Assembly: GCF_000819885.1 (NCBI RefSeq) | Contig: NZ_CDBO01000021.1 | Coordinates: forward strand, 1-64,000 | DNA from: Aeromonas fluvialis | GTDB taxonomy: Bacteria > Pseudomonadota > Gammaproteobacteria > Enterobacterales > Aeromonadaceae | Reading direction: 5' to 3' | Length of the DNA: 64,000 nt | In this document: positions 1-64,000 of the stretch, in pieces | Layout: the number at the start of each line of letters is the position of its first letter | Numbering within the stretch: position 1 is the stretch's first letter | Made by a program: the position numbers and the translations under genes | The notes under the pieces: model-generated | What the model was told of the DNA's origin: nothing | The model's database searches: none | The model's input: the letters and a program-made list of their open reading frames with translations, nothing else

Positions 1-1
1 T

Positions 2-2338
2 AGACCTTCAGATCCTCAAGTTCCTGATATCCCATTAGTACCTGGTATTCCTGTTGATCCCACTGATCCTCCCGTTGGTGAGTTGTGTGATGATTTTAAT
101 GTTTACCCTGATTGGACGCGTGGTGATCATGCGACGAAGGGTGACATTATGGTGCACAACAATATTGCTTATGAGGCCGTGTATTGGACCCAATCCTTGC
201 CCGGCAGCGATGGTTCATGGGATCACCATACCAATTGTGATGGTACCCCACCTGGCGCAGCGCCGCTTTTGTCACTGCCGAATCCGTTGGATCCGGTGAG
301 ATTGGAAGTGGCTGGATGGCCCAATACTTTGGTTGTTGCCAGTCCTGGCACCTCGGCTCCTAGCACGACAGTCGTTGACACTGTAAGCAGTGGGGAGTTG
401 CACGATATTGAGAAGTTGACCGCTAGCTTTATTACTTTGCTGCAAGCCAGTGAAAAAGTATCGGCTACATCCATCATCATTAAAGGCGATGTACTTGATA
501 AAGCGATCAAAGACAAAGGACAAAGTCTAGGCACGATTGCCGTTAAAGAGGCGCTCACTAAAGCAGTAGTAGAAACGGGAATTCGAGTCGATCTGGATAA
601 AATAAACGCCTTGTCAGATGACGCCAAAGGATGGGCTAATGCGTATAACTTGGTGATCTCGACAGTGGCCTCGCAAGCTACGTTTGGTTGGTCTCTAAGT
701 ATCGGTGACTTTGCCTTTAACAAACATTCTGGTCGTCAATCTGTTTGGGATAAAGCATCTAGCTCAATGGCTGATACGTTAAGCGGGTTTGGTTTATATG
801 ATGCGAAATCCAATTACAAAGCGGATTTTCTGGTTTATACCAAGTCAGACAAAACCCAAGCATTGAATAGCGAGCAATGGCACAACGCTTTGGAACATAT
901 CAAGCAAGTGAGTGACTATGTTCAGGCTCCCGCCATGCTAGCGGATATTCCGACAGAACAAGCTACTATGTACTTTATGGGAAGCACGGCGAGTGAACGT
1001 CAGCTTCGTAAGGCCGCTTATAACAACGTGTTTGCTGTCTTGTTTAAGACCGATAGCGCCGAGTTAACCAGCAAAATTGAAGAGTATCAAAATGCCAAGG
1101 TACCGCTTTATTATGTTGGCGATGAAAATCACGATGGCCCACTCACCGTTATCGATGAGCTGAACCGCCAATTGTTAGCGGCTGAAAATGTGATGGATAA
1201 TGAGGCATTTTTGTATGAAACGCCCCAATCACAATGGGTGCCATCCACCGTTTATAAATGGGCAGATTTCCTTGATGGTTTGAATGCCATGCACAACGTG
1301 GGTGTTGCTGGCAATAAGTTCTGGCTAATTGATGAAAATGCAGATGATGAGACTAACATTAAATATGCAAAAGTCGCCATTGCTGCATTCTTGGCGCAGA
1401 GCATGCAAGAAACTATTCGTTACAATGCCTGTGATGAAAACAACTGGTCTGAAGTAAGATGGGGTGCTCCAGCTGACTATCCGATGTCTGCAAGTTGTGG
1501 TCAACTGGGTCAACGCTATGCTGACTATGGTGTCAATCCCATATCTGGCTTGGATCACGCATACTCTTGTCCACGTGATAATAAGATGGAAGTGAGTGCG
1601 CTGACCCATGCCAAGTGGTACGGCGCCCCCGCCCCGGTCTTTGCTGCGCCAGACGCGGTACTGGAAGAACGTGGATTGCTGAAGAATGGATCCGCTGGTC
1701 GCTGGACGAATGAAGGCCACTGTAACCAAGTTCCAGAGACAATCGACACCTCCAAACAAGTTTGGGAACGTGACGAATGTAAAGTTTACGTAGGCCAAAA
1801 GGCGGGTAAATTTATTTGGGACGGCAGCAGTCAAGAGAGCGTACAAGGTTGCGGCTGGTGGGGACGCGGTGTCATTCAAACGACTGGAAGACAGAATTTC
1901 GGAACCCTCAACCATTATCTGGGCAGATCTCACGTCGATCCGCAAACCATTGGTAAAACCATTGATGGAGTAAGGGTCGAAGCACCGCCTGCTAATCCTC
2001 TGTACGCAGGCTTGGATTTTTGCTCTAACCCGGGACTGATTTGTAGCTCAGAAGAGAACAAAGAAATTAAATGGATTGCAGGCCTCTTCTATTGGGTAAC
2101 ATCTGTGCAGGCTTACCCTGATGAAGGTGGGCAGTACCCAGGTTGGAACTACTTCAACGAACTCAAGAAGTATGTCAATAATGGGATGAAAGGCACTCAG
2201 TTTATTGATGATGTTTCTGGCATCGTTAATAGAGGATGTCCAAACCTGACCTGCGATACGGGAGAGGTTCATAACGTTAAAGAACGTCGTGATAATTTCT
2301 ATAAAGTATTAAGACTGTTAGGTTTGAACCCGCAATAA
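2..2338 (+). CDS. GH19-family chitinase, secreted (5' end outside window)
   Basis: The frame is open from base 2, so the start lies upstream of the window; the TTG at 83 is only an internal codon. The first visible residues are a Pro/Asp-rich linker, followed by a CBM5/12-type chitin-binding module (about residues 28-75 of the visible part; WTRGDHA, YEAVYWT). The C-terminal third is GH19-like: FLAQSMQET holds the likely catalytic Glu, and GWWGRGVIQTTGRQNF matches the conserved GRG-IQ-TGR substrate-binding block. Cys-rich loops suggest export and disulfides. Expected role: endo-hydrolysis of chitin outside the cell. The middle 400 residues are not recognised. A strong terminator follows 22 bases after the stop. 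Confidence 0.88.
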   Translation, partial: RPSDPQVPDIPLVPGIPVDPTDPPVGELCDDFNVYPDWTRGDHATKGDIMVHNNIAYEAVYWTQSLPGSDGSWDHHTNCDGTPPGAAPLLSLPNPLDPVRLEVAGWPNTLVVASPGTSAPSTTVVDTVSSGELHDIEKLTASFITLLQASEKVSATSIIIKGDVLDKAIKDKGQSLGTIAVKEALTKAVVETGIRVDLDKINALSDDAKGWANAYNLVISTVASQATFGWSLSIGDFAFNKHSGRQSVWDKASSSMADTLSGFGLYDAKSNYKADFLVYTKSDKTQALNSEQWHNALEHIKQVSDYVQAPAMLADIPTEQATMYFMGSTASERQLRKAAYNNVFAVLFKTDSAELTSKIEEYQNAKVPLYYVGDENHDGPLTVIDELNRQLLAAENVMDNEAFLYETPQSQWVPSTVYKWADFLDGLNAMHNVGVAGNKFWLIDENADDETNIKYAKVAIAAFLAQSMQETIRYNACDENNWSEVRWGAPADYPMSASCGQLGQRYADYGVNPISGLDHAYSCPRDNKMEVSALTHAKWYGAPAPVFAAPDAVLEERGLLKNGSAGRWTNEGHCNQVPETIDTSKQVWERDECKVYVGQKAGKFIWDGSSQESVQGCGWWGRGVIQTTGRQNFGTLNHYLGRSHVDPQTIGKTIDGVRVEAPPANPLYAGLDFCSNPGLICSSEENKEIKWIAGLFYWVTSVQAYPDEGGQYPGWNYFNELKKYVNNGMKGTQFIDDVSGIVNRGCPNLTCDTGEVHNVKERRDNFYKVLRLLGLNPQ

Positions 2339-2360
2339 CACTGATAGTGATAAATAAAAA

Positions 2361-2397
2361 ATCGCCAGCCATGTGATCATGGCTGGCGATTTTTTTC
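2361..2397 (+). terminator. Rho-independent terminator after the chitinase
   Basis: A perfect 13-bp stem (2361-2373 with 2378-2390) with a 4-base loop is followed by a run of T. It marks the end of the chitinase unit and the left edge of the accessory island. Confidence 0.9.
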
Positions 2398-2420
2398 GTG
2401 ATTACTGATGATGAGCCGTC

Positions 2421-2442
2421 ACCCGACATTCCTTACCTGATT
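2421..2442 (+). repeat. Degenerate copy of the ACCCGACATTCCGCACCTGA repeat
   Basis: The sequence matches the copy at 45931-45960 except for two bases in the middle. The family recurs five times in the window, always beside mobile-element debris. Members are at 2421-2442 and 2591-2610 (plus), 2838-2864 and 3241-3260 (minus), and 45931-45960 (plus). Confidence 0.55.
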
Positions 2443-2464
2443 TAGGAATATAGCTGTCTCTTGA

Positions 2465-2590
2465 TCAGATCTTGATCCCCGAAGCCATCATCGCTTTGGC
2501 GGCAATAAAACCGTCCAGTTTACTTTGCCGTGTTTGCCAGCCTCCCCAGAGTGAGCGCCAGCCTGCAATCCCTGTTCGCTTACTATCCAT
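2465..2590 (-). pseudogene. C-terminal fragment of an IS4-family (IS50-like) transposase
   Basis: The minus strand reads 41 residues to a TGA at 2467-2465, including GWRSLWGGWQTRQSKLDGF and AAKAMMASGIKI. This pattern (KRTG..GW..LW.GW..LQ.K.DGF) is typical of the extreme C-terminus of IS50-like IS4 transposases. The coding similarity stops where a copy of the GGTGCGGAATGACGG repeat begins (2591-2610), so the rest of the transposase has been removed or replaced there. Assignment is from remembered family pattern, not a search. Confidence 0.55.
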
Positions 2591-2610
2591 CCGTCATTCC
2601 GCACCTAATT
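2591..2610 (+). repeat. Copy of the CCGWCATTCCGCACCT repeat at the transposase break
   Basis: The copy abuts the 5' break of the IS4-like transposase fragment. The same core is inverted at 2838-2864 and 3241-3260. Confidence 0.6.
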
Positions 2611-2837
2611 TTTGCATTTTAAATGGTGATGAAGTTCACACAGCCAGGATTGAATTGAGAAAACCAGTGACTTCACTCATGTTGCCACGTAACAATGTTC
2701 TGTTGGGTAGCAGTTCACATCATTTCACGGGGGGCGAAAGAATGAATCTGAGCATTTTAGTTTTTATTCCAACCTCAACTGCCAACACCTCAATGTTGCA
2801 ACTTGCTGTGAACGTGTAGGCATCATCGCCGAAAAAA

Positions 2838-2864
2838 AATCCCCAATCAGGTGCGGAATGTCGG
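2838..2864 (-). repeat. Inverted copy of the ATTCCGCACCTGATTGGGGA repeat
   Basis: These 27 bases are the exact reverse complement of bases inside the copy at 45931-45960, 43 kb away, where it borders a tnpB remnant. Confidence 0.7.
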
Positions 2865-3024
2865 ATCCATTGAAATGATTGGGGAAATGATTGGGACACC
2901 CACCTTTTTCCAGCCAAAAAACCGTACCCCCACCTTTCGAAGCAAGCCTCAAAAAACAAAAAAGAGGAGTGTCCCAGATTATTCTCCCCGTTATTTCCTC
3001 AGTTTTGTGGTCCTATCAGTTTAT

Positions 3025-3184
3025 AGGCTGGCGATGCAGCGATTTGCTCGGAAGGTGGGGGATTAATTTCCTATAAATATCAAAATGAAAGACCTGCCCC
3101 CGTTTTCCTGCAGCGATTTGCTCGGGAGGTGGGGGCTTAATTTTCTGTAAATATCAAAATGAAAGACCTGACCCGTTTTCCTGA
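3025..3184 (+). repeat. Two tandem copies of a ~74-bp repeat (CAGCGATTTGCTCGG...)
   Basis: The repeat core starts at 3037 and 3111, a 74-bp period. Each unit reads CAGCGATTTGCTCGG, AGGTGGGGG, TTAATTT, AAATATCAAAATGA, GACCTG and TTTTCCTG in order. The first copy also has AGGCTGGCGATG in front. A third copy lies at 4453-4540. Confidence 0.8.
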
Positions 3185-3240
3185 CAAAAGAGAGTAATAG
3201 ATCAGAACGGCCGATCGCCGTCAAGCACTGAAAAAACCAA

Positions 3241-3260
3241 AATTAGGTGCGGAATGACGG
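3241..3260 (-). repeat. Inverted copy of the CCGTCATTCCGCACCTAATT repeat
   Basis: It matches the copy at 2591-2610 in inverted orientation, so the two bracket about 650 bases of repeat-filled DNA. It is followed directly by TTCGAAGCAAGCCTCC. Confidence 0.6.
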
Positions 3261-3345
3261 TTCGAAGCAAGCCTCCAAAAACAAAAAGGTGGGTGTCCCA
3301 GATTTTTCAAATTAAAGACGTGAGCCTGTTTTTTATTCAACCCCC

Positions 3346-4044
3346 TCAATAATCATGTAATCCTTTGCGCTGGGCTACGAGTAATTCAGAATTAAGAGTC
3401 TTAACTCTATTAATGTTTGTTTTTAATGAGGGGTCAATAAAATCAATTATAGAGTCTAAGTTGTTTATTATTTTTACTAATTTTTCATTGCTCGTTTTAT
3501 GAACGTCTTCAATATCAGACTTTTTATTCAAAGTCGACATTCCCATCCATTCTTTTTCGAAATAATCAACTATATTCGAAATGCATGTAAAGTGTGAGTC
3601 ACTTTCTTTATATCCATTAAGGATTAATTCATTATTTAGTTTTTTTATTTCAACTTTCATGGCTATCAGTTGACATGAAACTTTATTATCTAATGGAAGG
3701 TTGTTAATGGCTGCGATCAAAAATTGCTCAGTCTTGTTATCACCTGCCAACCCTTTATCCAGTAATATTTGTGCTAACGTAAAAAGCTCAGTGATTATAT
3801 CAACGACAATCTTGCCATTCATATCATGGTAAAATGTTTTGCTATGAGCTATTTTTACAAAAAAATCAAAATGTATTTTAGCTATCGTGAGTGTATGTTT
3901 TAGCTCCCTTATAGGTCTGACTCGTTCTTGATGTAAATTAAATTCTTCTAGTTTAGTATTCATGATATTTAAACCATGGTTCGCCTCTTTTATACCAGCA
4001 GAAAGTATCTTCTTTAGATTGCTTAGGGATTTTAACACTATCAA
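3346..4044 (-). CDS. Hypothetical 232-residue helical protein in the island
   Basis: I do not recognise this gene. It is AT-rich, Lys/Asn/Ile-rich and predicted largely alpha-helical, with no signal peptide or membrane segment visible. Residues near 40-60 (ELKHTLTIAKIHFDFFVKIA) and the C-terminal half (KLVKIINNLDSIIDFIDPSL) look like amphipathic helices. It lies downstream of, and on the same strand as, a small membrane-protein gene and the McrBC-like pair, in a segment bounded by direct copies of the 74-bp repeat (3025-3184 and 4453-4540). Composition differs sharply from the GC-rich backbone, which indicates horizontal acquisition. A role in defence is only a guess from location. Confidence 0.6.
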   Translation of the reverse strand: MIVLKSLSNLKKILSAGIKEANHGLNIMNTKLEEFNLHQERVRPIRELKHTLTIAKIHFDFFVKIAHSKTFYHDMNGKIVVDIITELFTLAQILLDKGLAGDNKTEQFLIAAINNLPLDNKVSCQLIAMKVEIKKLNNELILNGYKESDSHFTCISNIVDYFEKEWMGMSTLNKKSDIEDVHKTSNEKLVKIINNLDSIIDFIDPSLKTNINRVKTLNSELLVAQRKGLHDY

Positions 4045-4234
4045 ATACCACCATGTGTGTTTAAAAAATTACATATCGTTATAGCATAGGTGTTCGCTGT
4101 GATACTTAGTTACAGGGAAGTATCTTAATTTTATAAGTGGTTGTTTTTCAGCTTGTTTTGTGTAAAGCTTGGGTTGTGCAGCAATAATCAAATCTTGCGC
4201 TACTCATTAACGTAAATGACTCAAATTTTCAATT

Positions 4235-4405
4235 TCATGACTTTGGTGCAGTTAGCCACATTGTTATACCTGAAAGTACAAGAACTGGGCCTGCTATATA
4301 AGTGACGTAAACACCAACATAAGATACGGTTGCCCAAATAAGACAATAGATAGCTAGTGTGACAAAAAATGTTATTGAGGATTTGTTATGTAACCATTGT
4401 TTCAT
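4235..4405 (-). CDS. Small two-helix membrane protein (56 residues)
   Basis: An ATG at 4405-4403 opens 56 codons ending in TGA at 4237-4235. The start is preceded by AAAGGA ten bases upstream, a good ribosome site. After a short charged N-terminus (MKQWLHNKSS), residues 11-31 (ITFFVTLAIYCLIWATVSYV) and 32-52 (VYVTYIAGPVLVLSGITMW) form two hydrophobic stretches separated by a glycine turn, so a hairpin in the inner membrane is expected. No family is recognised. It sits between the McrBC-like pair and the 232-residue orphan on the same strand. Small membrane proteins are frequent effectors or immunity partners in defence loci; that is inference only. Confidence 0.6.
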   Translation of the reverse strand: MKQWLHNKSSITFFVTLAIYCLIWATVSYVGVYVTYIAGPVLVLSGITMWLTAPKS

Positions 4406-4452
4406 TTTTTATGTGTCCTTTATTTTTTTGCGTAAAATGTAAGTAATCTTTT

Positions 4453-4540
4453 AGGCTGGCGATGCAGCGATTTGCTCGGAAGGTGGGGGTCTTAATTTCC
4501 TGTAAATATCAAAATGATAGACCTGCCCCGTTTTTCCTGC
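4453..4540 (+). repeat. Third copy of the ~74-bp island repeat
   Basis: It carries the same AGGCTGGCGATG lead and CAGCGATTTGCTCGGAAGG core as 3025-3110. It ends 46 bases beyond the 3' end of the nuclease gene (4587). With 3025-3184 it brackets the orphan and the small membrane gene as direct repeats. Confidence 0.8.
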
Positions 4541-4586
4541 GACCATTTTTAAAGTAATTAGCTATTAAATCAAAGACCAACAGCTC

Positions 4587-7169
4587 CTAGAGTGGGGCCT
4601 CACAACTAGGGCACTTAATATTGATTGGTTGCATTGGCATCGTGGAGTGATAAGTCCAATGTTCGCCGTTTTTTATTAGCCTGTGATTACAGTTGTAGCA
4701 ATGATTGTAGACTATGAAAAGATCGCACTCGGTACATTGATACCACAGCTTACTCTTGTTGCTTTGAGTGTGCTCAACCTTACGTAATGCCGTAGAGCCA
4801 CACCCTATGCAGAAATTGTAATTTCTCACATCGTCGTCAGCGCCTCTATTATCAACTTCGTACTGCAAAAACATACCCATCATTCTCTGCATCTCATCGC
4901 CATGCTGGTGAGAAATTAGAGGGTTCAAACAAATCGCACCAAATTGATGGGGTTGTTCACGCGGATCCCATTCAAAAAGCTTCAATTCTCCAAGATAAGA
5001 CACCTTCCCCCATTCTTGAGGTGATACTGGCCCTTTAGCCTCTGTCACGGCTTGAGTTGTTGGGTGCAAAATAAATACTGCATTCTTACTACCCTCTGAA
5101 TAGTCCTTTCGTAACGCAAGACTTTTAACAACCTCGGTTAGCCCCCCCTGCTGGCGCATAAATCCATCTGAATAAAACTTTGCATCAAGCACCACCTTTT
5201 TTTTAGTTTGACTGCCGTCTTTTGCTTCAAAGGTCATATCCAAAACAAAGTCAGGAAGTTTGCCATTCTCTAAGAGTGGCTCATAAAATAAATTAACATT
5301 TCGCTTTGCATGCAAGTTAGTAAACTGGATTGAGGTATTGCTTGATTTATTTTCTAATATTTTAAGAAGCTTGCGCTTCCATCCTGCTTCAGGTGTGAAT
5401 CTGAATTGATATTGCAGAGCCTTGATTAACTGTAACAAACACCATCGCTCGTATAACAAGGGGATATTGACCAACCCAATTCTATCTATTGTTTCCAACG
5501 ACATAAGTATGTCTTCGTTTGTTAAGCCGACCTGCTCTTTGAGTTTCTTAAAGCCTGTATGAACACCTTGATAATTTGGATTCTGAACAAATGTCATTGA
5601 GTTGGGAAATGTACTTTTGGGTTTTATCCCTAATGCAATTAGCTGTTTGGTGAGCTCCTTGATCTGCTTTTCTTTAGGTTCAAGATGTTTACGAACATAA
5701 AATACATTCTGTTGTTGCTCATTGAAGAACTTCTTACGATTTGCTATGGAAGCTCGCTCCTTATTCTGCTCTTCTAAATCTTGGTTGGTCAGTAGCATTT
5801 TCCAATCACTCTTACCCAATGCTACAGCCATTTTCTCCATATTAAGAAACTTTTCACGTTTACGCTTAAGCCATTGCGGTTCACCAATAATCTCTATTGA
5901 GGAAATGTATTCGATAGAAAGTACGGTACCTTTACCACCAGCAACAAGGCGGTTTCTCATGTAAGCAGTCAGCTTGTAGTCGGTGTAAGCCTGAAAAAGA
6001 GTCTCATATCTACCATCAAGTTCAATGGACGAAAATTTAAAGCCAGGAAGAGGCTGCCATTCTTGAGTCTCTTCTGATTTGCACGAACAAAAATATGAAC
6101 CATATTTACTTTGATTTTCAATTCGCAGATACCAAATATACGCTAAAGAGAGGTCACCGTGGGATGGCGCACCAGAATTAATCTCAAGTAGCTCTTGCCC
6201 CAGCTCTAAATTGATATAATAAAGATTTTGCTCCAACTTGGCTTTCTTGTAGTCTCTAACAACTAAATCACGATTAACCGTCTTATAATCTTTCAAACTG
6301 GCTAGACGCTCATCGAGTTTTCTGAGGTTATTTGCCAATCGTTCGGTTTTACTCTCTGCCACCCTACAAAGCTGTGACACAATCCGATGCGTAGCAAGTA
6401 ATGCATAAAGTAGATAACTATTCTCAGCTACATTAAAATTGGACGTTGTGCCTCGGCTTGTTAGATGTTTGGGGCTACCTTTAGTAGCAATTTCCATAAA
6501 GGTGCGAGGTACTGGTTTTACAGCCATACGAGGTTTGAGAACTTGGATCCCACGCAATTCAGACTTCGGTTTCTTTAGAACATTTCGACCATAACTTAAT
6601 ATCGAATCGACTAAACTAAGTGTAGATTCACCCACACTACCCATCATACCCTGCTTAGCCTCGCCCTGAATATAGCTGCTCTCGTCTAAAACTAACTCCC
6701 ACATATCGGACTTGAAGTCGATCAGATACTTCTCGAGTTGTTCTTTCGAAGAATCCGTTAGTGTAATGTGTAAATCTAGGCGTTGCTTTCCTATCAGAAA
6801 AGAAATAAACCCAGCGGTGCGATGAGTATTTGTCACCCAAGCTTTGATCATGGCGTTCCACTCTCCAGGCTCGATCCACCACTGCTTGCCCGTTTCAGGA
6901 TGAACCACTTTTTTCAACGGAATAGTCGTGCCGTCAGCAGCAAGAATGACTGGAGGGCTTGTTCTTCTACGATCAGTATACGTAATCGCCAACTGAGAGA
7001 AACGGAGTTCATCTACTTTTGGATAGATCGTAGTACATGCTACATATCCACCAGCCGACTCTTCTTCAAGTGGCAACGTATATTGGGACTCTATTAGCTC
7101 AAGCAGTGTCGATTTATCATGCCAGCGAGTCTCAATGTACCTTACTTCAAAACCAGCAGCGATCATCAT
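4587..7169 (-). CDS. McrC-like DUF2357/PD-(D/E)XK nuclease with C-terminal zinc-ribbon tail
   Basis: This 860-residue protein is the probable nuclease of a two-gene McrBC-like module. Residues about 50-330 resemble the DUF2357 region found in long McrC-type proteins. Residues about 330-560 are helical with heptad-like stretches (KEKQIKELTKQLIALG). A PD-(D/E)XK core follows: PDFVLDMTFEAKDG near 635-650 and KKKVVLDAKFYSDGF near 655-670, giving the D...D-A-K catalytic pattern. The last 75 residues hold four CxxC motifs (CIGC, CTEC, CYNC, CPSC), expected to bind two zinc ions. Classical E. coli McrC is about 350 residues and has neither the long middle part nor this tail. The gene starts with ATG overlapping the stop of the AAA+ gene by one base (TAATG), so translation is probably coupled. 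A second ATG follows immediately. Confidence 0.8.
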   Translation of the reverse strand: MMIAAGFEVRYIETRWHDKSTLLELIESQYTLPLEEESAGGYVACTTIYPKVDELRFSQLAITYTDRRRTSPPVILAADGTTIPLKKVVHPETGKQWWIEPGEWNAMIKAWVTNTHRTAGFISFLIGKQRLDLHITLTDSSKEQLEKYLIDFKSDMWELVLDESSYIQGEAKQGMMGSVGESTLSLVDSILSYGRNVLKKPKSELRGIQVLKPRMAVKPVPRTFMEIATKGSPKHLTSRGTTSNFNVAENSYLLYALLATHRIVSQLCRVAESKTERLANNLRKLDERLASLKDYKTVNRDLVVRDYKKAKLEQNLYYINLELGQELLEINSGAPSHGDLSLAYIWYLRIENQSKYGSYFCSCKSEETQEWQPLPGFKFSSIELDGRYETLFQAYTDYKLTAYMRNRLVAGGKGTVLSIEYISSIEIIGEPQWLKRKREKFLNMEKMAVALGKSDWKMLLTNQDLEEQNKERASIANRKKFFNEQQQNVFYVRKHLEPKEKQIKELTKQLIALGIKPKSTFPNSMTFVQNPNYQGVHTGFKKLKEQVGLTNEDILMSLETIDRIGLVNIPLLYERWCLLQLIKALQYQFRFTPEAGWKRKLLKILENKSSNTSIQFTNLHAKRNVNLFYEPLLENGKLPDFVLDMTFEAKDGSQTKKKVVLDAKFYSDGFMRQQGGLTEVVKSLALRKDYSEGSKNAVFILHPTTQAVTEAKGPVSPQEWGKVSYLGELKLFEWDPREQPHQFGAICLNPLISHQHGDEMQRMMGMFLQYEVDNRGADDDVRNYNFCIGCGSTALRKVEHTQSNKSKLWYQCTECDLFIVYNHCYNCNHRLIKNGEHWTYHSTMPMQPINIKCPSCEAPL

Positions 7170-9361
7170 TATGCCCAGTAATTCACAACATCATCGTTAG
7201 CTTTGGCAGAGCTTGCTATCTCCTTGATAGCTTCAAGTGCAGAAAACTCATCTAACACCGCCAACCCCAATAACTGTTCCTCTATTTGTGTTAAGAACAC
7301 ACGCTCGATATGAGTAAGCTTGTCTGTATTGCCGATGGGCTTTGAGCCATCAAAGGTGAACTTAGGTAATACTTTGTGTAGCAAAAAGTTGTTTAGGATA
7401 AGCAAATCATCCTGATTAATGTCTCTAAACAGTGCTCGGTAGTTTAGGCCTTGCCTGATGGTACGCATGCCAAATTCTACACCTAGCGGATGAAAATGCT
7501 CCTTATTTAACGTAGTAAACAATCGGCAGAACTCATCTGCAGGCGAAAAAACAGGATAAGGTTCACGTATCCCCAACTCATCAACTGTTAAACGAACTGG
7601 CTTTGTAACATCACCTAAACCATAACTTTTGATTTCTTGTTCAATCGCATTCCAATCGGTCAGCAAAGGACTTTTAAACTTCATGATATGGGCGCGGTCT
7701 AGAATCTTTGGTGACAGGTAATGTGTCGTTTCGTCAATGTTAATCGCCCCGATAATTCTTACATTGTTTGGAATAGTAATTGTAGATGGGATGCCAATAA
7801 CACCCGCTAGCATTCTTCTTACATCACCGTGATACTTAATCAGCGAATCCTTGTCACTAAAGCCAAATGCACGTTTCATCTCAGTGTTTATGTCTTCATC
7901 CTGCATCAGTGAAACAAAATCAACGATACCATTCTTGTTGTATTTATCTTTGGCGCCACTGATGATTGAAACTACACCACGCAGCTCTGACAACACATGT
8001 GCCGCTTCATCATCTGAATACAACTGAATTTCAGGCTGCTGCTTACGCTCTTCTAACTTAGATAGAAAATCGGCAAAGTAGTACTCTACGCGAGCAAGGT
8101 TCATCTCATCTAGGCAGATGAAATAAGGTATTTCAGGATTTTGGTTTGCCTCTAGTAATGCCTCTAAGAAAGGAGTGGCAAGATATTTTTTCTCTAGAGG
8201 GTTGTAATAACCTAAAAGATCTTCAGAACTAGTCCAGTTCGGTTTAACAGGTATAATTTTAGCTACCCCGCCTACGGCTTGAGCAAAAGACGTCACTAGG
8301 CTCGTCTTACCTGAACCTGAGTCACCGGCAAGGATGACCAAGTCATTTGTTCGAATGAGGGTTAAGTAGTTATCGATAATATGGCGAGAGTAATATTGCC
8401 CTTGATCTCTTAAGTATGCCTGTAAGTAAGATGTAAGTTGCGAATAGTCAGATTCAAAGTCATCGACAAAGCTCAAACCACCAACAGCATTATCATCAGC
8501 TTGCTTCTGCCCCGACAATTCAGCATAAACATCCTCATCGATAAACTCGAACTCTTTTAGAAAGCCCGCTTTTTTCTCAATGTATTTTTTTAGTTTCTCT
8601 ATTTTTTTGCTCATTTCATCTTCGATTTTATGTTGTTTTTCCATGATTGCGTTAAGTGCTGACTGTTCTAGCTCTATATTGTATTTAACTATTTTTTGCT
8701 CAGCTTCAAGCTCTGAAAGTTTGCTCTGCAACGCTTCTCTTTTGGTTTTCAATGTGGTTAGTTTACTGTCTATATCTTCAGTCTGGACAGTTAAACTCTT
8801 CTGTAGCTCTTTATATTCAGTTTCTATCTGTTCAATTTTATAGCGAGCATTTTTTTCTGCGTCTCGCGTCTCACTTTCTAACATTGTTAGAAAATGTCGA
8901 TAAATATGGTCTGATATGAGGGTTGATAGATCAGATTGCATGACCTCGTCAGTGCTAAACTTAGGTAATTCAATAAGTAACTCGACACTGGAAGGATTGA
9001 TAGAAAGTAAAAATGGATTATCTTTAAGTTTGCGTTGTTGAGTAGATGCTAATTTTAGTTCGCATCTGATAAATGCTGAGTTTTTACCATTAAGGATAGT
9101 TTGTGCATCTTTGGGAGGTAAAAATACACCTGATTGAAGTTCCCTACTGTTTGGAAGGGGATACTCAATAGGTTCATTAGTTTGGAGCAATTTTGCTTGT
9201 TTGATACCAGACCAATTACCCTGTGTGTTGATCTCTAGCCGTCCCCAAACTTGAATTTTTTCATTTTTAATATCCCAAGCATCAAATAAGCGTAGATACA
9301 AATCTTTGTCATCAAGTCCCTTTGCATAACTTTTATCATAAGTAAGCTTCTTCTCTTCCAT
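7169..9361 (-). CDS. McrB-like AAA+ motor with long coiled coil
   Basis: This 730-residue protein is the motor half of the module. Residues 1-160 are a probable specificity domain of unknown fold. Residues about 165-290 are a long charged coiled coil (EQIETEYKELQKSL, KIEKLKKYIEKKAGF). The AAA+ domain follows: Walker A GDSGSGKTS near 344-352, Walker B and the McrB-family block FICLDEMNLARVEYYF near 411-426, and a sensor block GAINIDETTHYLSPKILDRA near 536-555. In E. coli McrB the matching position carries the guanine-specifying MNTAD; here it reads INIDE, so nucleotide preference cannot be assumed to be GTP. C-terminal to it is the helical lid. The family translocates or remodels DNA and drives the McrC nuclease. 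Ribosome site is weak (AGGT 14 bases upstream). Confidence 0.82.
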   Translation of the reverse strand: MEEKKLTYDKSYAKGLDDKDLYLRLFDAWDIKNEKIQVWGRLEINTQGNWSGIKQAKLLQTNEPIEYPLPNSRELQSGVFLPPKDAQTILNGKNSAFIRCELKLASTQQRKLKDNPFLLSINPSSVELLIELPKFSTDEVMQSDLSTLISDHIYRHFLTMLESETRDAEKNARYKIEQIETEYKELQKSLTVQTEDIDSKLTTLKTKREALQSKLSELEAEQKIVKYNIELEQSALNAIMEKQHKIEDEMSKKIEKLKKYIEKKAGFLKEFEFIDEDVYAELSGQKQADDNAVGGLSFVDDFESDYSQLTSYLQAYLRDQGQYYSRHIIDNYLTLIRTNDLVILAGDSGSGKTSLVTSFAQAVGGVAKIIPVKPNWTSSEDLLGYYNPLEKKYLATPFLEALLEANQNPEIPYFICLDEMNLARVEYYFADFLSKLEERKQQPEIQLYSDDEAAHVLSELRGVVSIISGAKDKYNKNGIVDFVSLMQDEDINTEMKRAFGFSDKDSLIKYHGDVRRMLAGVIGIPSTITIPNNVRIIGAINIDETTHYLSPKILDRAHIMKFKSPLLTDWNAIEQEIKSYGLGDVTKPVRLTVDELGIREPYPVFSPADEFCRLFTTLNKEHFHPLGVEFGMRTIRQGLNYRALFRDINQDDLLILNNFLLHKVLPKFTFDGSKPIGNTDKLTHIERVFLTQIEEQLLGLAVLDEFSALEAIKEIASSAKANDDVVNYWA

Positions 9362-9383
9362 TTTATTTATATGTACCTAAATC

Positions 9384-9412
9384 AGATAATTAGTACGCCC
9401 ACCTTTCGGAGC
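9384..9412 (-). repeat. Partial inverted island repeat in the promoter region of the AAA+ gene
   Basis: The minus strand reads TTTGCTCCGAAAGGTGGGCG then TACTAATTAT, similar to TTTGCTCGGAAGGTGGGGG then ATTAATTT of the 74-bp units. It is inverted relative to the copy at 4453-4540, so the two-gene module lies between inverted repeat ends. The TTGCTC and TAATTA parts, 16 bases apart, could serve as the promoter for the module. Confidence 0.4.
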
Positions 9413-9920
9413 AAACCACTATCAAGCTAATGACCGCCACAATGCGGGTGAGTTCAATCGAGCTGAAGCCAGAAATAGTCGGCGAGTAACGATGATGGGG
9501 TTCAAATATTTCATTTTGACTTTGGCAAAAAATCCTTACCACCCACTTTACTGACCGCAACACACCCCTCTATCTGGTTCGAGCTAAACTGTGGCGGTTG
9601 TTATTTAACCAGCGGCAGATAAGCGCCATCATCCTGCTAAACGATCGGTAATGGATACCCGCTTGTCACTCGCCGATTTTCTTCAGACAAGGCTACCGCC
9701 CCTGAGTGACAGCTCCCAGTCTGCTGCTGTTAACCTGCGAGCTAGCCACTATCGCTACCATGGTGTTCTCCCCAAAGAGGGATGGTCATTTGGCTATGTT
9801 AAAGGGGGCGTTGGCGCGTTGAAAAGTGTGTTTTGGCCGAAATTTGTTCTGGATCAACAAATTAGTCATCGGTTTTGCTTTGGGTGATCAACTCATTTGG
9901 CAGGGAATGCAAAGCCGCCC
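9413..9920. other. Gene-free stretch between the island and the trp operon
   Basis: Open frames here are short, lack ribosome sites and show no recognisable domain. Base composition rises toward backbone levels from about 9650, so the right boundary of the island is probably between 9400 and 9650. Nothing functional is visible beyond the repeat ends described separately. Confidence 0.4.
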
Positions 9921-9952
9921 TCACCCCGGCCCTCTCCCGGAGGGAGAGGGGG
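9921..9952. repeat. REP-like hairpin repeat (CCCTCTCCCGGAGGGAGAGGG)
   Basis: The core is a 9-bp palindromic stem, CCCTCTCCC paired with GGGAGAGGG around a three-base loop, preceded by CTCACCCCGG. This is a very common extragenic repeat type in GC-rich gammaproteobacteria. It lies downstream of trpA. Confidence 0.65.
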
Positions 9953-9989
9953 CAAACAGCCGGGAGCTGCAAGTGGGTGCAAGCGATAT

Positions 9990-10020
9990 AACAAGAAAGG
10001 GAGCCGGTCAGGCTCCCTTT
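9990..10020 (-). terminator. Terminator of the trp operon
   Basis: A 10-bp perfect stem (9996-10005 with 10011-10020) has a 5-base loop. Read on the minus strand it is followed by TTTCTTGTT. It lies about 60 bases after the trpA stop. Confidence 0.75.
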
Positions 10021-10078
10021 TACGTGGCTATATGAACTGGCATATCAGGGCCACAAACAACTGACCCTATACCCGACC

Positions 10079-10885
10079 TTAGCGGTTGGTTGCAGCCTTC
10101 ATCCCTTCCACAAACTCTTTCAGACGAGTGAGCATATGCTCCGGGTTGTTTTGGTGGGTCTCGATGATCTTCACCACGGCGGAGCCGGAGATGGCACCGG
10201 CGGCGCCAGCCTTGATGGCTTCACGCACCTGAGCCGGTTCGCTGATGCCAAAGCCAAGCAGGGTGGGGGGGGCGTTGAACTCGCGCAGGGTATTGATCAG
10301 CCCCTCCACCGGCATGCCGGCCTTGGTCTCGGCCCCGGTGACGCCAGCGCGGCTCACCAGATAGGTGTAACCATTGCCCAGCTCGGCTACTGCCTTGAGC
10401 GTCTCGGCATCGCCATTGGGCGGGGCGATAAAGATGCTGTCGATGCCGAACTTGTCGGCGGCCGCCTTGTAGGGGGCGCACATCTGCACCGGCACGTCGG
10501 CCACCAGCACCGAATCCACCCCCGCCTGCTGGCACTTCTCATAGAAGCCGTCGATCTGGCGCACATAGACCAGGTTGGCGTAGACCAGCAGGCCAATGGG
10601 CAGCTGCGGGTACTTGGCGCGGATGCGGCCAAGCAGCTCGAAGCAGTTGTCCGGGGTGGTGTGGCTGGCAAACGCCCGCAGGGCTGCGCCCTGAATGGTG
10701 GGGCCGTCTGCCACCGGATCGGAGAAGGGAATGCCGAGCTCGAGGGCATCGGCGCCCCCTGCGACCAGTGCATCGACGATGGCCAGCGAGAGTTCAGGAG
10801 TGGGGTCACCCAGCATCACGAACGGCACAAAGGCGCCCTGATTGGCTTCATCCAGACGGGAGAAGAGTTGTGCGTAACGGTTCAT
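10079..10885 (-). CDS. trpA: Tryptophan synthase alpha chain
   Basis: It cleaves indole-3-glycerol phosphate to indole and glyceraldehyde 3-phosphate and channels indole to the beta chain. The 268-residue length equals that of the E. coli protein. [18 protein letters not shown] carries the catalytic Glu/Asp pair (the Asp is in PFSDP), and GFGISEP with GAISGSAVV form the phosphate site of the TIM barrel. The ATG overlaps the trpB stop by four bases (ATGA), so the two subunits are translationally coupled. Last gene of the operon. Confidence 0.98.
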
Positions 10886-12090
10886 TTGCAGGTTCCTTCT
10901 TTCTCAAAGCTTTCTGTTTCCAAGATATCGGCAACGGTGAAGATATCTTTGTCGCCACGGCCGGAGAGGTTGACGATGAGCACCTGCTCTTTTTCCGGTT
11001 CATTGCGGGCCATCTTGAGGGCGTGGGCCAGCGCGTGGGAGGACTCCAGCGCCGGGATAATCCCCTCGGATTTGGCCAGCTCCTGGAAGGCGTCCAGCGC
11101 CTCCTTGTCGGTGATAGAGACATACTCGGCGCGGCCGATGGCGGCCAGGTGGGCGTGTTGCGGGCCGACGGAGGGGAAATCGAGCCCCGCCGAGACGGAG
11201 TAGGACTCCTGAATTTGGCCCTGATTGTCTTGCATCAGGTAGGAGTGCATGCCAAAGAAGACCCCCTTGCTGCCGTGACCGAGCGGCGCGCCGTGCTCGC
11301 CACTCTCGATGCCATGACCACCCGGCTCGACGCCGATCAGACGCACCGACGGCTCATCGATAAAGTCTGCAAACATGCCGATGGCATTGGAGCCGCCGCC
11401 GACACAGGCGATCACCGCATCAGGCAGCCGTTCTTCTTTCTCGAAGCACTGGGCCTTGGCCTCTTCGCCGATCATCTTCTGGAACTCCCGCACGATGGTG
11501 GGGAAGGGGTGCGGGCCGGCGGCGGTGCCGAGCAGGTAGTGGGCCGACTCGTAGTTGGCGGCCCAGTCGCGCAGCGCCTCGTTACAGGCATCTTTCAGGG
11601 TGCTGGAGCCGGAGTGCACCGGGATCACGGTGGCCCCCATCAGCTTCATGCGAAAGACGTTGGGCTTCTGGCGCTCGCAATCCTTGGCACCCATATAGAC
11701 CCGGCACTTGAGGCCGAGCAGGGCGCAGGCCAGTGCAGTGGCGACGCCATGCTGACCGGCGCCGGTCTCGGCGATGATCTCGGTTTTGCCCATCCGCTTG
11801 GCCAGCAGCGCCTGACCCAGCACCTGGTTGGTCTTGTGGGCGCCGCCGTGCAGCAGATCTTCACGTTTCAGATAGAGGCGGGTCTTGGTGCCCTTGGTCA
11901 AATTGCGGGTCAGGGTGAGCGGGGTCGGGCGACCGGCATACTCGGTCAGCAGCTCCTCAAATTCGGCGACAAAGGCCGGATCCTCCTTGGCATCGACGAA
12001 GGCTTTTTCCAGCTGGAGCAGAGCAGGGACCAGAATTTGCGGTACATACATACCGCCAAATTCACCAAAAAACGGGTTGAGCAGGGTCAT
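10882..12090 (-). CDS. trpB: Tryptophan synthase beta chain
   Basis: This PLP enzyme condenses indole with serine to give tryptophan. It has 402 residues. [15 protein letters not shown] near residue 85 holds the PLP-binding lysine, and [12 protein letters not shown] is the glycine-rich phosphate-binding loop. The ETGAGQHG motif contacts the substrate carboxylate. It lies 80 bases after trpCF and overlaps trpA by four bases. Confidence 0.98.
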
Positions 12091-12170
12091 GATTTTTTCC
12101 TTATACCTGGAGTCGAAAACGGAGCATAAATTACGAAACAGTGATTCAGTGGCGGCCTCACAGGGCGCGC

Positions 12171-13604
12171 TTACAGGTTGCGCAGGGCGGCAAACGCGGC
12201 CGCCAGCTTATGCGCATCCTTCTGGCCCGGGGCACTCTCTACCCCGGAGTTGAAGTCAAGGCCGAGGCAACCAACCTGCGCCGCCTGCAGGGCGTTGTCG
12301 GGATTGAGCCCCCCTGCCAGCATCAGTTTGCTTTTGTCGAGATGGGCCAGCAGGGCCCAGTCGAACGCCTGACCTGTGCCGCCGCTCTGGCTGCCTACTT
12401 TGGTATCGAGCAGCAGGCGATCCGCCGGATAGTCGAGGGCGGGCAGCGGCTCGCCGCTCTCTTTGCCAACAGAGACGCCGACCGCTTTCCAGATCTGGCA
12501 GCCCGCCGGCAGCAGGGGGCGCAGGGTGTCGATATAGGCGGCGTCTTCGTCCCCGTGCAGTTGCACCGCGGCGAGGCCAAGCGCATCCACCGTCTTGGCG
12601 ATGGTGGCAGGCTGGGCGTTGCGAAATACCCCCACATAGGCGAGCGGTGCACCCGCCATCACGGCACGGGCGGCAGGGATGTCCACATAGCGCGGGCTTT
12701 TGGAAACAAAGATCAGGCCGCCAAACACCGCGCCCGCCTGATGGGCGGCGGCAGCGTCGTCGGCGCGGGTCAAGCCGCACACCTTGTTCTGACCCAGTAC
12801 CAGCTTGCGCACTGCCGCTTCCAGATCTTGCTCGGCCATCAGGGATGAGCCCACCAGAAAGCCCTTGGCGTGGTGGCGCAGATCCGCCACCTGAGCGCGG
12901 TGGTTGATGCCGGATTCGCTGATCACCACCCGATCTGCAGGGATGTCGGCCGCCAGTTGTTTGGTGCGGTTGAGATCGACGCTCAAATCCCGCAGATCCC
13001 GGTTGTTGATGCCAATCACCGGCGCCCCCAGCGCGATGGCGCGGGTCAGCTCCTCTTCATTGCTTACCTCGGTGAGTACGCCGAGGCCGAGCGCCTTGGC
13101 CACCGCGAACAGGGCGCGATAGCCCTCGTCGGTGAGCACCGAGAGCATCAGCAGGATGGCATCCGCCTGATAGTGGCGGGCCAGATAGACCTGATAGGGG
13201 TCAATCATGAAATCCTTGCAGAGCACCGGCTGGCTGACGCGGCCGCGCACCCGGGGCAAAAAGGCGAAATCCCCCTGAAAGAACTGCTCGTCGGTCAGTA
13301 CCGAGATGGCGGTGGCGTATTTGCCATAGATGTCGGCGATGGCCTCCGGGCTGAAATCATTGCGGATCAAGCCCTTGGAGGGGGAGGCCTTCTTGCACTC
13401 CAGAATAAAGCGGGTTGAGCCTGCCTTTAGGGCGCCAACGAAATCCCGATCGCTGGGGGTCAGCGCGCTCTGGAAGCTCTCCAGCGGCTGGGCCAGCTTG
13501 CGGGCGGCAACCCACTCCTGTTTGGCCGCCACGATCTTGCCGAGAATGGTCTGGTTGATGGAGGCCATGTTCAGAAAAGCATGGGGGGCAATAAGGTCTG
13601 ACAT
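12171..13604 (-). CDS. trpCF: Bifunctional indole-3-glycerol-phosphate synthase / PRA isomerase
   Basis: It catalyses two consecutive steps of tryptophan synthesis, isomerisation of phosphoribosyl anthranilate and closure of the indole ring. The N-terminal half is TrpC ([29 protein letters not shown]); the C-terminal half, after about residue 270, is TrpF ([29 protein letters not shown]). The fusion is the same as in E. coli. The ATG at 13604 has AGGA eight bases upstream; a longer reading into trpD is not supported. The start lies about 98 bases after the trpD stop, a larger gap than elsewhere in the operon. Confidence 0.96.
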
Positions 13605-13702
13605 CTCGTTATCCTTGCGAAGCTGCGAACTGCCGCTCGGGAGTTCTGCATGAGTGCCCTGTGGGCGTTCTGAATGACTGCTGTGCAACGTGGTGGCTGG
13701 CA

Positions 13703-14731
13703 TCATGCCTCCTGATGGCCCGCTTCCTGATGGCTCAACGTAGCCAGCCTAGCGGCGAGCTCAGCCGTCTTGCCGCTCGCCAGCACCGCCAGCACCTCGG
13801 CCGCCGCGTTCTTGAGATCGGTCGCCTTGCCCGCCATCAGCAGCAGCGGCGCCACGTTGGCGGCGATGGCGGCGTTGTGGGCCGGGGTGCCACGCCCCTC
13901 CAGAATGGCGGCGGTGATGGCGCGGTTCTCTTCAGGCGCCCCACCCTGAATGGCGCTGACCGGATAGGTCTCGAGGCCAAAGTCAGCCGGGGTGATCATA
14001 AATTCGCGGATCTCGCCGTCACGGATCTGGGCCACCTGGGTCGGGCCGTGAATGGCAATTTCGTCCAGCCCGGCACCGTGCACCACCATACCGGTTTTCA
14101 GCCCCAGTGCCAGCAGGGTTTCTGCGATGGGGCGCACCAGCTCGGGGGCATAGACCCCCATCAGTTGATAGGTGGGGCGAGCGGGGTTGATAAGCGGCCC
14201 CAGCACGTTGAACAGGGTGCGGGTCTTGAGGGCTTGGCGCACCGGCATGGCGTGGCGCACCCCAGCGTGGTACTGGGGCGCGAACAGGAAGCAGATGCCG
14301 AGCTCATCGAGACAGCGGCGCGCCTGCGCCGGGCTCATATCGAGCTTGATGCCCATTTTGTCCAGCAGATCGCTCGAACCCGACTTGCTCGAGACCGAGC
14401 GGTTGCCGTGCTTGGCCACGTTCAGGCCGCAGGCGGCGGCGACCAGCGCCGAGGTGGTGGAGACGTTGATGGTGTTGAGGCCATCGCCACCGGTGCCGAC
14501 GATGTCGCAAAATTCGTAGTCCGGACGCGGGAAGGCGCGTGCTTCCGCCAGCAGGGCCTCGGCGGCACCAGCGATCTCCTCCGGGGTCTCCCCCTTGATC
14601 TTGAGGGCGGTCAAGAGACTTGCGAGCACGATGGGATCCGCTTCACCACGTACCACCTGGCTAAAGGCGTCACGGGCGGCGTCGCGAGTAAGAGAGTGAC
14701 CCTGATAGAGGGTGTTGAGATGTTGATGCAT
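13703..14731 (-). CDS. trpD: Anthranilate phosphoribosyltransferase
   Basis: It transfers phosphoribose from PRPP to anthranilate. It has 342 residues. DIVGTGGDGLNTIN and KHGNRSVSSKSGSSDLLD are the PRPP/Mg-binding motifs, and LFNVLGPLINPA is the hinge block. It is a free-standing protein, unlike the TrpGD fusion of E. coli. It lies 15 bases after trpG. Confidence 0.97.
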   Translation of the reverse strand: MHQHLNTLYQGHSLTRDAARDAFSQVVRGEADPIVLASLLTALKIKGETPEEIAGAAEALLAEARAFPRPDYEFCDIVGTGGDGLNTINVSTTSALVAAACGLNVAKHGNRSVSSKSGSSDLLDKMGIKLDMSPAQARRCLDELGICFLFAPQYHAGVRHAMPVRQALKTRTLFNVLGPLINPARPTYQLMGVYAPELVRPIAETLLALGLKTGMVVHGAGLDEIAIHGPTQVAQIRDGEIREFMITPADFGLETYPVSAIQGGAPEENRAITAAILEGRGTPAHNAAIAANVAPLLLMAGKATDLKNAAAEVLAVLASGKTAELAARLATLSHQEAGHQEA

Positions 14732-14746
14732 GTTGGTCTCCTTACC

Positions 14747-15346
14747 TTAACGCACACTGCTGGCTGGGCGGGTGATATGGGCGAGGGCCTGGGTCAGCAG
14801 ACGGGCCCCTTCCGAAGTCATGATGGATTCCGGGTGGAACTGGAAACCCAGCACCCGCTCATCCTGCTGCTCGATGGCCATGGGCATGCCCTGATAGTGG
14901 GCAATCACCGTCAGCTCTTGTGGCACATAGGTGGCGACCAGCGAGTGGTAGCGGGCTACCGGCAGCGGGCTAGGCAGACCGGCGAAGGCGCCGTGGCCGT
15001 TGTGCTCAATCAGCGAGCGCTTGCCGTGGACGATCTCGCCCGCCGCGCCGACGGTGCCGCCGTAGGCTTCGCACAGAGCCTGATGGCCGAGGCAGATACC
15101 GAGGATGGGCACCTGACCACGGGCCAGTTTGATGAGATCAATCAGGCAGCCCGCCTCGTGGGGAGCGCCCGGGCCTGGGGAGAGCACCAGCACGGCATCC
15201 CCTTCTGTGGCTGCGATCTCGCTCATGATGCGGCTCGCCGGCAGGCTGTTGCGGTAGATCCGCACCGGATAGCCGAGGGAGCGGAATTGATCTACCAGGT
15301 TGTAGGTAAAGGAGTCGAAGTTGTCGAGCAGGAAGATATTAGTCAT
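14747..15346 (-). CDS. trpG: Anthranilate synthase glutamine amidotransferase subunit
   Basis: This class I amidotransferase (199 residues) supplies ammonia to Trp[13 protein letters not shown] has the nucleophilic Cys, [12 protein letters not shown] is the oxyanion loop, and [10 protein letters not shown] the catalytic His-Glu. It lies nine bases after trpE, a spacing that fits coupled translation of the two subunits. Confidence 0.97.
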
Positions 15347-15355
15347 GGGGGCTCC

Positions 15356-16966
15356 TCAGGCGTCCTGGCCGCTAAGGGCCTGCAGTGTGGTGCCATGGCT
15401 GGCTGCGATGGCGGCCAGCACGGCCGCCGCCTTGGCGCGGGTTTCGTCCGCCTCGGCCTGGGGTTTGGAGTCATAGACCACCCCGGCACCGGCCTGTACG
15501 TGGGCCACGCCATCTTTGACAAAGGCGGAGCGGATGACGATGCAGGTATCCATCTCGCCGGCGCCGTTGATGTAGCCGACGGCGCCGCCGTAGCTGCCGC
15601 GGCGCTTGCCCTCTACCATGCGGATCAGCTCGCTGGCGCGGATCTTGGGGGCGCCTGTGAGGGTGCCCATGTTCATGCAGGCCTGATAGGCGTGCAGGGC
15701 GTCAAGGTCTGAGCGCAAGGTGCCGACCACCTTGGAGACCAGATGCATCACGTGGCTGTAGCGATCCACCTTCAGCAGCTCCTTGACGTAGCGGGTTCCC
15801 GGCTCCGAGATACGGGCGATGTCGTTGCGGCCCAGATCCACCAGCATCAGGTGTTCGGCCACCTCTTTCTCGTCCTGACGCAGCTCCAGCTCGATGCGGC
15901 CATCGAGATCCCGGTTGATGCTGCCATCCGGGTTGAAGCCGCGGCGGCGGGTACCTGCGATGGGGTACATCTCCACATCGCGGCTGGTGGCGCAGAATTT
16001 CACCGCGCTCTCCGGTGAGGCGCCAAACAGGGTGAAGCCCACATCCTGCACGTAGAACATGTAGGGGCTGGGGTTGGTCTGTTTGAGGCGGCGATAGGCA
16101 GCAAGCGGGCTGGGGCAGGGCAGGGAGAAGCAGCGTGACGGCACCACCTGGAAGATGTCACCGCGGCGGATAAAACCCTTGAGCTTCTCCACCTCGGCGC
16201 AGAACTGCTTGTCGCTCTTGTCCACGCTGATGCCGCCGGCGAGGGCAGGGGTTGCGGGCTCCTGCGCGGGGGCCTGCTGGCAGGCTTGCTTGAACTGGTC
16301 GAGGCGCTCGCTCAGGCGGTGGTATCTCTCTTCCACCCGGCTCTCGTCGCTGTCGCCGCCAAAGACACAGGCCAGCAGTTGAGTGGTGCGCTCGATGTGG
16401 TCGATGGTGATCAGGGTCTCGGCCACATAGAAGCAGTAGTCGGGGCAGTCGTTGCTCCCCTCAGGCACCTCGGGCAGATCTTCAAAGGAGGCGATCAGGT
16501 CGTAGGCGAAGCTGCCCGCCATAAAGAGCGCCTCTTTGCCGAGCTGGCAATCGAGCTCCCGCTGCAGGGTGCGCAGCACGTCCAGCACGCTGCTTCCCTT
16601 GAGGCGGCTGTCTTCATCCTGCTCCCGATCAGAAGCCGGGAAGTCGAGTTGCAGCTCGTCGGCTACCATGCTCTGGATAACGGCGGCGGGCAGGCGCTCA
16701 CTCAGCAGGCTCTGCAACTGGGCGCCGTTGTCGTTCAGGCTGCGCACCCGCACGGTGCGACCACGGCACTCGATGCGCAGGCAGGCATCCACCAGCAGCA
16801 GGCTCTGTTTGCCCGCCTTGGAGTCTATCTCCACCGATTCCAGCAGCAGGTTGTTGGGGCGACCCTGACAGAGGCGGGTATAGAGCGCCAGCGGATCGGC
16901 CACATAGGGGGCGTTGAGTTTGAGGGTATCGAATTCACCCAGAGGAAGGCGAGGCGTGGCTGTCAT
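15356..16966 (-). CDS. trpE: Anthranilate synthase component I
   Basis: It makes anthranilate from chorismate and is the first committed enzyme of the pathway. It has 536 residues. The N-terminal part includes the usual feedback region (LLLESVEI holds the LLES tryptophan-binding block). The C-terminal chorismate domain has GTRRRG, LVDLGRNDI, MNMGTLTGAPKI and QAGAGVVYDS. Being controlled by both leader attenuation and predicted Trp feedback, it sets flux for the five downstream enzymes. Confidence 0.98.
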   Translation of the reverse strand: MTATPRLPLGEFDTLKLNAPYVADPLALYTRLCQGRPNNLLLESVEIDSKAGKQSLLLVDACLRIECRGRTVRVRSLNDNGAQLQSLLSERLPAAVIQSMVADELQLDFPASDREQDEDSRLKGSSVLDVLRTLQRELDCQLGKEALFMAGSFAYDLIASFEDLPEVPEGSNDCPDYCFYVAETLITIDHIERTTQLLACVFGGDSDESRVEERYHRLSERLDQFKQACQQAPAQEPATPALAGGISVDKSDKQFCAEVEKLKGFIRRGDIFQVVPSRCFSLPCPSPLAAYRRLKQTNPSPYMFYVQDVGFTLFGASPESAVKFCATSRDVEMYPIAGTRRRGFNPDGSINRDLDGRIELELRQDEKEVAEHLMLVDLGRNDIARISEPGTRYVKELLKVDRYSHVMHLVSKVVGTLRSDLDALHAYQACMNMGTLTGAPKIRASELIRMVEGKRRGSYGGAVGYINGAGEMDTCIVIRSAFVKDGVAHVQAGAGVVYDSKPQAEADETRAKAAAVLAAIAASHGTTLQALSGQDA

Positions 16967-17120
16967 AGTGGGTTCCCTTGCGTGTGATGCGTTTTACCGA
17001 TGCTCATGACGTTGAATTCCTTAGAAATTTAATAGGGCCTGGGTGGCTGGTTCAGGGGCGCCATCGCCAGGTCAGGTTGCTTGTCTGAATTCCCGGTTTC
17101 ATCACAGGTCCATTTGCCGG

Positions 17121-17152
17121 ATAATAAAAAAGCCCGCTGGGGTCAGCGGGCT
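17121..17152 (-). terminator. trp attenuator (3:4 hairpin)
   Basis: A 9-bp GC stem (17131-17139 with 17144-17152) is followed on the minus strand by TTTTTTATTAT. The competing 2:3 pairing is visible: GCGGGC on the minus strand at 17212-17207, just after the leader peptide stop, can pair with the GCCCGC arm of the terminator. Ribosome stalling at the Trp codons would favour the 2:3 form and read-through into trpE. Confidence 0.9.
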
Positions 17153-17215
17153 TTTTCTTTGGGTTCTTAATTTGCTGTCAGATTACAGGTACAGCAACGA
17201 CCACACGCCCGCATG

Positions 17216-17263
17216 TCAGGGAGTGTGCCACCACCAGATGGTCAGGATGGAAGTCGTTTGCAT
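17216..17263 (-). CDS. trpL: trp operon leader peptide
   Basis: The peptide is MQTTSILTIWWWHTP, with three consecutive Trp codons near the end. ACAGGA lies eight bases before the ATG. The stop is about 65 bases before the attenuator hairpin, and the segment just after the stop forms the antiterminator arm. This is the classic arrangement for tryptophan-responsive attenuation. Confidence 0.92.
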   Translation of the reverse strand: MQTTSILTIWWWHTP

Positions 17264-17303
17264 GATAAAGTCCTGTAAAAAATGTATGCAATGAAGTGCC
17301 TAC

Positions 17304-17332
17304 AGAAAACGATAAAGCCGCGGCCAAGTCAA
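17304..17332 (-). promoter_or_regulatory. Candidate trp promoter
   Basis: On the minus strand TTGACT (17332-17327) is followed 17 bases later by TTTTCT (17309-17304), about 40 bases before trpL. The -35 is good and the -10 poor. No TrpR-like CTAGTTAACTAG dyad is visible. Confidence 0.35.
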
Positions 17333-17401
17333 GTCGCTTTTTAGCCTTCTTTCACCGATTTGCCATGAATAGTGACCTGACCACGAGAGCGGAATAACCT
17401 G

Positions 17402-18283
17402 ATGAGATTCGATCTACACTGCCATACCACAGCCTCTGACGGGGTGCTGAGCCCCGCCGATCTGGTGCGCCGCGCCGCCGAAAAACAGGTCGAAGTGTTA
17501 GCGGTTACTGACCACGATACCCTTGCCGGGCTTGATGAGGTGCGCCGCACCATCGAGACAGAGCAACTGCCGCTGCGACTGGTGAGCGGGGTCGAGATCT
17601 CCACCGGCTGGGAGCATCACGAGATCCATATCGTGGCACTGGGGGTGGATGAAAAAAATGTGGCGCTCACCGATTTTTTGGTTGGCCAACAGGCTCGCCG
17701 CGAAGCGCGCGCGCTGGAAATAGGGCGCCGCCTGGACAAGTGTCTCATCCCCGGCACCTATGAAGAGGCCAAACAGCTTGCCGGTGACGCCGCCGTGACC
17801 CGCGCCCACTTTGCTAGGGTGCTGGTGGCGCGCGGGGTGGCCGACAACATGCAGAAGGTATTCAAAAAGTACCTGAGTCGCGGCAATAAAGGCTATGCCC
17901 CGGCCGAGTGGCCCGAGATGAGCGAGGCGATCCGTGCCATTCACGCGGCGGGCGGGCTGGCGGTACTGGCCCATCCCAGCCGTTACGATCTCACCGCCAA
18001 GTGGATCAAGCGGCTGCTGGTGGCTTTCAAGGCGGCCGGTGGCGATGCCATGGAGGTGTCACTGCCCCAGCAGAGCCCGCAGGAGCGGGCCAATCTGGGT
18101 CAGTGGGCCAAGGATCACGACCTCTATATCTCGGTGGGATCGGATTTTCACTTCCCCTCCAACTGGACCGAGTTGGGCCGCCACCTCTGGCTGCCCAAAG
18201 AGGGGATGCCCATCTGGCTGGCCTATCCCGGTCACTTTGGGCTTACCACCGAACAACAGGCCGAGCTGCTGGCGAGTCGGTAA
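17402..18283 (+). CDS. rnm: PHP-domain 5'-3' exoribonuclease RNase AM
   Basis: This 293-residue protein is the YciV/TrpH family enzyme that trims 5' ends of rRNA and degrades short oligonucleotides. The PHP metal sites are visible: FDLHCHTTASDG, AVTDHDTLAG, SGVEIST, LAHPSRY and GSDFHFP. It diverges from the trp operon, as in E. coli. The last 90 bases of the gene are duplicated just downstream. Confidence 0.93.
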   Translation: MRFDLHCHTTASDGVLSPADLVRRAAEKQVEVLAVTDHDTLAGLDEVRRTIETEQLPLRLVSGVEISTGWEHHEIHIVALGVDEKNVALTDFLVGQQARREARALEIGRRLDKCLIPGTYEEAKQLAGDAAVTRAHFARVLVARGVADNMQKVFKKYLSRGNKGYAPAEWPEMSEAIRAIHAAGGLAVLAHPSRYDLTAKWIKRLLVAFKAAGGDAMEVSLPQQSPQERANLGQWAKDHDLYISVGSDFHFPSNWTELGRHLWLPKEGMPIWLAYPGHFGLTTEQQAELLASR

Positions 18284-18416
18284 CGGCGTCAACGAAGAGG
18301 GAACACACAGGGCAAGAGGGGATGGCCATAGTGTGGCTGGCCTATCCCGGTCACTTTGGGCTTACCAGCGAGCAACATGCCGAGCTGCTGGCGAGTCGGT
18401 AACGACGCCAACGAGG
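18197..18416 (+). repeat. Tandem duplication of the rnm 3' end (119-bp period)
   Basis: The segment 18197-18300 recurs at about 18314-18416. GGTCACTTTGGGCTTACCA occurs in both, offset by 119 bases. Divergence is low (a few substitutions and a small indel). The second copy opens a mini-frame at 18322-18402 that encodes MAIVWLAYPGHFGLTSEQ and eight further residues, ending exactly like RNase AM, behind an AGAGGGG ribosome-site-like sequence. Confidence 0.85.
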
Positions 18417-18527
18417 TGGCCGCAAGCAGGTGAAGTGGCCATAAACAGGTTAAGGTAGTGTTATGGGTCTTTGACCCGTGACCATACGAGCGGGCAGGTA
18501 TCGCTGCCCCCATTGCGAGAACAAGCC

Positions 18528-19148
18528 ATGAGTCAGCATTTTTACGTACATCCGGAAAACCCCCAGGCCCGTCTGATCGGTCAGGCGGTACAGATCATCC
18601 AGAATGGCGGCGTCATCGTCTATCCGACCGACTCCGGCTATGCGCTGGGTTGCCAGATGGGTGACAAGGGCGCGCTGGAGCGCATTTGCCGCATCCGTCG
18701 CCTCGACGCCAGCCACGACTTCACTCTGGTGTGCCGCGATCTCTCCGAGATCTCCACTTATGCCAAGGTCGATAACAGCGCGTTTCGCCAGATCAAGAAC
18801 AATACCCCGGGCGCCTACACCTTCATCTTCAAGGCGACCAAAGAGGTGCCACGCCGTCTGATGAACGAGAAGAAGAAGAGCATCGGCATCCGGGTGCCGG
18901 ACAACAAGATCGCCCAGGCGCTGCTGGAAGCCCTCGGCGAGCCGCTGCTCTCCACCACCCTGATCCTGCCGGATTCCGAGATGGCGGAGTTCGACCCGGA
19001 AGAGATCTTCGACAAGCTGGGCAAGCAGATCGATCTGGTGGTCAACGGTGGCTATCTGGGCGAACAGCCCACCACGGTAGTGGATTTCTCTGACGACGAG
19101 CCGGTATTGCGTCGTCGCGGCGCCGGGGATCCGACCCCGTTTGAGTGA
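18528..19148 (+). CDS. yciO: YciO, YrdC/Sua5-family protein
   Basis: The 206-residue protein belongs to the YrdC/YciO/Sua5 fold that binds ATP and tRNA-related substrates. IVYPTDSGYALGC and RICRIRRLDASHDFTLVC are the characteristic nucleotide-binding and basic motifs; SIGIRVPDN and LLSTTLILP follow. YrdC and Sua5 make threonylcarbamoyl-AMP, but the role of YciO is less clear. The ATG at 18528 fits the family N-terminus. Its stop overlaps the scpA start. Confidence 0.9.
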   Translation: MSQHFYVHPENPQARLIGQAVQIIQNGGVIVYPTDSGYALGCQMGDKGALERICRIRRLDASHDFTLVCRDLSEISTYAKVDNSAFRQIKNNTPGAYTFIFKATKEVPRRLMNEKKKSIGIRVPDNKIAQALLEALGEPLLSTTLILPDSEMAEFDPEEIFDKLGKQIDLVVNGGYLGEQPTTVVDFSDDEPVLRRRGAGDPTPFE

Positions 19149-20007
19149 TGTTGCTGAACCGGTGACAGTCCCCTCTGCCGAGACGGGGGCTGGCTCCACG
19201 TTGCCCATCGCGCGGGTTCTGGGGCAGCCCTATCACGAGCTGCCCCAGGACTTGTTCATCCCGCCCGATGCGCTGGAGGTGTTTCTCGATACCTTCGAGG
19301 GGCCGCTGGATCTGCTGCTCTACCTTATCCGGCGCCAGCAGCTCGATATCCTCAACCTGCCGATCCTGCAGGTCACCGCCCAGTACATGGAGTACGTGGA
19401 GTTGATGCAGGGGCTCAATCTTGAGTTGGCGGCCGAATATCTGCTGATGGCGGCCTGGCTGGCGGAGATCAAATCCCGCCTGCTGCTGCCCAAGGCGCCG
19501 GAGCTGGAGGACGAAGAGGAGGGGGAAGACCCGCGGGTGACCCTGATCCGCCGCCTGCAGGAGTACGAGCGCTACAAGGTGGGAGGCGAGCGCCTCAACG
19601 CGCTGCCACGGGTGGAGCGGGAGATTTTTATCGCCACCGCCTTGCCCCCCGATTTTGGCGCCCTCAAGCCACTGGCGCCCGATGTTTCGTTGGTTGAGCT
19701 CGCCCTTTACATGCAAAGTGTGGTAAAACGCGCGACTCATTTCGAACATCACCAGATACGCCGCGAACAGATCCCGACCCGGGTGCGCATGGCGGAGATC
19801 ATCGCCATGCTCTCGCTGGGGCAGACCCTGCGCCTTGAGCAGGTGCTGCGCGCGGAAGAGGGGCGCATGGGGGTATTGGTGACGTTTCTGGCTCTGCTGG
19901 AGCTGTGCAAGGAGCAACTGATCTGGATCCTGCAGGCAGAACCGCTGGGACCAATTCATTTCGCATTGGCTGCAGAAGAGGATGAGAAACGTGAACAGAC
20001 CCATTGA
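19141..20007 (+). CDS. scpA: Segregation and condensation protein A, altered C-terminus
   Basis: ScpA is the kleisin that links the SMC-type condensin heads with ScpB. It has 288 residues; VFLDTFEGPLDLLLYLIRRQQLDILN is the usual N-terminal SMC-binding helix and LELAAEYLLMAAWLAEIKSRLLL follows. The TTG start overlaps yciO by eight bases. The stop lies inside a 100-bp repeat: the last residues (LAAEEDEKREQTH) are repeat-encoded. Without the repeat the frame would continue into EQSEEGNRGAAH and overlap scpB. The core winged-helix region before it is intact, so function is probably kept. Confidence 0.92.
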   Translation: MSDVAEPVTVPSAETGAGSTLPIARVLGQPYHELPQDLFIPPDALEVFLDTFEGPLDLLLYLIRRQQLDILNLPILQVTAQYMEYVELMQGLNLELAAEYLLMAAWLAEIKSRLLLPKAPELEDEEEGEDPRVTLIRRLQEYERYKVGGERLNALPRVEREIFIATALPPDFGALKPLAPDVSLVELALYMQSVVKRATHFEHHQIRREQIPTRVRMAEIIAMLSLGQTLRLEQVLRAEEGRMGVLVTFLALLELCKEQLIWILQAEPLGPIHFALAAEEDEKREQTH

Positions 20008-20171
20008 GCATGCATCCTGTCTGTTTCGTTTCATCCAGAACCCCTGGGTCACATTGCATTTCGCATTGGCTGCAGAAGAGGATGAGAAACGTGAACAGAC
20101 CCATTGAGCATGCATCCTGTCTGTTTCGTTTCAGCCAGAACCCCTGGGTCACATTGCATTTCGCATTGGCC
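19958..20171 (+). repeat. 100-bp tandem repeat across the scpA/scpB junction
   Basis: ATTTCGCATTGGC starts at 19958, 20058 and 20158, an exact 100-base period with two full copies and a 13-base third start. The copies differ by one base near their ends. Each copy holds an imperfect hairpin (19981-20035 and 20081-20135) in which AACAGAC pairs with GTCTGTT and AAACG with CGTTT. The scpA stop at 20005-20007 lies in copy one. Confidence 0.95.
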
Positions 20172-20193
20172 GAGCAGAGCGAGGAGGGCAACC

Positions 20194-20766
20194 GTGGCGC
20201 TGCCCACTGAACGACTCAAGACCTTGATCGAAGCGGCCCTGTTCGTGGCCGGTCGTCCGCTCAATGTCAGCGAGCTGAAAAGCAGCGTGCTGGCCGATTA
20301 TCCGGTGACCAGTCGCTACGTTCAGCTGCTGTTGGCCGAGATCAGGCAAGATTACAGCACGCGAGGCGTCGAGCTCAAAGAGGTCGCCTCCGGCTGGCGC
20401 TTTCAGGCGCGTCAGGAGTATGCCGAGGAGCTCTCAAGGCTCTGGAGTGAACGGGCGCCGCGTTATTCGCGCGCCGTGATGGAGACGCTGACCCTGATCG
20501 CCTATCGCCAACCCATCACCCGGGCCGAGATCGAAGCGATCCGCGGGGTGGCGGTGTCGAGCCAGATAGTGAATACCCTGAAAGAGCGTGGCTGGGTGCG
20601 CAGCATCGGTCACAAAGAAGTGGCAGGCCGCCCCGAGCTGCTCGCCACCACCAGAGAGTTTCTGGATTATTTTAATCTGCAGAGTCTGGAGCAGCTCCCC
20701 GAGCTGGATCCCGAGCTGCAACCCTTGTCGCTCTCCGGAGTAGACGAGGGCAGCGATGCCCGGTAA
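20194..20766 (+). CDS. scpB: Segregation and condensation protein B
   Basis: ScpB dimerises through winged-helix domains and binds the centre of ScpA in the condensin complex. I place the start at GTG 20194, seven bases after GAGGAGGG; an upstream ATG at 20104 would add 30 residues that are only repeat-encoded. The protein is then 190 residues: LIEAALFVAGRPLN and VMETLTLIAYRQPITRAEIEAIRG are the family helices and GRPELLATTREFLDYFNL the C-terminal wing. Confidence 0.92.
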   Translation: MALPTERLKTLIEAALFVAGRPLNVSELKSSVLADYPVTSRYVQLLLAEIRQDYSTRGVELKEVASGWRFQARQEYAEELSRLWSERAPRYSRAVMETLTLIAYRQPITRAEIEAIRGVAVSSQIVNTLKERGWVRSIGHKEVAGRPELLATTREFLDYFNLQSLEQLPELDPELQPLSLSGVDEGSDAR

Positions 20767-20900
20767 ATGGCGCCCAATCGTGTCAATTTCACCGGCATGG
20801 ACATTTTTCAACCGTGGCGAACGCTCCAACCGGCGTTTGTGACAGTTAACCCCGTTGCCCCTTTTACGAGTGGGCAGCGATCAACAATCAGGTAACCCCG

Positions 20901-21824
20901 ATGAGTGAAAAACTGCAAAAAGTGTTGGCCCGCGCGGGTCACGGCTCCCGTCGTGAGATGGAGGCCCTGATCACCGCAGGTCGGGTCAGTGTGGATGGCA
21001 AGGTCGCCACACTGGGGGATCGCGTCGAAGTGAACGCCGTGATCCGGGTGGATGGTCACCAGATCAAGACCCGTGCCGCGGAAGAGGTCATCTGCCGCGT
21101 ACTGGCTTATCACAAGCCGGAAGGGGAGATGTGTACCCGTCACGATCCGGAAGGTCGTCCCACCGTGTTTGATCGTCTGCCCAAGATGGAAGGTGCCCGC
21201 TGGATCGCGGTCGGCCGCCTCGACGTCAACACCTCCGGTCTGCTGCTGTTCACTACCGACGGTGAGCTGGCCAACCGCCTGATGCACCCGAGCCACGAAG
21301 TGGAGCGGGAATACGCGGTACGTGTGTTTGGCGAGATCACCGAAGCCATGTTGCAGCGTCTGCGCAAGGGCGTGCAGCTGGAAGATGGCACCGCCAAGTT
21401 CAACAAGATCAAACCGGCTGGCGGTGAGGGTCTGAACCAGTGGTTCAACGTCACCCTGACCGAAGGTCGCAACCGTGAAGTGCGCCGCCTGTGGGAATCC
21501 CAGGAGGTGCAGGTAAGCCGCCTGATGCGGATCCGCTACGGCGACGTCAAGCTGGACCGCGGCATCCCGCGCGGCGGCTGGCAGGAGCTGAAACTGCCGG
21601 AAGTGAACTACCTGCGCAGCCTGGTCAACCTGCCCAATGAGACCGAATCCAAGGTCGATCTGCAGCAGGATGGCAAAACCAGCCGTCACAAGCAGGCCGC
21701 CCAGATCCGTCGAGCCGTGCAGCGTCACAAAGAGATGCAGGGCAAAGAACCCCGTGCTCGCGCCACCACCGCCCGTCGCAAGCCGCAAGCCTCTACCCGA
21801 AACTCCGGTACCGGCAGCAAGTAA
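20901..21824 (+). CDS. rluB: 23S rRNA pseudouridine(2605) synthase
   Basis: RluB isomerises U2605 of 23S rRNA. The protein has 307 residues: an S4 RNA-binding domain ([25 protein letters not shown]), then the RsuA-type catalytic domain with the Asp in [27 protein letters not shown] is the C-terminal family motif, followed by a basic Lys/Arg/Thr-rich tail. It follows scpB by 134 bases, the same neighbourhood as in E. coli. Confidence 0.93.
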
Positions 21825-21883
21825 GCCGACAACCCGTTGCGAACTGCGTGCTGTCAAAGAGCACACAGTCGGCCAATAGAAAG

Positions 21884-21912
21884 GCCCGCACCAGATGGTG
21901 CGGGCTTTTTTT
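21884..21912 (+). terminator. Terminator after rluB
   Basis: A perfect 9-bp stem GCCCGCACC/GGTGCGGGC with an AGAT loop is followed by seven T. Confidence 0.92.
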
Positions 21913-22062
21913 GTATCAAATGACCCCCATTGCTTGCCAAGGGGGAGGCTGGCAAGAGGTTGAAGGGCGTTTCTGTCGTTTGAACGCCCGCAGTCTCGTC
22001 GTCGTGGTTGCTCTGCGCCGGTGAGCTTGTTAGCCTGTGCGGCTCTGATAGAGGAGTGAACG

Positions 22063-22929
22063 ATGAGCAAGGAACTTGATGAGCTGCTGGCGTTGCTGGC
22101 GCTGGAAAAAATCGAGGAGGGCCTGTTTCGGGGCCAAAGCCAGGATCTTGGTCTGCGGGCCGTGTTTGGCGGACAGGTAATGGGGCAGGCCTTGTCAGCC
22201 GCCAAGCAGACGGTCGAGACCGGCCGTCAGGTTCACAGTTTTCACTCCTACTTCCTGCGTCCGGGGGATGTGACCCGTCCCATCGTCTATGACGTGGAGA
22301 ATATCCGCGACGGCCAGACCGTCTCCACCCGCCGGGTCAAGGCTATTCAGGGCGGCAAGCCCATCTTCTATCTCAACGCCTCGTTTCAGGTGCCGACCGA
22401 CGGCTTCGAGCATCAGGCGCAGATGCCCACCGGCATCACCCCGCCAGAGGAGCTCAAGAGCGAGCTGGAGCTGGTGCGCCCCTACGAGAACCTGATCCCG
22501 GCCTCCCTGCGGGACAAGATCCTCTGCGAGCAGCCCATCGAGATGCGCCCGGTCACGTTGGTCGACCCTATTCGTCCGACGGTGCAGGATCCGGTGCGCC
22601 ACGTCTGGTTCAAGGCCAATGGCCATATGCCGGACGATCTGCGGATCCACAAATACCTGCTGGCCTACGCCTCCGACTTCAACTTCCTGCTCACTTCCCT
22701 GCAGCCCCACGGGGTGTCGTATTGGGAGCCGGGAATGCAGGTGGCGACCATCGATCACTCCATGTGGTTCCACCGCGATTTTCGCTTCGACGACTGGCTG
22801 CTCTACGTGGTAGACAGCCCGAGCGCCAGCGGCGGTCGCGGTCTGGTGCGCGGCCAGTTCTTTACCCGTGACGGCATACTGGTGGCGAGCACCATGCAGG
22901 AGGGGGTGATCCGCCGTCGCGGCAGTTAA
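22063..22929 (+). CDS. tesB: Acyl-CoA thioesterase II
   Basis: It hydrolyses medium- and long-chain acyl-CoA. The 288-residue double hot-dog protein is the usual length. [13 protein letters not shown] and [13 protein letters not shown] belong to the first hot-dog, [12 protein letters not shown] (catalytic Asp) and [16 protein letters not shown] to the second. AGAGGAG lies eight bases before the ATG. The gene stands alone between two terminators. Confidence 0.95.
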
Positions 22930-22946
22930 GTCGCGCAGCGGAGTGC

Positions 22947-22976
22947 AAAACGGGGTGGCTTGGGCCACCCCGTTTT
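22947..22976. terminator. Bidirectional terminator between tesB and aceK
   Basis: The stem AAAACGGGGTGGC / GCCACCCCGTTTT has a TTGG loop. Flanking A and T runs serve both convergent genes. Confidence 0.88.
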
Positions 22977-23007
22977 CATTTCTGCTAGTCGTGTTGGCTA
23001 TGCGGAC

Positions 23008-24792
<1,785 letters not shown>

Positions 24793-24941
24793 TCACACGT
24801 CAGGCCACTATCGCAACATTCAAACGTCTGTTCAAGTGGCAATTTTCGGGGATAAACGGTAGATTGCGCCCCTGTTTTGGTGATGGTTTAGCGACTGTTT
24901 GCTGTCTGTTTGAGTGGCCGTCCGGCCTGTGAGGAAACCCG

Positions 24942-25646
24942 ATGAAACTCTATTTTGTCCTGGTGGCACCTGCCCGCCCCGCGAATGTGGGGGCCGCTGC
25001 CCGCGCCATGAAAACCATGGGATTCGATGCCATGCGACTGGTGGCGAGCCGGGTACATGAAGAGGAGGAGGCGAGCTGGGTAGCTCACGGCGCCCAGGAG
25101 ATCCTGACTCAGGCCGAGGCGTTCGATAGCCTTCCCGAGGCGCTGGCGGACATGGATCTGGTGATCGCCACCACTGCCCGTGAGCGCGGCCGTTACCAGC
25201 ACTACCTCACGCCGGGGGAGATCCGCGAGCAGATCCGTGCCAAGCCTTCACTCAACAAGGTCGCCATCGTCTTTGGCTGCGAGGAGTCGGGGCTCTCCAA
25301 CGAGCAGCTGGCCGAAGTCGATCTCATCAGCTATCTGCCCCTCAAGGTGAGCTACCCGTCGCTCAATCTGGGGCAGGCGATCATGCTCTACGCCTACGAG
25401 ATGAGTCAGCTGATGGATGAGCTGAACGCCGACGGTGCCGCTGCGGTAGCAGAAAATTTTGATAATGCCGGGCAGGTTCGAGTGCTCAAAAGCAAAACAG
25501 CAGAATTGCTAGGTGAACTCGGAGTTTCGCAGGATGAAAAACTGCATCAATGGGTGATGGACCGGGTGCCCATGCTGCCGCAGCGGGATTTGAACATGCT
25601 CCACCTGCTCTGCAAAGACCTTGCGCGCCGCTTTGGGCGTGAGTAG
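24942..25646 (+). CDS. yjtD: SPOUT RNA methyltransferase YjtD/LasT (TrmJ-like)
   Basis: A 234-residue member of the SpoU/TrmJ branch of SPOUT 2'-O-methyltransferases. LVAPARPANVGAAARAMKTMG is the N-terminal RNA/SAM motif, VIVFGCEESGLSNEQL-like and YPSLNLGQAIMLYAYE the knotted SAM site. The position just upstream of thrLABC is as for lasT/yjtD in E. coli, which favours this name over trmJ. The RNA target is not known from sequence. Confidence 0.85.
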   Translation: MKLYFVLVAPARPANVGAAARAMKTMGFDAMRLVASRVHEEEEASWVAHGAQEILTQAEAFDSLPEALADMDLVIATTARERGRYQHYLTPGEIREQIRAKPSLNKVAIVFGCEESGLSNEQLAEVDLISYLPLKVSYPSLNLGQAIMLYAYEMSQLMDELNADGAAAVAENFDNAGQVRVLKSKTAELLGELGVSQDEKLHQWVMDRVPMLPQRDLNMLHLLCKDLARRFGRE

Positions 25647-25660
25647 CAAAGAGGTTTAAG

Positions 25661-25690
25661 TTGACAGCCCGCCGCCCGCCGCGGTATTGC
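25661..25690 (+). promoter_or_regulatory. thr operon promoter
   Basis: TTGACA (25661-25666) and TATTGC (25685-25690) are spaced by 18 bases, about 30 bases before thrL. Confidence 0.65.
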
Positions 25691-25721
25691 TAAAAGCCAG
25701 CTTCGTCAACGAGTGTTTGTC

Positions 25722-25796
25722 ATGCAGTTATTCATCAACATCATCACCACCACCATTATTACCGGTACCACCACAGGTGGCACTGGGGCCGGTTGA
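25722..25796 (+). CDS. thrL: thr operon leader peptide
   Basis: The 24-residue peptide begins MQLFINIITTTIITGTTT and has eight Thr and five Ile codons, as expected for control by charged tRNA-Thr and tRNA-Ile. The stop lies 32 bases before the attenuator stem. The sequence differs from E. coli ThrL but has the same codon logic. Confidence 0.92.
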   Translation: MQLFINIITTTIITGTTTGGTGAG

Positions 25797-25822
25797 TGCG
25801 CTGACGAACAAGCTCAGAAATC

Positions 25823-25858
25823 AAAAAAGGCCCGTACCCACCCAGTACGGGCCTTTTT
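25823..25858 (+). terminator. thr attenuator
   Basis: The stem GGCCCGTAC / GTACGGGCC (25829-25837 with 25845-25853) is extended by A:T pairs and ends in TTTTT. It lies between thrL and thrA. Confidence 0.92.
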
Positions 25859-25909
25859 GTTGGATTGGTTTTTAGATTGAATTTCATAGATTTACAGGGA
25901 GAGAAAGCG

Positions 25910-28369
25910 ATGAGAGTGTTGAAATTTGGCGGGTCTTCACTGGCCGATGCAGAGCGTTTTTTACGGGTGGCGGATATCGCGGTCAACACCCACGGCCAAT
26001 CTCAGGTAGCCCTGGTGCTGTCTGCGCCTGCCAAGGTGACCAATCATCTGGTAGCGCTGGTGGAACAGACCAGTCGTGGCATGGATGCCAGTTCCACCCT
26101 GTTTGAAGTGAACGGCATCTTCTCCCGCCTGCTGGCCGGGTTGAAGGCGGCCTATCCGGCGCTGGATGACAAGGCGCTGCTGGCCCGTCTCACCGCCGAG
26201 CTGGATCAGGTGGAGCGTCTGATGCAGGGCATCCGTCTGCTGGGCCTCTGTCCGGACAACGTGCAGGCGCGCATCCTGAGCCGTGGCGAGAACCTCTCCA
26301 TCGCCTTTATGCACGAACTGCTGCGGGTACGCGGTCTGGAAGTGGATCTGATCGTACCGGAAGAGCTGCTGGCCACCGAGGGCGGCTACCTCGAAGCGCA
26401 CGTCGATATCGAAGCCTCCCGTCTGCGCTTTGCCGCTAAAGGGCTCCGTAAAGATTGCCTCTATCTGATGCCGGGCTTTACCGGTGGCAGCGACAAGGGG
26501 GAAACCGTGCTGCTGGGCCGCAACGGCTCCGACTACTCCGCCGCCGTGCTGGCTGCCTGTGTCGATGCCGAGTGCTGCGAGATCTGGACTGACGTCGAGG
26601 GCTGCTACAGCTGCGACCCCCGTCTGGTGCCGGATGCCTACCTGTTGAAAACCCTCTCCTACAAGGAGGCGATGGAGCTCTCGTATTTTGGCGCCAAGGT
26701 GCTGCACCCGAAAACCATCGCGCCGGTGGCCCAGTTCCATATTCCCTGCCTCATCAAGAACAGCTTCAACCCGCAAGGGCCGGGCACCCTGATCGGCCCC
26801 GAGAGCGGCGACGATGACCTCAAAGTGAAGGCCATCTCGGATCTCTCCGGCATGTGTATGTTCAACGTCTCCGGCCCCGGCATGAAGGGGATGGTTGGCA
26901 TGGCCGGTCGCATCTTCTCCGCCGTCTCCCGCGCCGGGGTCAGCATCGTGCTGATCACCCAGTCATCTTCCGAGTACAGCGTCAGCTTCTGTATCCACAG
27001 CTACGACAGTGAGAAGACCCGCAAGGTGCTGGAGCGCGAGTTCGAGCTCGAATTCAAAAACCAGCTGCTGGAGCCGCTGGATATCATCAGCGATCTGGCG
27101 ATCATCTCCCTCATCGGCGACGGCATGCGCACCAGCAAGGGGATGGCGGCCCGCTTCTTCACCTCGCTGGCGCAAGCCTCCATCAATATCGTCGCCATCG
27201 CGCAAGGGTCGAGCGAGCGCTCCATCTCGGCGGTGGTGCGGGATCGCAAGGTGGCGGAAGCCATCAAGGCGTGTCACCAGAACTTCTTTGGCAGCCAGCA
27301 GTTTATCGATCTGTTTGTGGTCGGGGTCGGCGGCGTCGGCGCGGCGTTGGTGGATCAGATCGCCCGCCAGCAACCGGTGCTGGCCGAGCAGGGCACAGGC
27401 CTGCGGGTAGTGGGCATCGCCAACAGCCGCCAGATGGCGGTCAACAAGGATGGCCTGAACCTCGCCAACTGGCGTGAACAGCTGGTGGAGGCGCAGGGCA
27501 GCTTCTCGCTGGAAGGGGTGAAAAAGCTGGTGGAAGATAGCCATATCATCAACCCGGTGATCGTCGACTGCACCTCCTCCGAGGCGGTGGCTGTCCAGTA
27601 TGCCGACTTCCTCGCCGCCGGTTTCCATGTGGTCACCCCGAACAAGAAGGCCAACACCGGTTCGCTCGATTACTACAAGGCGCTGCGCCGCACCGCCCGC
27701 CAGACTCGTCGCAAGTTCCTGTACGAGACCAACGTGGGCGCCGGTCTGCCGGTTATCGAGAACCTGCAGAACCTTATCAAGGCCGGTGACAAGCTGCGAG
27801 CCTTCGATGGCATCCTGTCGGGGTCGCTCTCCTTTATCTTTGGCAAGCTGGATGAAGGGATGGCCTTCTCCGAGGCGACCCAAATCGCCCGCAGCAACGG
27901 CTTTACCGAGCCGGATCCCCGCGACGATCTCAACGGCATGGATGTGGCGCGCAAGCTGCTCATTCTGGCTCGCGAAGCCGGCATGGCGCTGGAGCTCTCT
28001 GATGTGGAAGTCGAGCAGGCGCTGCCGCCGGGCTTTGACGTCAGTGGCGATGTAGAAGCCTTTATGGCCCGTCTGCCCGAAGCTGACGGCTGGTTCCGCG
28101 ACCAGTTCGCCGCGGCCCAGCGTGAAGGCAAGGTGTTGCGCTATGTGGGTTCCATCGAGGGTGGCAAGTGCAAGGTCGCCATCAAGGCGGTCGGTGGCGA
28201 CGAGCCGCTGTTCAAGGTCAAGGACGGGGAGAACGCGCTCGCCTTCTTCTCCACCTACTACCAGCCGATCCCGCTGGTGCTGCGCGGCTATGGCGCCGGT
28301 ACCGAAGTGACAGCGGCGGGCGTCTTTGCCGACGTGCTGCGCACCCAGAACTGGAAGCAGGAGCTATAA
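25910..28369 (+). CDS. thrA: Bifunctional aspartokinase I / homoserine dehydrogenase I
   Basis: It catalyses the first and third steps from aspartate to threonine. It has 819 residues, one fewer than E. coli ThrA. The kinase starts at [17 protein letters not shown]; two ACT regions follow near 320-460 ([39 protein letters not shown]); the dehydrogenase has [14 protein letters not shown] as NAD(P) loop and [15 protein letters not shown]. The ATG at 25910 has GGGAGAG upstream; an earlier in-frame codon at 25865 is rejected because it falls at the attenuator. Confidence 0.97.
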
Positions 28370-28371
28370 GC

Positions 28372-29367
28372 ATGAGTTCAGACATGTACCCCTCTTATAT
28401 GACGGACGGCGGTAGCGTAGTCGCCTATGCGCCTGCCTCCAGCGCCAACCTGAGCGTGGGATTCGATGTACTGGGGGCGGCGCTCGCCCCCGTGGATGGC
28501 TCTCTGCTCGGCGATCGGGTGCAGGTAAAAGCGGCTGACGTGCCGTTCGCCCTCTCCGCCGTGGGCCGCTACGCCCATAAGCTGCCGGATGATCCGAAAA
28601 AGAATATCCTGTTCGATTGCTGGGTTGCCTATGGCGAGGCGCTGGAGAAGCGCGGTCTGACACTCAAGCCGCTGGCGATGGTGCTGGAGAAGAACCTGCC
28701 GGTGGGCTCGGGGCTGGGTTCCAGCGCCTGCAGCGTGGTGGCGGCCCTTGAAGGGCTCAACGCCTTTCACGGCGAGCCGCTTAATGAGCACGACATGCTG
28801 CTGCTGATGGGGGAGATGGAAGGCAAGATTTCAGGCTCCGTCCACTACGACAACGTGGCCCCCTGTTATCTCGGCGGCATGCAGCTGGTGCTGGAAGAGC
28901 ACGGCGTTATCAGCCAGGGTATTCCGGTGTTCGATCAGTGGTACTGGGTGGTCTGTTACCCGGGTACTGTGGTCTCCACCGCCGCCGCCCGCGCCATTCT
29001 GCCGGCCCAATATCGCCGTCAGGATTGCCTCACCTATGGCCGCCGCCTGGCTGCCTTTGTCCACGCCAGCTACACCGGGCAGGAGGGGCTGGCGGCGAGC
29101 GTCTTGAAAGACGTGATTGCCGAGCCCTACCGCGCGGCGCTGATCGAAGGCTTTGCCGAGGTGCGGACGCAGGCGGCCCAGAACGGCGCGCTGGCCACCG
29201 GCATCTCCGGCTCCGGTCCCACCGTGTTTGTGGTGATGAAGGATCTGGCGCAGGCCGAGCGGATGAAAGAGTGGATGGAAGCACATTTTGTGCAGAACGA
29301 AGATGGATTTGCCCGGGTCTGCAAATTGGACATGGCCGGGGCACGGGTAACAGGAAGCGAGCTATGA
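28372..29367 (+). CDS. thrB: Homoserine kinase
   Basis: It phosphorylates homoserine. This GHMP kinase has 331 residues; the ATP motif is [22 protein letters not shown], and [11 protein letters not shown] is motif 3. The ATG at 28372 follows the thrA stop by two bases with AGGAGC upstream. It carries about 14 more N-terminal residues than E. coli ThrB; an alternative ATG is at 28399. Confidence 0.96.
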
Positions 29368-30638
29368 ATCTTTACAATATCAAGGACAACAGCGAACAGG
29401 TGAGCTTCGCGCAGGCGGTGCGTCAGGGGCTAGGCCGCGATCAGGGGCTCTTCTTCCCCGAGGTGATTGCGCCGCTGGCCGATGTGGATGCCCTGCTGGA
29501 TCTGCCGCTGGCCGAGCGCTCTGCCCGCATCATCAGCCACCTGCTGGGGGACGAAGTGCCCGCAGCCAAAGTGAGCGAGTTGATCAATGCCGCCTTCACC
29601 TTCCCGGCGCCGCTGGTGAAGCTCAAGGATGGCACCTATGCCCTTGAACTGTTCCATGGCCCGACCCTGGCATTCAAGGATTTCGGCGGCCGCTTTATGG
29701 CCCAGTGCCTCGCGGCCTTTAGAACCAACGACAAGATTACTATCCTCACCGCCACCTCCGGCGACACCGGCGCCGCCGTGGCCCACGCCTTCTACGGGCT
29801 GGAGGGGATCGAGGTGGTGATCCTCTATCCCAAGGGCAAGATAAGCCCCTTGCAGGAGAAGCTCTTCTGCACCCTCGGCGGTAATATCCGCACCATCGCC
29901 ATCGACGGCGACTTCGATGCCTGTCAGGCGCTGGTAAAACAGGCCTTTGATGACGAGGCGCTGAAAAAGGCCATTGGCCTCAACTCCGCCAACTCCATCA
30001 ATATCAGCCGTCTGCTGGCGCAGGTTTGCTACTACTTCGAAGCGGTGGCCCAACTGCCCAAAGCCGATCGCGCCAAGGCGGTCATCAGCGTGCCGTCCGG
30101 CAACTTTGGCAACCTCACCGCGGGGTTGATTGCCAAGGCGCTGGGGCTGCCGGTGAAGCGCTTTATCGCCGCCACCAACGCCAACGATACCGTGCCGCGT
30201 TACCTCAAAACCGGTCAGTGGGAGCCGCACCAGACAGTGGCAACCCTGTCGAACGCCATGGATGTCAGCCGCCCCAACAACTGGCCGCGCGTAGAAGAGC
30301 TGTGCCGTCGCAAAGGCTGGGCGCTGGAGACCCTGGGGTCAGGTATGCGCAACGACGCCGACACTCGCGATGCCCTTAAACGCCTGCACCAGCTGGATTA
30401 CCTCTGCGAACCCCACGGCGCCATTGCCTGGGATCTGCTAGGGGAACAGCTGGCCGAGGATGAGGTAGGGATATTCCTCTGCACCGCCCATCCTGCCAAG
30501 TTCAAGGAGTCGGTGGATGAGATCCTGGGCCTCGATGTACCGCTGCCAGCCCCGCTGGCCAAACACGCCGAGTTGCCGCTGCTCTCCGTTAATTTGCCTG
30601 CGGAGTTTGCCGGGTTAAGAGCTTTTCTGCTGGCTTAA
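29364..30638 (+). CDS. threonine synthase thrC: Threonine synthase
   Basis: This PLP enzyme converts phosphohomoserine to threonine. It has 424 residues. [18 protein letters not shown] carries the PLP lysine, [15 protein letters not shown] and [12 protein letters not shown] are the substrate and phosphate loops. The ATG overlaps the thrB stop (ATGA), so translation is coupled. Last gene of the operon. Confidence 0.97.
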
Positions 30639-30668
30639 ACCTTGGCCGCGAGCTCACTGGTAGAAATA

Positions 30669-30695
30669 AAAATCCCCCGGCAACGGGGGATTTTG
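30669..30695 (+). terminator. Terminator of the thr operon
   Basis: The stem AAAATCCCCCG / CGGGGGATTTT has a GCAA tetraloop. Confidence 0.9.
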
Positions 30696-31181
30696 GTTAT
30701 TGCATTGGGAAAGGTGGTTCAAGTTTGATCTGCTTCTGCTTGTCCACGCCTCCGAGTTTGTTGCCGGGATAGAGATTTAAAGTTGGAGGGGGAGGGACTT
30801 CAATCGAGAGCTAGCCGAGCAATGCTGTGGAGGGGCCTAGATGTCGTCTTTTAATGCCAATCGAATCTGCTCTCACCAGACAAAAAGTGACGTAAGTGTC
30901 AGTAATGACTTATTTTTTTGCGCTGGCTCAACACATCGCCCTGACAGGAGACAGGCTCCTTATGCGCTTCGGGGTGATTGGCCTTGACGATGGACGATCA
31001 GGGCCGCTGCGCACGGAATGGGCATGGGGGTGTGGGAGGCATCCCGAGGTGAGCAAGGCGGGTTGGAGATGATTCATTTGGCGCAAAATTAGACCCCTTT
31101 AGGTCCTTAAGTGGTGAAAGCGCTTTCAGAAATCCTTTTCAATTGTGATCCGCTTCAAAGCTTTTTGCTGCGTCAACCTCT

Positions 31182-31301
31182 AGCATGGGCCCCACGAATT
31201 AGGGGCTCGCGCTCCCGATTTTCCCGCTGTGGGAGGTAACCGGACAATCCGGCTATTTCCTTCGTTACTTTCGACGGTCATCACGGATGACCGTTTTTTT
31301 T
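31182..31301 (+). ncRNA. Candidate structured small RNA or leader
   Basis: The 740-base gap 30639-31378 has no plausible gene. Its right part contains successive hairpins: GCCCC/GGGGC (loop ACGAATTA, 31189-31206), CTCCC/GGGAG (31212-31235) and CCGGA/TCCGG (31240-31252), followed by a strong terminator (31274-31301). A terminator with no coding frame in front of it suggests a transcript that ends here, either a free small RNA or an attenuating leader. I do not recognise the family. The 5' end is not defined. Confidence 0.35.
31274..31301 (+). terminator. Strong terminator in the thrC-helicase gap
   Basis: The 8-bp stem ACGGTCAT / ATGACCGT with a CACGG loop is followed by eight further T. The nearest upstream gene, thrC, already has its own terminator 580 bases before. 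Confidence 0.85.
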
Positions 31302-31378
31302 TGAGCTATTTCACGATAAAGGGTCGAGCGGCCGACGCTTTCCCGTTAAAATTCCGCTTTTGCATCTGCCCGTGAGTC

Positions 31379-34300
31379 TTGATGTCTGCTTCCACCCTCT
31401 CCCCGGATAGTTATCTGCTGCTCAGTGCCTTGCAACTGCAGCGTGTTGCCAGTACCCGTCTGTTACAAGAGACGCTCGACGCGGATCATGAAGTCGCCGG
31501 CCAGCTGAACCAGCTGCACGATGCCGGTCTGGTCAGATTGCGTGGGGAGCAGCAGTGGAGCCTGACCGCCGAGGGGACGCTGGCGCTGATCCTGGGGGTG
31601 CGGGGTCGGCTTTGTGCAGCCCCTGACTGGAGTCGGGTCTCCTCGGTGACCGGTCAGGATCTGGCCCACGGATTGGTGCGCGAACTGTGTCGGGGCAAGA
31701 CGGGCGAGATCCCGGCCTTCTTCTCTCCCGGCGATCTGCTTACCCTGCTCGATACCCCCGATGCCCATCAACTGCTGGCGGGCTCCAGCCCCGCCTGGCA
31801 GCAACTGCTGCTGGAGCACTTCTCGCTGCAACTGCTGCTCGATGCCCCCTATGAAGAGCGCTGGCCGTTGGCAAGCGCACTGGTGCGCTGCCCCCCCGAG
31901 GTGCAGGCGCAAGGGCGGGCGTTTGAAGCGGAGTGGCGCTGGCTCTGCGGGGATGGCGAGAACATGGACGCCAACCTCTTGTGGCCAGCCCTGCAGGCGG
32001 TGGCCTCGCAAGAGCAGAGCGGCCGGCTGGGTGAGCGACTGCTCACGGCCCTGGGCCAGTGGCAGGCAGAGGGTCATGAGGGGCGGTGGCCGCGCGCCTT
32101 CAGTGCCCTGCTCTGGCTTGGCTGGTTGCAGCAGGCTGACCCCGTCATCGCCAGCGAGCAGCGCAAGAAGTGGCAGCGCAGCCTCGGCGGCCAGTTTCCG
32201 CTGCTGGCCGACCTGCTCAGTCAGTGGGCCGGTGAGCGGCACGGTCAGGCGGTCGGGCTGTTCGATACCCTGCAACTGCCGGTGGAGGAGCTCCACTGGG
32301 GCTATCTCTGGCTCGATCTCTGCGCGCTGGCCCGTCACGGTGCCCAGAGTGCCCAGGTGGCCATGCTGCATAAATGGGATCTCACCCATCTGCTCGATGC
32401 CGAACCCCATCATCGGCTGATGGCCTTTTGTCAGGATCTGCTGCGTCTGCTGCTGGGGGAGGGGGCCATCGATGCGCCGCTCTGCCAACTGCGCAGCAGT
32501 GAGACCGATGATGACGAGTCAGAAGAGGAGGCAGGCGAGGAGAAGACGGCAGCCTCCGCCAGCTGGCTCAACTGGCTGCAGGGGCTGGGGCGCGCCAGCG
32601 GCGTGCGCAAGCCGCAGGAGCGGCTGGTGTGGCTGCTTCATGCCGATGGCCCTGAGCTGGAGTGCAAGATCCAGAAGCTCAGCACCAAGGGGGAGTGGAC
32701 GGCGGGCCGCCGGGTCGATCCCACCCTGCTCTCCACCCAGTATGCCGCCCTGCTCGATGAGCACGACTGGGCGGTGGTCCGCACCTTGCCGCGGGTGTTG
32801 GGGCGCTTGCCGCGGGATATCTGGGCACCGCTCGCCGACCATCCGCGTCTGTTCAACGCCAGGGGGCAGAAGCTGCAGCTCGCCATCACGGCGCCACTGT
32901 TGCAAATAGTGGCAACCGCCGAGGGGGTGAGCTCCCGATTGAGCCCCGCCGCTGCCGCGCGTGGCGCTCATATCATGCCGCTGGCGCAGGATCTGTGGCA
33001 GCTGACTCTCACTCCGCCGCCACTGCTCGACCGCTTGCCGGCGCTCGAATCCATTCCGCTGCTGCCCGCCGAGGGAATGCGCGAGTTGCAGCGTACCCTG
33101 GATGGGATCGCAGACCTGCCCTGGCATAGCCAGGTTGAGGGATTGCACGGCAATGCCGAGCTGGCTCCCTGGCCGGGTATGCCTTCGGTACAACTGGATT
33201 GGCAGGATGGCCAGCTCTCGGTCAAGTTGGTCACCCGCTTTGACGACTTGCCTCCCCAGCCGCTGGGCAAGGGTGAGGGCATTATTCGTCAGGGGATCAA
33301 GGGGAATCACTACTGGCAACGTGATCTCGCAGCAGAAAAGGAGCAGGCCCGGCAACTGCGCAACCAGCTTCCTATCGACCTGCCTGGCAGCGAGTGGCGA
33401 CTGGAGGGGGAGCAGGCGCTGGCGCTGGTTAATGCCCTGCCCGAGCTGGTGGAGGCCGGTGTGGTCATTCACTGGCATCAGGACAGCGCCCGCCTCAAGA
33501 GCCTCGATGAGGCGGCCCTGAGTCTGCGTATCGAGCGGCGACAGGATTGGTTTCAGGTCGAAGGGGCGCTGGCCCTTGATGAGCACCAGATCCTCGATCT
33601 GCGCCTTATTTTGCGCCAGATGACCCCGGGCCAGCGCACCGTCCAGCTCGACGAGAAGACCAGCCTGATGCTGAGCGACAAGCTGGTGGAGCGCCTCTCC
33701 ATGCTGGGGGCCATGCTCGACGATGAGCAGCGGATCAACCACAAGCTGGCTTATCCGCTCACCCGACTGATCTCGGTCATCACCACCGAAGGGGATGCGG
33801 CCTGGCAATCCCTGCAACAGGAGTGGCAGCAGGAGGTCGAGTGCCCGCCCGAGCTGCTCACCGCGCTGCGGGATTACCAGAAAGAGGGGGTGCGCTGGAT
33901 GGCGACCTTGGCCCATCACGGCTTTGGTGCCTGTCTGGCCGATGACATGGGGCTTGGCAAGACGCTGCAGGCGCTGATCGTGCTGCAGATGCGCCAGCAT
34001 CTGGGGCCGGCGCTGGTAGTGGTGCCCAAGTCGGTGGTCACCAACTGGCAGGAGGAGGTGGCCCGCTTCGCCCCTGAGCTGGAGGTGGTGATCTTTGACA
34101 ATCCCGCCGAGCGCGAGCGCATTATTCGTGATGCCAACGCGGGACAGATCATCCTCATCAACTACGGCATGCTCGGCAGTCTGGCCGAGGCGCTGAAGTC
34201 CCGCCGCTGGTCCAGCATGGTGATCGATGAGGCGCAGCAGATCAAAAACGCCGGCACCCAGCGGGCCAAGCTGTTGTTCCAGCTCGATGGCGATTTTCGC

Positions 34301-35218
34301 CTCGCGCTCTCCGGCACTCCCATCGAGAACCATCTGGGTGAGCTGTGGAGTCTCTTCACCTTTATCAATCCGGGGCTGCTCGGTAGCCTTGGCGAGTTCA
34401 AGCGCCGCTTTGGCAAGGCGGTCAAGGATCCCCAGCACATGGCCTTGCTGCGGGCGGTGATCAGCCCCTTCATCCTGCGCCGCCTCAAGCAGCAGGTGTT
34501 GACCGAGCTGCCGGACAAGACCGAGATCATTCATCACATCAGCCTCTCCCCCGAAGAGCGCCAACTCTATGAGGCGACCCGGCGCGAGGTGGTGCAGCAG
34601 GTGCAAAGTGCCGATGGCCGCGCCCTGATGCATGTGCTGAGCGGCCTGACCCGGCTGCGCCGGCTCTGCTGTTCGCCGGAGCTGGTGATGCCAGAGTGGT
34701 CGCAGACCAGCAGCAAGCTGGATGAAGCGATGGCGCTGCTGGAAGAGGCGATCGATGGTGGTCATCGGGTGCTGGTGTTCAGCCAGTTCGTCGATCTGCT
34801 GAGTCTGCTGCGGGCCCGCATCGAGCAGAAATCCTGGGATTACTGCTATCTGGATGGTGGCTGTTCGACCAAGGCGCGGCAGGAGTCCATCCTGCGTTTT
34901 CGCCACGAGGAGGTGCCGCTTTTTCTTATCAGCCTCAAGGCGGGGGGGACCGGCCTCAACCTCACCCAGGCCGATACCGTGCTGCACCTCGATCCCTGGT
35001 GGAATCCGGCGGTGGAAGATCAGGCAAGCGATCGGGCCCACCGGATGGGGCAGACCCAGCCGGTGACCGTCTATCGGTTGGTGTGCGAGCAGACCGTAGA
35101 GGAGAAGATCGTCGCCCTGCACGACGAGAAACGGGCGCTGGCCGATGGGCTGCTAAGTGGTCAGTCTGAGGTGCGTGGGCTGGATGTGGAGAGCCTGCGC
35201 GCCCTGTTGATGGGCTGA
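31379..35218 (+). CDS. Snf2/SWI2-family helicase-like ATPase
   Basis: The 1279-residue protein has a C-terminal Snf2 motor (about residues 820-1275). LRDYQKEGVRWMATL (Q region), ADDMGLGKT (Walker A), VIDEAQQIKN (DEAQ box II), ALSGTPIENHLGELWSLF, FSQFVDLLSLL, SLKAGGTGLNLTQAD and DQASDRAHRMGQTQPV complete the seven motifs. Residues 10-70 look like a winged helix; the 700 residues between are unrecognised and include an acidic stretch near 380. It is not RapA, whose length and N-terminal Tudor domains differ. Role in DNA or nucleoprotein remodelling is inferred. Ribosome site is weak. Confidence 0.88.
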   Translation: MMSASTLSPDSYLLLSALQLQRVASTRLLQETLDADHEVAGQLNQLHDAGLVRLRGEQQWSLTAEGTLALILGVRGRLCAAPDWSRVSSVTGQDLAHGLVRELCRGKTGEIPAFFSPGDLLTLLDTPDAHQLLAGSSPAWQQLLLEHFSLQLLLDAPYEERWPLASALVRCPPEVQAQGRAFEAEWRWLCGDGENMDANLLWPALQAVASQEQSGRLGERLLTALGQWQAEGHEGRWPRAFSALLWLGWLQQADPVIASEQRKKWQRSLGGQFPLLADLLSQWAGERHGQAVGLFDTLQLPVEELHWGYLWLDLCALARHGAQSAQVAMLHKWDLTHLLDAEPHHRLMAFCQDLLRLLLGEGAIDAPLCQLRSSETDDDESEEEAGEEKTAASASWLNWLQGLGRASGVRKPQERLVWLLHADGPELECKIQKLSTKGEWTAGRRVDPTLLSTQYAALLDEHDWAVVRTLPRVLGRLPRDIWAPLADHPRLFNARGQKLQLAITAPLLQIVATAEGVSSRLSPAAAARGAHIMPLAQDLWQLTLTPPPLLDRLPALESIPLLPAEGMRELQRTLDGIADLPWHSQVEGLHGNAELAPWPGMPSVQLDWQDGQLSVKLVTRFDDLPPQPLGKGEGIIRQGIKGNHYWQRDLAAEKEQARQLRNQLPIDLPGSEWRLEGEQALALVNALPELVEAGVVIHWHQDSARLKSLDEAALSLRIERRQDWFQVEGALALDEHQILDLRLILRQMTPGQRTVQLDEKTSLMLSDKLVERLSMLGAMLDDEQRINHKLAYPLTRLISVITTEGDAAWQSLQQEWQQEVECPPELLTALRDYQKEGVRWMATLAHHGFGACLADDMGLGKTLQALIVLQMRQHLGPALVVVPKSVVTNWQEEVARFAPELEVVIFDNPAERERIIRDANAGQIILINYGMLGSLAEALKSRRWSSMVIDEAQQIKNAGTQRAKLLFQLDGDFRLALSGTPIENHLGELWSLFTFINPGLLGSLGEFKRRFGKAVKDPQHMALLRAVISPFILRRLKQQVLTELPDKTEIIHHISLSPEERQLYEATRREVVQQVQSADGRALMHVLSGLTRLRRLCCSPELVMPEWSQTSSKLDEAMALLEEAIDGGHRVLVFSQFVDLLSLLRARIEQKSWDYCYLDGGCSTKARQESILRFRHEEVPLFLISLKAGGTGLNLTQADTVLHLDPWWNPAVEDQASDRAHRMGQTQPVTVYRLVCEQTVEEKIVALHDEKRALADGLLSGQSEVRGLDVESLRALLMG

Positions 35219-35324
35219 TAGGCGGTATCAGCAGAACATGGCCATACCATAGGAGGAGGGGAGCGCATCTTGCCGATGTGCTCCCCTCTGTTGTTTCTGC
35301 TTGCTTGTTGTTGCCGGCGCGCCA

Positions 35325-36218
35325 CTAGCCCTGATAGAGATAGAGGTGCAGCCGCTCGATAATGGGCTCGCCGCCAATCTTGCGATCTCGCCGCGCCTGT
35401 CGGCTCTTGGGGGGGTAGTTGCCCAGGTGGGTGACTGCGGGCGGGGTATCCGAGCAGAGCAGCAGGGGCAGGCTCGCCTTGATCTGCTGTTTGCGCGGGG
35501 AGCGATCCTGCCAGAGCAGGTTGATCATGGGGTGGGTCTTGACCGGTCGGCGGATCCGCAGCTCGGCATCCGCGGGCAGGCGACGAATGTCGTACACCTC
35601 CTGATCCACCATCTTGCTCCACTCTTCGTTGTTGGAGAGGGCCGGTATGTAGCGACGACTGCGTTCCAGCATCTCCAGCACCTGTTCGCGGGTGAGGCGA
35701 TTGATGGTCTGCTTGTCCGCCCAGGTAAAGCCGAGGGAGTGCAGCTCTCCATGTAGCCATGTCAGCTTGCGGTAGACCTGCAAGGTGATGACGCCGGGCA
35801 GGGTGGTATGTACCAGCTCAAACTTCTCGTCCCGCCCCCCGGCCTGCTGTACCAGCGCCTTGAAAGTGAGCTTGTGCTGGTTGATCTGCTCAATCAGCGG
35901 CTGGATGAGGGTGGCCGCGGCGGCAGGAAAGCGCAGCCAGCCCGGCAACCGGCGGGTGGCCTTGGTGGAGCAGCCTGGGCGGGCGCTGTGATCCCGATAG
36001 GCCGACACGGTGGCGGCCAGCGCCTCGCCGCCGCTCAGGTAACCCACCTCAATCTGGTTGATGGGGTCGTGCTCTTCGCCCTGTACGACTGGAGGGAGGG
36101 GATAGACGTGGGCTTCCTGCAGTTCGAGCTGGCCGAGCAGGGTGGCCAACTGATCCAGAGCGGTTTCCAGGGAGGCCATCTGTTGGCGCAGGGCGGCGGT
36201 GGGGGTAAAGGTATCCAT
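35325..36218 (-). CDS. tus: Replication terminus site-binding protein Tus
   Basis: Tus binds Ter sites and stops replication forks in one orientation. The 297-residue protein matches the E. coli family block by block: RRLPGWLRFP, LPGVITLQVYRKLTWLH, GFTWADKQTINRLTREQVL, LRIRRPVKTHPMINLLW and the terminal ERLHLYLYQG. I choose the ATG at 36218 because ACAGGA lies seven bases before it; an ATG 51 bases further upstream has no ribosome site. The upstream sequence may hold a Ter-like site. Identification rests on remembered motifs. Confidence 0.85.
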   Translation of the reverse strand: MDTFTPTAALRQQMASLETALDQLATLLGQLELQEAHVYPLPPVVQGEEHDPINQIEVGYLSGGEALAATVSAYRDHSARPGCSTKATRRLPGWLRFPAAAATLIQPLIEQINQHKLTFKALVQQAGGRDEKFELVHTTLPGVITLQVYRKLTWLHGELHSLGFTWADKQTINRLTREQVLEMLERSRRYIPALSNNEEWSKMVDQEVYDIRRLPADAELRIRRPVKTHPMINLLWQDRSPRKQQIKASLPLLLCSDTPPAVTHLGNYPPKSRQARRDRKIGGEPIIERLHLYLYQG

Positions 36219-36743
36219 CGATGATCCTGTGGTATAACCCGCTGTTGGCAACATCAGGTATGACATCATATGCGGGTAGTAAAACTACTGTATAAATAAA
36301 CATACCAGCATGGGGCTGGAGTGCCAAGAGGCACTTTGGGGAGGATGAATATGCGCCTCTGAATGGGGATGCAGTAAGGGTTTTATTTATGTTTCATGGT
36401 GTTAAATAAAGATCGCGGCGAGATCATTAAATTAACAATCACATGTAACTTCTCTGTTGCCAGCTGTCCATGCCTTGTCCGTCCATGCATATGTAAAGCA
36501 GTAAAATGCATATATAGATGGGTGCCATGCAGCACAATATGCTGTGCGACTCTGTTGGCCAACCATGAAGATAATTAATTATTTAAAATCAAATGGTTAA
36601 AATCAAAGTCTGTCGTTTTCATACATTAGGTTTACTAATGTAATGTATCAAAATTCGTCAATTGAGCCGGTCTGACTCCCTGACTAAGCTTTGCGCATCA
36701 AATAAAGCCCAGTGCGTACACAAATATTCAGAGGAGCCACATC
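36219..36743. other. AT-rich gap between tus and the DUF1127 gene
   Basis: Small hairpins are visible, GTAGTAAAACTAC near 36275 and AGTGCCAAGAGGCACT near 36321. TTGAGC (36662-36667) and TAAGCT (36685-36690), 17 bases apart, form a plausible promoter for the next gene. No gene of credible length is seen. In E. coli a Ter site lies between tus and its promoter; GTATGTTTATTTATAC on the minus strand near 36290 resembles Ter only in its first seven bases. Confidence 0.35.
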
Positions 36744-36953
36744 ATGGCCAACATCACTTATACCGAAGCCGGTTACCAGCATTCCAGCCAACTGAATCTG
36801 GCTGATCGCGTAAAAATGACCGTGCTGACCTGGCTGGAGCGCAACCGTAGCCGTCGCCAGCTCTCCGAGCTGCCCGAGTACCTGCTCAAAGACATCGGCC
36901 TGAACGAAGCGGACCGTTATCAAGAGACCACCAAGCCGTTCTGGCGCGGTTGA
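36744..36953 (+). CDS. DUF1127 (YjiS-like) small protein
   Basis: A 69-residue protein. The C-terminal half, LERNRSRRQLSELPEYLLKDIGLNEAD, is the DUF1127 signature (RxxxRxxLxxLxxxxLxDIGL). Members are small basic proteins; some are linked to stress, phosphate or RNA metabolism, but the role here is unknown. GAGGAGCC lies eight bases before the ATG. Confidence 0.85.
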   Translation: MANITYTEAGYQHSSQLNLADRVKMTVLTWLERNRSRRQLSELPEYLLKDIGLNEADRYQETTKPFWRG

Positions 36954-37248
36954 TCTGCCGGGCATGGATGCCTTGTTTTTCTGCTGATCCCTTTGCTGTT
37001 CTGCCCCTGTGGCGCCCAGCCATCTGGCGGGCAATAGTCTGTTTTATCTCCCCCCATTTTCCTCTTGCTCTTCGTGGGCCTGCTTTCCGTTCCTGTTTAT
37101 TTCGCATAGCTATAGCACCTGGTTACAGTCGTTCGAGTGTTATCACAATTGTGTCGTTAATGTTTGAATTTGTTTAAAAAATGATTTTAAGCCGCGATGC
37201 CTTGCGTATAATCCGGCCATGGTGTTTCAGAGCAAGAGGGTGAGACGG

Positions 37249-38274
37249 ATGATTCCCCTGCACGATTTTTTGACCTTGACCCGCAGCAACGAGTGGCAGC
37301 TTGAGCCCTTTGAATTTGCCCTGCCCGATGGCGCTCGGGTCAGCGTATGGGATACGGGGGTACTCTGTCTGGAACCCGCCAAGGGCGCGGGCGATCAGCC
37401 CGGAGGGCGCAAGGATATCGTCCTCTCCTGCGGTATTCACGGTAACGAGACTGCCCCCATCGAGATCTGCAACCAGCTGCTGAGCCGTCTGCTCTGTGGC
37501 GAGCTGACTGCCCGCCATCGGCTGCTGTTTCTGTTCGGCAATCCGGCTGCGATGAATCTGGGGCTGCGGGAGGTGGAGGAGAACATGAATCGCCTCTTCT
37601 CCGGTGCCCACAGCAAGGGGGAGGGGCTGTGCAATCGGGAGCGGATCCGCGCCATGCGCCTCGAGCAGTATGTCAGCCGCTTCTTTGCCGACCCGGACCG
37701 TCCCCGTTATCACTACGACCTGCACACAGCCATTCGGGGCTCCCGCCACGAGAAATTTGCCGTCTACCCCTTCCCTCACGATCGACCCCACTGCCGCGAG
37801 CAGGTGCAGTTTCTCGGCGCCTGCGGGGTGCGCACCATTTTGCTCTCCGCCAGCCCGACCACGACCTTCAGCTACTTCAGCTCCCGCCAGCACGGCGCTC
37901 ACGCTTTTACCGTGGAGCTGGGCAAGGTACGGCCATTTGGCGAGAACGACATGACCCGTTTTATCGAAATCCGGCAGGCACTGCAGGAGCTGGTCACCCA
38001 AGACGAGGTGGTGCTGGAGCCATGGCGGGCGGATGATTTCACCCTGTTTGCCATCGATCGGGTTATCACCAAAAAATCGGAGCAGTTTCGCTTCCTGTTT
38101 GCCAGCGATGTGGACAACTTTACCGAATTTCCGCAAGGGTTTGTGTTGGCCGAGGATGGCGAGTTGCGCTACTCGGTCGAACGGCCGAGTGAGGCTGTGG
38201 TCTTCCCCAACGCCAATGTTGCCATCGGTCAGCGCACCGTGTTGCTGGTGGTGCCAACCAGGCTCTGGGAGTAG
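37249..38274 (+). CDS. astE: Succinylglutamate desuccinylase
   Basis: It hydrolyses N-succinylglutamate to succinate and glutamate, the last step of the AST arginine-degradation pathway. The zinc ligands are in SCGIHGNETAP and YHYDLHTAIRG, and VELGKVRPFG holds the catalytic Glu. I choose ATG 37249 with GAGGG upstream; the ATG at 37219 lies too close to a TATAAT box at 37207-37212. The product is then 341 residues. The other ast genes are not nearby. Confidence 0.93.
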   Translation: MIPLHDFLTLTRSNEWQLEPFEFALPDGARVSVWDTGVLCLEPAKGAGDQPGGRKDIVLSCGIHGNETAPIEICNQLLSRLLCGELTARHRLLFLFGNPAAMNLGLREVEENMNRLFSGAHSKGEGLCNRERIRAMRLEQYVSRFFADPDRPRYHYDLHTAIRGSRHEKFAVYPFPHDRPHCREQVQFLGACGVRTILLSASPTTTFSYFSSRQHGAHAFTVELGKVRPFGENDMTRFIEIRQALQELVTQDEVVLEPWRADDFTLFAIDRVITKKSEQFRFLFASDVDNFTEFPQGFVLAEDGELRYSVERPSEAVVFPNANVAIGQRTVLLVVPTRLWE

Positions 38275-38364
38275 TGCTTTAGCTCCTTGCTGTGAGTGCT
38301 GTAAGGTGGATCTTGGTCTCGTCGGGATGACGCTCTCGGACAGCGATCAGTATCACAGGAATAA

Positions 38365-38397
38365 AAAACGGGGCCAGTCAGCGACTGGCCCCGTTTT
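38365..38397. terminator. Bidirectional terminator between astE and mltD
   Basis: A 15-bp perfect stem AAAACGGGGCCAGTC / GACTGGCCCCGTTTT has a three-base loop. It serves both convergent genes. Confidence 0.93.
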
Positions 38398-38420
38398 ACA
38401 TCGGGTTTAAGGGGGGGCGC

Positions 38421-39965
38421 TTAACTGTTGTTCTTCACAAACAGGGTCAGCTCCTGACCGGGCTTGAGATAATCCCCTTTGTCCAGCTGGTTCCAGCGCA
38501 TCACATCGTTGATGGCGACCTGGAAGCGCGCGGCGATGGAAGAGATGGAGTCGCCACGGCGAACCTGATACACCATCGGCTTGTCGCTCTTCTTCCCCTG
38601 CTTGGGATAGACCACCAGCTTCATGCCCGGTTTGAGCGCCGATTTGGCGTTCAGTCCATTCCACTTGGCCAGCTCGGTATGTGAGACGCCGTGAGCCTGG
38701 CTGATGCTCCACAGGTTGTCACCTGCCCGCACCTTGTAGCTCACCTTGCCTTTCTGGCTGCTGCCACGGCTGGCCAGTTGCTGCGGTTTGCTGGCGGTGC
38801 TGCTGACCTGTCCATGGGTCGGGATCACCAGTTGCTGACCGCGACGCAGGTTGTTGCTACGCAGATTGTTGGCCAGTTTCAACTCGCTCACGCTGACACC
38901 GTGATGCTGGGCGATGCGTGACAGGGTGTCGCCACTGACAACCTGATAGGATCGGGTACGAATACGCTCGCTCTTGGGCAGATCGGCCAGTGCCAGCTCC
39001 AGGGTATCGGCATATTCTACCGGTACCAGCAGGCGGTAAGGACCACGGGGCGACATCACACCACGATTGAGGGCCGGATTGACCTCTTTGAGCTGTGCGG
39101 TGCGCAGACCCGCCAATTGGGCCGCCACATTCAGGTCGATCTGGCTTCCTGTGTCCACCACCCGCAGCCTGGGTTCATTGGCCAGCACCGGCAGCGTGAC
39201 GTTGTACTTGTCTGCATTACTGATCATGTCAGACATGGCCAAGATCTTTGGCACATACATCCGGGTTTCGCGGGGCAGATCGAGCGACCAGTAGTCGGTC
39301 GGTTTACCCGCACGTTGGTTGCGCTGGATGGCGTTGCGCACTCTGCCTTCACCGGCATTGTAGGCCGCCAGGGTTTGCAGCCAGTCACCGTCGAAGAAGC
39401 GGTTCAGGTACTCCAGATAGTCGAGCGCCGCATTGGTGGAAGCCAGCACATCGCGCCGTCCGTCATACCAGTTGTCGTGGCGCAGACCGAAGTTCTTGCC
39501 AGTGGCGGGGACAAATTGCCAGAGCCCCACCGCATTGCTGCGGGATCGGGCATGAGGATTGAACATGCTCTCGATCATCGGGACAGTAACAAGCTCCATT
39601 GGCAGCCCACGCCGTTCTATCTCCTCTACTATCAGATAGAGGTAAGGTTCAGCCCGGCTGGCAATGGTCGCCAGATGCTTATTATTACGCAACAACGACT
39701 CACGTTGTTGGCGGATGCGGGCATTATCCGGGGTATCCAGCTGCATATCATCGCTGATGCGCACCCACAGATTGTCCGTATCTTCCATTTCGTCCAGCTG
39801 TTCATCGCCAAACAGGAAATTGGAAGCATGTTTGCTATGCGCTTTTTTCTTGACCTGGGGGGACTTGATCGGCTCGATTGCCGTTAGCGCCCGGTCATCC
39901 TGATGGCTCAGGTTTTGGCAGCCACTGAGCAACAGCGCTGCCAATAAGGCCGTTCGTACCTTCAT
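38421..39965 (-). CDS. mltD: Membrane-bound lytic murein transglycosylase D
   Basis: It cleaves peptidoglycan glycan strands with 1,6-anhydro-muropeptide formation. MKVRTALLAALLLSGC is a lipoprotein signal with lipobox LLSG-C, so it is an outer-membrane lipoprotein. The SLT domain follows (MELVTVPMIESMFNPHARS with catalytic Glu, AVGLWQFVPATGKNFGL, TLAAYNAGEGRVRNAI). Three LysM modules lie at the C-terminus, near residues 345-390, 410-455 and 465-510. The start is ATG 39965, which begins the signal peptide. Length 514. Confidence 0.94.
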   Translation of the reverse strand: MKVRTALLAALLLSGCQNLSHQDDRALTAIEPIKSPQVKKKAHSKHASNFLFGDEQLDEMEDTDNLWVRISDDMQLDTPDNARIRQQRESLLRNNKHLATIASRAEPYLYLIVEEIERRGLPMELVTVPMIESMFNPHARSRSNAVGLWQFVPATGKNFGLRHDNWYDGRRDVLASTNAALDYLEYLNRFFDGDWLQTLAAYNAGEGRVRNAIQRNQRAGKPTDYWSLDLPRETRMYVPKILAMSDMISNADKYNVTLPVLANEPRLRVVDTGSQIDLNVAAQLAGLRTAQLKEVNPALNRGVMSPRGPYRLLVPVEYADTLELALADLPKSERIRTRSYQVVSGDTLSRIAQHHGVSVSELKLANNLRSNNLRRGQQLVIPTHGQVSSTASKPQQLASRGSSQKGKVSYKVRAGDNLWSISQAHGVSHTELAKWNGLNAKSALKPGMKLVVYPKQGKKSDKPMVYQVRRGDSISSIAARFQVAINDVMRWNQLDKGDYLKPGQELTLFVKNNS

Positions 39966-40035
39966 CTCGTTCCGGTCATTTTTAGGAAAAACAGCCCGCA
40001 TCATAAGGGGCAATGGCCCCCTGATCAAGGTTTGT

Positions 40036-40800
40036 TCAAAAAACGTCCTTCCACTGGCGCAGGATGGTGAAGGTATCTACCGGATTTTCCACGCATTTTA
40101 GCCCGTGATTTTCAGCAGAAAATTTCACTGAATCCTGCTCGCAGCGCAGAAAAATGTTGAAAGTGCGTTCATCCCCCAACCGGGTTGGCAGGCTGGGCAG
40201 TCCTTGTTGACGCAGTTTGCTGATCAGCCCGATCTGGCGGCGGATCGCCGGGTTGTCCGGCTCGACCGCATAGGCAAAGCGCAGGTTGGCGAGGGTGTAC
40301 TCGTGGGCACAATAGATGAGGGTCTCATCGGGCAGGGCGGCGAGTCGTTGCAGCGAGTGGTACATCTGCTCCGGCGTCCCTTCAAACAGGCGGCCACAAC
40401 CGGCCGAGAAGAGGGTATCGCCACAAAACAGCATGCCGTTGCCATGGTAGGCGATGTGGCCACGGGTGTGACCGGGCACATGGATCACCTCGAGGGCGAG
40501 GCCGTGCCAGTTGATCTGATCGCCATCTTCCAGCCACTGACCGTGGTGATCCGGCATCGGGTCAAGTTTGGGGCCATAAAGCCGGGCGTGGGGGAAGTGG
40601 GCAAGCAGGTCGGTGACGCCGCCCACATGGTCGTGATGGTGATGGGTGAGCAGGATGGCGTCGAGCTCGAGCCCCAATACCTCGAGCCGCTCCAGCACCG
40701 GCGCCGCATCGCCCGGGTCGACCACCAGACAGTGATTTTCGTGGCGGATCAACCAGATGTAGTTGTCATTAAAGGCTGGAACTGTGATCACTGGATACAT
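40036..40800 (-). CDS. gloB: Hydroxyacylglutathione hydrolase (glyoxalase II)
   Basis: It hydrolyses S-D-lactoylglutathione in methylglyoxal detoxification. The 254-residue metallo-beta-lactamase fold has the metal motif LLTHHHHDHVGG, plus PGHTRGH, FCGDTLFSAGCGR and AHEYTLANLRF. The ATG at 40800 begins MYPVITVPAFNDNYIWL, the family N-terminus. It diverges from yafS as in E. coli. Confidence 0.96.
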   Translation of the reverse strand: MYPVITVPAFNDNYIWLIRHENHCLVVDPGDAAPVLERLEVLGLELDAILLTHHHHDHVGGVTDLLAHFPHARLYGPKLDPMPDHHGQWLEDGDQINWHGLALEVIHVPGHTRGHIAYHGNGMLFCGDTLFSAGCGRLFEGTPEQMYHSLQRLAALPDETLIYCAHEYTLANLRFAYAVEPDNPAIRRQIGLISKLRQQGLPSLPTRLGDERTFNIFLRCEQDSVKFSAENHGLKCVENPVDTFTILRQWKDVF

Positions 40801-40872
40801 GAGTCTGCTTCTCTTTAGGGAGGGTATCTTATATAACAGGATGGCGTTCGAAACCCCGAGTTGAGCCCTATT

Positions 40873-41595
40873 ATGCAGGTGGCACGTACCGAACAACAAA
40901 TCGAGATCCCGACCAGCTGGTCTGCCTTGCCGATGGGGGACTGGGTGGCGGCCGAGATCCAGGATCGGCTCGACAACTGGTGCCCCAATCTGTTTGGCTA
41001 CCATCTGCTGAAAATTGGCGCCCTGAGCGCTGAACTCTCCTGCAAACGATCTTCCATTCACCACCAGATTGGCGTCGCCCCCGGCGGGCGGCTGCTCGAC
41101 ATGTATGGCGATCCCCTCGCTCTGCCGGTGCGCACCGGCAGTGTCGATGCCTGCCTGCTGGCCCACTGTCTCGATTTTTCTGCCGATCCCCATCAGGTGC
41201 TGCGTGAGGCCGAGAGGGTGCTGACCGACGATGGCTGGCTGATCATCAGTGGCTACAACCCCTTGAGTCTGGTCGGGATCGGCCACTGTGTACCCTTCTT
41301 GCGGCGCAGAATGCCCTGGTCGGCTCGGATGTTCACCCCAGGAAGAGTGACGGATTGGCTGCATCTGTTAGGATGCGAGGTGATGTTCGACGAGCGCTTT
41401 GGTTACTCGTTTATGGGGAAACAGAGCTGGCACAGTTGGTGGCGGGAGAGTATCGGGCGGGATTATTGCAGGGCATTTGCATCGGTATACGTGATTGCGG
41501 CTCGTAAGCGGCGCTTTCCATTGATCCCGGTGCGGCGGCGTTGGCAACTGTCCAAATCCCTCGCCACACCGGGCATGGCCCGTCAGGGCTGGTAG
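40873..41595 (+). CDS. yafS: YafS-like SAM-dependent methyltransferase
   Basis: A class I methyltransferase-like protein of 240 residues. [15 protein letters not shown] and [24 protein letters not shown] correspond to the YafS pattern; [17 protein letters not shown] follows. The canonical glycine-rich SAM loop is poorly conserved, as in the family. Substrate is unknown. An upstream TTG (40861) is possible. Its 3' end overlaps rnhA by 13 bases in convergent orientation. Confidence 0.85.
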
Positions 41596-42047
41596 CCGGT
41601 ATCCTCGGCCAGATCCTTGCCGCAGGCGGCATCGCGGGCCAGCTCGTCACACCGTTCGTTCTCCGGGTGGCCGGAGTGGCCCTTGACCCAGAGCCACTCG
41701 ATCTGGTGGCGACCCACTTCCGCATCCAGCTCTTTCCAGAGATCGACATTCTTGACCGGCTGACGGTTGGCGGTCATCCACCCTTTCTTCTTCCAGCCGA
41801 TGATCCACTGGGTGATCCCCTGGCGGACATACTGGCTGTCGGTGGTGAGGCGCACCTGGCACGGTTCGTTGAGGGTGCGCAGCCCCATGATGGCGGCCAT
41901 CAGCTCCATCCGGTTATTGGTGGTCAACTTGAATCCGGCGGAAATCTCTTTGCGGTGTTTGCCGTAGACCATTACAGCTCCGTAACCACCCGGGCCCGGA
42001 TTGCCGAGGCAGGAGCCGTCGGTATAGACATCAATCTGTTTTAACAT
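41583..42047 (-). CDS. rnhA: Ribonuclease HI
   Basis: It cleaves the RNA strand of RNA-DNA hybrids. It has 154 residues. The catalytic acidic residues are in [15 protein letters not shown] (D), [10 protein letters not shown] (E), LTTDSQYV (D) and NERCDELAR (D); [10 protein letters not shown] gives the His loop. The start is ATG 42047; a TTG six bases upstream is not needed. Divergent from dnaQ, as in E. coli. Confidence 0.97.
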
Positions 42048-42075
42048 GAGCAATCAATCTGTTTTAGCATGAGGC
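42031..42075. repeat. 23-bp duplication at the rnhA start
   Basis: TCAATCTGTTTTAACATGAG (42031-42050) recurs as TCAATCTGTTTTAGCATGAG (42054-42073). It duplicates the first codons and start of rnhA, so a second ATG-like codon (ATGCTAAAACAG on the minus strand) lies upstream but leads out of frame. Confidence 0.75.
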
Positions 42076-42126
42076 TTGGGGTAAACTAGCGAGTAAGTAA
42101 AGCCGAAGTTTGACATAGATTGGATC

Positions 42127-42861
42127 ATGAACACACCCCAACTGAATCGCCAGATCATTCTGGATACTGAAACCACAGGTATGAATACGGCGGGCGGCCC
42201 CGTCTATCTGGGTCATCGCATCATTGAAATCGGCTGTGTGGAGGTGATCAACCGCAAGCTGACCGGTAACCACTATCACGTCTATATCAAGCCTGATCGT
42301 CTGGTCGACCCGGAAGCGATTCAGGTGCACGGTATCACCGACGAGTTCCTGCGTGACAAACCGTCGTTCAGCCAGATTGCCGACGAGTTCCTCGAGTTCA
42401 TCCGCGGCGCCGAACTGATTGCCCACAACGCGCCGTTTGACGTGAGCTTCATGGATTACGAGTTCAGCAAGCTCGGACTCAACTTCAAGACGGCGGATAT
42501 CTGCACCATCACCGACACCCTGGCGATGGCGCGGGATCTCTTCCCCGGCAAGCGCAATAACCTGGACGTGCTTTGCGATCGCTACGGTATCGATAACTCG
42601 CATCGTACGCTGCACGGGGCCTTGCTCGATGCGGAGATCCTGGCAGACGTCTATCTGTTGATGACCGGTGGTCAGACCAAACTCAATCTGGCCACCGAAA
42701 GCAGTGAAAACGAGAGCAATCAGGACACCAGCATTCGCCGACTGGAGAGCAACCGCCCTGCGCTCAAGGTGATCCGCACCAGTGCCGAGGTGCTGGCCAA
42801 GCATGAGGCTCGGCTCGACCTGGTACAGAAGAAGGGAGGGAGTTGTCTGTGGCGGCAATAA
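42127..42861 (+). CDS. dnaQ: DNA polymerase III epsilon subunit (proofreading exonuclease)
   Basis: It is the 3'-5' exonuclease of the replicase. ILDTETTGMN (Exo I), ELIAHNAPFDVSFMDYE (Exo II) and RTLHGALLDAEILADVYL (Exo III with the catalytic His) are present. It has 244 residues; the C-terminal tail after 185 is the flexible linker and alpha-subunit contact. Confidence 0.96.
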   Translation: MNTPQLNRQIILDTETTGMNTAGGPVYLGHRIIEIGCVEVINRKLTGNHYHVYIKPDRLVDPEAIQVHGITDEFLRDKPSFSQIADEFLEFIRGAELIAHNAPFDVSFMDYEFSKLGLNFKTADICTITDTLAMARDLFPGKRNNLDVLCDRYGIDNSHRTLHGALLDAEILADVYLLMTGGQTKLNLATESSENESNQDTSIRRLESNRPALKVIRTSAEVLAKHEARLDLVQKKGGSCLWRQ

Positions 42862-44120
42862 GCAAGTGGTGTGCCGGTCTACTGTTGTTGCTCTCGCTGG
42901 GGGCGACGGCGACCGAAGTGTTTGCACCCACCGATATCCCGCTACTGGATAACCGCTTTCGCATCGATTATGGGGTGAAGGAGATCACCTTCATTATCAA
43001 ACGCAAAGCGGGCACGCCTTCGGTGATCCTGGTGCGTCCCGATGGCAGCAAGCTCTATGTCGGCCGGGTCAAACCCGTCGATGTGGGTTGGCTGGCCCTG
43101 CCAGAACATGATCTCATTACCCTGCGCAATCCGATGCCGGGCCCTTGGCAGGCGATTGGCGAGGTGGATCCCGACAACCGGGTGCGCATTCTCTCCGATA
43201 TCCGGCTCGATATCGCCGCCCTGCCGATGCAGCTCTATCAGGGGGAGGTGGTCAAGCTCAAGGCGTGGTTGCTGATCAATGGTCAGCCGCCGAAAGATAA
43301 ATACTATCTCTCTGATCTGGGGATGACGGTCAAGCTGCAATCCTTCAGCGATGCCGCTCAGCAACAGGTGGTGCTGGATCAGGTACTCGGCCACTATCGC
43401 GATGACGGCAAGGGTCTCGACGAAGTGCCGGGTGACGGTATCATGACCGCGGAAGTGACACTACAGGATATACCCGGTGGCAAGTACCGCGCCATGTTCA
43501 GCACCGGTAATCAGGTGTTTGTCCGTGCCCGCTATCAGGATGTACTGCTTTACCCTTATCCGTTCGGTTATAACCTGGCTCCCCCTTCAGCAGAGCTGGG
43601 CGCCAAGCTGTCACTGCTAATCGACAGTGATGAACTGGATCCCGCTTCCGTGGTGATCAAGGGGAGTGTGACCAGCAATGTGGGCGGCCTCTACGCGTTT
43701 AGCGAGACGACCAGTGGACCCAAGCTTGATATCGATCTCTCCGCCATCAAGGAGGTGGGGCAGCATGAGGTGAAAGCAACCCTCTATGGCACCAATCGCC
43801 TCGGCCGAGAGCTGAAAATCGAGTTGCCGGTGAAAACCTTCAATGTCTTCCCGCCACCGCCGCCTCCTGTAGAGGTGGTGTCGGCGGCCGCTGTGGCTTC
43901 CAGTGCAGAGTCTGTCGAGGGTGCGCCTGAAGAGGGGATGGGCTGGGTGTTTTGGGCTCTGGTTGGGGGCGGGGTTCTACTGGTGTTGCTGGGGGGCGCC
44001 GGTTTTGTGGTGTTACAAAAACGGCGCGCCTTTAAACGTGCGCTGGCGGCGGCTCAGGCTGAAAATCAGCAAAGTGGTCAACCGGCAGCCAAGCTGGACC
44101 TGAACTTGCCAGAGCAGTAA
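42849..44120 (+). CDS. TIGR03503-family membrane-anchored protein
   Basis: A conserved gammaproteobacterial protein of unknown function. It has a signal peptide (ISKWCAGLLLLLSLGATATE), a periplasmic beta-rich region, a proline run (PPPPPP, near residue 337) and a single C-terminal membrane helix (WVFWALVGGGVLLVLLGGAG, near 363-383) with a short basic cytoplasmic tail. The beta-rich part resembles von Willebrand-associated immunoglobulin-like modules of this family. GTG 42849 is preferred because GGGAGGG lies seven bases before it; a TTG at 42843 is too close. It overlaps the end of dnaQ by 13 bases. Confidence 0.8.
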   Translation: MAAISKWCAGLLLLLSLGATATEVFAPTDIPLLDNRFRIDYGVKEITFIIKRKAGTPSVILVRPDGSKLYVGRVKPVDVGWLALPEHDLITLRNPMPGPWQAIGEVDPDNRVRILSDIRLDIAALPMQLYQGEVVKLKAWLLINGQPPKDKYYLSDLGMTVKLQSFSDAAQQQVVLDQVLGHYRDDGKGLDEVPGDGIMTAEVTLQDIPGGKYRAMFSTGNQVFVRARYQDVLLYPYPFGYNLAPPSAELGAKLSLLIDSDELDPASVVIKGSVTSNVGGLYAFSETTSGPKLDIDLSAIKEVGQHEVKATLYGTNRLGRELKIELPVKTFNVFPPPPPPVEVVSAAAVASSAESVEGAPEEGMGWVFWALVGGGVLLVLLGGAGFVVLQKRRAFKRALAAAQAENQQSGQPAAKLDLNLPEQ

Positions 44121-44163
44121 CCCTGACTCGGGAAAAACGATAAACCAGATAGAAAGATAGAAG

Positions 44164-44197
44164 AAACCGCCCTTGATATACAGGGCGGTTTTTTTTG
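44164..44197 (+). terminator. Terminator after the TIGR03503 gene
   Basis: The stem AAACCGCCCT / AGGGCGGTTT is followed by six further T. Confidence 0.9.
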
Positions 44198-44229
44198 CGG
44201 GTCCCATCAGATGAAGGGACTGGCTGGTA

Positions 44230-45747
44230 TCAGTGATTGCCGATATAGACATCCTTGTTCTGCTCGCGGATCTCGAGAAACTTGTCCAGACTGGCCATCA
44301 TCAGTTCGACCAGCTGGGGATCGAAATGCTGGCCCTTCTCCTCTTCAATCAGCGCCAGTACCTTGTCCAGTGGCCACGCCTTCTTGTAGCAGCGATCCGA
44401 GCCCAGAGCATCGAACACATCGGCCAGCGCAACAATCCGTCCTTCCAGTGGAATATCGGCCCCCTTCAATCCGCGGGGATAACCGCTGCCATTCCACTTC
44501 TCATGGTGACTGCCTGCGATGGTGGCGCCAATCTGGAACAGCGCCAGATCGCTACCGGAGAGCATATCATGCCCGAGTTGGGCATGGGATTTCATGATCT
44601 CCCACTCTTCCGGGGTGAGTTTGCCCGGTTTGTGCAAAATGGCATCGGGAATACCGACCTTGCCTATGTCGTGCAGTGGTGAGGCGCGTTTAACCAGCTC
44701 GCTCTGCTCTTCGCTCATCCCCAGCAGATGGCAGAAAAGTTCTGTGTAGAGCGCTACCCGTTTGACGTGCAGCCCAGACTCCTTGGAACGGGTCTCGACC
44801 AGTTCGCCGATGCGATAGATGATCTCCCTTTGGTTATCGGCGATGACCTCGTTGAGCCGGATATTTTCCAGTGCCACTATGATGCTTTCGGTAAACAGGG
44901 TCAGCAGGCTGGTATCGATCTGACTGAGCTGGCGAGTGGTCTCGATATAAAACAGCAGGTGGTGGCGCTGGTTTTGGCAGTAGAGCACCATCTGGTTGGA
45001 GTGATAGATACTGCAACCCCTGGTTATGGCCTGACGCAGTATCTCGGGGGCCTCTGTCAACCGCACGGGGGGATGATCTGGAAGCATGGGCTCCAGCAGC
45101 TGATCTTTTACCTCGTAGGTATATTGCTTTACATCGTAAATCTGGGTCTCTCCCAGATGGAGCAGCGCGCTGAGCTGCTCCTGGGCGCCTTCGACAAACT
45201 GACGCAGGGCCCGTTTCTCAAAGATACCCTTGGAGGCCTCGATGACTTTTTCCAGTCCTTGCCGATTGCTCTCCAGGGTGCGGATATCCCGATAGGATCG
45301 CAGGCTGGCCCGAAGCAGAGTACGCAGCTTCTGGGAGGTCAGTTCGGTCTTGTCTTTGTAGTCGTTGATGTCGTAGTTGGTCACCACGTCATCTTCCGGT
45401 GCCTGCCCCGGTTGGCCGGTACGGAGCACGATGCGCACCATCTTGTTTTGCAGCTCTTCCCGGACATATTTGACGACATCGAGGCCGGCGTGATCGGCCT
45501 CCATCACCACGTCCAGCAGCAGTAGCGCAACATCCGGGGTGGTGGCCAGCATTTTTTTTGCTTCTGCAGCCGAATAGGCGTTTAAAAACTCGATAGGACG
45601 ATTGTCAAACTCGAATTTGTTCAAGGTTATCTTGGTGATGCGATGCACTTCCGGTTCATCGTCAACAATCATTACCTTCCAGCCCGCTTGCTTCGTGTCG
45701 GGGAGGGAGAGATCGTCATCATCAATAATCAGGATTTGGTCATCCAT
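44230..45747 (-). CDS. DUF3369 response regulator with HD-GYP c-di-GMP phosphodiesterase domain
   Basis: Residues 22-145 are a receiver-like domain (VMIVDDEPEVHRIT, phospho-Asp in LLLLDVVMEADHAG). DUF3369 follows to about 325. The HD-GYP domain covers about 330-495: ASPLHDIGKVGIPDAIL, HAQLGHDML, AGSHHEKWNGSGYPRGLKG and LADVFDALGSDR. All metal ligands and GYP are present, so hydrolysis of cyclic di-GMP is likely. No sensor kinase gene is adjacent. Two ATG codons stand in tandem; the second has AGGA seven bases upstream. Confidence 0.88.
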   Translation of the reverse strand: MDDQILIIDDDDLSLPDTKQAGWKVMIVDDEPEVHRITKITLNKFEFDNRPIEFLNAYSAAEAKKMLATTPDVALLLLDVVMEADHAGLDVVKYVREELQNKMVRIVLRTGQPGQAPEDDVVTNYDINDYKDKTELTSQKLRTLLRASLRSYRDIRTLESNRQGLEKVIEASKGIFEKRALRQFVEGAQEQLSALLHLGETQIYDVKQYTYEVKDQLLEPMLPDHPPVRLTEAPEILRQAITRGCSIYHSNQMVLYCQNQRHHLLFYIETTRQLSQIDTSLLTLFTESIIVALENIRLNEVIADNQREIIYRIGELVETRSKESGLHVKRVALYTELFCHLLGMSEEQSELVKRASPLHDIGKVGIPDAILHKPGKLTPEEWEIMKSHAQLGHDMLSGSDLALFQIGATIAGSHHEKWNGSGYPRGLKGADIPLEGRIVALADVFDALGSDRCYKKAWPLDKVLALIEEEKGQHFDPQLVELMMASLDKFLEIREQNKDVYIGNH

Positions 45748-45930
45748 CATACAATCCTGTTTGGCATCCAGTGCTTACATTAACTGCTTCACTAAGGATA
45801 GGAAACGTATTGAGCAATAAAATTTGATCTCGAAATACTATGATCGAACCAGGCAAATGAAACCTGGTCTCCATACGGGCCAATTATTCCATTTTTCTTG
45901 CCAATCATAGCGCTGGCTCGCATGGTCTTT

Positions 45931-45960
45931 ACCCGACATTCCGCACCTGATTGGGGATTT
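45931..45960 (+). repeat. ACCCGACATTCCGCACCTGA repeat at a tnpB break
   Basis: It shares 27 bases exactly with the inverted copy at 2838-2864. The tnpB homology begins right after it, so the repeat marks the recombination or insertion point. Confidence 0.75.
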
Positions 45961-46472
45961 TAAAAGGGAGAGTGAAGCTGCCAGCCGGGCTTACGTGGGT
46001 CAAGTTTCGCCAGTCACGCCCAGTCGCAGGGAAGATTAAAAACGCCACTGTCAGCCAAGCCGCCGGGCACTGGTATGTCTCATTTCAGATCGAGCAGGAG
46101 ACGCCTGAGCCAATCCACCCGTCCGGCTCAATGGTCGGGCTGGATGCGGGTATCGCCAAGCTCGCAACCCTGTCAGACGACACGGTGTTTGAGCCCGTCA
46201 ACAGCTTCAAACCCAATCAGGCCAAGCTGGCAAGGCTCCAGCGCCAGTTGAGTAAAAAGGTTAAGTTCAGCAGTAACTGGAAGAAGCAAAAAGGCAAGAT
46301 CCAGCGCCTGCATTCGCATATCGCCAATACCCGCCGCGATTACCTGCACAAGGTCACAACGACAATCAGCAAAAACCACGCGATGATCGTCATTGAGGAT
46401 GTGAAGGTTGCCAGCATGTCAACATCAGCAGCGGGCACGACCAGCCAGCCGGGGCGCAACGTCCGGGCATAA
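45961..46472 (+). pseudogene. Truncated tnpB (IS200/IS605-family OrfB)
   Basis: About 170 residues of a TnpB-like protein are in frame: RVKLPAGLTWVKFRQSRP, SFQIEQETPEP, MVGLDAGIAKLATLS (RuvC I Asp) and ISKNHAMIVIEDVKVASM (RuvC II Glu). The N-terminus is missing at the repeat junction, and the C-terminal zinc finger and RuvC III are missing. It is therefore a dead remnant. No tnpA and no credible right end are seen. Confidence 0.85.
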
Positions 46473-46505
46473 TGGCGTCAGCACATTGGCGACGTCCGAT
46501 GCCGT

Positions 46506-46859
46506 TTACTGCGACTGGATGGCGGTCACAGTGAGCTTGCCGCCTTGGTTTTCGGCATGAAAGTGGATGGCATCCCCCACCTGGAGCCCCTTGAGCTGGG
46601 TCGGATCAGCCACTTGAAAGATCATGGTCATGGGGGGCATCTTGAGGTTGTCTATTGCCTCGTGTTTGATGCCGACCTTGCCGCTCCCCTCATCGAGGCG
46701 GGTAATGACCCCCTTGGTCATCACCATTGCGGCCTGTTCGCTCATCTCACCCGTCTGGCTCATATCGTGCCCTTCATGGTGCATCATCTCTTCGGCTTGC
46801 AGGCTGGTCTGGGTGGCAAGGCCCATCAGCAGGGTCAGGGTCAGCGTCTTGTGGTTCAT
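46506..46859 (-). CDS. cusF: Periplasmic copper/silver chaperone CusF
   Basis: A 117-residue secreted protein; signal peptide about residues 1-22. It passes Cu(I)/Ag(I) to CusB. The metal block reads IKHEAIDNLKMPPMTMIF: the His and two Met ligands are kept, but the Trp that caps the metal in E. coli CusF (WPEMTM) is replaced by Met. A His/Met-rich stretch (MMHHEGHDM) precedes the domain. GAGGA lies eight bases before the ATG. It follows cusA by 44 bases. Confidence 0.9.
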   Translation of the reverse strand: MNHKTLTLTLLMGLATQTSLQAEEMMHHEGHDMSQTGEMSEQAAMVMTKGVITRLDEGSGKVGIKHEAIDNLKMPPMTMIFQVADPTQLKGLQVGDAIHFHAENQGGKLTVTAIQSQ

Positions 46860-46903
46860 CTTGATTTCCTCGTTGTCTAGTCGAAATGGATCCCGGTGTC
46901 AGC

Positions 46904-49900
46904 CTATTCGGCTTGTTGGTCGATATCTTTGCCAAGAGTGCGGCTGCGCCACAGATAGTAGGCGGCGGGCAGCACCAAGAGGGTCAGCACCAGCGCACTC
47001 ACCATGCCACCTATCATGGGGGCGGCGATGCGCTGCATCACCTCGGAGCCGGTGCCGTGGCTCCACATGATGGGTAAGAGGCCAGCGATAATGGTCACCA
47101 CCGTCATCATCTTGGGACGCAGGCGCAGGGCGGCGCCGTGAATGACTGCCTGGTGCAGACCCGCCCGGTCCGGCTTGCCGCTGGCGATAAGGTCATCCCA
47201 GGCGTGGTTGAGGTAGACCAGCATCAAGACACCGGTCTCCACCGCTACCCCGGCCAGGGCGATAAAGCCCACCCCCACCGCCACCGAGAGGTTGAAGTCG
47301 AGCAGCCAGAGGGTCCAGATCCCGCCCACCACCGCCAGCGGCAAGGTGGTGAGAATGAGCAGCACCTCCTGGAAGCGGCGAAACGCCAGATAGAGCAGCA
47401 GCACGATAATGGCGACCGTGAGCGGCACCACGTAGGCGAGGCGCGCCTTGGCCCGCTCCATGTACTCGTATTGGCCAGACCAGGTGAGGGCATAGCCCGC
47501 TGGCAGCACCAGCTGCTTGCTGACCTCGGCCCTGGCCTCCTCGACGAAGGAGCCGATATCGCGGCCGCGAATGTCCACGTAAACCCAGCCATTGAGCCGT
47601 GCGTTCTCACTGCGCAGCATGGGGGCCTCATCGCTGATGTAGACCCGGGCCACGTCGGCCAGCGCAATGCGGGCGCCGTTTGGCGTGACCACTGGCAGCA
47701 GCTCGAGGCTGGCCACCGAATCGCGATAGCTCTGGGGGTAGCGCAGGTTGATGGGATAGCGCTCGCGCCCCTCGATGGTCTGGCCCACCTCCATGCCGCC
47801 TACCGCGGTGGCGAGCACCGCCTGCACATCGGCGATGTTGAGGCCATAGCGGGCCGCCTTGAGCCGGTCGATATCCACCTTGACGTAGCGGCCACCGGCC
47901 ACCCGTTCGGCGTAGACCGATGACGCGCCCTCGACCTTGTCAACGATCTGCTCGATCTGCTGGCCAAGTTGCTGGATCACCTTGAGATCAGGCCCCGCTA
48001 TCTTGATGCCGACCGGGGTTTTGATGCCGGTGGCCAGCATGTCGATGCGAGTCTTGATGGGGGGCACCCAGGCGTTGGTGAGGCCGGGGAAGCGTATCAG
48101 GGCGTCGAGCTCCTCTTTGAGCTTCTCCGGGGTCATGCCGGGGCGCCACTGCTCTCGGGGTTTGAGCTGGATGCTGGTCTCCATCATCACCAGATCGGCG
48201 GGATCGGTAGCTGACTCGGCGCGCCCGGCCTTGCCGAACACGTTCTGCACTTCGGGCACGGTGCGAATGAGCTTGTCGGTTTGCTGCAGGATCTCCCGCG
48301 CCTTGCCCACCGAGATATTGGCCGCCGTGGTGGGCATATACATGATGTCCCCTTCGTCGAGCGGCGGAATAAACTCGGAGCCGAGGTACTTGAGTGGCCA
48401 GAAACCCGCTACCGTGACCACGGCGGCGATGGCCAGCGTGGTTTTCGGACGGGCCAGCACGGCTTTCAGCAGCGGCACATAGCCCTGGCTTAGCCAGCGG
48501 TTGAGGGGGTTGGCCTGCTCGGCCAGCACCTTGCCACGGATAAAGTACCCCATCATTACTGGGACGAGCGTGATGGCGAGCGCGGCCGCCGCCGCCATAG
48601 CATAGGTCTTGGTGTAGGCGAGTGGATGGAACATCCGTCCCTCCTGCGCCTCCAGCGCAAACACCGGCAGGAAGCTGATGGTGATGATGAGCAGGGAGAA
48701 GAAGATGGCGGGCCCCACCTCGATGCTCGCCTCCGTGATGATGCGCCAGCGGTTCTTGTCGGTGAGCGCCTCCCGCTCCATGTGTTTGTGGACGTTCTCG
48801 ATCATCACGATGGCACCATCCACCATGGCGCCGATGGCGATGGCGATCCCCCCCAGCGACATGATGTTGGCGTTGATCCCCTGCAGGTGCATCACGATAA
48901 AGGCCACCAGAATGGCAATGGGCAGGGTGATGACCACCACCAGTGACGAGCGCAGGTGGAACAGGAAAGCGAGGCAGACCAGCACCACCACGGCGAACTC
49001 CTCCAGCAGCTTGCCGGAGAGGTTGTCGATGGCGCGCTGGATAAGGTCGGATCGATCGTAGACGGTGACGATCTCCACCCCCTCTGGCAGGCTGCTTTTC
49101 AGCTCCGCCAGCCGCGCCTTGACCCCGTCGATGGTGTGCTGGGCATTCTCGCCGTAGCGCATGACGATGATGCCGCCCACTACTTCCCCTTCGCCGTTGA
49201 GCTCGGCGATGCCGCGCCGCATCTGGGGGCCGGTGACCACATCCGCCACGTCACCCAGCAGCAGCGGAGCGCCGCGCACATTGGTGCCGAGCGGGATCTG
49301 CTTCAGATCCTCGACGCTTTTCAGATAGCCGTTGGAGCGCACCATGTACTCCGCTTCCGCCATCTCGATGACGGAGGCACCTGTCTCCTGATTGCCCTGC
49401 TGGATGGCGGTCTCGATAAGGGAGAGCGGGATGCCGTAGGCGCGCAGCTTGTCCGGGTCGACCCGTACCTGATACTGGCGCACCATGCCGCCCACGGTGG
49501 CGACTTCGGAGACCCCTTCTACCGTCTGCAGCTCGTACTTGAGGAACCAGTTCTGCAGCGAGGTGAGTTGGCTGAGATCGTGCTTGCCGGTTTTGTCCAC
49601 CAGCGCGTACTGATAGACCCAGCCCACCCCGGTGGCATCGGGGCCGAGCTGGGGGCGGGCGGAGGCGGGGAGGCTCGGGGCCACCTGACTCAAATACTCC
49701 AGCACCCGGGCGCGGGCCCAGTAGAGGTCGGTGCTGTCGTCAAACAACACATAGACGAAGGAGTCGCCGAAGAAGGAGTAGCCGCGCACCGTGGTCGCCC
49801 CAGGCACCGCCAGCATGGCGGTGGTGAGCGGGTAGGTCACCTGATCTTCCACCACTTGGGGCGCTTGTCCCGGGTAGGAGGTCTTGATGATCACCTGCAC

Positions 49901-50032
49901 GTCGGAGAGATCCGGCAGGGCATCCACCGGGGTCTGCTTGACCGACCAGAGCCCCCAGGCGGTGAGCATGAGGGTCAGCAGCAGCACCAGAAAGCGGTTG
50001 CCCACGGCCCAGCGAATAATCGACGGGATCAT
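46904..50032 (-). CDS. cusA: CusA-type heavy-metal RND efflux permease
   Basis: The 1042-residue inner-membrane proton antiporter exports Cu(I)/Ag(I) from periplasm or cytoplasm. Two halves with a first helix and a six-helix bundle each are visible. Signature blocks: [20 protein letters not shown] at the N-terminus, [16 protein letters not shown], and the HME-family proton-relay segment [19 protein letters not shown] in helix 4. It overlaps cusB by four bases (ATGA). Confidence 0.95.
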
Positions 50033-51552
50033 GGCTTATTCTCCATCTTGGGGATCGGCATCTGATGCTGGCTGTGATCCATCCCTGTCATCTCATCTTC
50101 AGCCTCTTTCATGGTGTCGCCCGTGGTCGGTTTCTCTTCCACATGGATTTGGATGATGCGGTACTCGTCACCAATCTGTTCGACCTGCAGATGCAGAGTG
50201 TGAGCCGGTGTCAGCTTGCTGATATCGACTCCCTCGGCCACGGTGAACTCCATCTCCATGGCGGGCCACTGCCACTCGGGGATGGGCTGGTGGGAGACCA
50301 TCAGAGTGCGGTTGGCCAAATCGATGCTTTCAACCTCGCCCTGAGTCCACACCTGGGCGGGGCGTACCGCCGTCATGCGCTGGAAGTCTGAATCGATAGC
50401 CGATTCCGAGTCGAGCAGGAACTGGGCTGAGCGGACTATGTTGTCACCGGCCTCGACGCCCTCTTTGATCGCCACCTTGTCGCCAAACTGGGGGCCCAGA
50501 ATGACCGCCACCGACTTGAAGTTGCCATCCCCCAGCGCCAGCACCAGCCTGTCCTGGCTGCCGGTGCGGATCACCGCTTCGCTCGGCACCACCAACTGGG
50601 GTTCTCCCTTGCCCGCTTGAATCGTCACCTTGGCGAACATGTTGGGTTTCAAAAATTCGTCCGGGTTGTCAAAGCGCAGTCGCACCTTGAGGGTGCGGGT
50701 GGCAGCTTCCAGAGTGGGGTAGAGGTAGTCCACCCGGCCCTGCCAGCGGCGGCCCGGGGCATAGTCGAGGGTCATGGTGACCGGATCGCCGACCTTCAGT
50801 TGGGAGGCCTGGCGCTCGAACACCTCGGCGCTGACCCACACCTGCTTGAGGGTACTGATGTTGAACAGCGCCGCCGCGGGCTCAACATACTGCCCCTCGC
50901 GCACCTTGAGCTCGGAGACATAACCGCTGCTGGGGGCATAGATGGCAATGGTTTCGCGTACCTGACGGCTGCGCTTGAGGGCGGCAATCTGATCTGCCGG
51001 TACCTGCAGGGACTTGAGCTTGCCTTCGGCGGCACGCAGCAGCAGCGGGTTGCTGGTATTGAGGGCCAGCAGGTACTCGTGCTGGGCATTGACCAGATCC
51101 GGGGCGTAGATCTCGTAGAGCAGGGAACCTTTGGCAACCTGCTGCCCCTCGCTCTTGATGGCGAGGGTACGGATCCAGCCCGCCATGCGGGCGTTGACCG
51201 CCTCCAGCCGATCCTCATCATAGCCGACGTAACCTACCGTCTCGATCTGCGGGTGGATAGGCAGTTTTTCGACCTTGGCCAGCCGCACCCCCAGGTTCTG
51301 CTGGATCTCGGGGCTGATGGTGACGGTGCCCGGCGAGCCGCTTTTCTGCTCCTCATAGACGGGGATGAAGTCCATCCCCATGTTGTCTTTGGCGGGGCCA
51401 TCGCGTTTGTCGCGGGGATCCATGGGATTGACCCAGTAGAGCGGCGTCTTTTCCTTAGCCGCGGTGTCAGTGATGGTCTGTTTGGCGACCCAGTAGCCGC
51501 CACCGGCGCCGAGGGCCAGCAGCAGGGCCGACATCAACAGGGTCTTGTTCAT
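50029..51552 (-). CDS. cusB: CusB-type periplasmic adaptor fused to a CusF-like domain
   Basis: The 507-residue adaptor links CusA to an outer-membrane channel. After an N-terminal membrane anchor comes a heavy-metal-binding domain ([27 protein letters not shown], near 39-66). The adaptor barrel and lipoyl region follow. Residues about 400-475 are a CusF-like module ([29 protein letters not shown]) that retains the capping Trp and both Met. The tail is Met/His-rich ([11 protein letters not shown]). Its ATG overlaps the stop of a 33-residue frame by four bases. Confidence 0.93.
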
Positions 51553-51650
51553 GACTGGCCTCCGGCGCGGATCTGCATACAGAAAGTGCAGATGGAGAGG
51601 GCGCCTGCGAAGGCGGCAACGCTGGTGGGTGAAAAGTTGGCTGATGACAT
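51549..51650 (-). CDS. 33-residue CxxC peptide upstream of cusB
   Basis: The frame runs from ATG 51650 to TGA 51551-51549. Its stop overlaps the cusB start as ATGA, and AGAGAAGAG lies about five bases before its ATG. The peptide has a hydrophobic Ala-rich centre and the metal-binding-like CTFCMQ near its end. The overlap and ribosome site argue that it is translated and coupled to cusB. It may be a small metal-binding or membrane peptide, or a regulatory leader for cusB; no family is recognised. Confidence 0.55.
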   Translation of the reverse strand: MSSANFSPTSVAAFAGALSICTFCMQIRAGGQS

Positions 51651-51857
51651 GATATCTCTTCTCTGGTGCAGGCCGCCGCTAGGGGGTTGCGCAAGGCATG
51701 ACCCGGGGGGGGCGAGACGGCAAACGGGGCGCGGCTGACGAGTCAGCGGACGCACGGCTCCCTGTTGCTGGCGGCGCCAGTAGTCACAGGGTCAAGCGAT
51801 AAAGGCGTGCAGATATGGGCAAGGTGAGCCTTACCCCATGCACGGGAGAAGAGTGTT

Positions 51858-52358
51858 CTAGTGGCGCAACACCGACAGCATCAGATGTCGGCGTGGCCAG
51901 GAGGGGGGGTGAGCACCACGGCTACGCAGGAAGGGATCCCGCAACCAGAGATCGAGCCGATGGCGGGTTGCGCCCAGATAGGGGAACAGCAACAGCGGCA
52001 AGATAACAAGGGAGATCAGCATGCCAAGGAGGGGCAGGGCAGTGGCGGCGCCCGAGACGCCGGCTTGCATCTTGCAGTCACCGTTCATGGCGACCTCATC
52101 CCCCTGCCCCTGATGGCACGAGAGGGTCTGGGCGGGCGCTTGATGATCCATCAACGCCATGGTGTCGAGGCTCTCGCTGTCGGCCATGGCCATGTTGTGA
52201 GCAAGGGAGTTCGTTTGACTGGATATGCTGCCTAGAGAGACACCATGCCCGCCGATGCAGAGGGTCAGATTGCAGAGAAGCAACAGCGCCAGCAATAGCC
52301 GGGCTAAGACAACAGAGTGCAATCTGGCTGCGAGCTGGGTGAGTGACAATCCGGACAT
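51858..52358 (-). CDS. Hypothetical membrane protein, first gene of the copper locus
   Basis: A 166-residue protein not recognised by name. Residues 18-38 (VLARLLLALLLLCNLTLCIGG) are a signal-like or first membrane helix and 105-128 (ALPLLGMLISLVILPLLLFP) a second. Between them is a His/Met/Cys-containing periplasmic loop (HNMAMADSES, MALMDHQAP, CHQGQGD, CKM) suitable for copper binding. The C-terminus is short, basic and ends RH. It is the first gene behind the MerR-type promoter at 52380-52410. The ribosome site GAAGG is unusually close to the ATG, so the exact start is uncertain. Confidence 0.65.
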   Translation of the reverse strand: MSGLSLTQLAARLHSVVLARLLLALLLLCNLTLCIGGHGVSLGSISSQTNSLAHNMAMADSESLDTMALMDHQAPAQTLSCHQGQGDEVAMNGDCKMQAGVSGAATALPLLGMLISLVILPLLLFPYLGATRHRLDLWLRDPFLRSRGAHPPSWPRRHLMLSVLRH

Positions 52359-52379
52359 CCTTCGGGATCAGATAGCGAG

Positions 52380-52410
52380 ACTGTAAACCTTACCTTGAGG
52401 AGAAGGTCAA
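52380..52410 (-). promoter_or_regulatory. MerR/CueR-type metal-responsive promoter of the copper locus
   Basis: On the minus strand TTGACC (52410-52405) and TACAGT (52385-52380) are separated by 19 bases, the long spacer typical of MerR-family activated promoters. The spacer holds the dyad ACCTTCTCCTCAAGGTAAGGT (52407-52387), very like the CueR box of copA. It drives the membrane protein and the cus genes. The regulator gene is not in the window. Confidence 0.8.
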
Positions 52411-52427
52411 TGGATTGGGTGATATGG

Positions 52428-52458
52428 AAAAAAATGACCCCCGCACGGGCGGGGGTCA
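52428..52458 (-). terminator. Terminator of the RND multidrug pump operon
   Basis: The stem TGACCCCCGC / GCGGGGGTCA (52435-52444 with 52449-52458) is followed on the minus strand by seven T. Confidence 0.9.
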
Positions 52459-52485
52459 GTTGATTAACGGGCAACGGGGCGCAGC

Positions 52486-55400
52486 TTAGTGCTTGGCGCG
52501 TTTCTCCGAGCCCTTCATGATGAGGCGGAAGAAGAGCGGGATAAAGAAGATGGCGATAAAGGTCGCCGCCAGCATGCCGCCGATCACCGGCCAGCCGAGG
52601 GCATGACGGCTCGCCGCACCTGCACCGCTGGAGGTGACCAGCGGCACACAGCCGAGGATAAACGCCAGCGAGGTCATAATGATGGGACGGAAACGCAGGC
52701 GCGCTGCCTCCAGTGCCGACTCGAGGAGGCTCATTCCCTCTTCGTGCTTCATCACCGCGAACTCCACGATCAGGATGGCGTTTTTGGCGGCAAGGCCCAC
52801 CAGGGTCACCAGCCCGATCTGGAAGTAGACGTTGTTGGTCAGTCCCACCGCCCAGGTGGCGAGCAGGGCGCCGAACAGGGCGAACGGCACGGCGGTGATC
52901 ACCGCAAACGGCAGGCTCCAGCGCTCATACTGAGCGGCCAGGATGAGGAATATCATCACGATACCGAAGCCAAACGCCATGGCGGCGCTACCTGCGGCAG
53001 CCTTCTCCTGATAGGCGGCACCGGTCCACTCCAGCTTGGCATCGTTGCCAAGGGTCTTGGCGGCGATCTCCTCCAGTGCGGCGATGGCCTGACCAGAACT
53101 CACCCCCGGTGCCGGCTGGGCCATGATCTTGGCGGCCGGGAAGATGTTGAAACGCTCGACCAGTTCCGGGCCGGTGGCGTCGCGTACCGTCACCAGACTG
53201 GTGAGCGGGATCATCTCGCCGTTGTTGGAGCGGACATAGACGTTGCGGATGTCATCCTTCTTGGCGCGGTAGTCCGCCTCTGACTGCAATTGCACCCGGT
53301 AGGTACGGCCGAACTGGTTGAAGTCGTTGACATAAACCTGACCGAAGGTGGCCTGCATGGTGTCAAACACAGCATTGATGGGCAGGCCCAGCGCCTTAGC
53401 CTTCTCGCGGTCGAGATCCAGGAATACCTGGGGTACGTTGGCACGGAAGGTGGTGCTCACGCTGGCAAACTCCGGACGCTCCTTGGCCGCGTCAAGCAGA
53501 CGTTGCACTTCGGCGGCGAAAGCGTGCACGTCGCCGGTACCCCGGTTTTGCAGGTAACCCTCAAGGCCACCAGTGGTGGACATGCCCGAGATGGGGGGCG
53601 GGTTGAAGGTGGCGGCGAAGCCATCTGCCAGCCCCATCAGGCTTATTCCCTGGAAGGTCTTGGCCAGCGAGAAGGAGTCTTGCCCTTCCCCTTGACGCTC
53701 TTTCCAGTCTTTCAGGGTCATGAAGGTGACACCACGGTTGCTGATGACAGAGCCGGCCAGGATGTCATAGCCCGAGAAGGTCACCACGTCCTTCACGTTG
53801 GGGTTGGCCATGGCGAGCTTGTCGAAGTCGTTGGCAACCGCCTGGGTACGGGTCAGGGCGGCGGCATCCGGCAGCATGATCGAGCCGATGAGGTAGCCCT
53901 GATCTTCGTCGGGAACCAGTGCACCCGGCACCTTGTTAAACAGCACATAGCTGCAAGCAAGGATGACGGCGATGATGCCAAAGGCCACGCCAACACGACG
54001 GTTGAGGAAGGCCACACCGCGTACATAGCGGCGAGTCAACTGATCGAAGGCGTTGTTGAACCAGACGAAGAAGCGAGCCGGTTTGTGGTGACCCTCTTTG
54101 AGCAGGATGGCGCACAGGGCCGGCGACAGGGTGAGTGCCACCAGACCTGATATGGCCACGGAGACGGCGATGGTGATGGCGAACTGCTTGTACATTACCC
54201 CAGTCATGCCGCCCATGAAGGCGACCGGCAGGAACACGGCGCAGAGTACCAGCACGATGGCTACGACTGGGCCTGATACCTCCTCCATGGCGAGGATGGA
54301 GGCCTCTTTGGCCGAGCACTTCTTCTCGTGCATGATCCGTTCGACGTTCTCCAGCACCACGATGGCGTCATCCACCACGATACCGATGGCGAGCACCATG
54401 CCAAACAGGGTCAGCAGGTTGATGGAGAAGCCCAGCATCAGCATGCCGGCGAAGGTACCAATCAGGGAGACAGGTACCGCGATACAGGGGATCAGGGTGG
54501 CACGGAAGTTCTGCAGGAACAGATAGACCACCACAAACACCAGCACAGTCGCCTCGAGCAGGGTGTATACCACCTCCTGGATGGAGATTTTCACGAACTC
54601 TGTGGTGTCGTAGGGAATGTCGTACTTCACATCCTGCGGGAAACGGCTCTGCAGGCGATCCATGGTCTCACGTACCTGATCGGCGACCGCAACGGCGTTG
54701 GCGCCCGGTTGCAGGTAGGTGGCGATACCGATGGCCGGTTTGCCGTTGACACGGGCCAGTAAGTCATAGTCCTTGCCGCCCAGTTCAACCCGGGCCACGT
54801 CCTTGACGCGGATCTTGGAGCCATCCGGCATGGAGCGGATGATGATGTTCTGGAACTCCTTAACGTCATCCAGACGCCCCTTGGTCTGCACTGTGTAGGT
54901 GAAGTCGGTGGGGGTACTGGTGGGCTGGGTGCCGATCTTACCCGCCGCGAACTGGGTGTTCTGCTCGCGGATAGCGCCGATCACATCGCTCGGGGTGAGC
55001 TGCAACTGGGCCAGACGGTCAGGGCGCAGCCAGATCCGCATGGCGTAGTCGGTGCCCCCGAACAGGGAAGTATCACCTACGCCGGGAATACGCTTGAGCT
55101 CATCGATGATGTTGAGCAGGGCGTAGTTCGACAGATAGGTGGTATCAAAAGCACCGTTCGGCGACTGCAAGGTGATCACCTGCAGGATGGCGGTGGACTT
55201 CTTGCGCACCGTCACACCCTGCTTCTTCACCTCTTCCGGCAGTTGGGCCATGGCGGCCGAGACCCGGTTGTTGACGTCGATGGTCGCCTGATCCGGATCC
55301 ACCCCGATGTCGAAGTAGACGTTCAGGTTCATCTGGCCGTTGGACGCGGAGCCAGATTGCATGTAGATCATGTTCTCGACCCCGTTGACCTGCTGTTCAA

Positions 55401-55596
55401 TGGGGGCGGCCACGGTCTGGGAGATCACCTCGGGGGTGGCTCCCGGGTAGTACGCAGTCACCGAGACCACCGCCGGGGTGATCTGGGGGTACTGCTCGAT
55501 GGGGAGTGAGCGCATTGCCGCCAACCCGCCCAGCACGATAATGATCGAGATCACGCTGGCGAAGATGGGGCGCTCTATGAAGAACTTGGAAAACAT
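52486..55596 (-). CDS. AcrB/MexB-type (HAE1) multidrug RND efflux permease
   Basis: A 1036-residue inner-membrane drug:proton antiporter. MFSKFFIERPIFASVISIII is the classic HAE1 N-terminus. GMVLAIGIVVDDAIVVLENVER holds the twin proton-relay Asp in helix 4. Phe residues of the distal pocket region and the GSA-type funnel loop are in normal positions. It follows its adaptor gene by nine bases. An outer-membrane factor gene is absent, so TolC or an unlinked homologue must be used. It may be the Aeromonas AheB-like pump; the exact orthologue cannot be fixed here. Confidence 0.93.
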   Translation of the reverse strand: MFSKFFIERPIFASVISIIIVLGGLAAMRSLPIEQYPQITPAVVSVTAYYPGATPEVISQTVAAPIEQQVNGVENMIYMQSGSASNGQMNLNVYFDIGVDPDQATIDVNNRVSAAMAQLPEEVKKQGVTVRKKSTAILQVITLQSPNGAFDTTYLSNYALLNIIDELKRIPGVGDTSLFGGTDYAMRIWLRPDRLAQLQLTPSDVIGAIREQNTQFAAGKIGTQPTSTPTDFTYTVQTKGRLDDVKEFQNIIIRSMPDGSKIRVKDVARVELGGKDYDLLARVNGKPAIGIATYLQPGANAVAVADQVRETMDRLQSRFPQDVKYDIPYDTTEFVKISIQEVVYTLLEATVLVFVVVYLFLQNFRATLIPCIAVPVSLIGTFAGMLMLGFSINLLTLFGMVLAIGIVVDDAIVVLENVERIMHEKKCSAKEASILAMEEVSGPVVAIVLVLCAVFLPVAFMGGMTGVMYKQFAITIAVSVAISGLVALTLSPALCAILLKEGHHKPARFFVWFNNAFDQLTRRYVRGVAFLNRRVGVAFGIIAVILACSYVLFNKVPGALVPDEDQGYLIGSIMLPDAAALTRTQAVANDFDKLAMANPNVKDVVTFSGYDILAGSVISNRGVTFMTLKDWKERQGEGQDSFSLAKTFQGISLMGLADGFAATFNPPPISGMSTTGGLEGYLQNRGTGDVHAFAAEVQRLLDAAKERPEFASVSTTFRANVPQVFLDLDREKAKALGLPINAVFDTMQATFGQVYVNDFNQFGRTYRVQLQSEADYRAKKDDIRNVYVRSNNGEMIPLTSLVTVRDATGPELVERFNIFPAAKIMAQPAPGVSSGQAIAALEEIAAKTLGNDAKLEWTGAAYQEKAAAGSAAMAFGFGIVMIFLILAAQYERWSLPFAVITAVPFALFGALLATWAVGLTNNVYFQIGLVTLVGLAAKNAILIVEFAVMKHEEGMSLLESALEAARLRFRPIIMTSLAFILGCVPLVTSSGAGAASRHALGWPVIGGMLAATFIAIFFIPLFFRLIMKGSEKRAKH

Positions 55597-55605
55597 ACGA
55601 GCTCC

Positions 55606-56805
55606 TTACTTGGCCTCAGACGGGCTGACCATCTGGGTGCTGATCGCCTTCATCTCATCGGCAGAGACAGGTTTCACCACGGCACCCGGACGGGCCTTCA
55701 TCAAACCTTCGACGATATAGCGTTCACCGGCCTGCAGGCCACTTTCGATCAGCACGCCGGTATCGACGGCCGTGCCAAGGGTGACCGGACGGGGTACCAC
55801 CTTATTCTCGGCATCGACCACCATCACCATGCGGTCAGCCTGAGACTGGATGATGGCGCGTGGCGGTACCACGATGGCGTTCTTGCGCAGACCCAGATCG
55901 ATGGTCATGCGCACAAACTGGCCGGGCAGCAGCACGCCGTCCTTGTTGTCAAAGATGGCACGGGCACGGATGGTACCGGTCTGGGGATCGACCCGGCTGT
56001 CGGAGAAGTTGAGCTTGCCCGCTTCGGGATAGACTGAGCCATCGGCGAGGCGGATATGGGTGCGCCAGTTGGTGGCGTCCACCGCTTCAATTATCCCTTT
56101 TTTCACCGCGTTATCGAAGTTGAGGCGATCCTGCTCTGAATAGGAGAAGTTGACGTAGAGGGGATCAAACTGGGTGATGGTGGTCAGCAGGCCGCTGTCA
56201 CCGCTGGTGGAGATGAGGCTGCCCTCGGACTGGGAGCTCTTGCTCGCCATGCCGCTGATGGGGGCGGTAACCTGGGTGTAGCTGAGGTTGAGGGCGGCCT
56301 CCTTCACTTTGGCCTGGACGGCCTGATGGCTGGCGATGGCTGTCTCATAGTTGGCGATGGTGTCGTCATAATCCTTGCGGCTCACCACTTGGCGCTTGAA
56401 CAGGGGGATGATGCGATCCCGGTCGGCGCGGGCCTTGTCGAGACGGGCCTGCTCCTGTGCCAGGCTGCCTTTGGCCTGCTCCAGCGCGACCTTGTAGGGC
56501 TCGGGGTCTATCAGGAACAGCTCCTGACCTGCGGTCACTGGCTGGCCTTCCACATAGGTACGCTTGAGCAGGATGCCGCTCACCCGGGAGCGTACTTCAA
56601 TCTCGCGAAAACCGGCGGTTTCACCCACCATCTCTGTAGTGAGCGGCACATCGACCGGGGTGACTTCGTTAACCACCACTGGGACCGCAGGCATGGTGTT
56701 GGCTGCCGGGTCGGCTTCGCCACCACAGGCCGTCAGTCCGCCGATCAGTGCCAGCGTCAACACGCTTTGTTTGAATCTTGCTAGTGGGCTGGTTGGCGCC
56801 TTCAT
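55606..56805 (-). CDS. AcrA/MexA-type periplasmic adaptor lipoprotein
   Basis: A 399-residue membrane fusion protein. The signal ends in lipobox GLTA-C, so it is a lipoprotein anchored to the inner membrane. Lipoyl half-motifs (VRSRVSGILLKRTYVEGQPV and LSYTQVTAPISGM) flank an alpha-helical hairpin near residues 105-170. AGGAG lies seven bases before ATG 56805. No TetR or MarR regulator is adjacent. Confidence 0.93.
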   Translation of the reverse strand: MKAPTSPLARFKQSVLTLALIGGLTACGGEADPAANTMPAVPVVVNEVTPVDVPLTTEMVGETAGFREIEVRSRVSGILLKRTYVEGQPVTAGQELFLIDPEPYKVALEQAKGSLAQEQARLDKARADRDRIIPLFKRQVVSRKDYDDTIANYETAIASHQAVQAKVKEAALNLSYTQVTAPISGMASKSSQSEGSLISTSGDSGLLTTITQFDPLYVNFSYSEQDRLNFDNAVKKGIIEAVDATNWRTHIRLADGSVYPEAGKLNFSDSRVDPQTGTIRARAIFDNKDGVLLPGQFVRMTIDLGLRKNAIVVPPRAIIQSQADRMVMVVDAENKVVPRPVTLGTAVDTGVLIESGLQAGERYIVEGLMKARPGAVVKPVSADEMKAISTQMVSPSEAK

Positions 56806-56905
56806 CTTTACACTCCTGTTGGAGGAATCGCCGTCGTGGCGATCCGCACTCTGTGCACAATTCATGATTAACGTCATTACAGACGGAAAATCGGAAAAAG
56901 GGATA

Positions 56906-56918
56906 ATAGGATCCCTAT
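56906..56918. promoter_or_regulatory. Possible operator dyad upstream of the RND pump
   Basis: ATAGGATCCCTAT is a near-perfect 13-bp dyad about 100 bases upstream of the adaptor gene. The surrounding 56806-57060 has no gene. A repressor for it is not in the window. Confidence 0.25.
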
Positions 56919-57061
56919 CTTGAACCTAACCTTCTCAAAGTGACAGTTTTCATCTTTTTGATGGACAACGAATTATGGCAAGGGAGCTCCACTTTGCTCA
57001 AGCCCTTTGGGGGAGTGGAATGAAAATGTTGGCGGGCTAATGACGCCGCCCGTGCACAATG

Positions 57062-57101
57062 TAAAAAGCCAGTGAAGAGGGCTCTTTCCACTGGCTTTTT
57101 C
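57062..57101. terminator. Terminator after xthA
   Basis: The long stem AAAAAGCCAGTG / CACTGGCTTTTT has an inner AGAG/CTCT pairing. T-runs are present in both directions. Confidence 0.88.
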
Positions 57102-57120
57102 ATTAACATTTGACGCCTGT

Positions 57121-57927
57121 TCAGGCGAAGCAGGCCCAGATGGGGGCATGGTCGGAGGGTTTCTCGATACCGCGCAGCTCGTAGTCGATGCCGGTCTCGG
57201 TCACGCTGTCCTTGAGGATATCGGAGGCCATGATGAGGTCGATGCGCAGGCCGCGGTTTTCATCAAACCCCTTGGAGCGGTAGTCAAACCAGGAGAAGCG
57301 TTCGCACTCGTCGGGGTGGGCGGCGCGGAAGGTGTCGGTCAGGCCGAATCCTTCCAGACGGGCCATCCACTCGCGCTCGATGGGCAGGAAGGAGCACTTG
57401 CCATCCCGCAGCCAGCGCTTGCGGTTCGCTTCGCCGATACCGATGTCGAGATCGGTGGGGGAGATATTCATATCCCCGATCAGCACAAGCTGATCGCTCG
57501 GGGTGTGATGCGTCTCGAGGTAGTGCTGTAAGTCTTCATAGAACTTCTGCTTGGCCGGGAACTTGGTCTCGTGATCCTGACTCTCCCCCTGCGGGAAGTA
57601 GCCATTCATCACCTTGATGAGGGAGCCATCTTCCCGTTCGAAGGTGGCCATGATCATCCGGCGCTGGGCCTCTTCATCATCGGTGGGGAAGCCCTTTTCC
57701 ACTTTGACCGGCTTCTGCTTGCTCATGATGGCGACCCCATAGTGGGCCTTCTGGCCGTGGAATTCGACGTGATAACCCATGGCTTCCACATCGGCCAGCG
57801 GGAAGGCTTCGTCGTGCACCTTGATCTCCTGCAGGCCGATGACATCGGGCTGGTGCTTGTCGATAATGGCTTGCAACTGGTGAAGACGGGCACGCAGGCC
57901 GTTGATATTGAAAGAGATGATCTTCAT
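57121..57927 (-). CDS. xthA: Exodeoxyribonuclease III
   Basis: This is the major AP endonuclease and 3'-5' exonuclease of base-excision repair. The 268-residue length equals the E. coli enzyme. Active-site blocks are [21 protein letters not shown] (Glu), [21 protein letters not shown] (Asp/Asn) and SDHAPIWA (Asp-His). I choose ATG 57927 ([10 protein letters not shown]) although an in-frame ATG lies five codons upstream. Confidence 0.96.
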
Positions 57928-58043
57928 GTCCGGGACGCTCATGTCATTTTTATTAGTCGCTATTGGACTAGGAATCGGCAGTGGATGCAAGCATCGGGGC
58001 GCTACCCGGGGCAGCCTCTGAGGCAGGGCTCGGGTGATGGGCA

Positions 58044-58080
58044 ACCGGTTCACGACCTCGCCGTAAGGCCGTGAACCGGT
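58044..58080. other. Hairpin next to the channel gene stop
   Basis: An 11-bp perfect stem ACCGGTTCACG / CGTGAACCGGT ends two bases from the stop of the channel gene. There is no T-run, so it may stabilise the 3' end of the mRNA rather than terminate. Confidence 0.5.
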
Positions 58081-58082
58081 AG

Positions 58083-59045
58083 TTAGCGGGTCATCTTTTT
58101 GACAAACACCACCACGAACAGCGCCAGCGTGAAGCTGCCGGTGAAGGCCTCGAAGGCGGCGAAGATCCTCGACAGACCGACCGGGGTGAAGTCGCCATAA
58201 CCCAGGGTGGTGAAGGTGACCACGCTGTAATAGAGGCACTCGAGCAGGAAGATGGCGTTCTCATCGAAGCTTGCCTCTGGTCGGTAGATAAGGTGCTCCC
58301 CCTGAAAGCTCAGGCCAAAGAAGAAGTAGAAAATGCTGCAGATAAAGATGAGCAACATGGAGAAGAGCACCACCCGCATCGGCGCCTCGCCATAACCACA
58401 GAAGAGATCGACCACCCACGAGGTGAAACGCTGGCTCGACCAGAACGGCAGTTGCAGGCGGCGCATGGTGAGCTCCTGCTGGATATAGTTACCTGACATG
58501 GTGAAGATCCCCTGCGCCTCGGAGGCTTTACGCAGATCCCGGTAGGTCTCTTCCGCCTCCTTGAACCAGATACGCGCCTGTTTGGGATCCCGTTCACGGC
58601 GTCCCTTGCGATCCTGCATCACCCGTTTGCCGGTCTTCATGTTATCGAGCCGGGTGTGGTGCCAGCGAACACCGAGCAGGTTGACGTCATCGAGGGTGGC
58701 GCACTGGAGGTTGGCATCACAGAGATCGGCCTTCATCAGGCTACCCCCCTTCATGCGCAGGCCGTAGAGGTGGCCACCGCGCAGGTTGGCGCGATAGAGG
58801 TTGCACTGCTCCAGTAAAAATCCTTGATCGGACTCCTTTTTGACCAGATTGAGTCCCGCCAGATTGGCGCGTGACAACTGCAGACCGTGGCAGAGGCCGC
58901 CGTCACGGACATACTGTTCGAGCGCCTGCGCGGTGTGGGCCTCCTGATGACTGGCATGGGGATCATGCCAGTGGCAGAGATCGTGTTCGCCCGCCTCTTC
59001 ACTGCAGTGGCGGCCATCGGCCACCAGATAACGACACATCGCCAT
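58083..59045 (-). CDS. Two-helix potassium-channel-like protein with pentapeptide repeats
   Basis: A 320-residue protein. The N-terminus has a Cys/His cluster (CRYLV, RHCSEE, LCHWHD) that could bind zinc. Residues about 55-130 are pentapeptide repeats ([36 protein letters not shown]) forming a beta-helix. After a helical linker come one membrane helix ([19 protein letters not shown]), a pore loop with selectivity filter TTLGYGDF, and the second helix ([17 protein letters not shown]). GYGD indicates a K+-type filter. GAGGG lies nine bases before the ATG. Confidence 0.88.
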
Positions 59046-59111
59046 CTTCGTTTCCCTCGTATTGCCGAACTGGTTTCAGCATAGGCTGGGAAAAGGCGGC
59101 GCGGCGGCGTC

Positions 59112-60758
59112 TTAGCTGAACTGGTTGAACTCCTGACGCAGCTTGCGAAAACGCTCCTGCTGGGCCGGGTTGAGGGGGATGCCGTCGAGCACCTCCAGGG
59201 TGTCTTTGCACTCGGCACCAAATTCCGGGCTCTTGCGGTTTTTCTGCATCAGTTGCAGCAGCACCTGGATCTTGTTGAGGGCGGCACCGGTATTGGCGGG
59301 GGCGCGGCGCAGGGCCTCACGAAAGTGGCCGAGTGCCTGCTCCAACTGCCCAGCTTGATAGGCTTTGATCCCCAGGTCATTGAGCTGCTGGTAGCGTTGG
59401 CGCCGCTCCAGCACCGTCCTGTCATCCCGGGTTGCCTGAATGCAGGTGGTGAGTAGTCGGTCTTCGTCCTCCGCCAGTAGGCTCTGCAGGCTTTCGGCGT
59501 ATTCGAACTCGCCGAGCTGATAGAGGGCGAGGATGGTTTCGCCAAGCAGGGCGGGGGGCATGGTGGCCGGTTCATCGAGCCAGTTCTGATTGGCGCGATA
59601 GAGCATCTTCTTGCCCTTGAGCAGCTCGCCCAGCGCAATCTGCACCCGGGCCTGACAGATCTGTTCGAACACCGGGTAGTTGAACTCCGACATCATCAGC
59701 GAATCACGGATGCGCGACAGGGCCGTATTGACCTGCTTTTGCAGGTTGGCGATGTGGTAGCTGTCGTTGCTGTTGAGGGCGTAGAGGGTCAGGGTCTGGA
59801 TATAGGCCCCCAGATAATGGGGCGTGCGGTGGATGGAGTTGCGTGACAGGTCGATCAGCGACATCAGCACATCCTTGGCTTGGGCGTAGTCGTGACGCTG
59901 CAGGCACACCTCCGCCAGCCGACGGGAGAGTTGCACCGACTGGGGGGAGATATCCACTGCCCGTCTCAGCTCCTGCTGCGCCTGCTCGTCATTGCCAAGG
60001 GCTAACAGGGATTCCGCCAGCCAGAGGTGAGCCTCCACCATCAGCGGGGTATTTTTGAGGGTCGCCTGCAGATGGCTGACCGCCTCTTCGTGGAGCCCCA
60101 GGGTGTTGCACGCCTTGCCCAGGGTCAGGCGGGCCCAGCTGTTCTCCTGCCCGGCCAGCAGTTGGCGCATCAGGGAGCGTGCCTCTTGCGCCTGACCCAC
60201 TTTGAGATGGGTATCGGCCTGCAGGCAGCGGCAGTAGTTGGCAAAACGGGGCACCGCATCGGCCCGCTCGGCACAGGCGGTAATGAGGGCTGCCAGATTG
60301 TCATCGGCCAGCGCGGTAAAGACGCTGGCCAGCGCGTTGCGCCGTGCGAGGGCACGCTTCAAGCGAAACGAGAACTGCTCCTGGGAGAAAGGTTTCATCA
60401 GGTATTCGTCCGGTTCGGCCTCGAGCGCGCTCAGCACCATGGCGCGGGAGCTGTCGCCACTCACCATGATCACCACGCTCCGGGGCGGGATCAGGTGCTG
60501 GTCGCGCAGGCTCTCCAGCAACTGGCGGCCATTTTCGCCGACCCCCAGATCGTAATCGATGAGATAGATATCGAAGCTGCCCTTCTGGCAGCGGCGCCGC
60601 GCATCCTCGGCGGTATTGGAGTAGGTGATGTTGTTGATGCCCAGATTGATCAGCATCGCCTTCATCATCACCTGAAACGCGCGCTGCTCATTGACCATCA
60701 GAATGCGTTGCGGCTTGGCTGGGCTCTTTTTTTCTGGCTCTTGTTCAGGTGTCTGCAT
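59112..60758 (-). CDS. Response regulator with C-terminal TPR repeats
   Basis: A 548-residue protein. The receiver domain covers about 17-140 (ILMVNEQRAF, phospho-Asp in YLIDYDLGVGENG, signature Lys in YLMKPFS). The rest consists of tetratricopeptide repeats (SWARLTLGKACNTLGLHEEA, VEAHLWLAESLLALGNDEQA, DLGIKAYQAGQLEQALGHF). It has no DNA-binding or catalytic output, so it probably works by protein contacts. The first acidic position reads NEQ instead of DD, which may weaken metal binding. ATG 60758 is chosen by domain start; no clear ribosome site. Confidence 0.85.
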   Translation of the reverse strand: MQTPEQEPEKKSPAKPQRILMVNEQRAFQVMMKAMLINLGINNITYSNTAEDARRRCQKGSFDIYLIDYDLGVGENGRQLLESLRDQHLIPPRSVVIMVSGDSSRAMVLSALEAEPDEYLMKPFSQEQFSFRLKRALARRNALASVFTALADDNLAALITACAERADAVPRFANYCRCLQADTHLKVGQAQEARSLMRQLLAGQENSWARLTLGKACNTLGLHEEAVSHLQATLKNTPLMVEAHLWLAESLLALGNDEQAQQELRRAVDISPQSVQLSRRLAEVCLQRHDYAQAKDVLMSLIDLSRNSIHRTPHYLGAYIQTLTLYALNSNDSYHIANLQKQVNTALSRIRDSLMMSEFNYPVFEQICQARVQIALGELLKGKKMLYRANQNWLDEPATMPPALLGETILALYQLGEFEYAESLQSLLAEDEDRLLTTCIQATRDDRTVLERRQRYQQLNDLGIKAYQAGQLEQALGHFREALRRAPANTGAALNKIQVLLQLMQKNRKSPEFGAECKDTLEVLDGIPLNPAQQERFRKLRQEFNQFS

Positions 60759-60884
60759 CTGTCTGGGTCGAGGCGCTACGGGCTGATGGGAGAAAGTGTG
60801 CCACCAAAGCGCCCGAAGAGGCAATTGGCCAAGTTGTCGATTGCGAACCATCTCCGTTTGTCCGCCTCTTGCCCGCGATGAGTG

Positions 60885-60913
60885 AAAGAAAAAGGCCCTG
60901 TTGCCAGGGCCTT
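60885..60913 (-). terminator. Terminator after apbE
   Basis: The stem AAGGCCCTG / CAGGGCCTT has a TTGC loop. It is followed on the minus strand by TTTCTTTC. Confidence 0.85.
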
Positions 60914-60917
60914 GAAC

Positions 60918-61964
60918 TCACCGTTTTTTCTCTGCCAGATAGGGAGCAAATTGCGGCGTGTACTCGGCCTTGAACCCCTGTTCGGTCTTGATGATGAGAT
61001 AGACCGCCAGCTTGTGCTGTTTGGCAAAGGCCATACCTGCTTCGGGCCCCATCACCATCAGCGCGGTATCGAGGGCATCGGCCTCCAGCGCGGTCGGGGT
61101 GATGACGCTGGCGGAGACCAGCTTGTGGGTAACCGGCTGGCCGGTGGCGGGGTCGATGATATGGGAGTAACGCTGGCCATCCATCTCGTAGTAGTTGCGA
61201 TAGCTGCCCGCGGTGCTGAGCGCCATGCCGTTGGGGATGACGATATCGGAGAAGGCCCCCGGCTGATCGGAGGGTTCGACGATGGCCACTTTCCATGGCG
61301 AGCCCTTGCTGTTGTTGCCCTTGCTGCGCACCGCACTGGCCACTTCGATCAGATAGTTGTGTACCCCCTTGCCCTCGAGCAGGGTGGCGATTTCATCCGA
61401 TGCCGCCCCCTCGCCGAGGGTGGAGAGGTCGAGATAGAGATCCGGGATCGTTTTTTCGAGCAGGAAGTGATCCCCTTGCGGGGTCAGGGTTAGCTTGTCG
61501 ATCCCCACCTTGTGGCGGGCGGCGGCGATGGCCGCCTCATCGGGCCGCTTGACCGGGTGTTTGTCGGGGCCAAAGCCCCACAGATTAACCAGTGGTCCCA
61601 CGGTTACATCCAGCTTGCCCCGGGTCAAGTGACCAGCATCAATCCCCTGCTGGACTATGATGGCCATGGCGGGTGGGATGGCAAACGGGGTGTTGGCGGG
61701 TCCCTGATTGAAACGGGAGATGAGCGAACCCGGATCGTAGGTGGAGATCTGCTTGTTCATCCGGGCCAGCAGGCTCTCTACGTCGCTTTTGAGGGCGGGC
61801 TCCCCACCGGGGTAGCTATCGCTCAGGGTCACCACATAGTAGGTGCCCATGGTCTTGCCCTGAATACGGGTCTGGGCAGGCGGGGTGGGCTGGCAGCCGG
61901 CCAGCGCCAGCAGCAGGATCAGCAGCAGGCCGCGCAGGGCCGCCACGGGGGTCATCGCAATCAT
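60918..61964 (-). CDS. apbE: FAD:protein FMN transferase ApbE
   Basis: It attaches FMN to Thr/Ser of target flavoproteins such as Nqr/Rnf subunits. A lipoprotein signal ends in ALAG-C, so it acts on the periplasmic face. Blocks: KTMGTYYVVTL, DVTVGPLVNLWGFGP, DLSTLGEGAASDEIA, STAGSYRNYYEMDGQRYSHIIDP and metal-binding ALEADALDTALMVMGP. The usual VGGxL segment reads VASAV, a local divergence near the flavin site. Length 348. Targets are not in the window. Confidence 0.93.
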   Translation of the reverse strand: MIAMTPVAALRGLLLILLLALAGCQPTPPAQTRIQGKTMGTYYVVTLSDSYPGGEPALKSDVESLLARMNKQISTYDPGSLISRFNQGPANTPFAIPPAMAIIVQQGIDAGHLTRGKLDVTVGPLVNLWGFGPDKHPVKRPDEAAIAAARHKVGIDKLTLTPQGDHFLLEKTIPDLYLDLSTLGEGAASDEIATLLEGKGVHNYLIEVASAVRSKGNNSKGSPWKVAIVEPSDQPGAFSDIVIPNGMALSTAGSYRNYYEMDGQRYSHIIDPATGQPVTHKLVSASVITPTALEADALDTALMVMGPEAGMAFAKQHKLAVYLIIKTEQGFKAEYTPQFAPYLAEKKR

Positions 61965-62300
61965 CCGGTGCTCTCATCTGGAGAAGGTTCATATCGGGGC
62001 GCTAGCCTAGCCAAGGGGCGCCCACCGAGCGAGCGATGATGAGGCCAATCGGGGGGAAAAGGGCAGAAAAAATTAAACAGTTTTGAATCAGTGACAGCCG
62101 CGCGCCGTACCGTCCATCCGTGAGGGGAGAGAGTGGCGAGTACAGCACCGTCTGGTGACCTGGCCCGCAGCTTTGGCCAAAACCCATCGCCGATTGAAAA
62201 CAATTGGGTACAATGAAGGTCGATTTAGACGGCATCTTTGCGAAGCGTTCACCGCATCCGCCAAGTCGTTGCCATCCATTGCCAATCAAAGGAGAAGATG

Positions 62301-62741
62301 ATGAAAAAGGCGATTACCCTGCTGTTTCTGAGTACTCTGGCTGCCCCGGCTCTGGCCGATGAGTGCGCATTGATCATCGAAGGCAATGATGCCATGCAGT
62401 ACAACCTCAAAGAGATGAGCGTGCCGGCCACCTGCAAAGAGGTGACGGTTACCCTGAACCACACCGGCAAGCTGCCTGCTACCGCCATGGGCCATAACTG
62501 GGTGCTGACCAGCACCGCCGACTATCAGACTGTGGCGACTGCCGGGATGAGCGCCGGGGCCGAAAACGGCTATCTGCCCAAGGATGATCCCCGGGTGTTG
62601 GCCCACACCAAGATGATCGGCGGCGGTGAGAGCAGCAGCGTCACCTTCAAGACCGATGGGCTGGCGGGCAAGGATCTCACCTTCTTCTGCTCCTTCCCCG
62701 GCCACTTCGCCATGATGAAGGGCGCCTTCAAGATCAACTAA
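62301..62741 (+). CDS. azu: Azurin, periplasmic blue copper protein
   Basis: It carries electrons in the periplasm through a type 1 copper site. A 19-residue signal peptide (ending PALA-DE) precedes the mature protein that begins ECALIIEGNDAMQYN. Copper ligands are His in MGHNWVL, and Cys, His and Met in FFCSFPGHFAMMKG. The disulfide pair is Cys in ECALI and ATCKE. AGGAG lies six bases before ATG 62301; the adjacent ATG 62298 is too close. A TACAAT box lies at 62209-62214. Confidence 0.96.
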   Translation: MKKAITLLFLSTLAAPALADECALIIEGNDAMQYNLKEMSVPATCKEVTVTLNHTGKLPATAMGHNWVLTSTADYQTVATAGMSAGAENGYLPKDDPRVLAHTKMIGGGESSSVTFKTDGLAGKDLTFFCSFPGHFAMMKGAFKIN

Positions 62742-62778
62742 GGCGATGACCGGCATCGAGCTGGTTACCTGACTAGAG

Positions 62779-62804
62779 AAAGCCGGGATTGCCCGGCTTT
62801 TTCA
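62779..62804 (+). terminator. Terminator after azurin
   Basis: The stem AAAGCCGGG / CCCGGCTTT is followed by T residues. Confidence 0.85.
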
Positions 62805-62849
62805 TCTCTGTTGCTTGTGTGTGGTGGCTGCGTGCAGCCGACTTCCGCG

Positions 62850-63413
62850 CTATTTGGCCTGCAGGGTAAAGAAGGCGATGGCACTCTTCTTCTGACACTC
62901 GAAGTGAATGCTCTCTTCCCCGGTCACCACCAGCGTCTCGTTGAGGGCCACCTCTTTGCCCTGCACGGTCAACTGGCCACTCAGCAGGTGGCAGAGGTAG
63001 GTCTTCTCTGGCTCAAGGGTCAGGGTCAGGGGGAAGGGGAGGTTTAAAACCCGCACGTTGGCGGCAATCCGATCCGGATGGTAGATAAGCCCCAGATCGG
63101 TCACCTCTTTTTTCAGCAACTCGCAGTGGATCTCCTCATCGCCGCTAAAGTGCGCCGCCTCGAAGGTGGCGTAGGGGTGGCCGTTGAGCACAAAGCCTGC
63201 CCCGCTCACCGGCAGTAAAATGCGCTGATAACCGGGAAAGGGGGAGAAGGGACCCGCGCTCTTGATGGGGGCCGAGCTTAGTCGGTAGTCAAAGTCGAGG
63301 TTGGCAAGGCTCGCCCCCTTGGGGGAGATGAGGAGCTGGCTGGTGGTACCCTGCTGGTTTTTCCAGGGCATCTTCTGGTGGTCAGACTCTTGAATCAGGG
63401 AGATCACGGGCAC
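62850..63413 (-). CDS. HutD/Ves-family cupin
   Basis: A 187-residue protein of the HutD/Ves family of double-cupin fold. KMPWKNQQGTTSQL is the family N-terminal motif, and AGPFSPFPGYQRILLPVSGAG follows. HutD relates to histidine use and Ves to cold-associated functions; neither reaction is known, and no hut genes are nearby. A GTG at 63413 has GAGGA only one base away, so the GTG at 63407 (seven bases) may be the true start. Confidence 0.85.
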   Translation of the reverse strand: MPVISLIQESDHQKMPWKNQQGTTSQLLISPKGASLANLDFDYRLSSAPIKSAGPFSPFPGYQRILLPVSGAGFVLNGHPYATFEAAHFSGDEEIHCELLKKEVTDLGLIYHPDRIAANVRVLNLPFPLTLTLEPEKTYLCHLLSGQLTVQGKEVALNETLVVTGEESIHFECQKKSAIAFFTLQAK

Positions 63414-63433
63414 GTCCTCACGATGAAAAAATG

Positions 63434-63466
63434 CAGGGAGCCGGGGACATCAGCCCCGGCTCCCTG
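63434..63466 (-). terminator. Terminator after yceH
   Basis: A 13-bp perfect stem CAGGGAGCCGGGG / CCCCGGCTCCCTG is followed on the minus strand by CATTTTTTC. Confidence 0.9.
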
Positions 63467-63492
63467 ATAGAGATTGGTGATGGTAAAGGCGA

Positions 63493-64000
63493 TCAGCCCT
63501 GACCATCCAGCGCAGCCAGCCGCGCTTCCATGGCGGCGAGACGGCTCTTGAGCTCGTTTACCTCCTGCTCCAGCTCGCTCAGACGGTCGACGGCGGGGGA
63601 GGCGTAAGCTGCCGCAGGGGCGGCATCTATCATCGCCTGAATATCCACTTCGCCGCTAAAGAGGTGGGCGTAGCGGGATTCGCGCTTGCCCGGCTCGCGC
63701 GGCAGTTTGACCACGTAGGGGCCACGCTCGATAAGGGTGCCGAGCACCGCATCGACTTCGGTCACGTCATCAAAACTGCAGAGGCGGTTGGTGCGCGAAC
63801 GCAGTTCACCCGGGGTTTGCGGGCCGCGCAGCAGCAACTCGCAGATGATACCGAGCTCGCGGGTATCGAATTTCAGCTCGCCAAACTCGGTGTTGCAGAA
63901 TCTGTGCTGGTAGCGGGGCACCCGGGCGTTGAAACCGGCGGTGTTGACCACCAGCCGCTTGCGGATCAGCTCGTCCACCACGGCGCGGATATCGAGTTCT
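63493..64000 (-). CDS. yceH: YceH (DUF480) protein, 5' end outside window
   Basis: The frame is open to the window edge, so the start is missing; visible residues begin ELDIRAVVDELIRKRLV. FNARVPRYQHRFCNTEF and LLLRGPQTPGELRSRTNRLCSFDD are the DUF480 winged-helix signatures. A short C-terminal coiled coil follows (LSELEQEVNELKSRLAAMEA). Function is unknown. Confidence 0.9.
   Translation of the reverse strand, partial: ELDIRAVVDELIRKRLVVNTAGFNARVPRYQHRFCNTEFGELKFDTRELGIICELLLRGPQTPGELRSRTNRLCSFDDVTEVDAVLGTLIERGPYVVKLPREPGKRESRYAHLFSGEVDIQAMIDAAPAAAYASPAVDRLSELEQEVNELKSRLAAMEARLAALDGQG

Follow-up and report, generated by a model that had tools for sequence, protein, structure and literature searches.

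The question raised by positions 4587..9361 of the window (the whole stretch of 64,000 nucleotides of Aeromonas fluvialis DNA that was analysed) is what kind of McrBC-like system is encoded there, and which of its parts could determine its target. A first-pass annotation had described a two-gene McrBC-like module with motor and nuclease coupled by TAATG, and this layout was found to be correct: both ORFs are intact, start with ATG and have one base in common. The two genes are:

4587..7169, minus strand: nuclease gene (CnuC-like, PDC-M26B), 860 aa; ORF, PDLC04548 at 1230 bits
7169..9361, minus strand: motor gene (CnuB-like, PDC-M26A), 730 aa; ORF, PDLC04547 at 1064 bits

The copies from Marinomonas, E. 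coli, Klebsiella and Salmonella (L001, L005, L006 and L007) have a 2-nt distance from the motor stop to the ATG of the nuclease that follows, and the second ATG of the window nuclease aligns with the start of the Marinomonas nuclease. Because of this gap in four relatives and the matching second ATG, the one-base overlap may be peculiar to the window copy.

As annotated before, the pair is located in an AT-rich island; the G + C content was 35–48% across the ten 1-kb bins that make up 1-10000, versus 50–68% in the remaining bins. In an empty-site comparison, the homology of eight hand-picked congeners to the window began at approximately 9683-10077, adjoining trpA; since window base 1 is also the first base of the contig, the comparison sets the right side of the island only. 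From position 2400 to the trp genes, the sole other ORF of at least 80 aa on the strand of the pair was an AT-rich 232-aa ORF (3346-4044, minus strand), which adjoins the nuclease gene. It had no Pfam or NCBIfam family above cut-off and no PADLOC match. A 751-aa ORF at 83-2338 (plus strand) has a CBM_5_12_2 carbohydrate-binding domain at its start and looks chitinase-like by eye. The pair is flanked by dispersed repeats (2835-3292, 3035-3179, 4464-4534 and 9393-9417), which we take to be possibly REP-like elements; a 501-base stretch of these repeats gave 26 matches in the genome including itself, mostly short. In the list of ORFs for window positions 1-14000, no further defence system stood out.

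Comparison with PADLOC-DB 2023, a check that had been proposed for the pair, identified it as candidate system PDC-M26. Both proteins matched over their full length, with the scores given above, and no difference from PDC-M26 was found. The PADLOC output states no mechanism for this candidate, and no paper naming it was found in the open-licence literature. The relationship to CoCoNuT-type McrBC systems suggested by the first-pass annotation was right, and could be placed more exactly as Type I-A by the NxD motif, the insert behind Walker B, the presence of two genes and PD...DAK. The pair had also been regarded as built differently from type IV restriction systems, which is not new: the coiled coil, the zinc ribbon and the two-gene make-up have been published for Type I-A (PMC11090510).

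The motor contains the following features:

8972..9310, minus strand: N-terminal beta-rich module, motor residues 18-130; strands in a low-confidence model and cassette pattern
8552..8929, minus strand: predicted coiled coil, motor residues 145-270; heptad periodicity and AlphaFold helix
7172..8410, minus strand: AAA+ (McrB-like) domain, motor residues 318-730; AAA_5 at E 1e-7 over 342-443, hhalign to Type III-A-like CnuB
8303..8326, minus strand: Walker A, motor residues 346-353; alignment, 7 of 8 positions invariant among 7 motors
7787..8038, minus strand, approximate place: insert of ~66 residues between Walker B and NxD; spacing comparison
7733..7741, minus strand: NxD motif N541-I-D543; alignment, NxD in 9 of 9 relatives

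The coiled coil of ~125 residues annotated in front of the ATPase was recovered at ~126 residues. The longest Pro/Gly-free run in the motor is 132 residues (134-265), the heptad contrast of residues 160-265 was equalled in 2 of 2000 shuffles, and AlphaFold drew a single helix at 145-270 (pLDDT ~43–70). The beta-rich module ahead of the coiled coil had been overlooked, as had the insert between Walker B and NxD and the insert in the DUF2357 region of the nuclease. For Type I-A, an OB cold-shock-like motor N-terminus without YTH and an immunoglobulin-like nuclease N-terminus have been described (PMC11090510); by analogy, an OB/cold-shock-like fold is expected for the N-terminal module of the motor. 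A profile of this module found nothing credible in the PDB, and the motor had no Pfam match to YTH.

When aligned by hhalign, the motor profile matched a Type III-A-like CnuB at E 1.8e-25 and K-12 McrB at 7e-7. All nine relatives measured had a spacing of 123 aa between Walker B and NxD (the Klebsiella and Salmonella motors, both among the nine, are nearly identical). For comparison, five NxD motors of other kinds had 55–65 aa, and two NxxD motors had 54 aa. The spacing was scanned by pattern in 19 loci, of which 7 (6 distinct motors) gave a spacing and 12 gave none; among these 12, L014-L016 and L012 are proteins measured otherwise and the other 8 lie outside the spacing figures. Helices were drawn in the insert at low confidence by AlphaFold. 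The motor model (mean pLDDT 43) was made from an alignment of two sequences only, window and Marinomonas, and was used for secondary structure only; Foldseek gave no match to it at E <= 0.001.

The nuclease contains the following features:

6762..7169, minus strand: mostly beta N-terminal domain, nuclease residues 1-136; evidence limited to the secondary structure in a failed model
6270..6752, minus strand: helical region resembling DUF2357, first part, nuclease residues ~140-300; sub-threshold PF09823 in three relatives and hhalign
5610..6269, minus strand: putative helix-beta-helix insert, second exchangeable cassette, nuclease residues ~301-520; codon comparison and very-low-confidence model
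4965..5456, minus strand: PD-(D/E)xK domain, nuclease residues ~572-735; PDDEXK_7 at 572-668
5178..5255, minus strand: predicted catalytic PD640...D662-A-K664; unchanged in all seven nucleases aligned
4602..4811, minus strand: zinc-ribbon tail with four CxxC, nuclease residues 787-856; motifs and invariance

The assignment as a PD-(D/E)XK nuclease was borne out by a match to PF04411 (PDDEXK_7) at E 6e-6, above the cut-off of this family, and with its catalytic residues intact the centre is predicted to be active. The four C-terminal CxxC motifs of the 860-residue protein were likewise found, at 787, 812, 824 and 853, and are invariant in 7 of 7 aligned nucleases; one of the four is CPxC in the window protein. 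As to DUF2357, the window protein had no Pfam match to it; a sub-threshold match was present in 3 of 3 relatives scanned (E 0.001–0.004). A profile of seven nucleases matched a true DUF2357 protein by hhalign at E 1e-4 and a probability of 58%. The same profile gave a match to K-12 McrC only around the DAK motif (probability 4%), and to the Type III-A-like partner no credible match (probability 0.1%). An immunoglobulin-like fold is expected for the nuclease N-terminus by analogy with the Type I-A description. The AlphaFold model of the nuclease (mean pLDDT 29.5, again from the window and Marinomonas sequences only) served for secondary structure only.

The pair thus shares with Type I-A CoCoNuTs (PMC11090510) the two genes, the coiled-coil NxD motor, the insert between Walker B and NxD, intact PD-(D/E)xK residues and a putative zinc ribbon and, at low confidence in the models, the helix-beta-helix insert in the DUF2357 region and the beta-rich nuclease N-terminus. 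It differs in the cysteines, since that paper counts three CPxC, whereas the window has four CxxC with one CPxC. The description of the type further includes a DUF2357 with a coiled-coil and CSD insertion and the absence of CnuH and CnuE (PMC11090510). E. coli K-12 McrBC is similar in having a McrB-like AAA+ protein and a PD-(D/E)xK partner, but its motor has an NxxD motif with a spacing of 54 aa, its proteins are shorter (McrB 459 aa, McrC 348 aa) and its McrC has no CxxC; canonical McrBC was rejected as an assignment for the window pair, whose motor has NxD and not NxxD. Type II and Type III CoCoNuTs were also rejected: among the ORFs of window positions 1-14000 no helicase or effector gene was recognised, and the nuclease residues are intact. 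The Klebsiella plasmid LC765516 (L011, 1028-13376) contains an apparent Type III-A CoCoNuT, consisting of a helicase, an unknown protein, a coiled-coil NxD motor and a CSD+DUF2357 protein. Its motor is the one matched at E 1.8e-25, but this system differs by the helicase gene, by a CSD and DUF2357 partner without CxxC and by the lack of the insert between Walker B and NxD.

By the published description, the pair fits Type I-A CoCoNuT (PMC11090510), and appears to be an intact example of a defence system whose type was known before. Reading PDC-M26 as Type I-A CoCoNuT-like joins two catalogues. According to the first-pass annotation, placement in an already described and tested subtype of the same architecture would count against its proposal. 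The subtype is described, from sequence and with its target as a prediction (PMC11090510), and searches of the open-licence literature yielded no published test of this subtype.

The result that goes further than the classification of the pair is the replacement of two blocks, one in each protein: in the motor the beta module together with the coiled coil, and in the nuclease the insert within its DUF2357 region. Seven enterobacterial loci (L005, L006, L007, L042, L043, L044 and L047) were compared codon by codon; the plasmid copies cut by IS elements (L010, L045, L046, L060, L061 and L062) were left out. Compared to L006, the motors of L005 and L042 showed 91–93% identity over the first 90 nt and 32–47% over the next 720 alignment nt, followed by 81–100%. 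In the nucleases of L007, L043 and L044 the identity to L006 was 64–86% over approximately nt 900-1530 and 88–100% elsewhere, except for a third tract near the 5’ end (83–92%) and the 3’ end of L043, which is cut short (this nuclease is 823 aa). Naming motor and nuclease alleles in that order, the combinations were A-1 (L005, L042), B-1 (L006, L047) and B-2 (L007, L043, L044). Each block thus varied while the other remained constant, among otherwise nearly identical plasmid copies. The combination A-2 was absent among the seven loci. Among plasmid records, motor cassette A was present in 38 and B in 142, and nuclease cassette 2 in 28 of 163 at an identity of at least 90%; of the 27 records listed out of these 28, none was among the 38 with motor cassette A (compared by eye).

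Synonymous differences peaked in the swapped blocks. Between the motors of L006 and L042, columns 41-280 contained 42/61 synonymous and 160 nonsynonymous codon differences, and columns 361-739 contained 35/374 synonymous differences. Between the nucleases of L006 and L007 the synonymous differences were 49/137 in columns 321-520, 1/158 in 161-320 and 22/333 in 521-869. This peak points to replacement of DNA in the blocks rather than to point changes under selection as the only cause. When compared with L006, the nucleases of L007 and L042 also differ in a third block, at codons ~41-160, where most differences are synonymous and the counts are the same for both; this suggests a further recombination tract.

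The motor of the window itself was compared across genera. Over residues 31-135 the identity was 50% between window and Klebsiella and 27% between Klebsiella and E. coli, whereas over residues 296-730 it was 72% and 98%, respectively. The sites shared by window and Klebsiella versus those shared by Klebsiella and E. coli numbered 29:5 (31-135), 22:16 (136-270), 3:17 (1-30) and 5:130 (271-730); the Fisher tests applied treat sites as independent, though they are not. The beta module is clearly discordant with the motor backbone in these alignments. For the coiled coil (136-270) they gave no clear discordance; it differs among all three of window, Klebsiella and E. coli. Between window and Marinomonas, nonsynonymous changes cluster in the regions of the variable blocks (67/300 versus 24/430, and 42/175 versus 72/679), with flat synonymous changes in the motor (38/233 versus 63/406).

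The distribution of the blocks suggests that they are target-recognition cassettes. In HsdS of Type I RM systems, target-recognition modules are exchanged on a constant frame. The modules here are swapped alike, by way of analogy and with no homology claimed, but recognition would be split over two subunits. We see about an even chance that Type I-A recognition is indeed divided over two cassettes, one per subunit, each recombined separately in the manner of Type I RM TRDs. Change of the motor cassette, with its coiled coil, next to a fixed nuclease insert, and of the insert next to a fixed motor cassette, argues against an obligate matching between the coiled coils of motor and nuclease.

The pair has spread horizontally. 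The presence of the pair in the genus was mapped, as had been proposed, and it was found in 1 of 37 genomes, that of the window itself. The closest relative found was in Marinomonas fungiae, with 87.5% (motor) and 86.7% (nuclease) identity. Matches to the nuclease were present in 234 of 72,556 plasmid records (185 from Klebsiella) and to the motor in 337 (215 from Klebsiella). None of 50,697 phage records matched the nuclease, and four scans of viral contigs gave no relative of the pair. In a genome scan 3 of 369 genomes matched, G399 only partially (217 residues, E 1e-6). The motor profile matched 14 of 398 genomes, over most of its length only the genome of the window, G260 and G780; seven of these 14 were checked for the nuclease, which was present in two.

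Neighbouring genes were seen for 11 relative loci (L001, L005-L009, L042-L044, L047 and G780, with G260 outside the count), based on the annotation of the records, on lists of ORFs and on a small number of family scans. Other defence genes were found near the pair in five of them. In E. coli (L005) these were BREX-type genes, with brxC annotated beside like genes in L045, and in L042 Zorya. In Pseudoalteromonas (L008) a Type I RM operon stops 2 nt upstream of the motor, in Marinomonas the pair adjoins genes for a tyrosine integrase and a DdmE homologue (L001, 1271-3130), and in G780 (L041, 2370-7346) a second NxD McrBC pair lies ~6 kb from the PDC-M26 pair. This second McrBC pair adjoins ORFs which, judged by eye, resemble helicases and methylases. 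In the other six loci no further defence system was recognised among the neighbours seen.

On the evidence above, the pair probably acts against phages as an NTP-driven nuclease of two subunits, of the Type I-A CoCoNuT kind. In favour of this are the PDC-M26A and B matches, the NxD motif with its 123-aa spacing in all nine relatives, the hhalign results, the invariant PD...DAK and cysteines, the defence genes near 5 of the 11 loci and the replacement of the blocks. The poor AlphaFold models, the lack of a Foldseek match, the N-terminal module's lack of a credible PDB match, the weak likeness to McrC and the single CPxC instead of three argue against it, as do the absence of the combination A-2 and the lack of recognised defence systems beside the other six loci and in window positions 1-14000. 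The motor would probably assemble as a ring from which its N-terminal beta module and coiled coil extend to bind the target; this is most likely single-stranded nucleic acid, either by itself or within a complex. The nuclease would dock on the motor by its DUF2357 part and stimulate NTP hydrolysis, its helix-beta-helix insert and zinc tail may act as a second grip, and the PD-(D/E)xK centre would then cut, most likely DNA. The exchangeable blocks would set the target range.

Under canonical type IV restriction, as by E. coli McrBC, modified bases in dsDNA would be read by the N-terminal module, with the motor responsible for translocation and the nuclease for cutting. This would fit the McrB and PD-(D/E)xK relationship of the pair and the reading of methylcytosine by the N-terminal domain of E. 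coli McrB (PMC11090510). We consider this unlikely, given a motor with NxD rather than NxxD, the additional coiled coil, insert and zinc tail, and the lack of a match to any known modified-base domain in Pfam and the PDB profile search. An RNA-directed or abortive system appears equally improbable; the pair would then sense RNA derived from translation or transcripts, and nuclease or motor would act on host or phage RNA so that growth stops. Targeting of RNA has been predicted for CoCoNuTs as a class (PMC11090510), but the catalytic PD...DAK of the pair is intact, unlike in types with HEPN RNases, and no RNase gene was recognised among the adjoining ORFs.

A further reading concerns only the variable blocks, which could be structurally slack regions, replaced by recombination with no change of target. 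Coiled coils tolerate change and drift rapidly, and some of the variation could therefore be slack; the nonsynonymous excess between window and Marinomonas with flat synonymous change in the motor would also follow from relaxed constraint. Slackness does not readily account for the conflict between the beta module and the motor backbone (29:5 versus 5:130 sites), or for a swap that includes both this module and the coiled coil but keeps the first 90 nt at 91–93% DNA identity. We hold this explanation to be rather doubtful, and regard the blocks as candidate recognition cassettes. The natural alleles A-1, B-1 and B-2 differ mainly in one cassette, which makes the question of recognition open to direct experiment in the same frame.

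The main text of PMC11090510 has no mention of recombination, swap, exchange, shuffling, plasmid or Klebsiella. In a search of the open-licence literature for McrB specificity-domain recombination, cassette exchange in CoCoNuTs was not found in the titles and abstract starts among the matches listed. A Type II CoCoNuT was reported to give resistance to at least one phage in P. aeruginosa PAO1 (PMC12735699). For the PADLOC candidates PDC-M63 and PDC-S04, tests reported in PMC12409345 gave no evidence of defence, an outcome that calls for caution with other candidates of the PADLOC list.

Two minor observations were made in the relative loci. A plasmid-borne FtsZ homologue (L008, 14501-15595) lies less than 10 kb from the Pseudoalteromonas pair. 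Several records of Klebsiella plasmids, among them L006 (10211-12787), name the nuclease ‘EstP’ or ‘Pyrethroid hydrolase’, which looks like a wrong name propagated by annotation.
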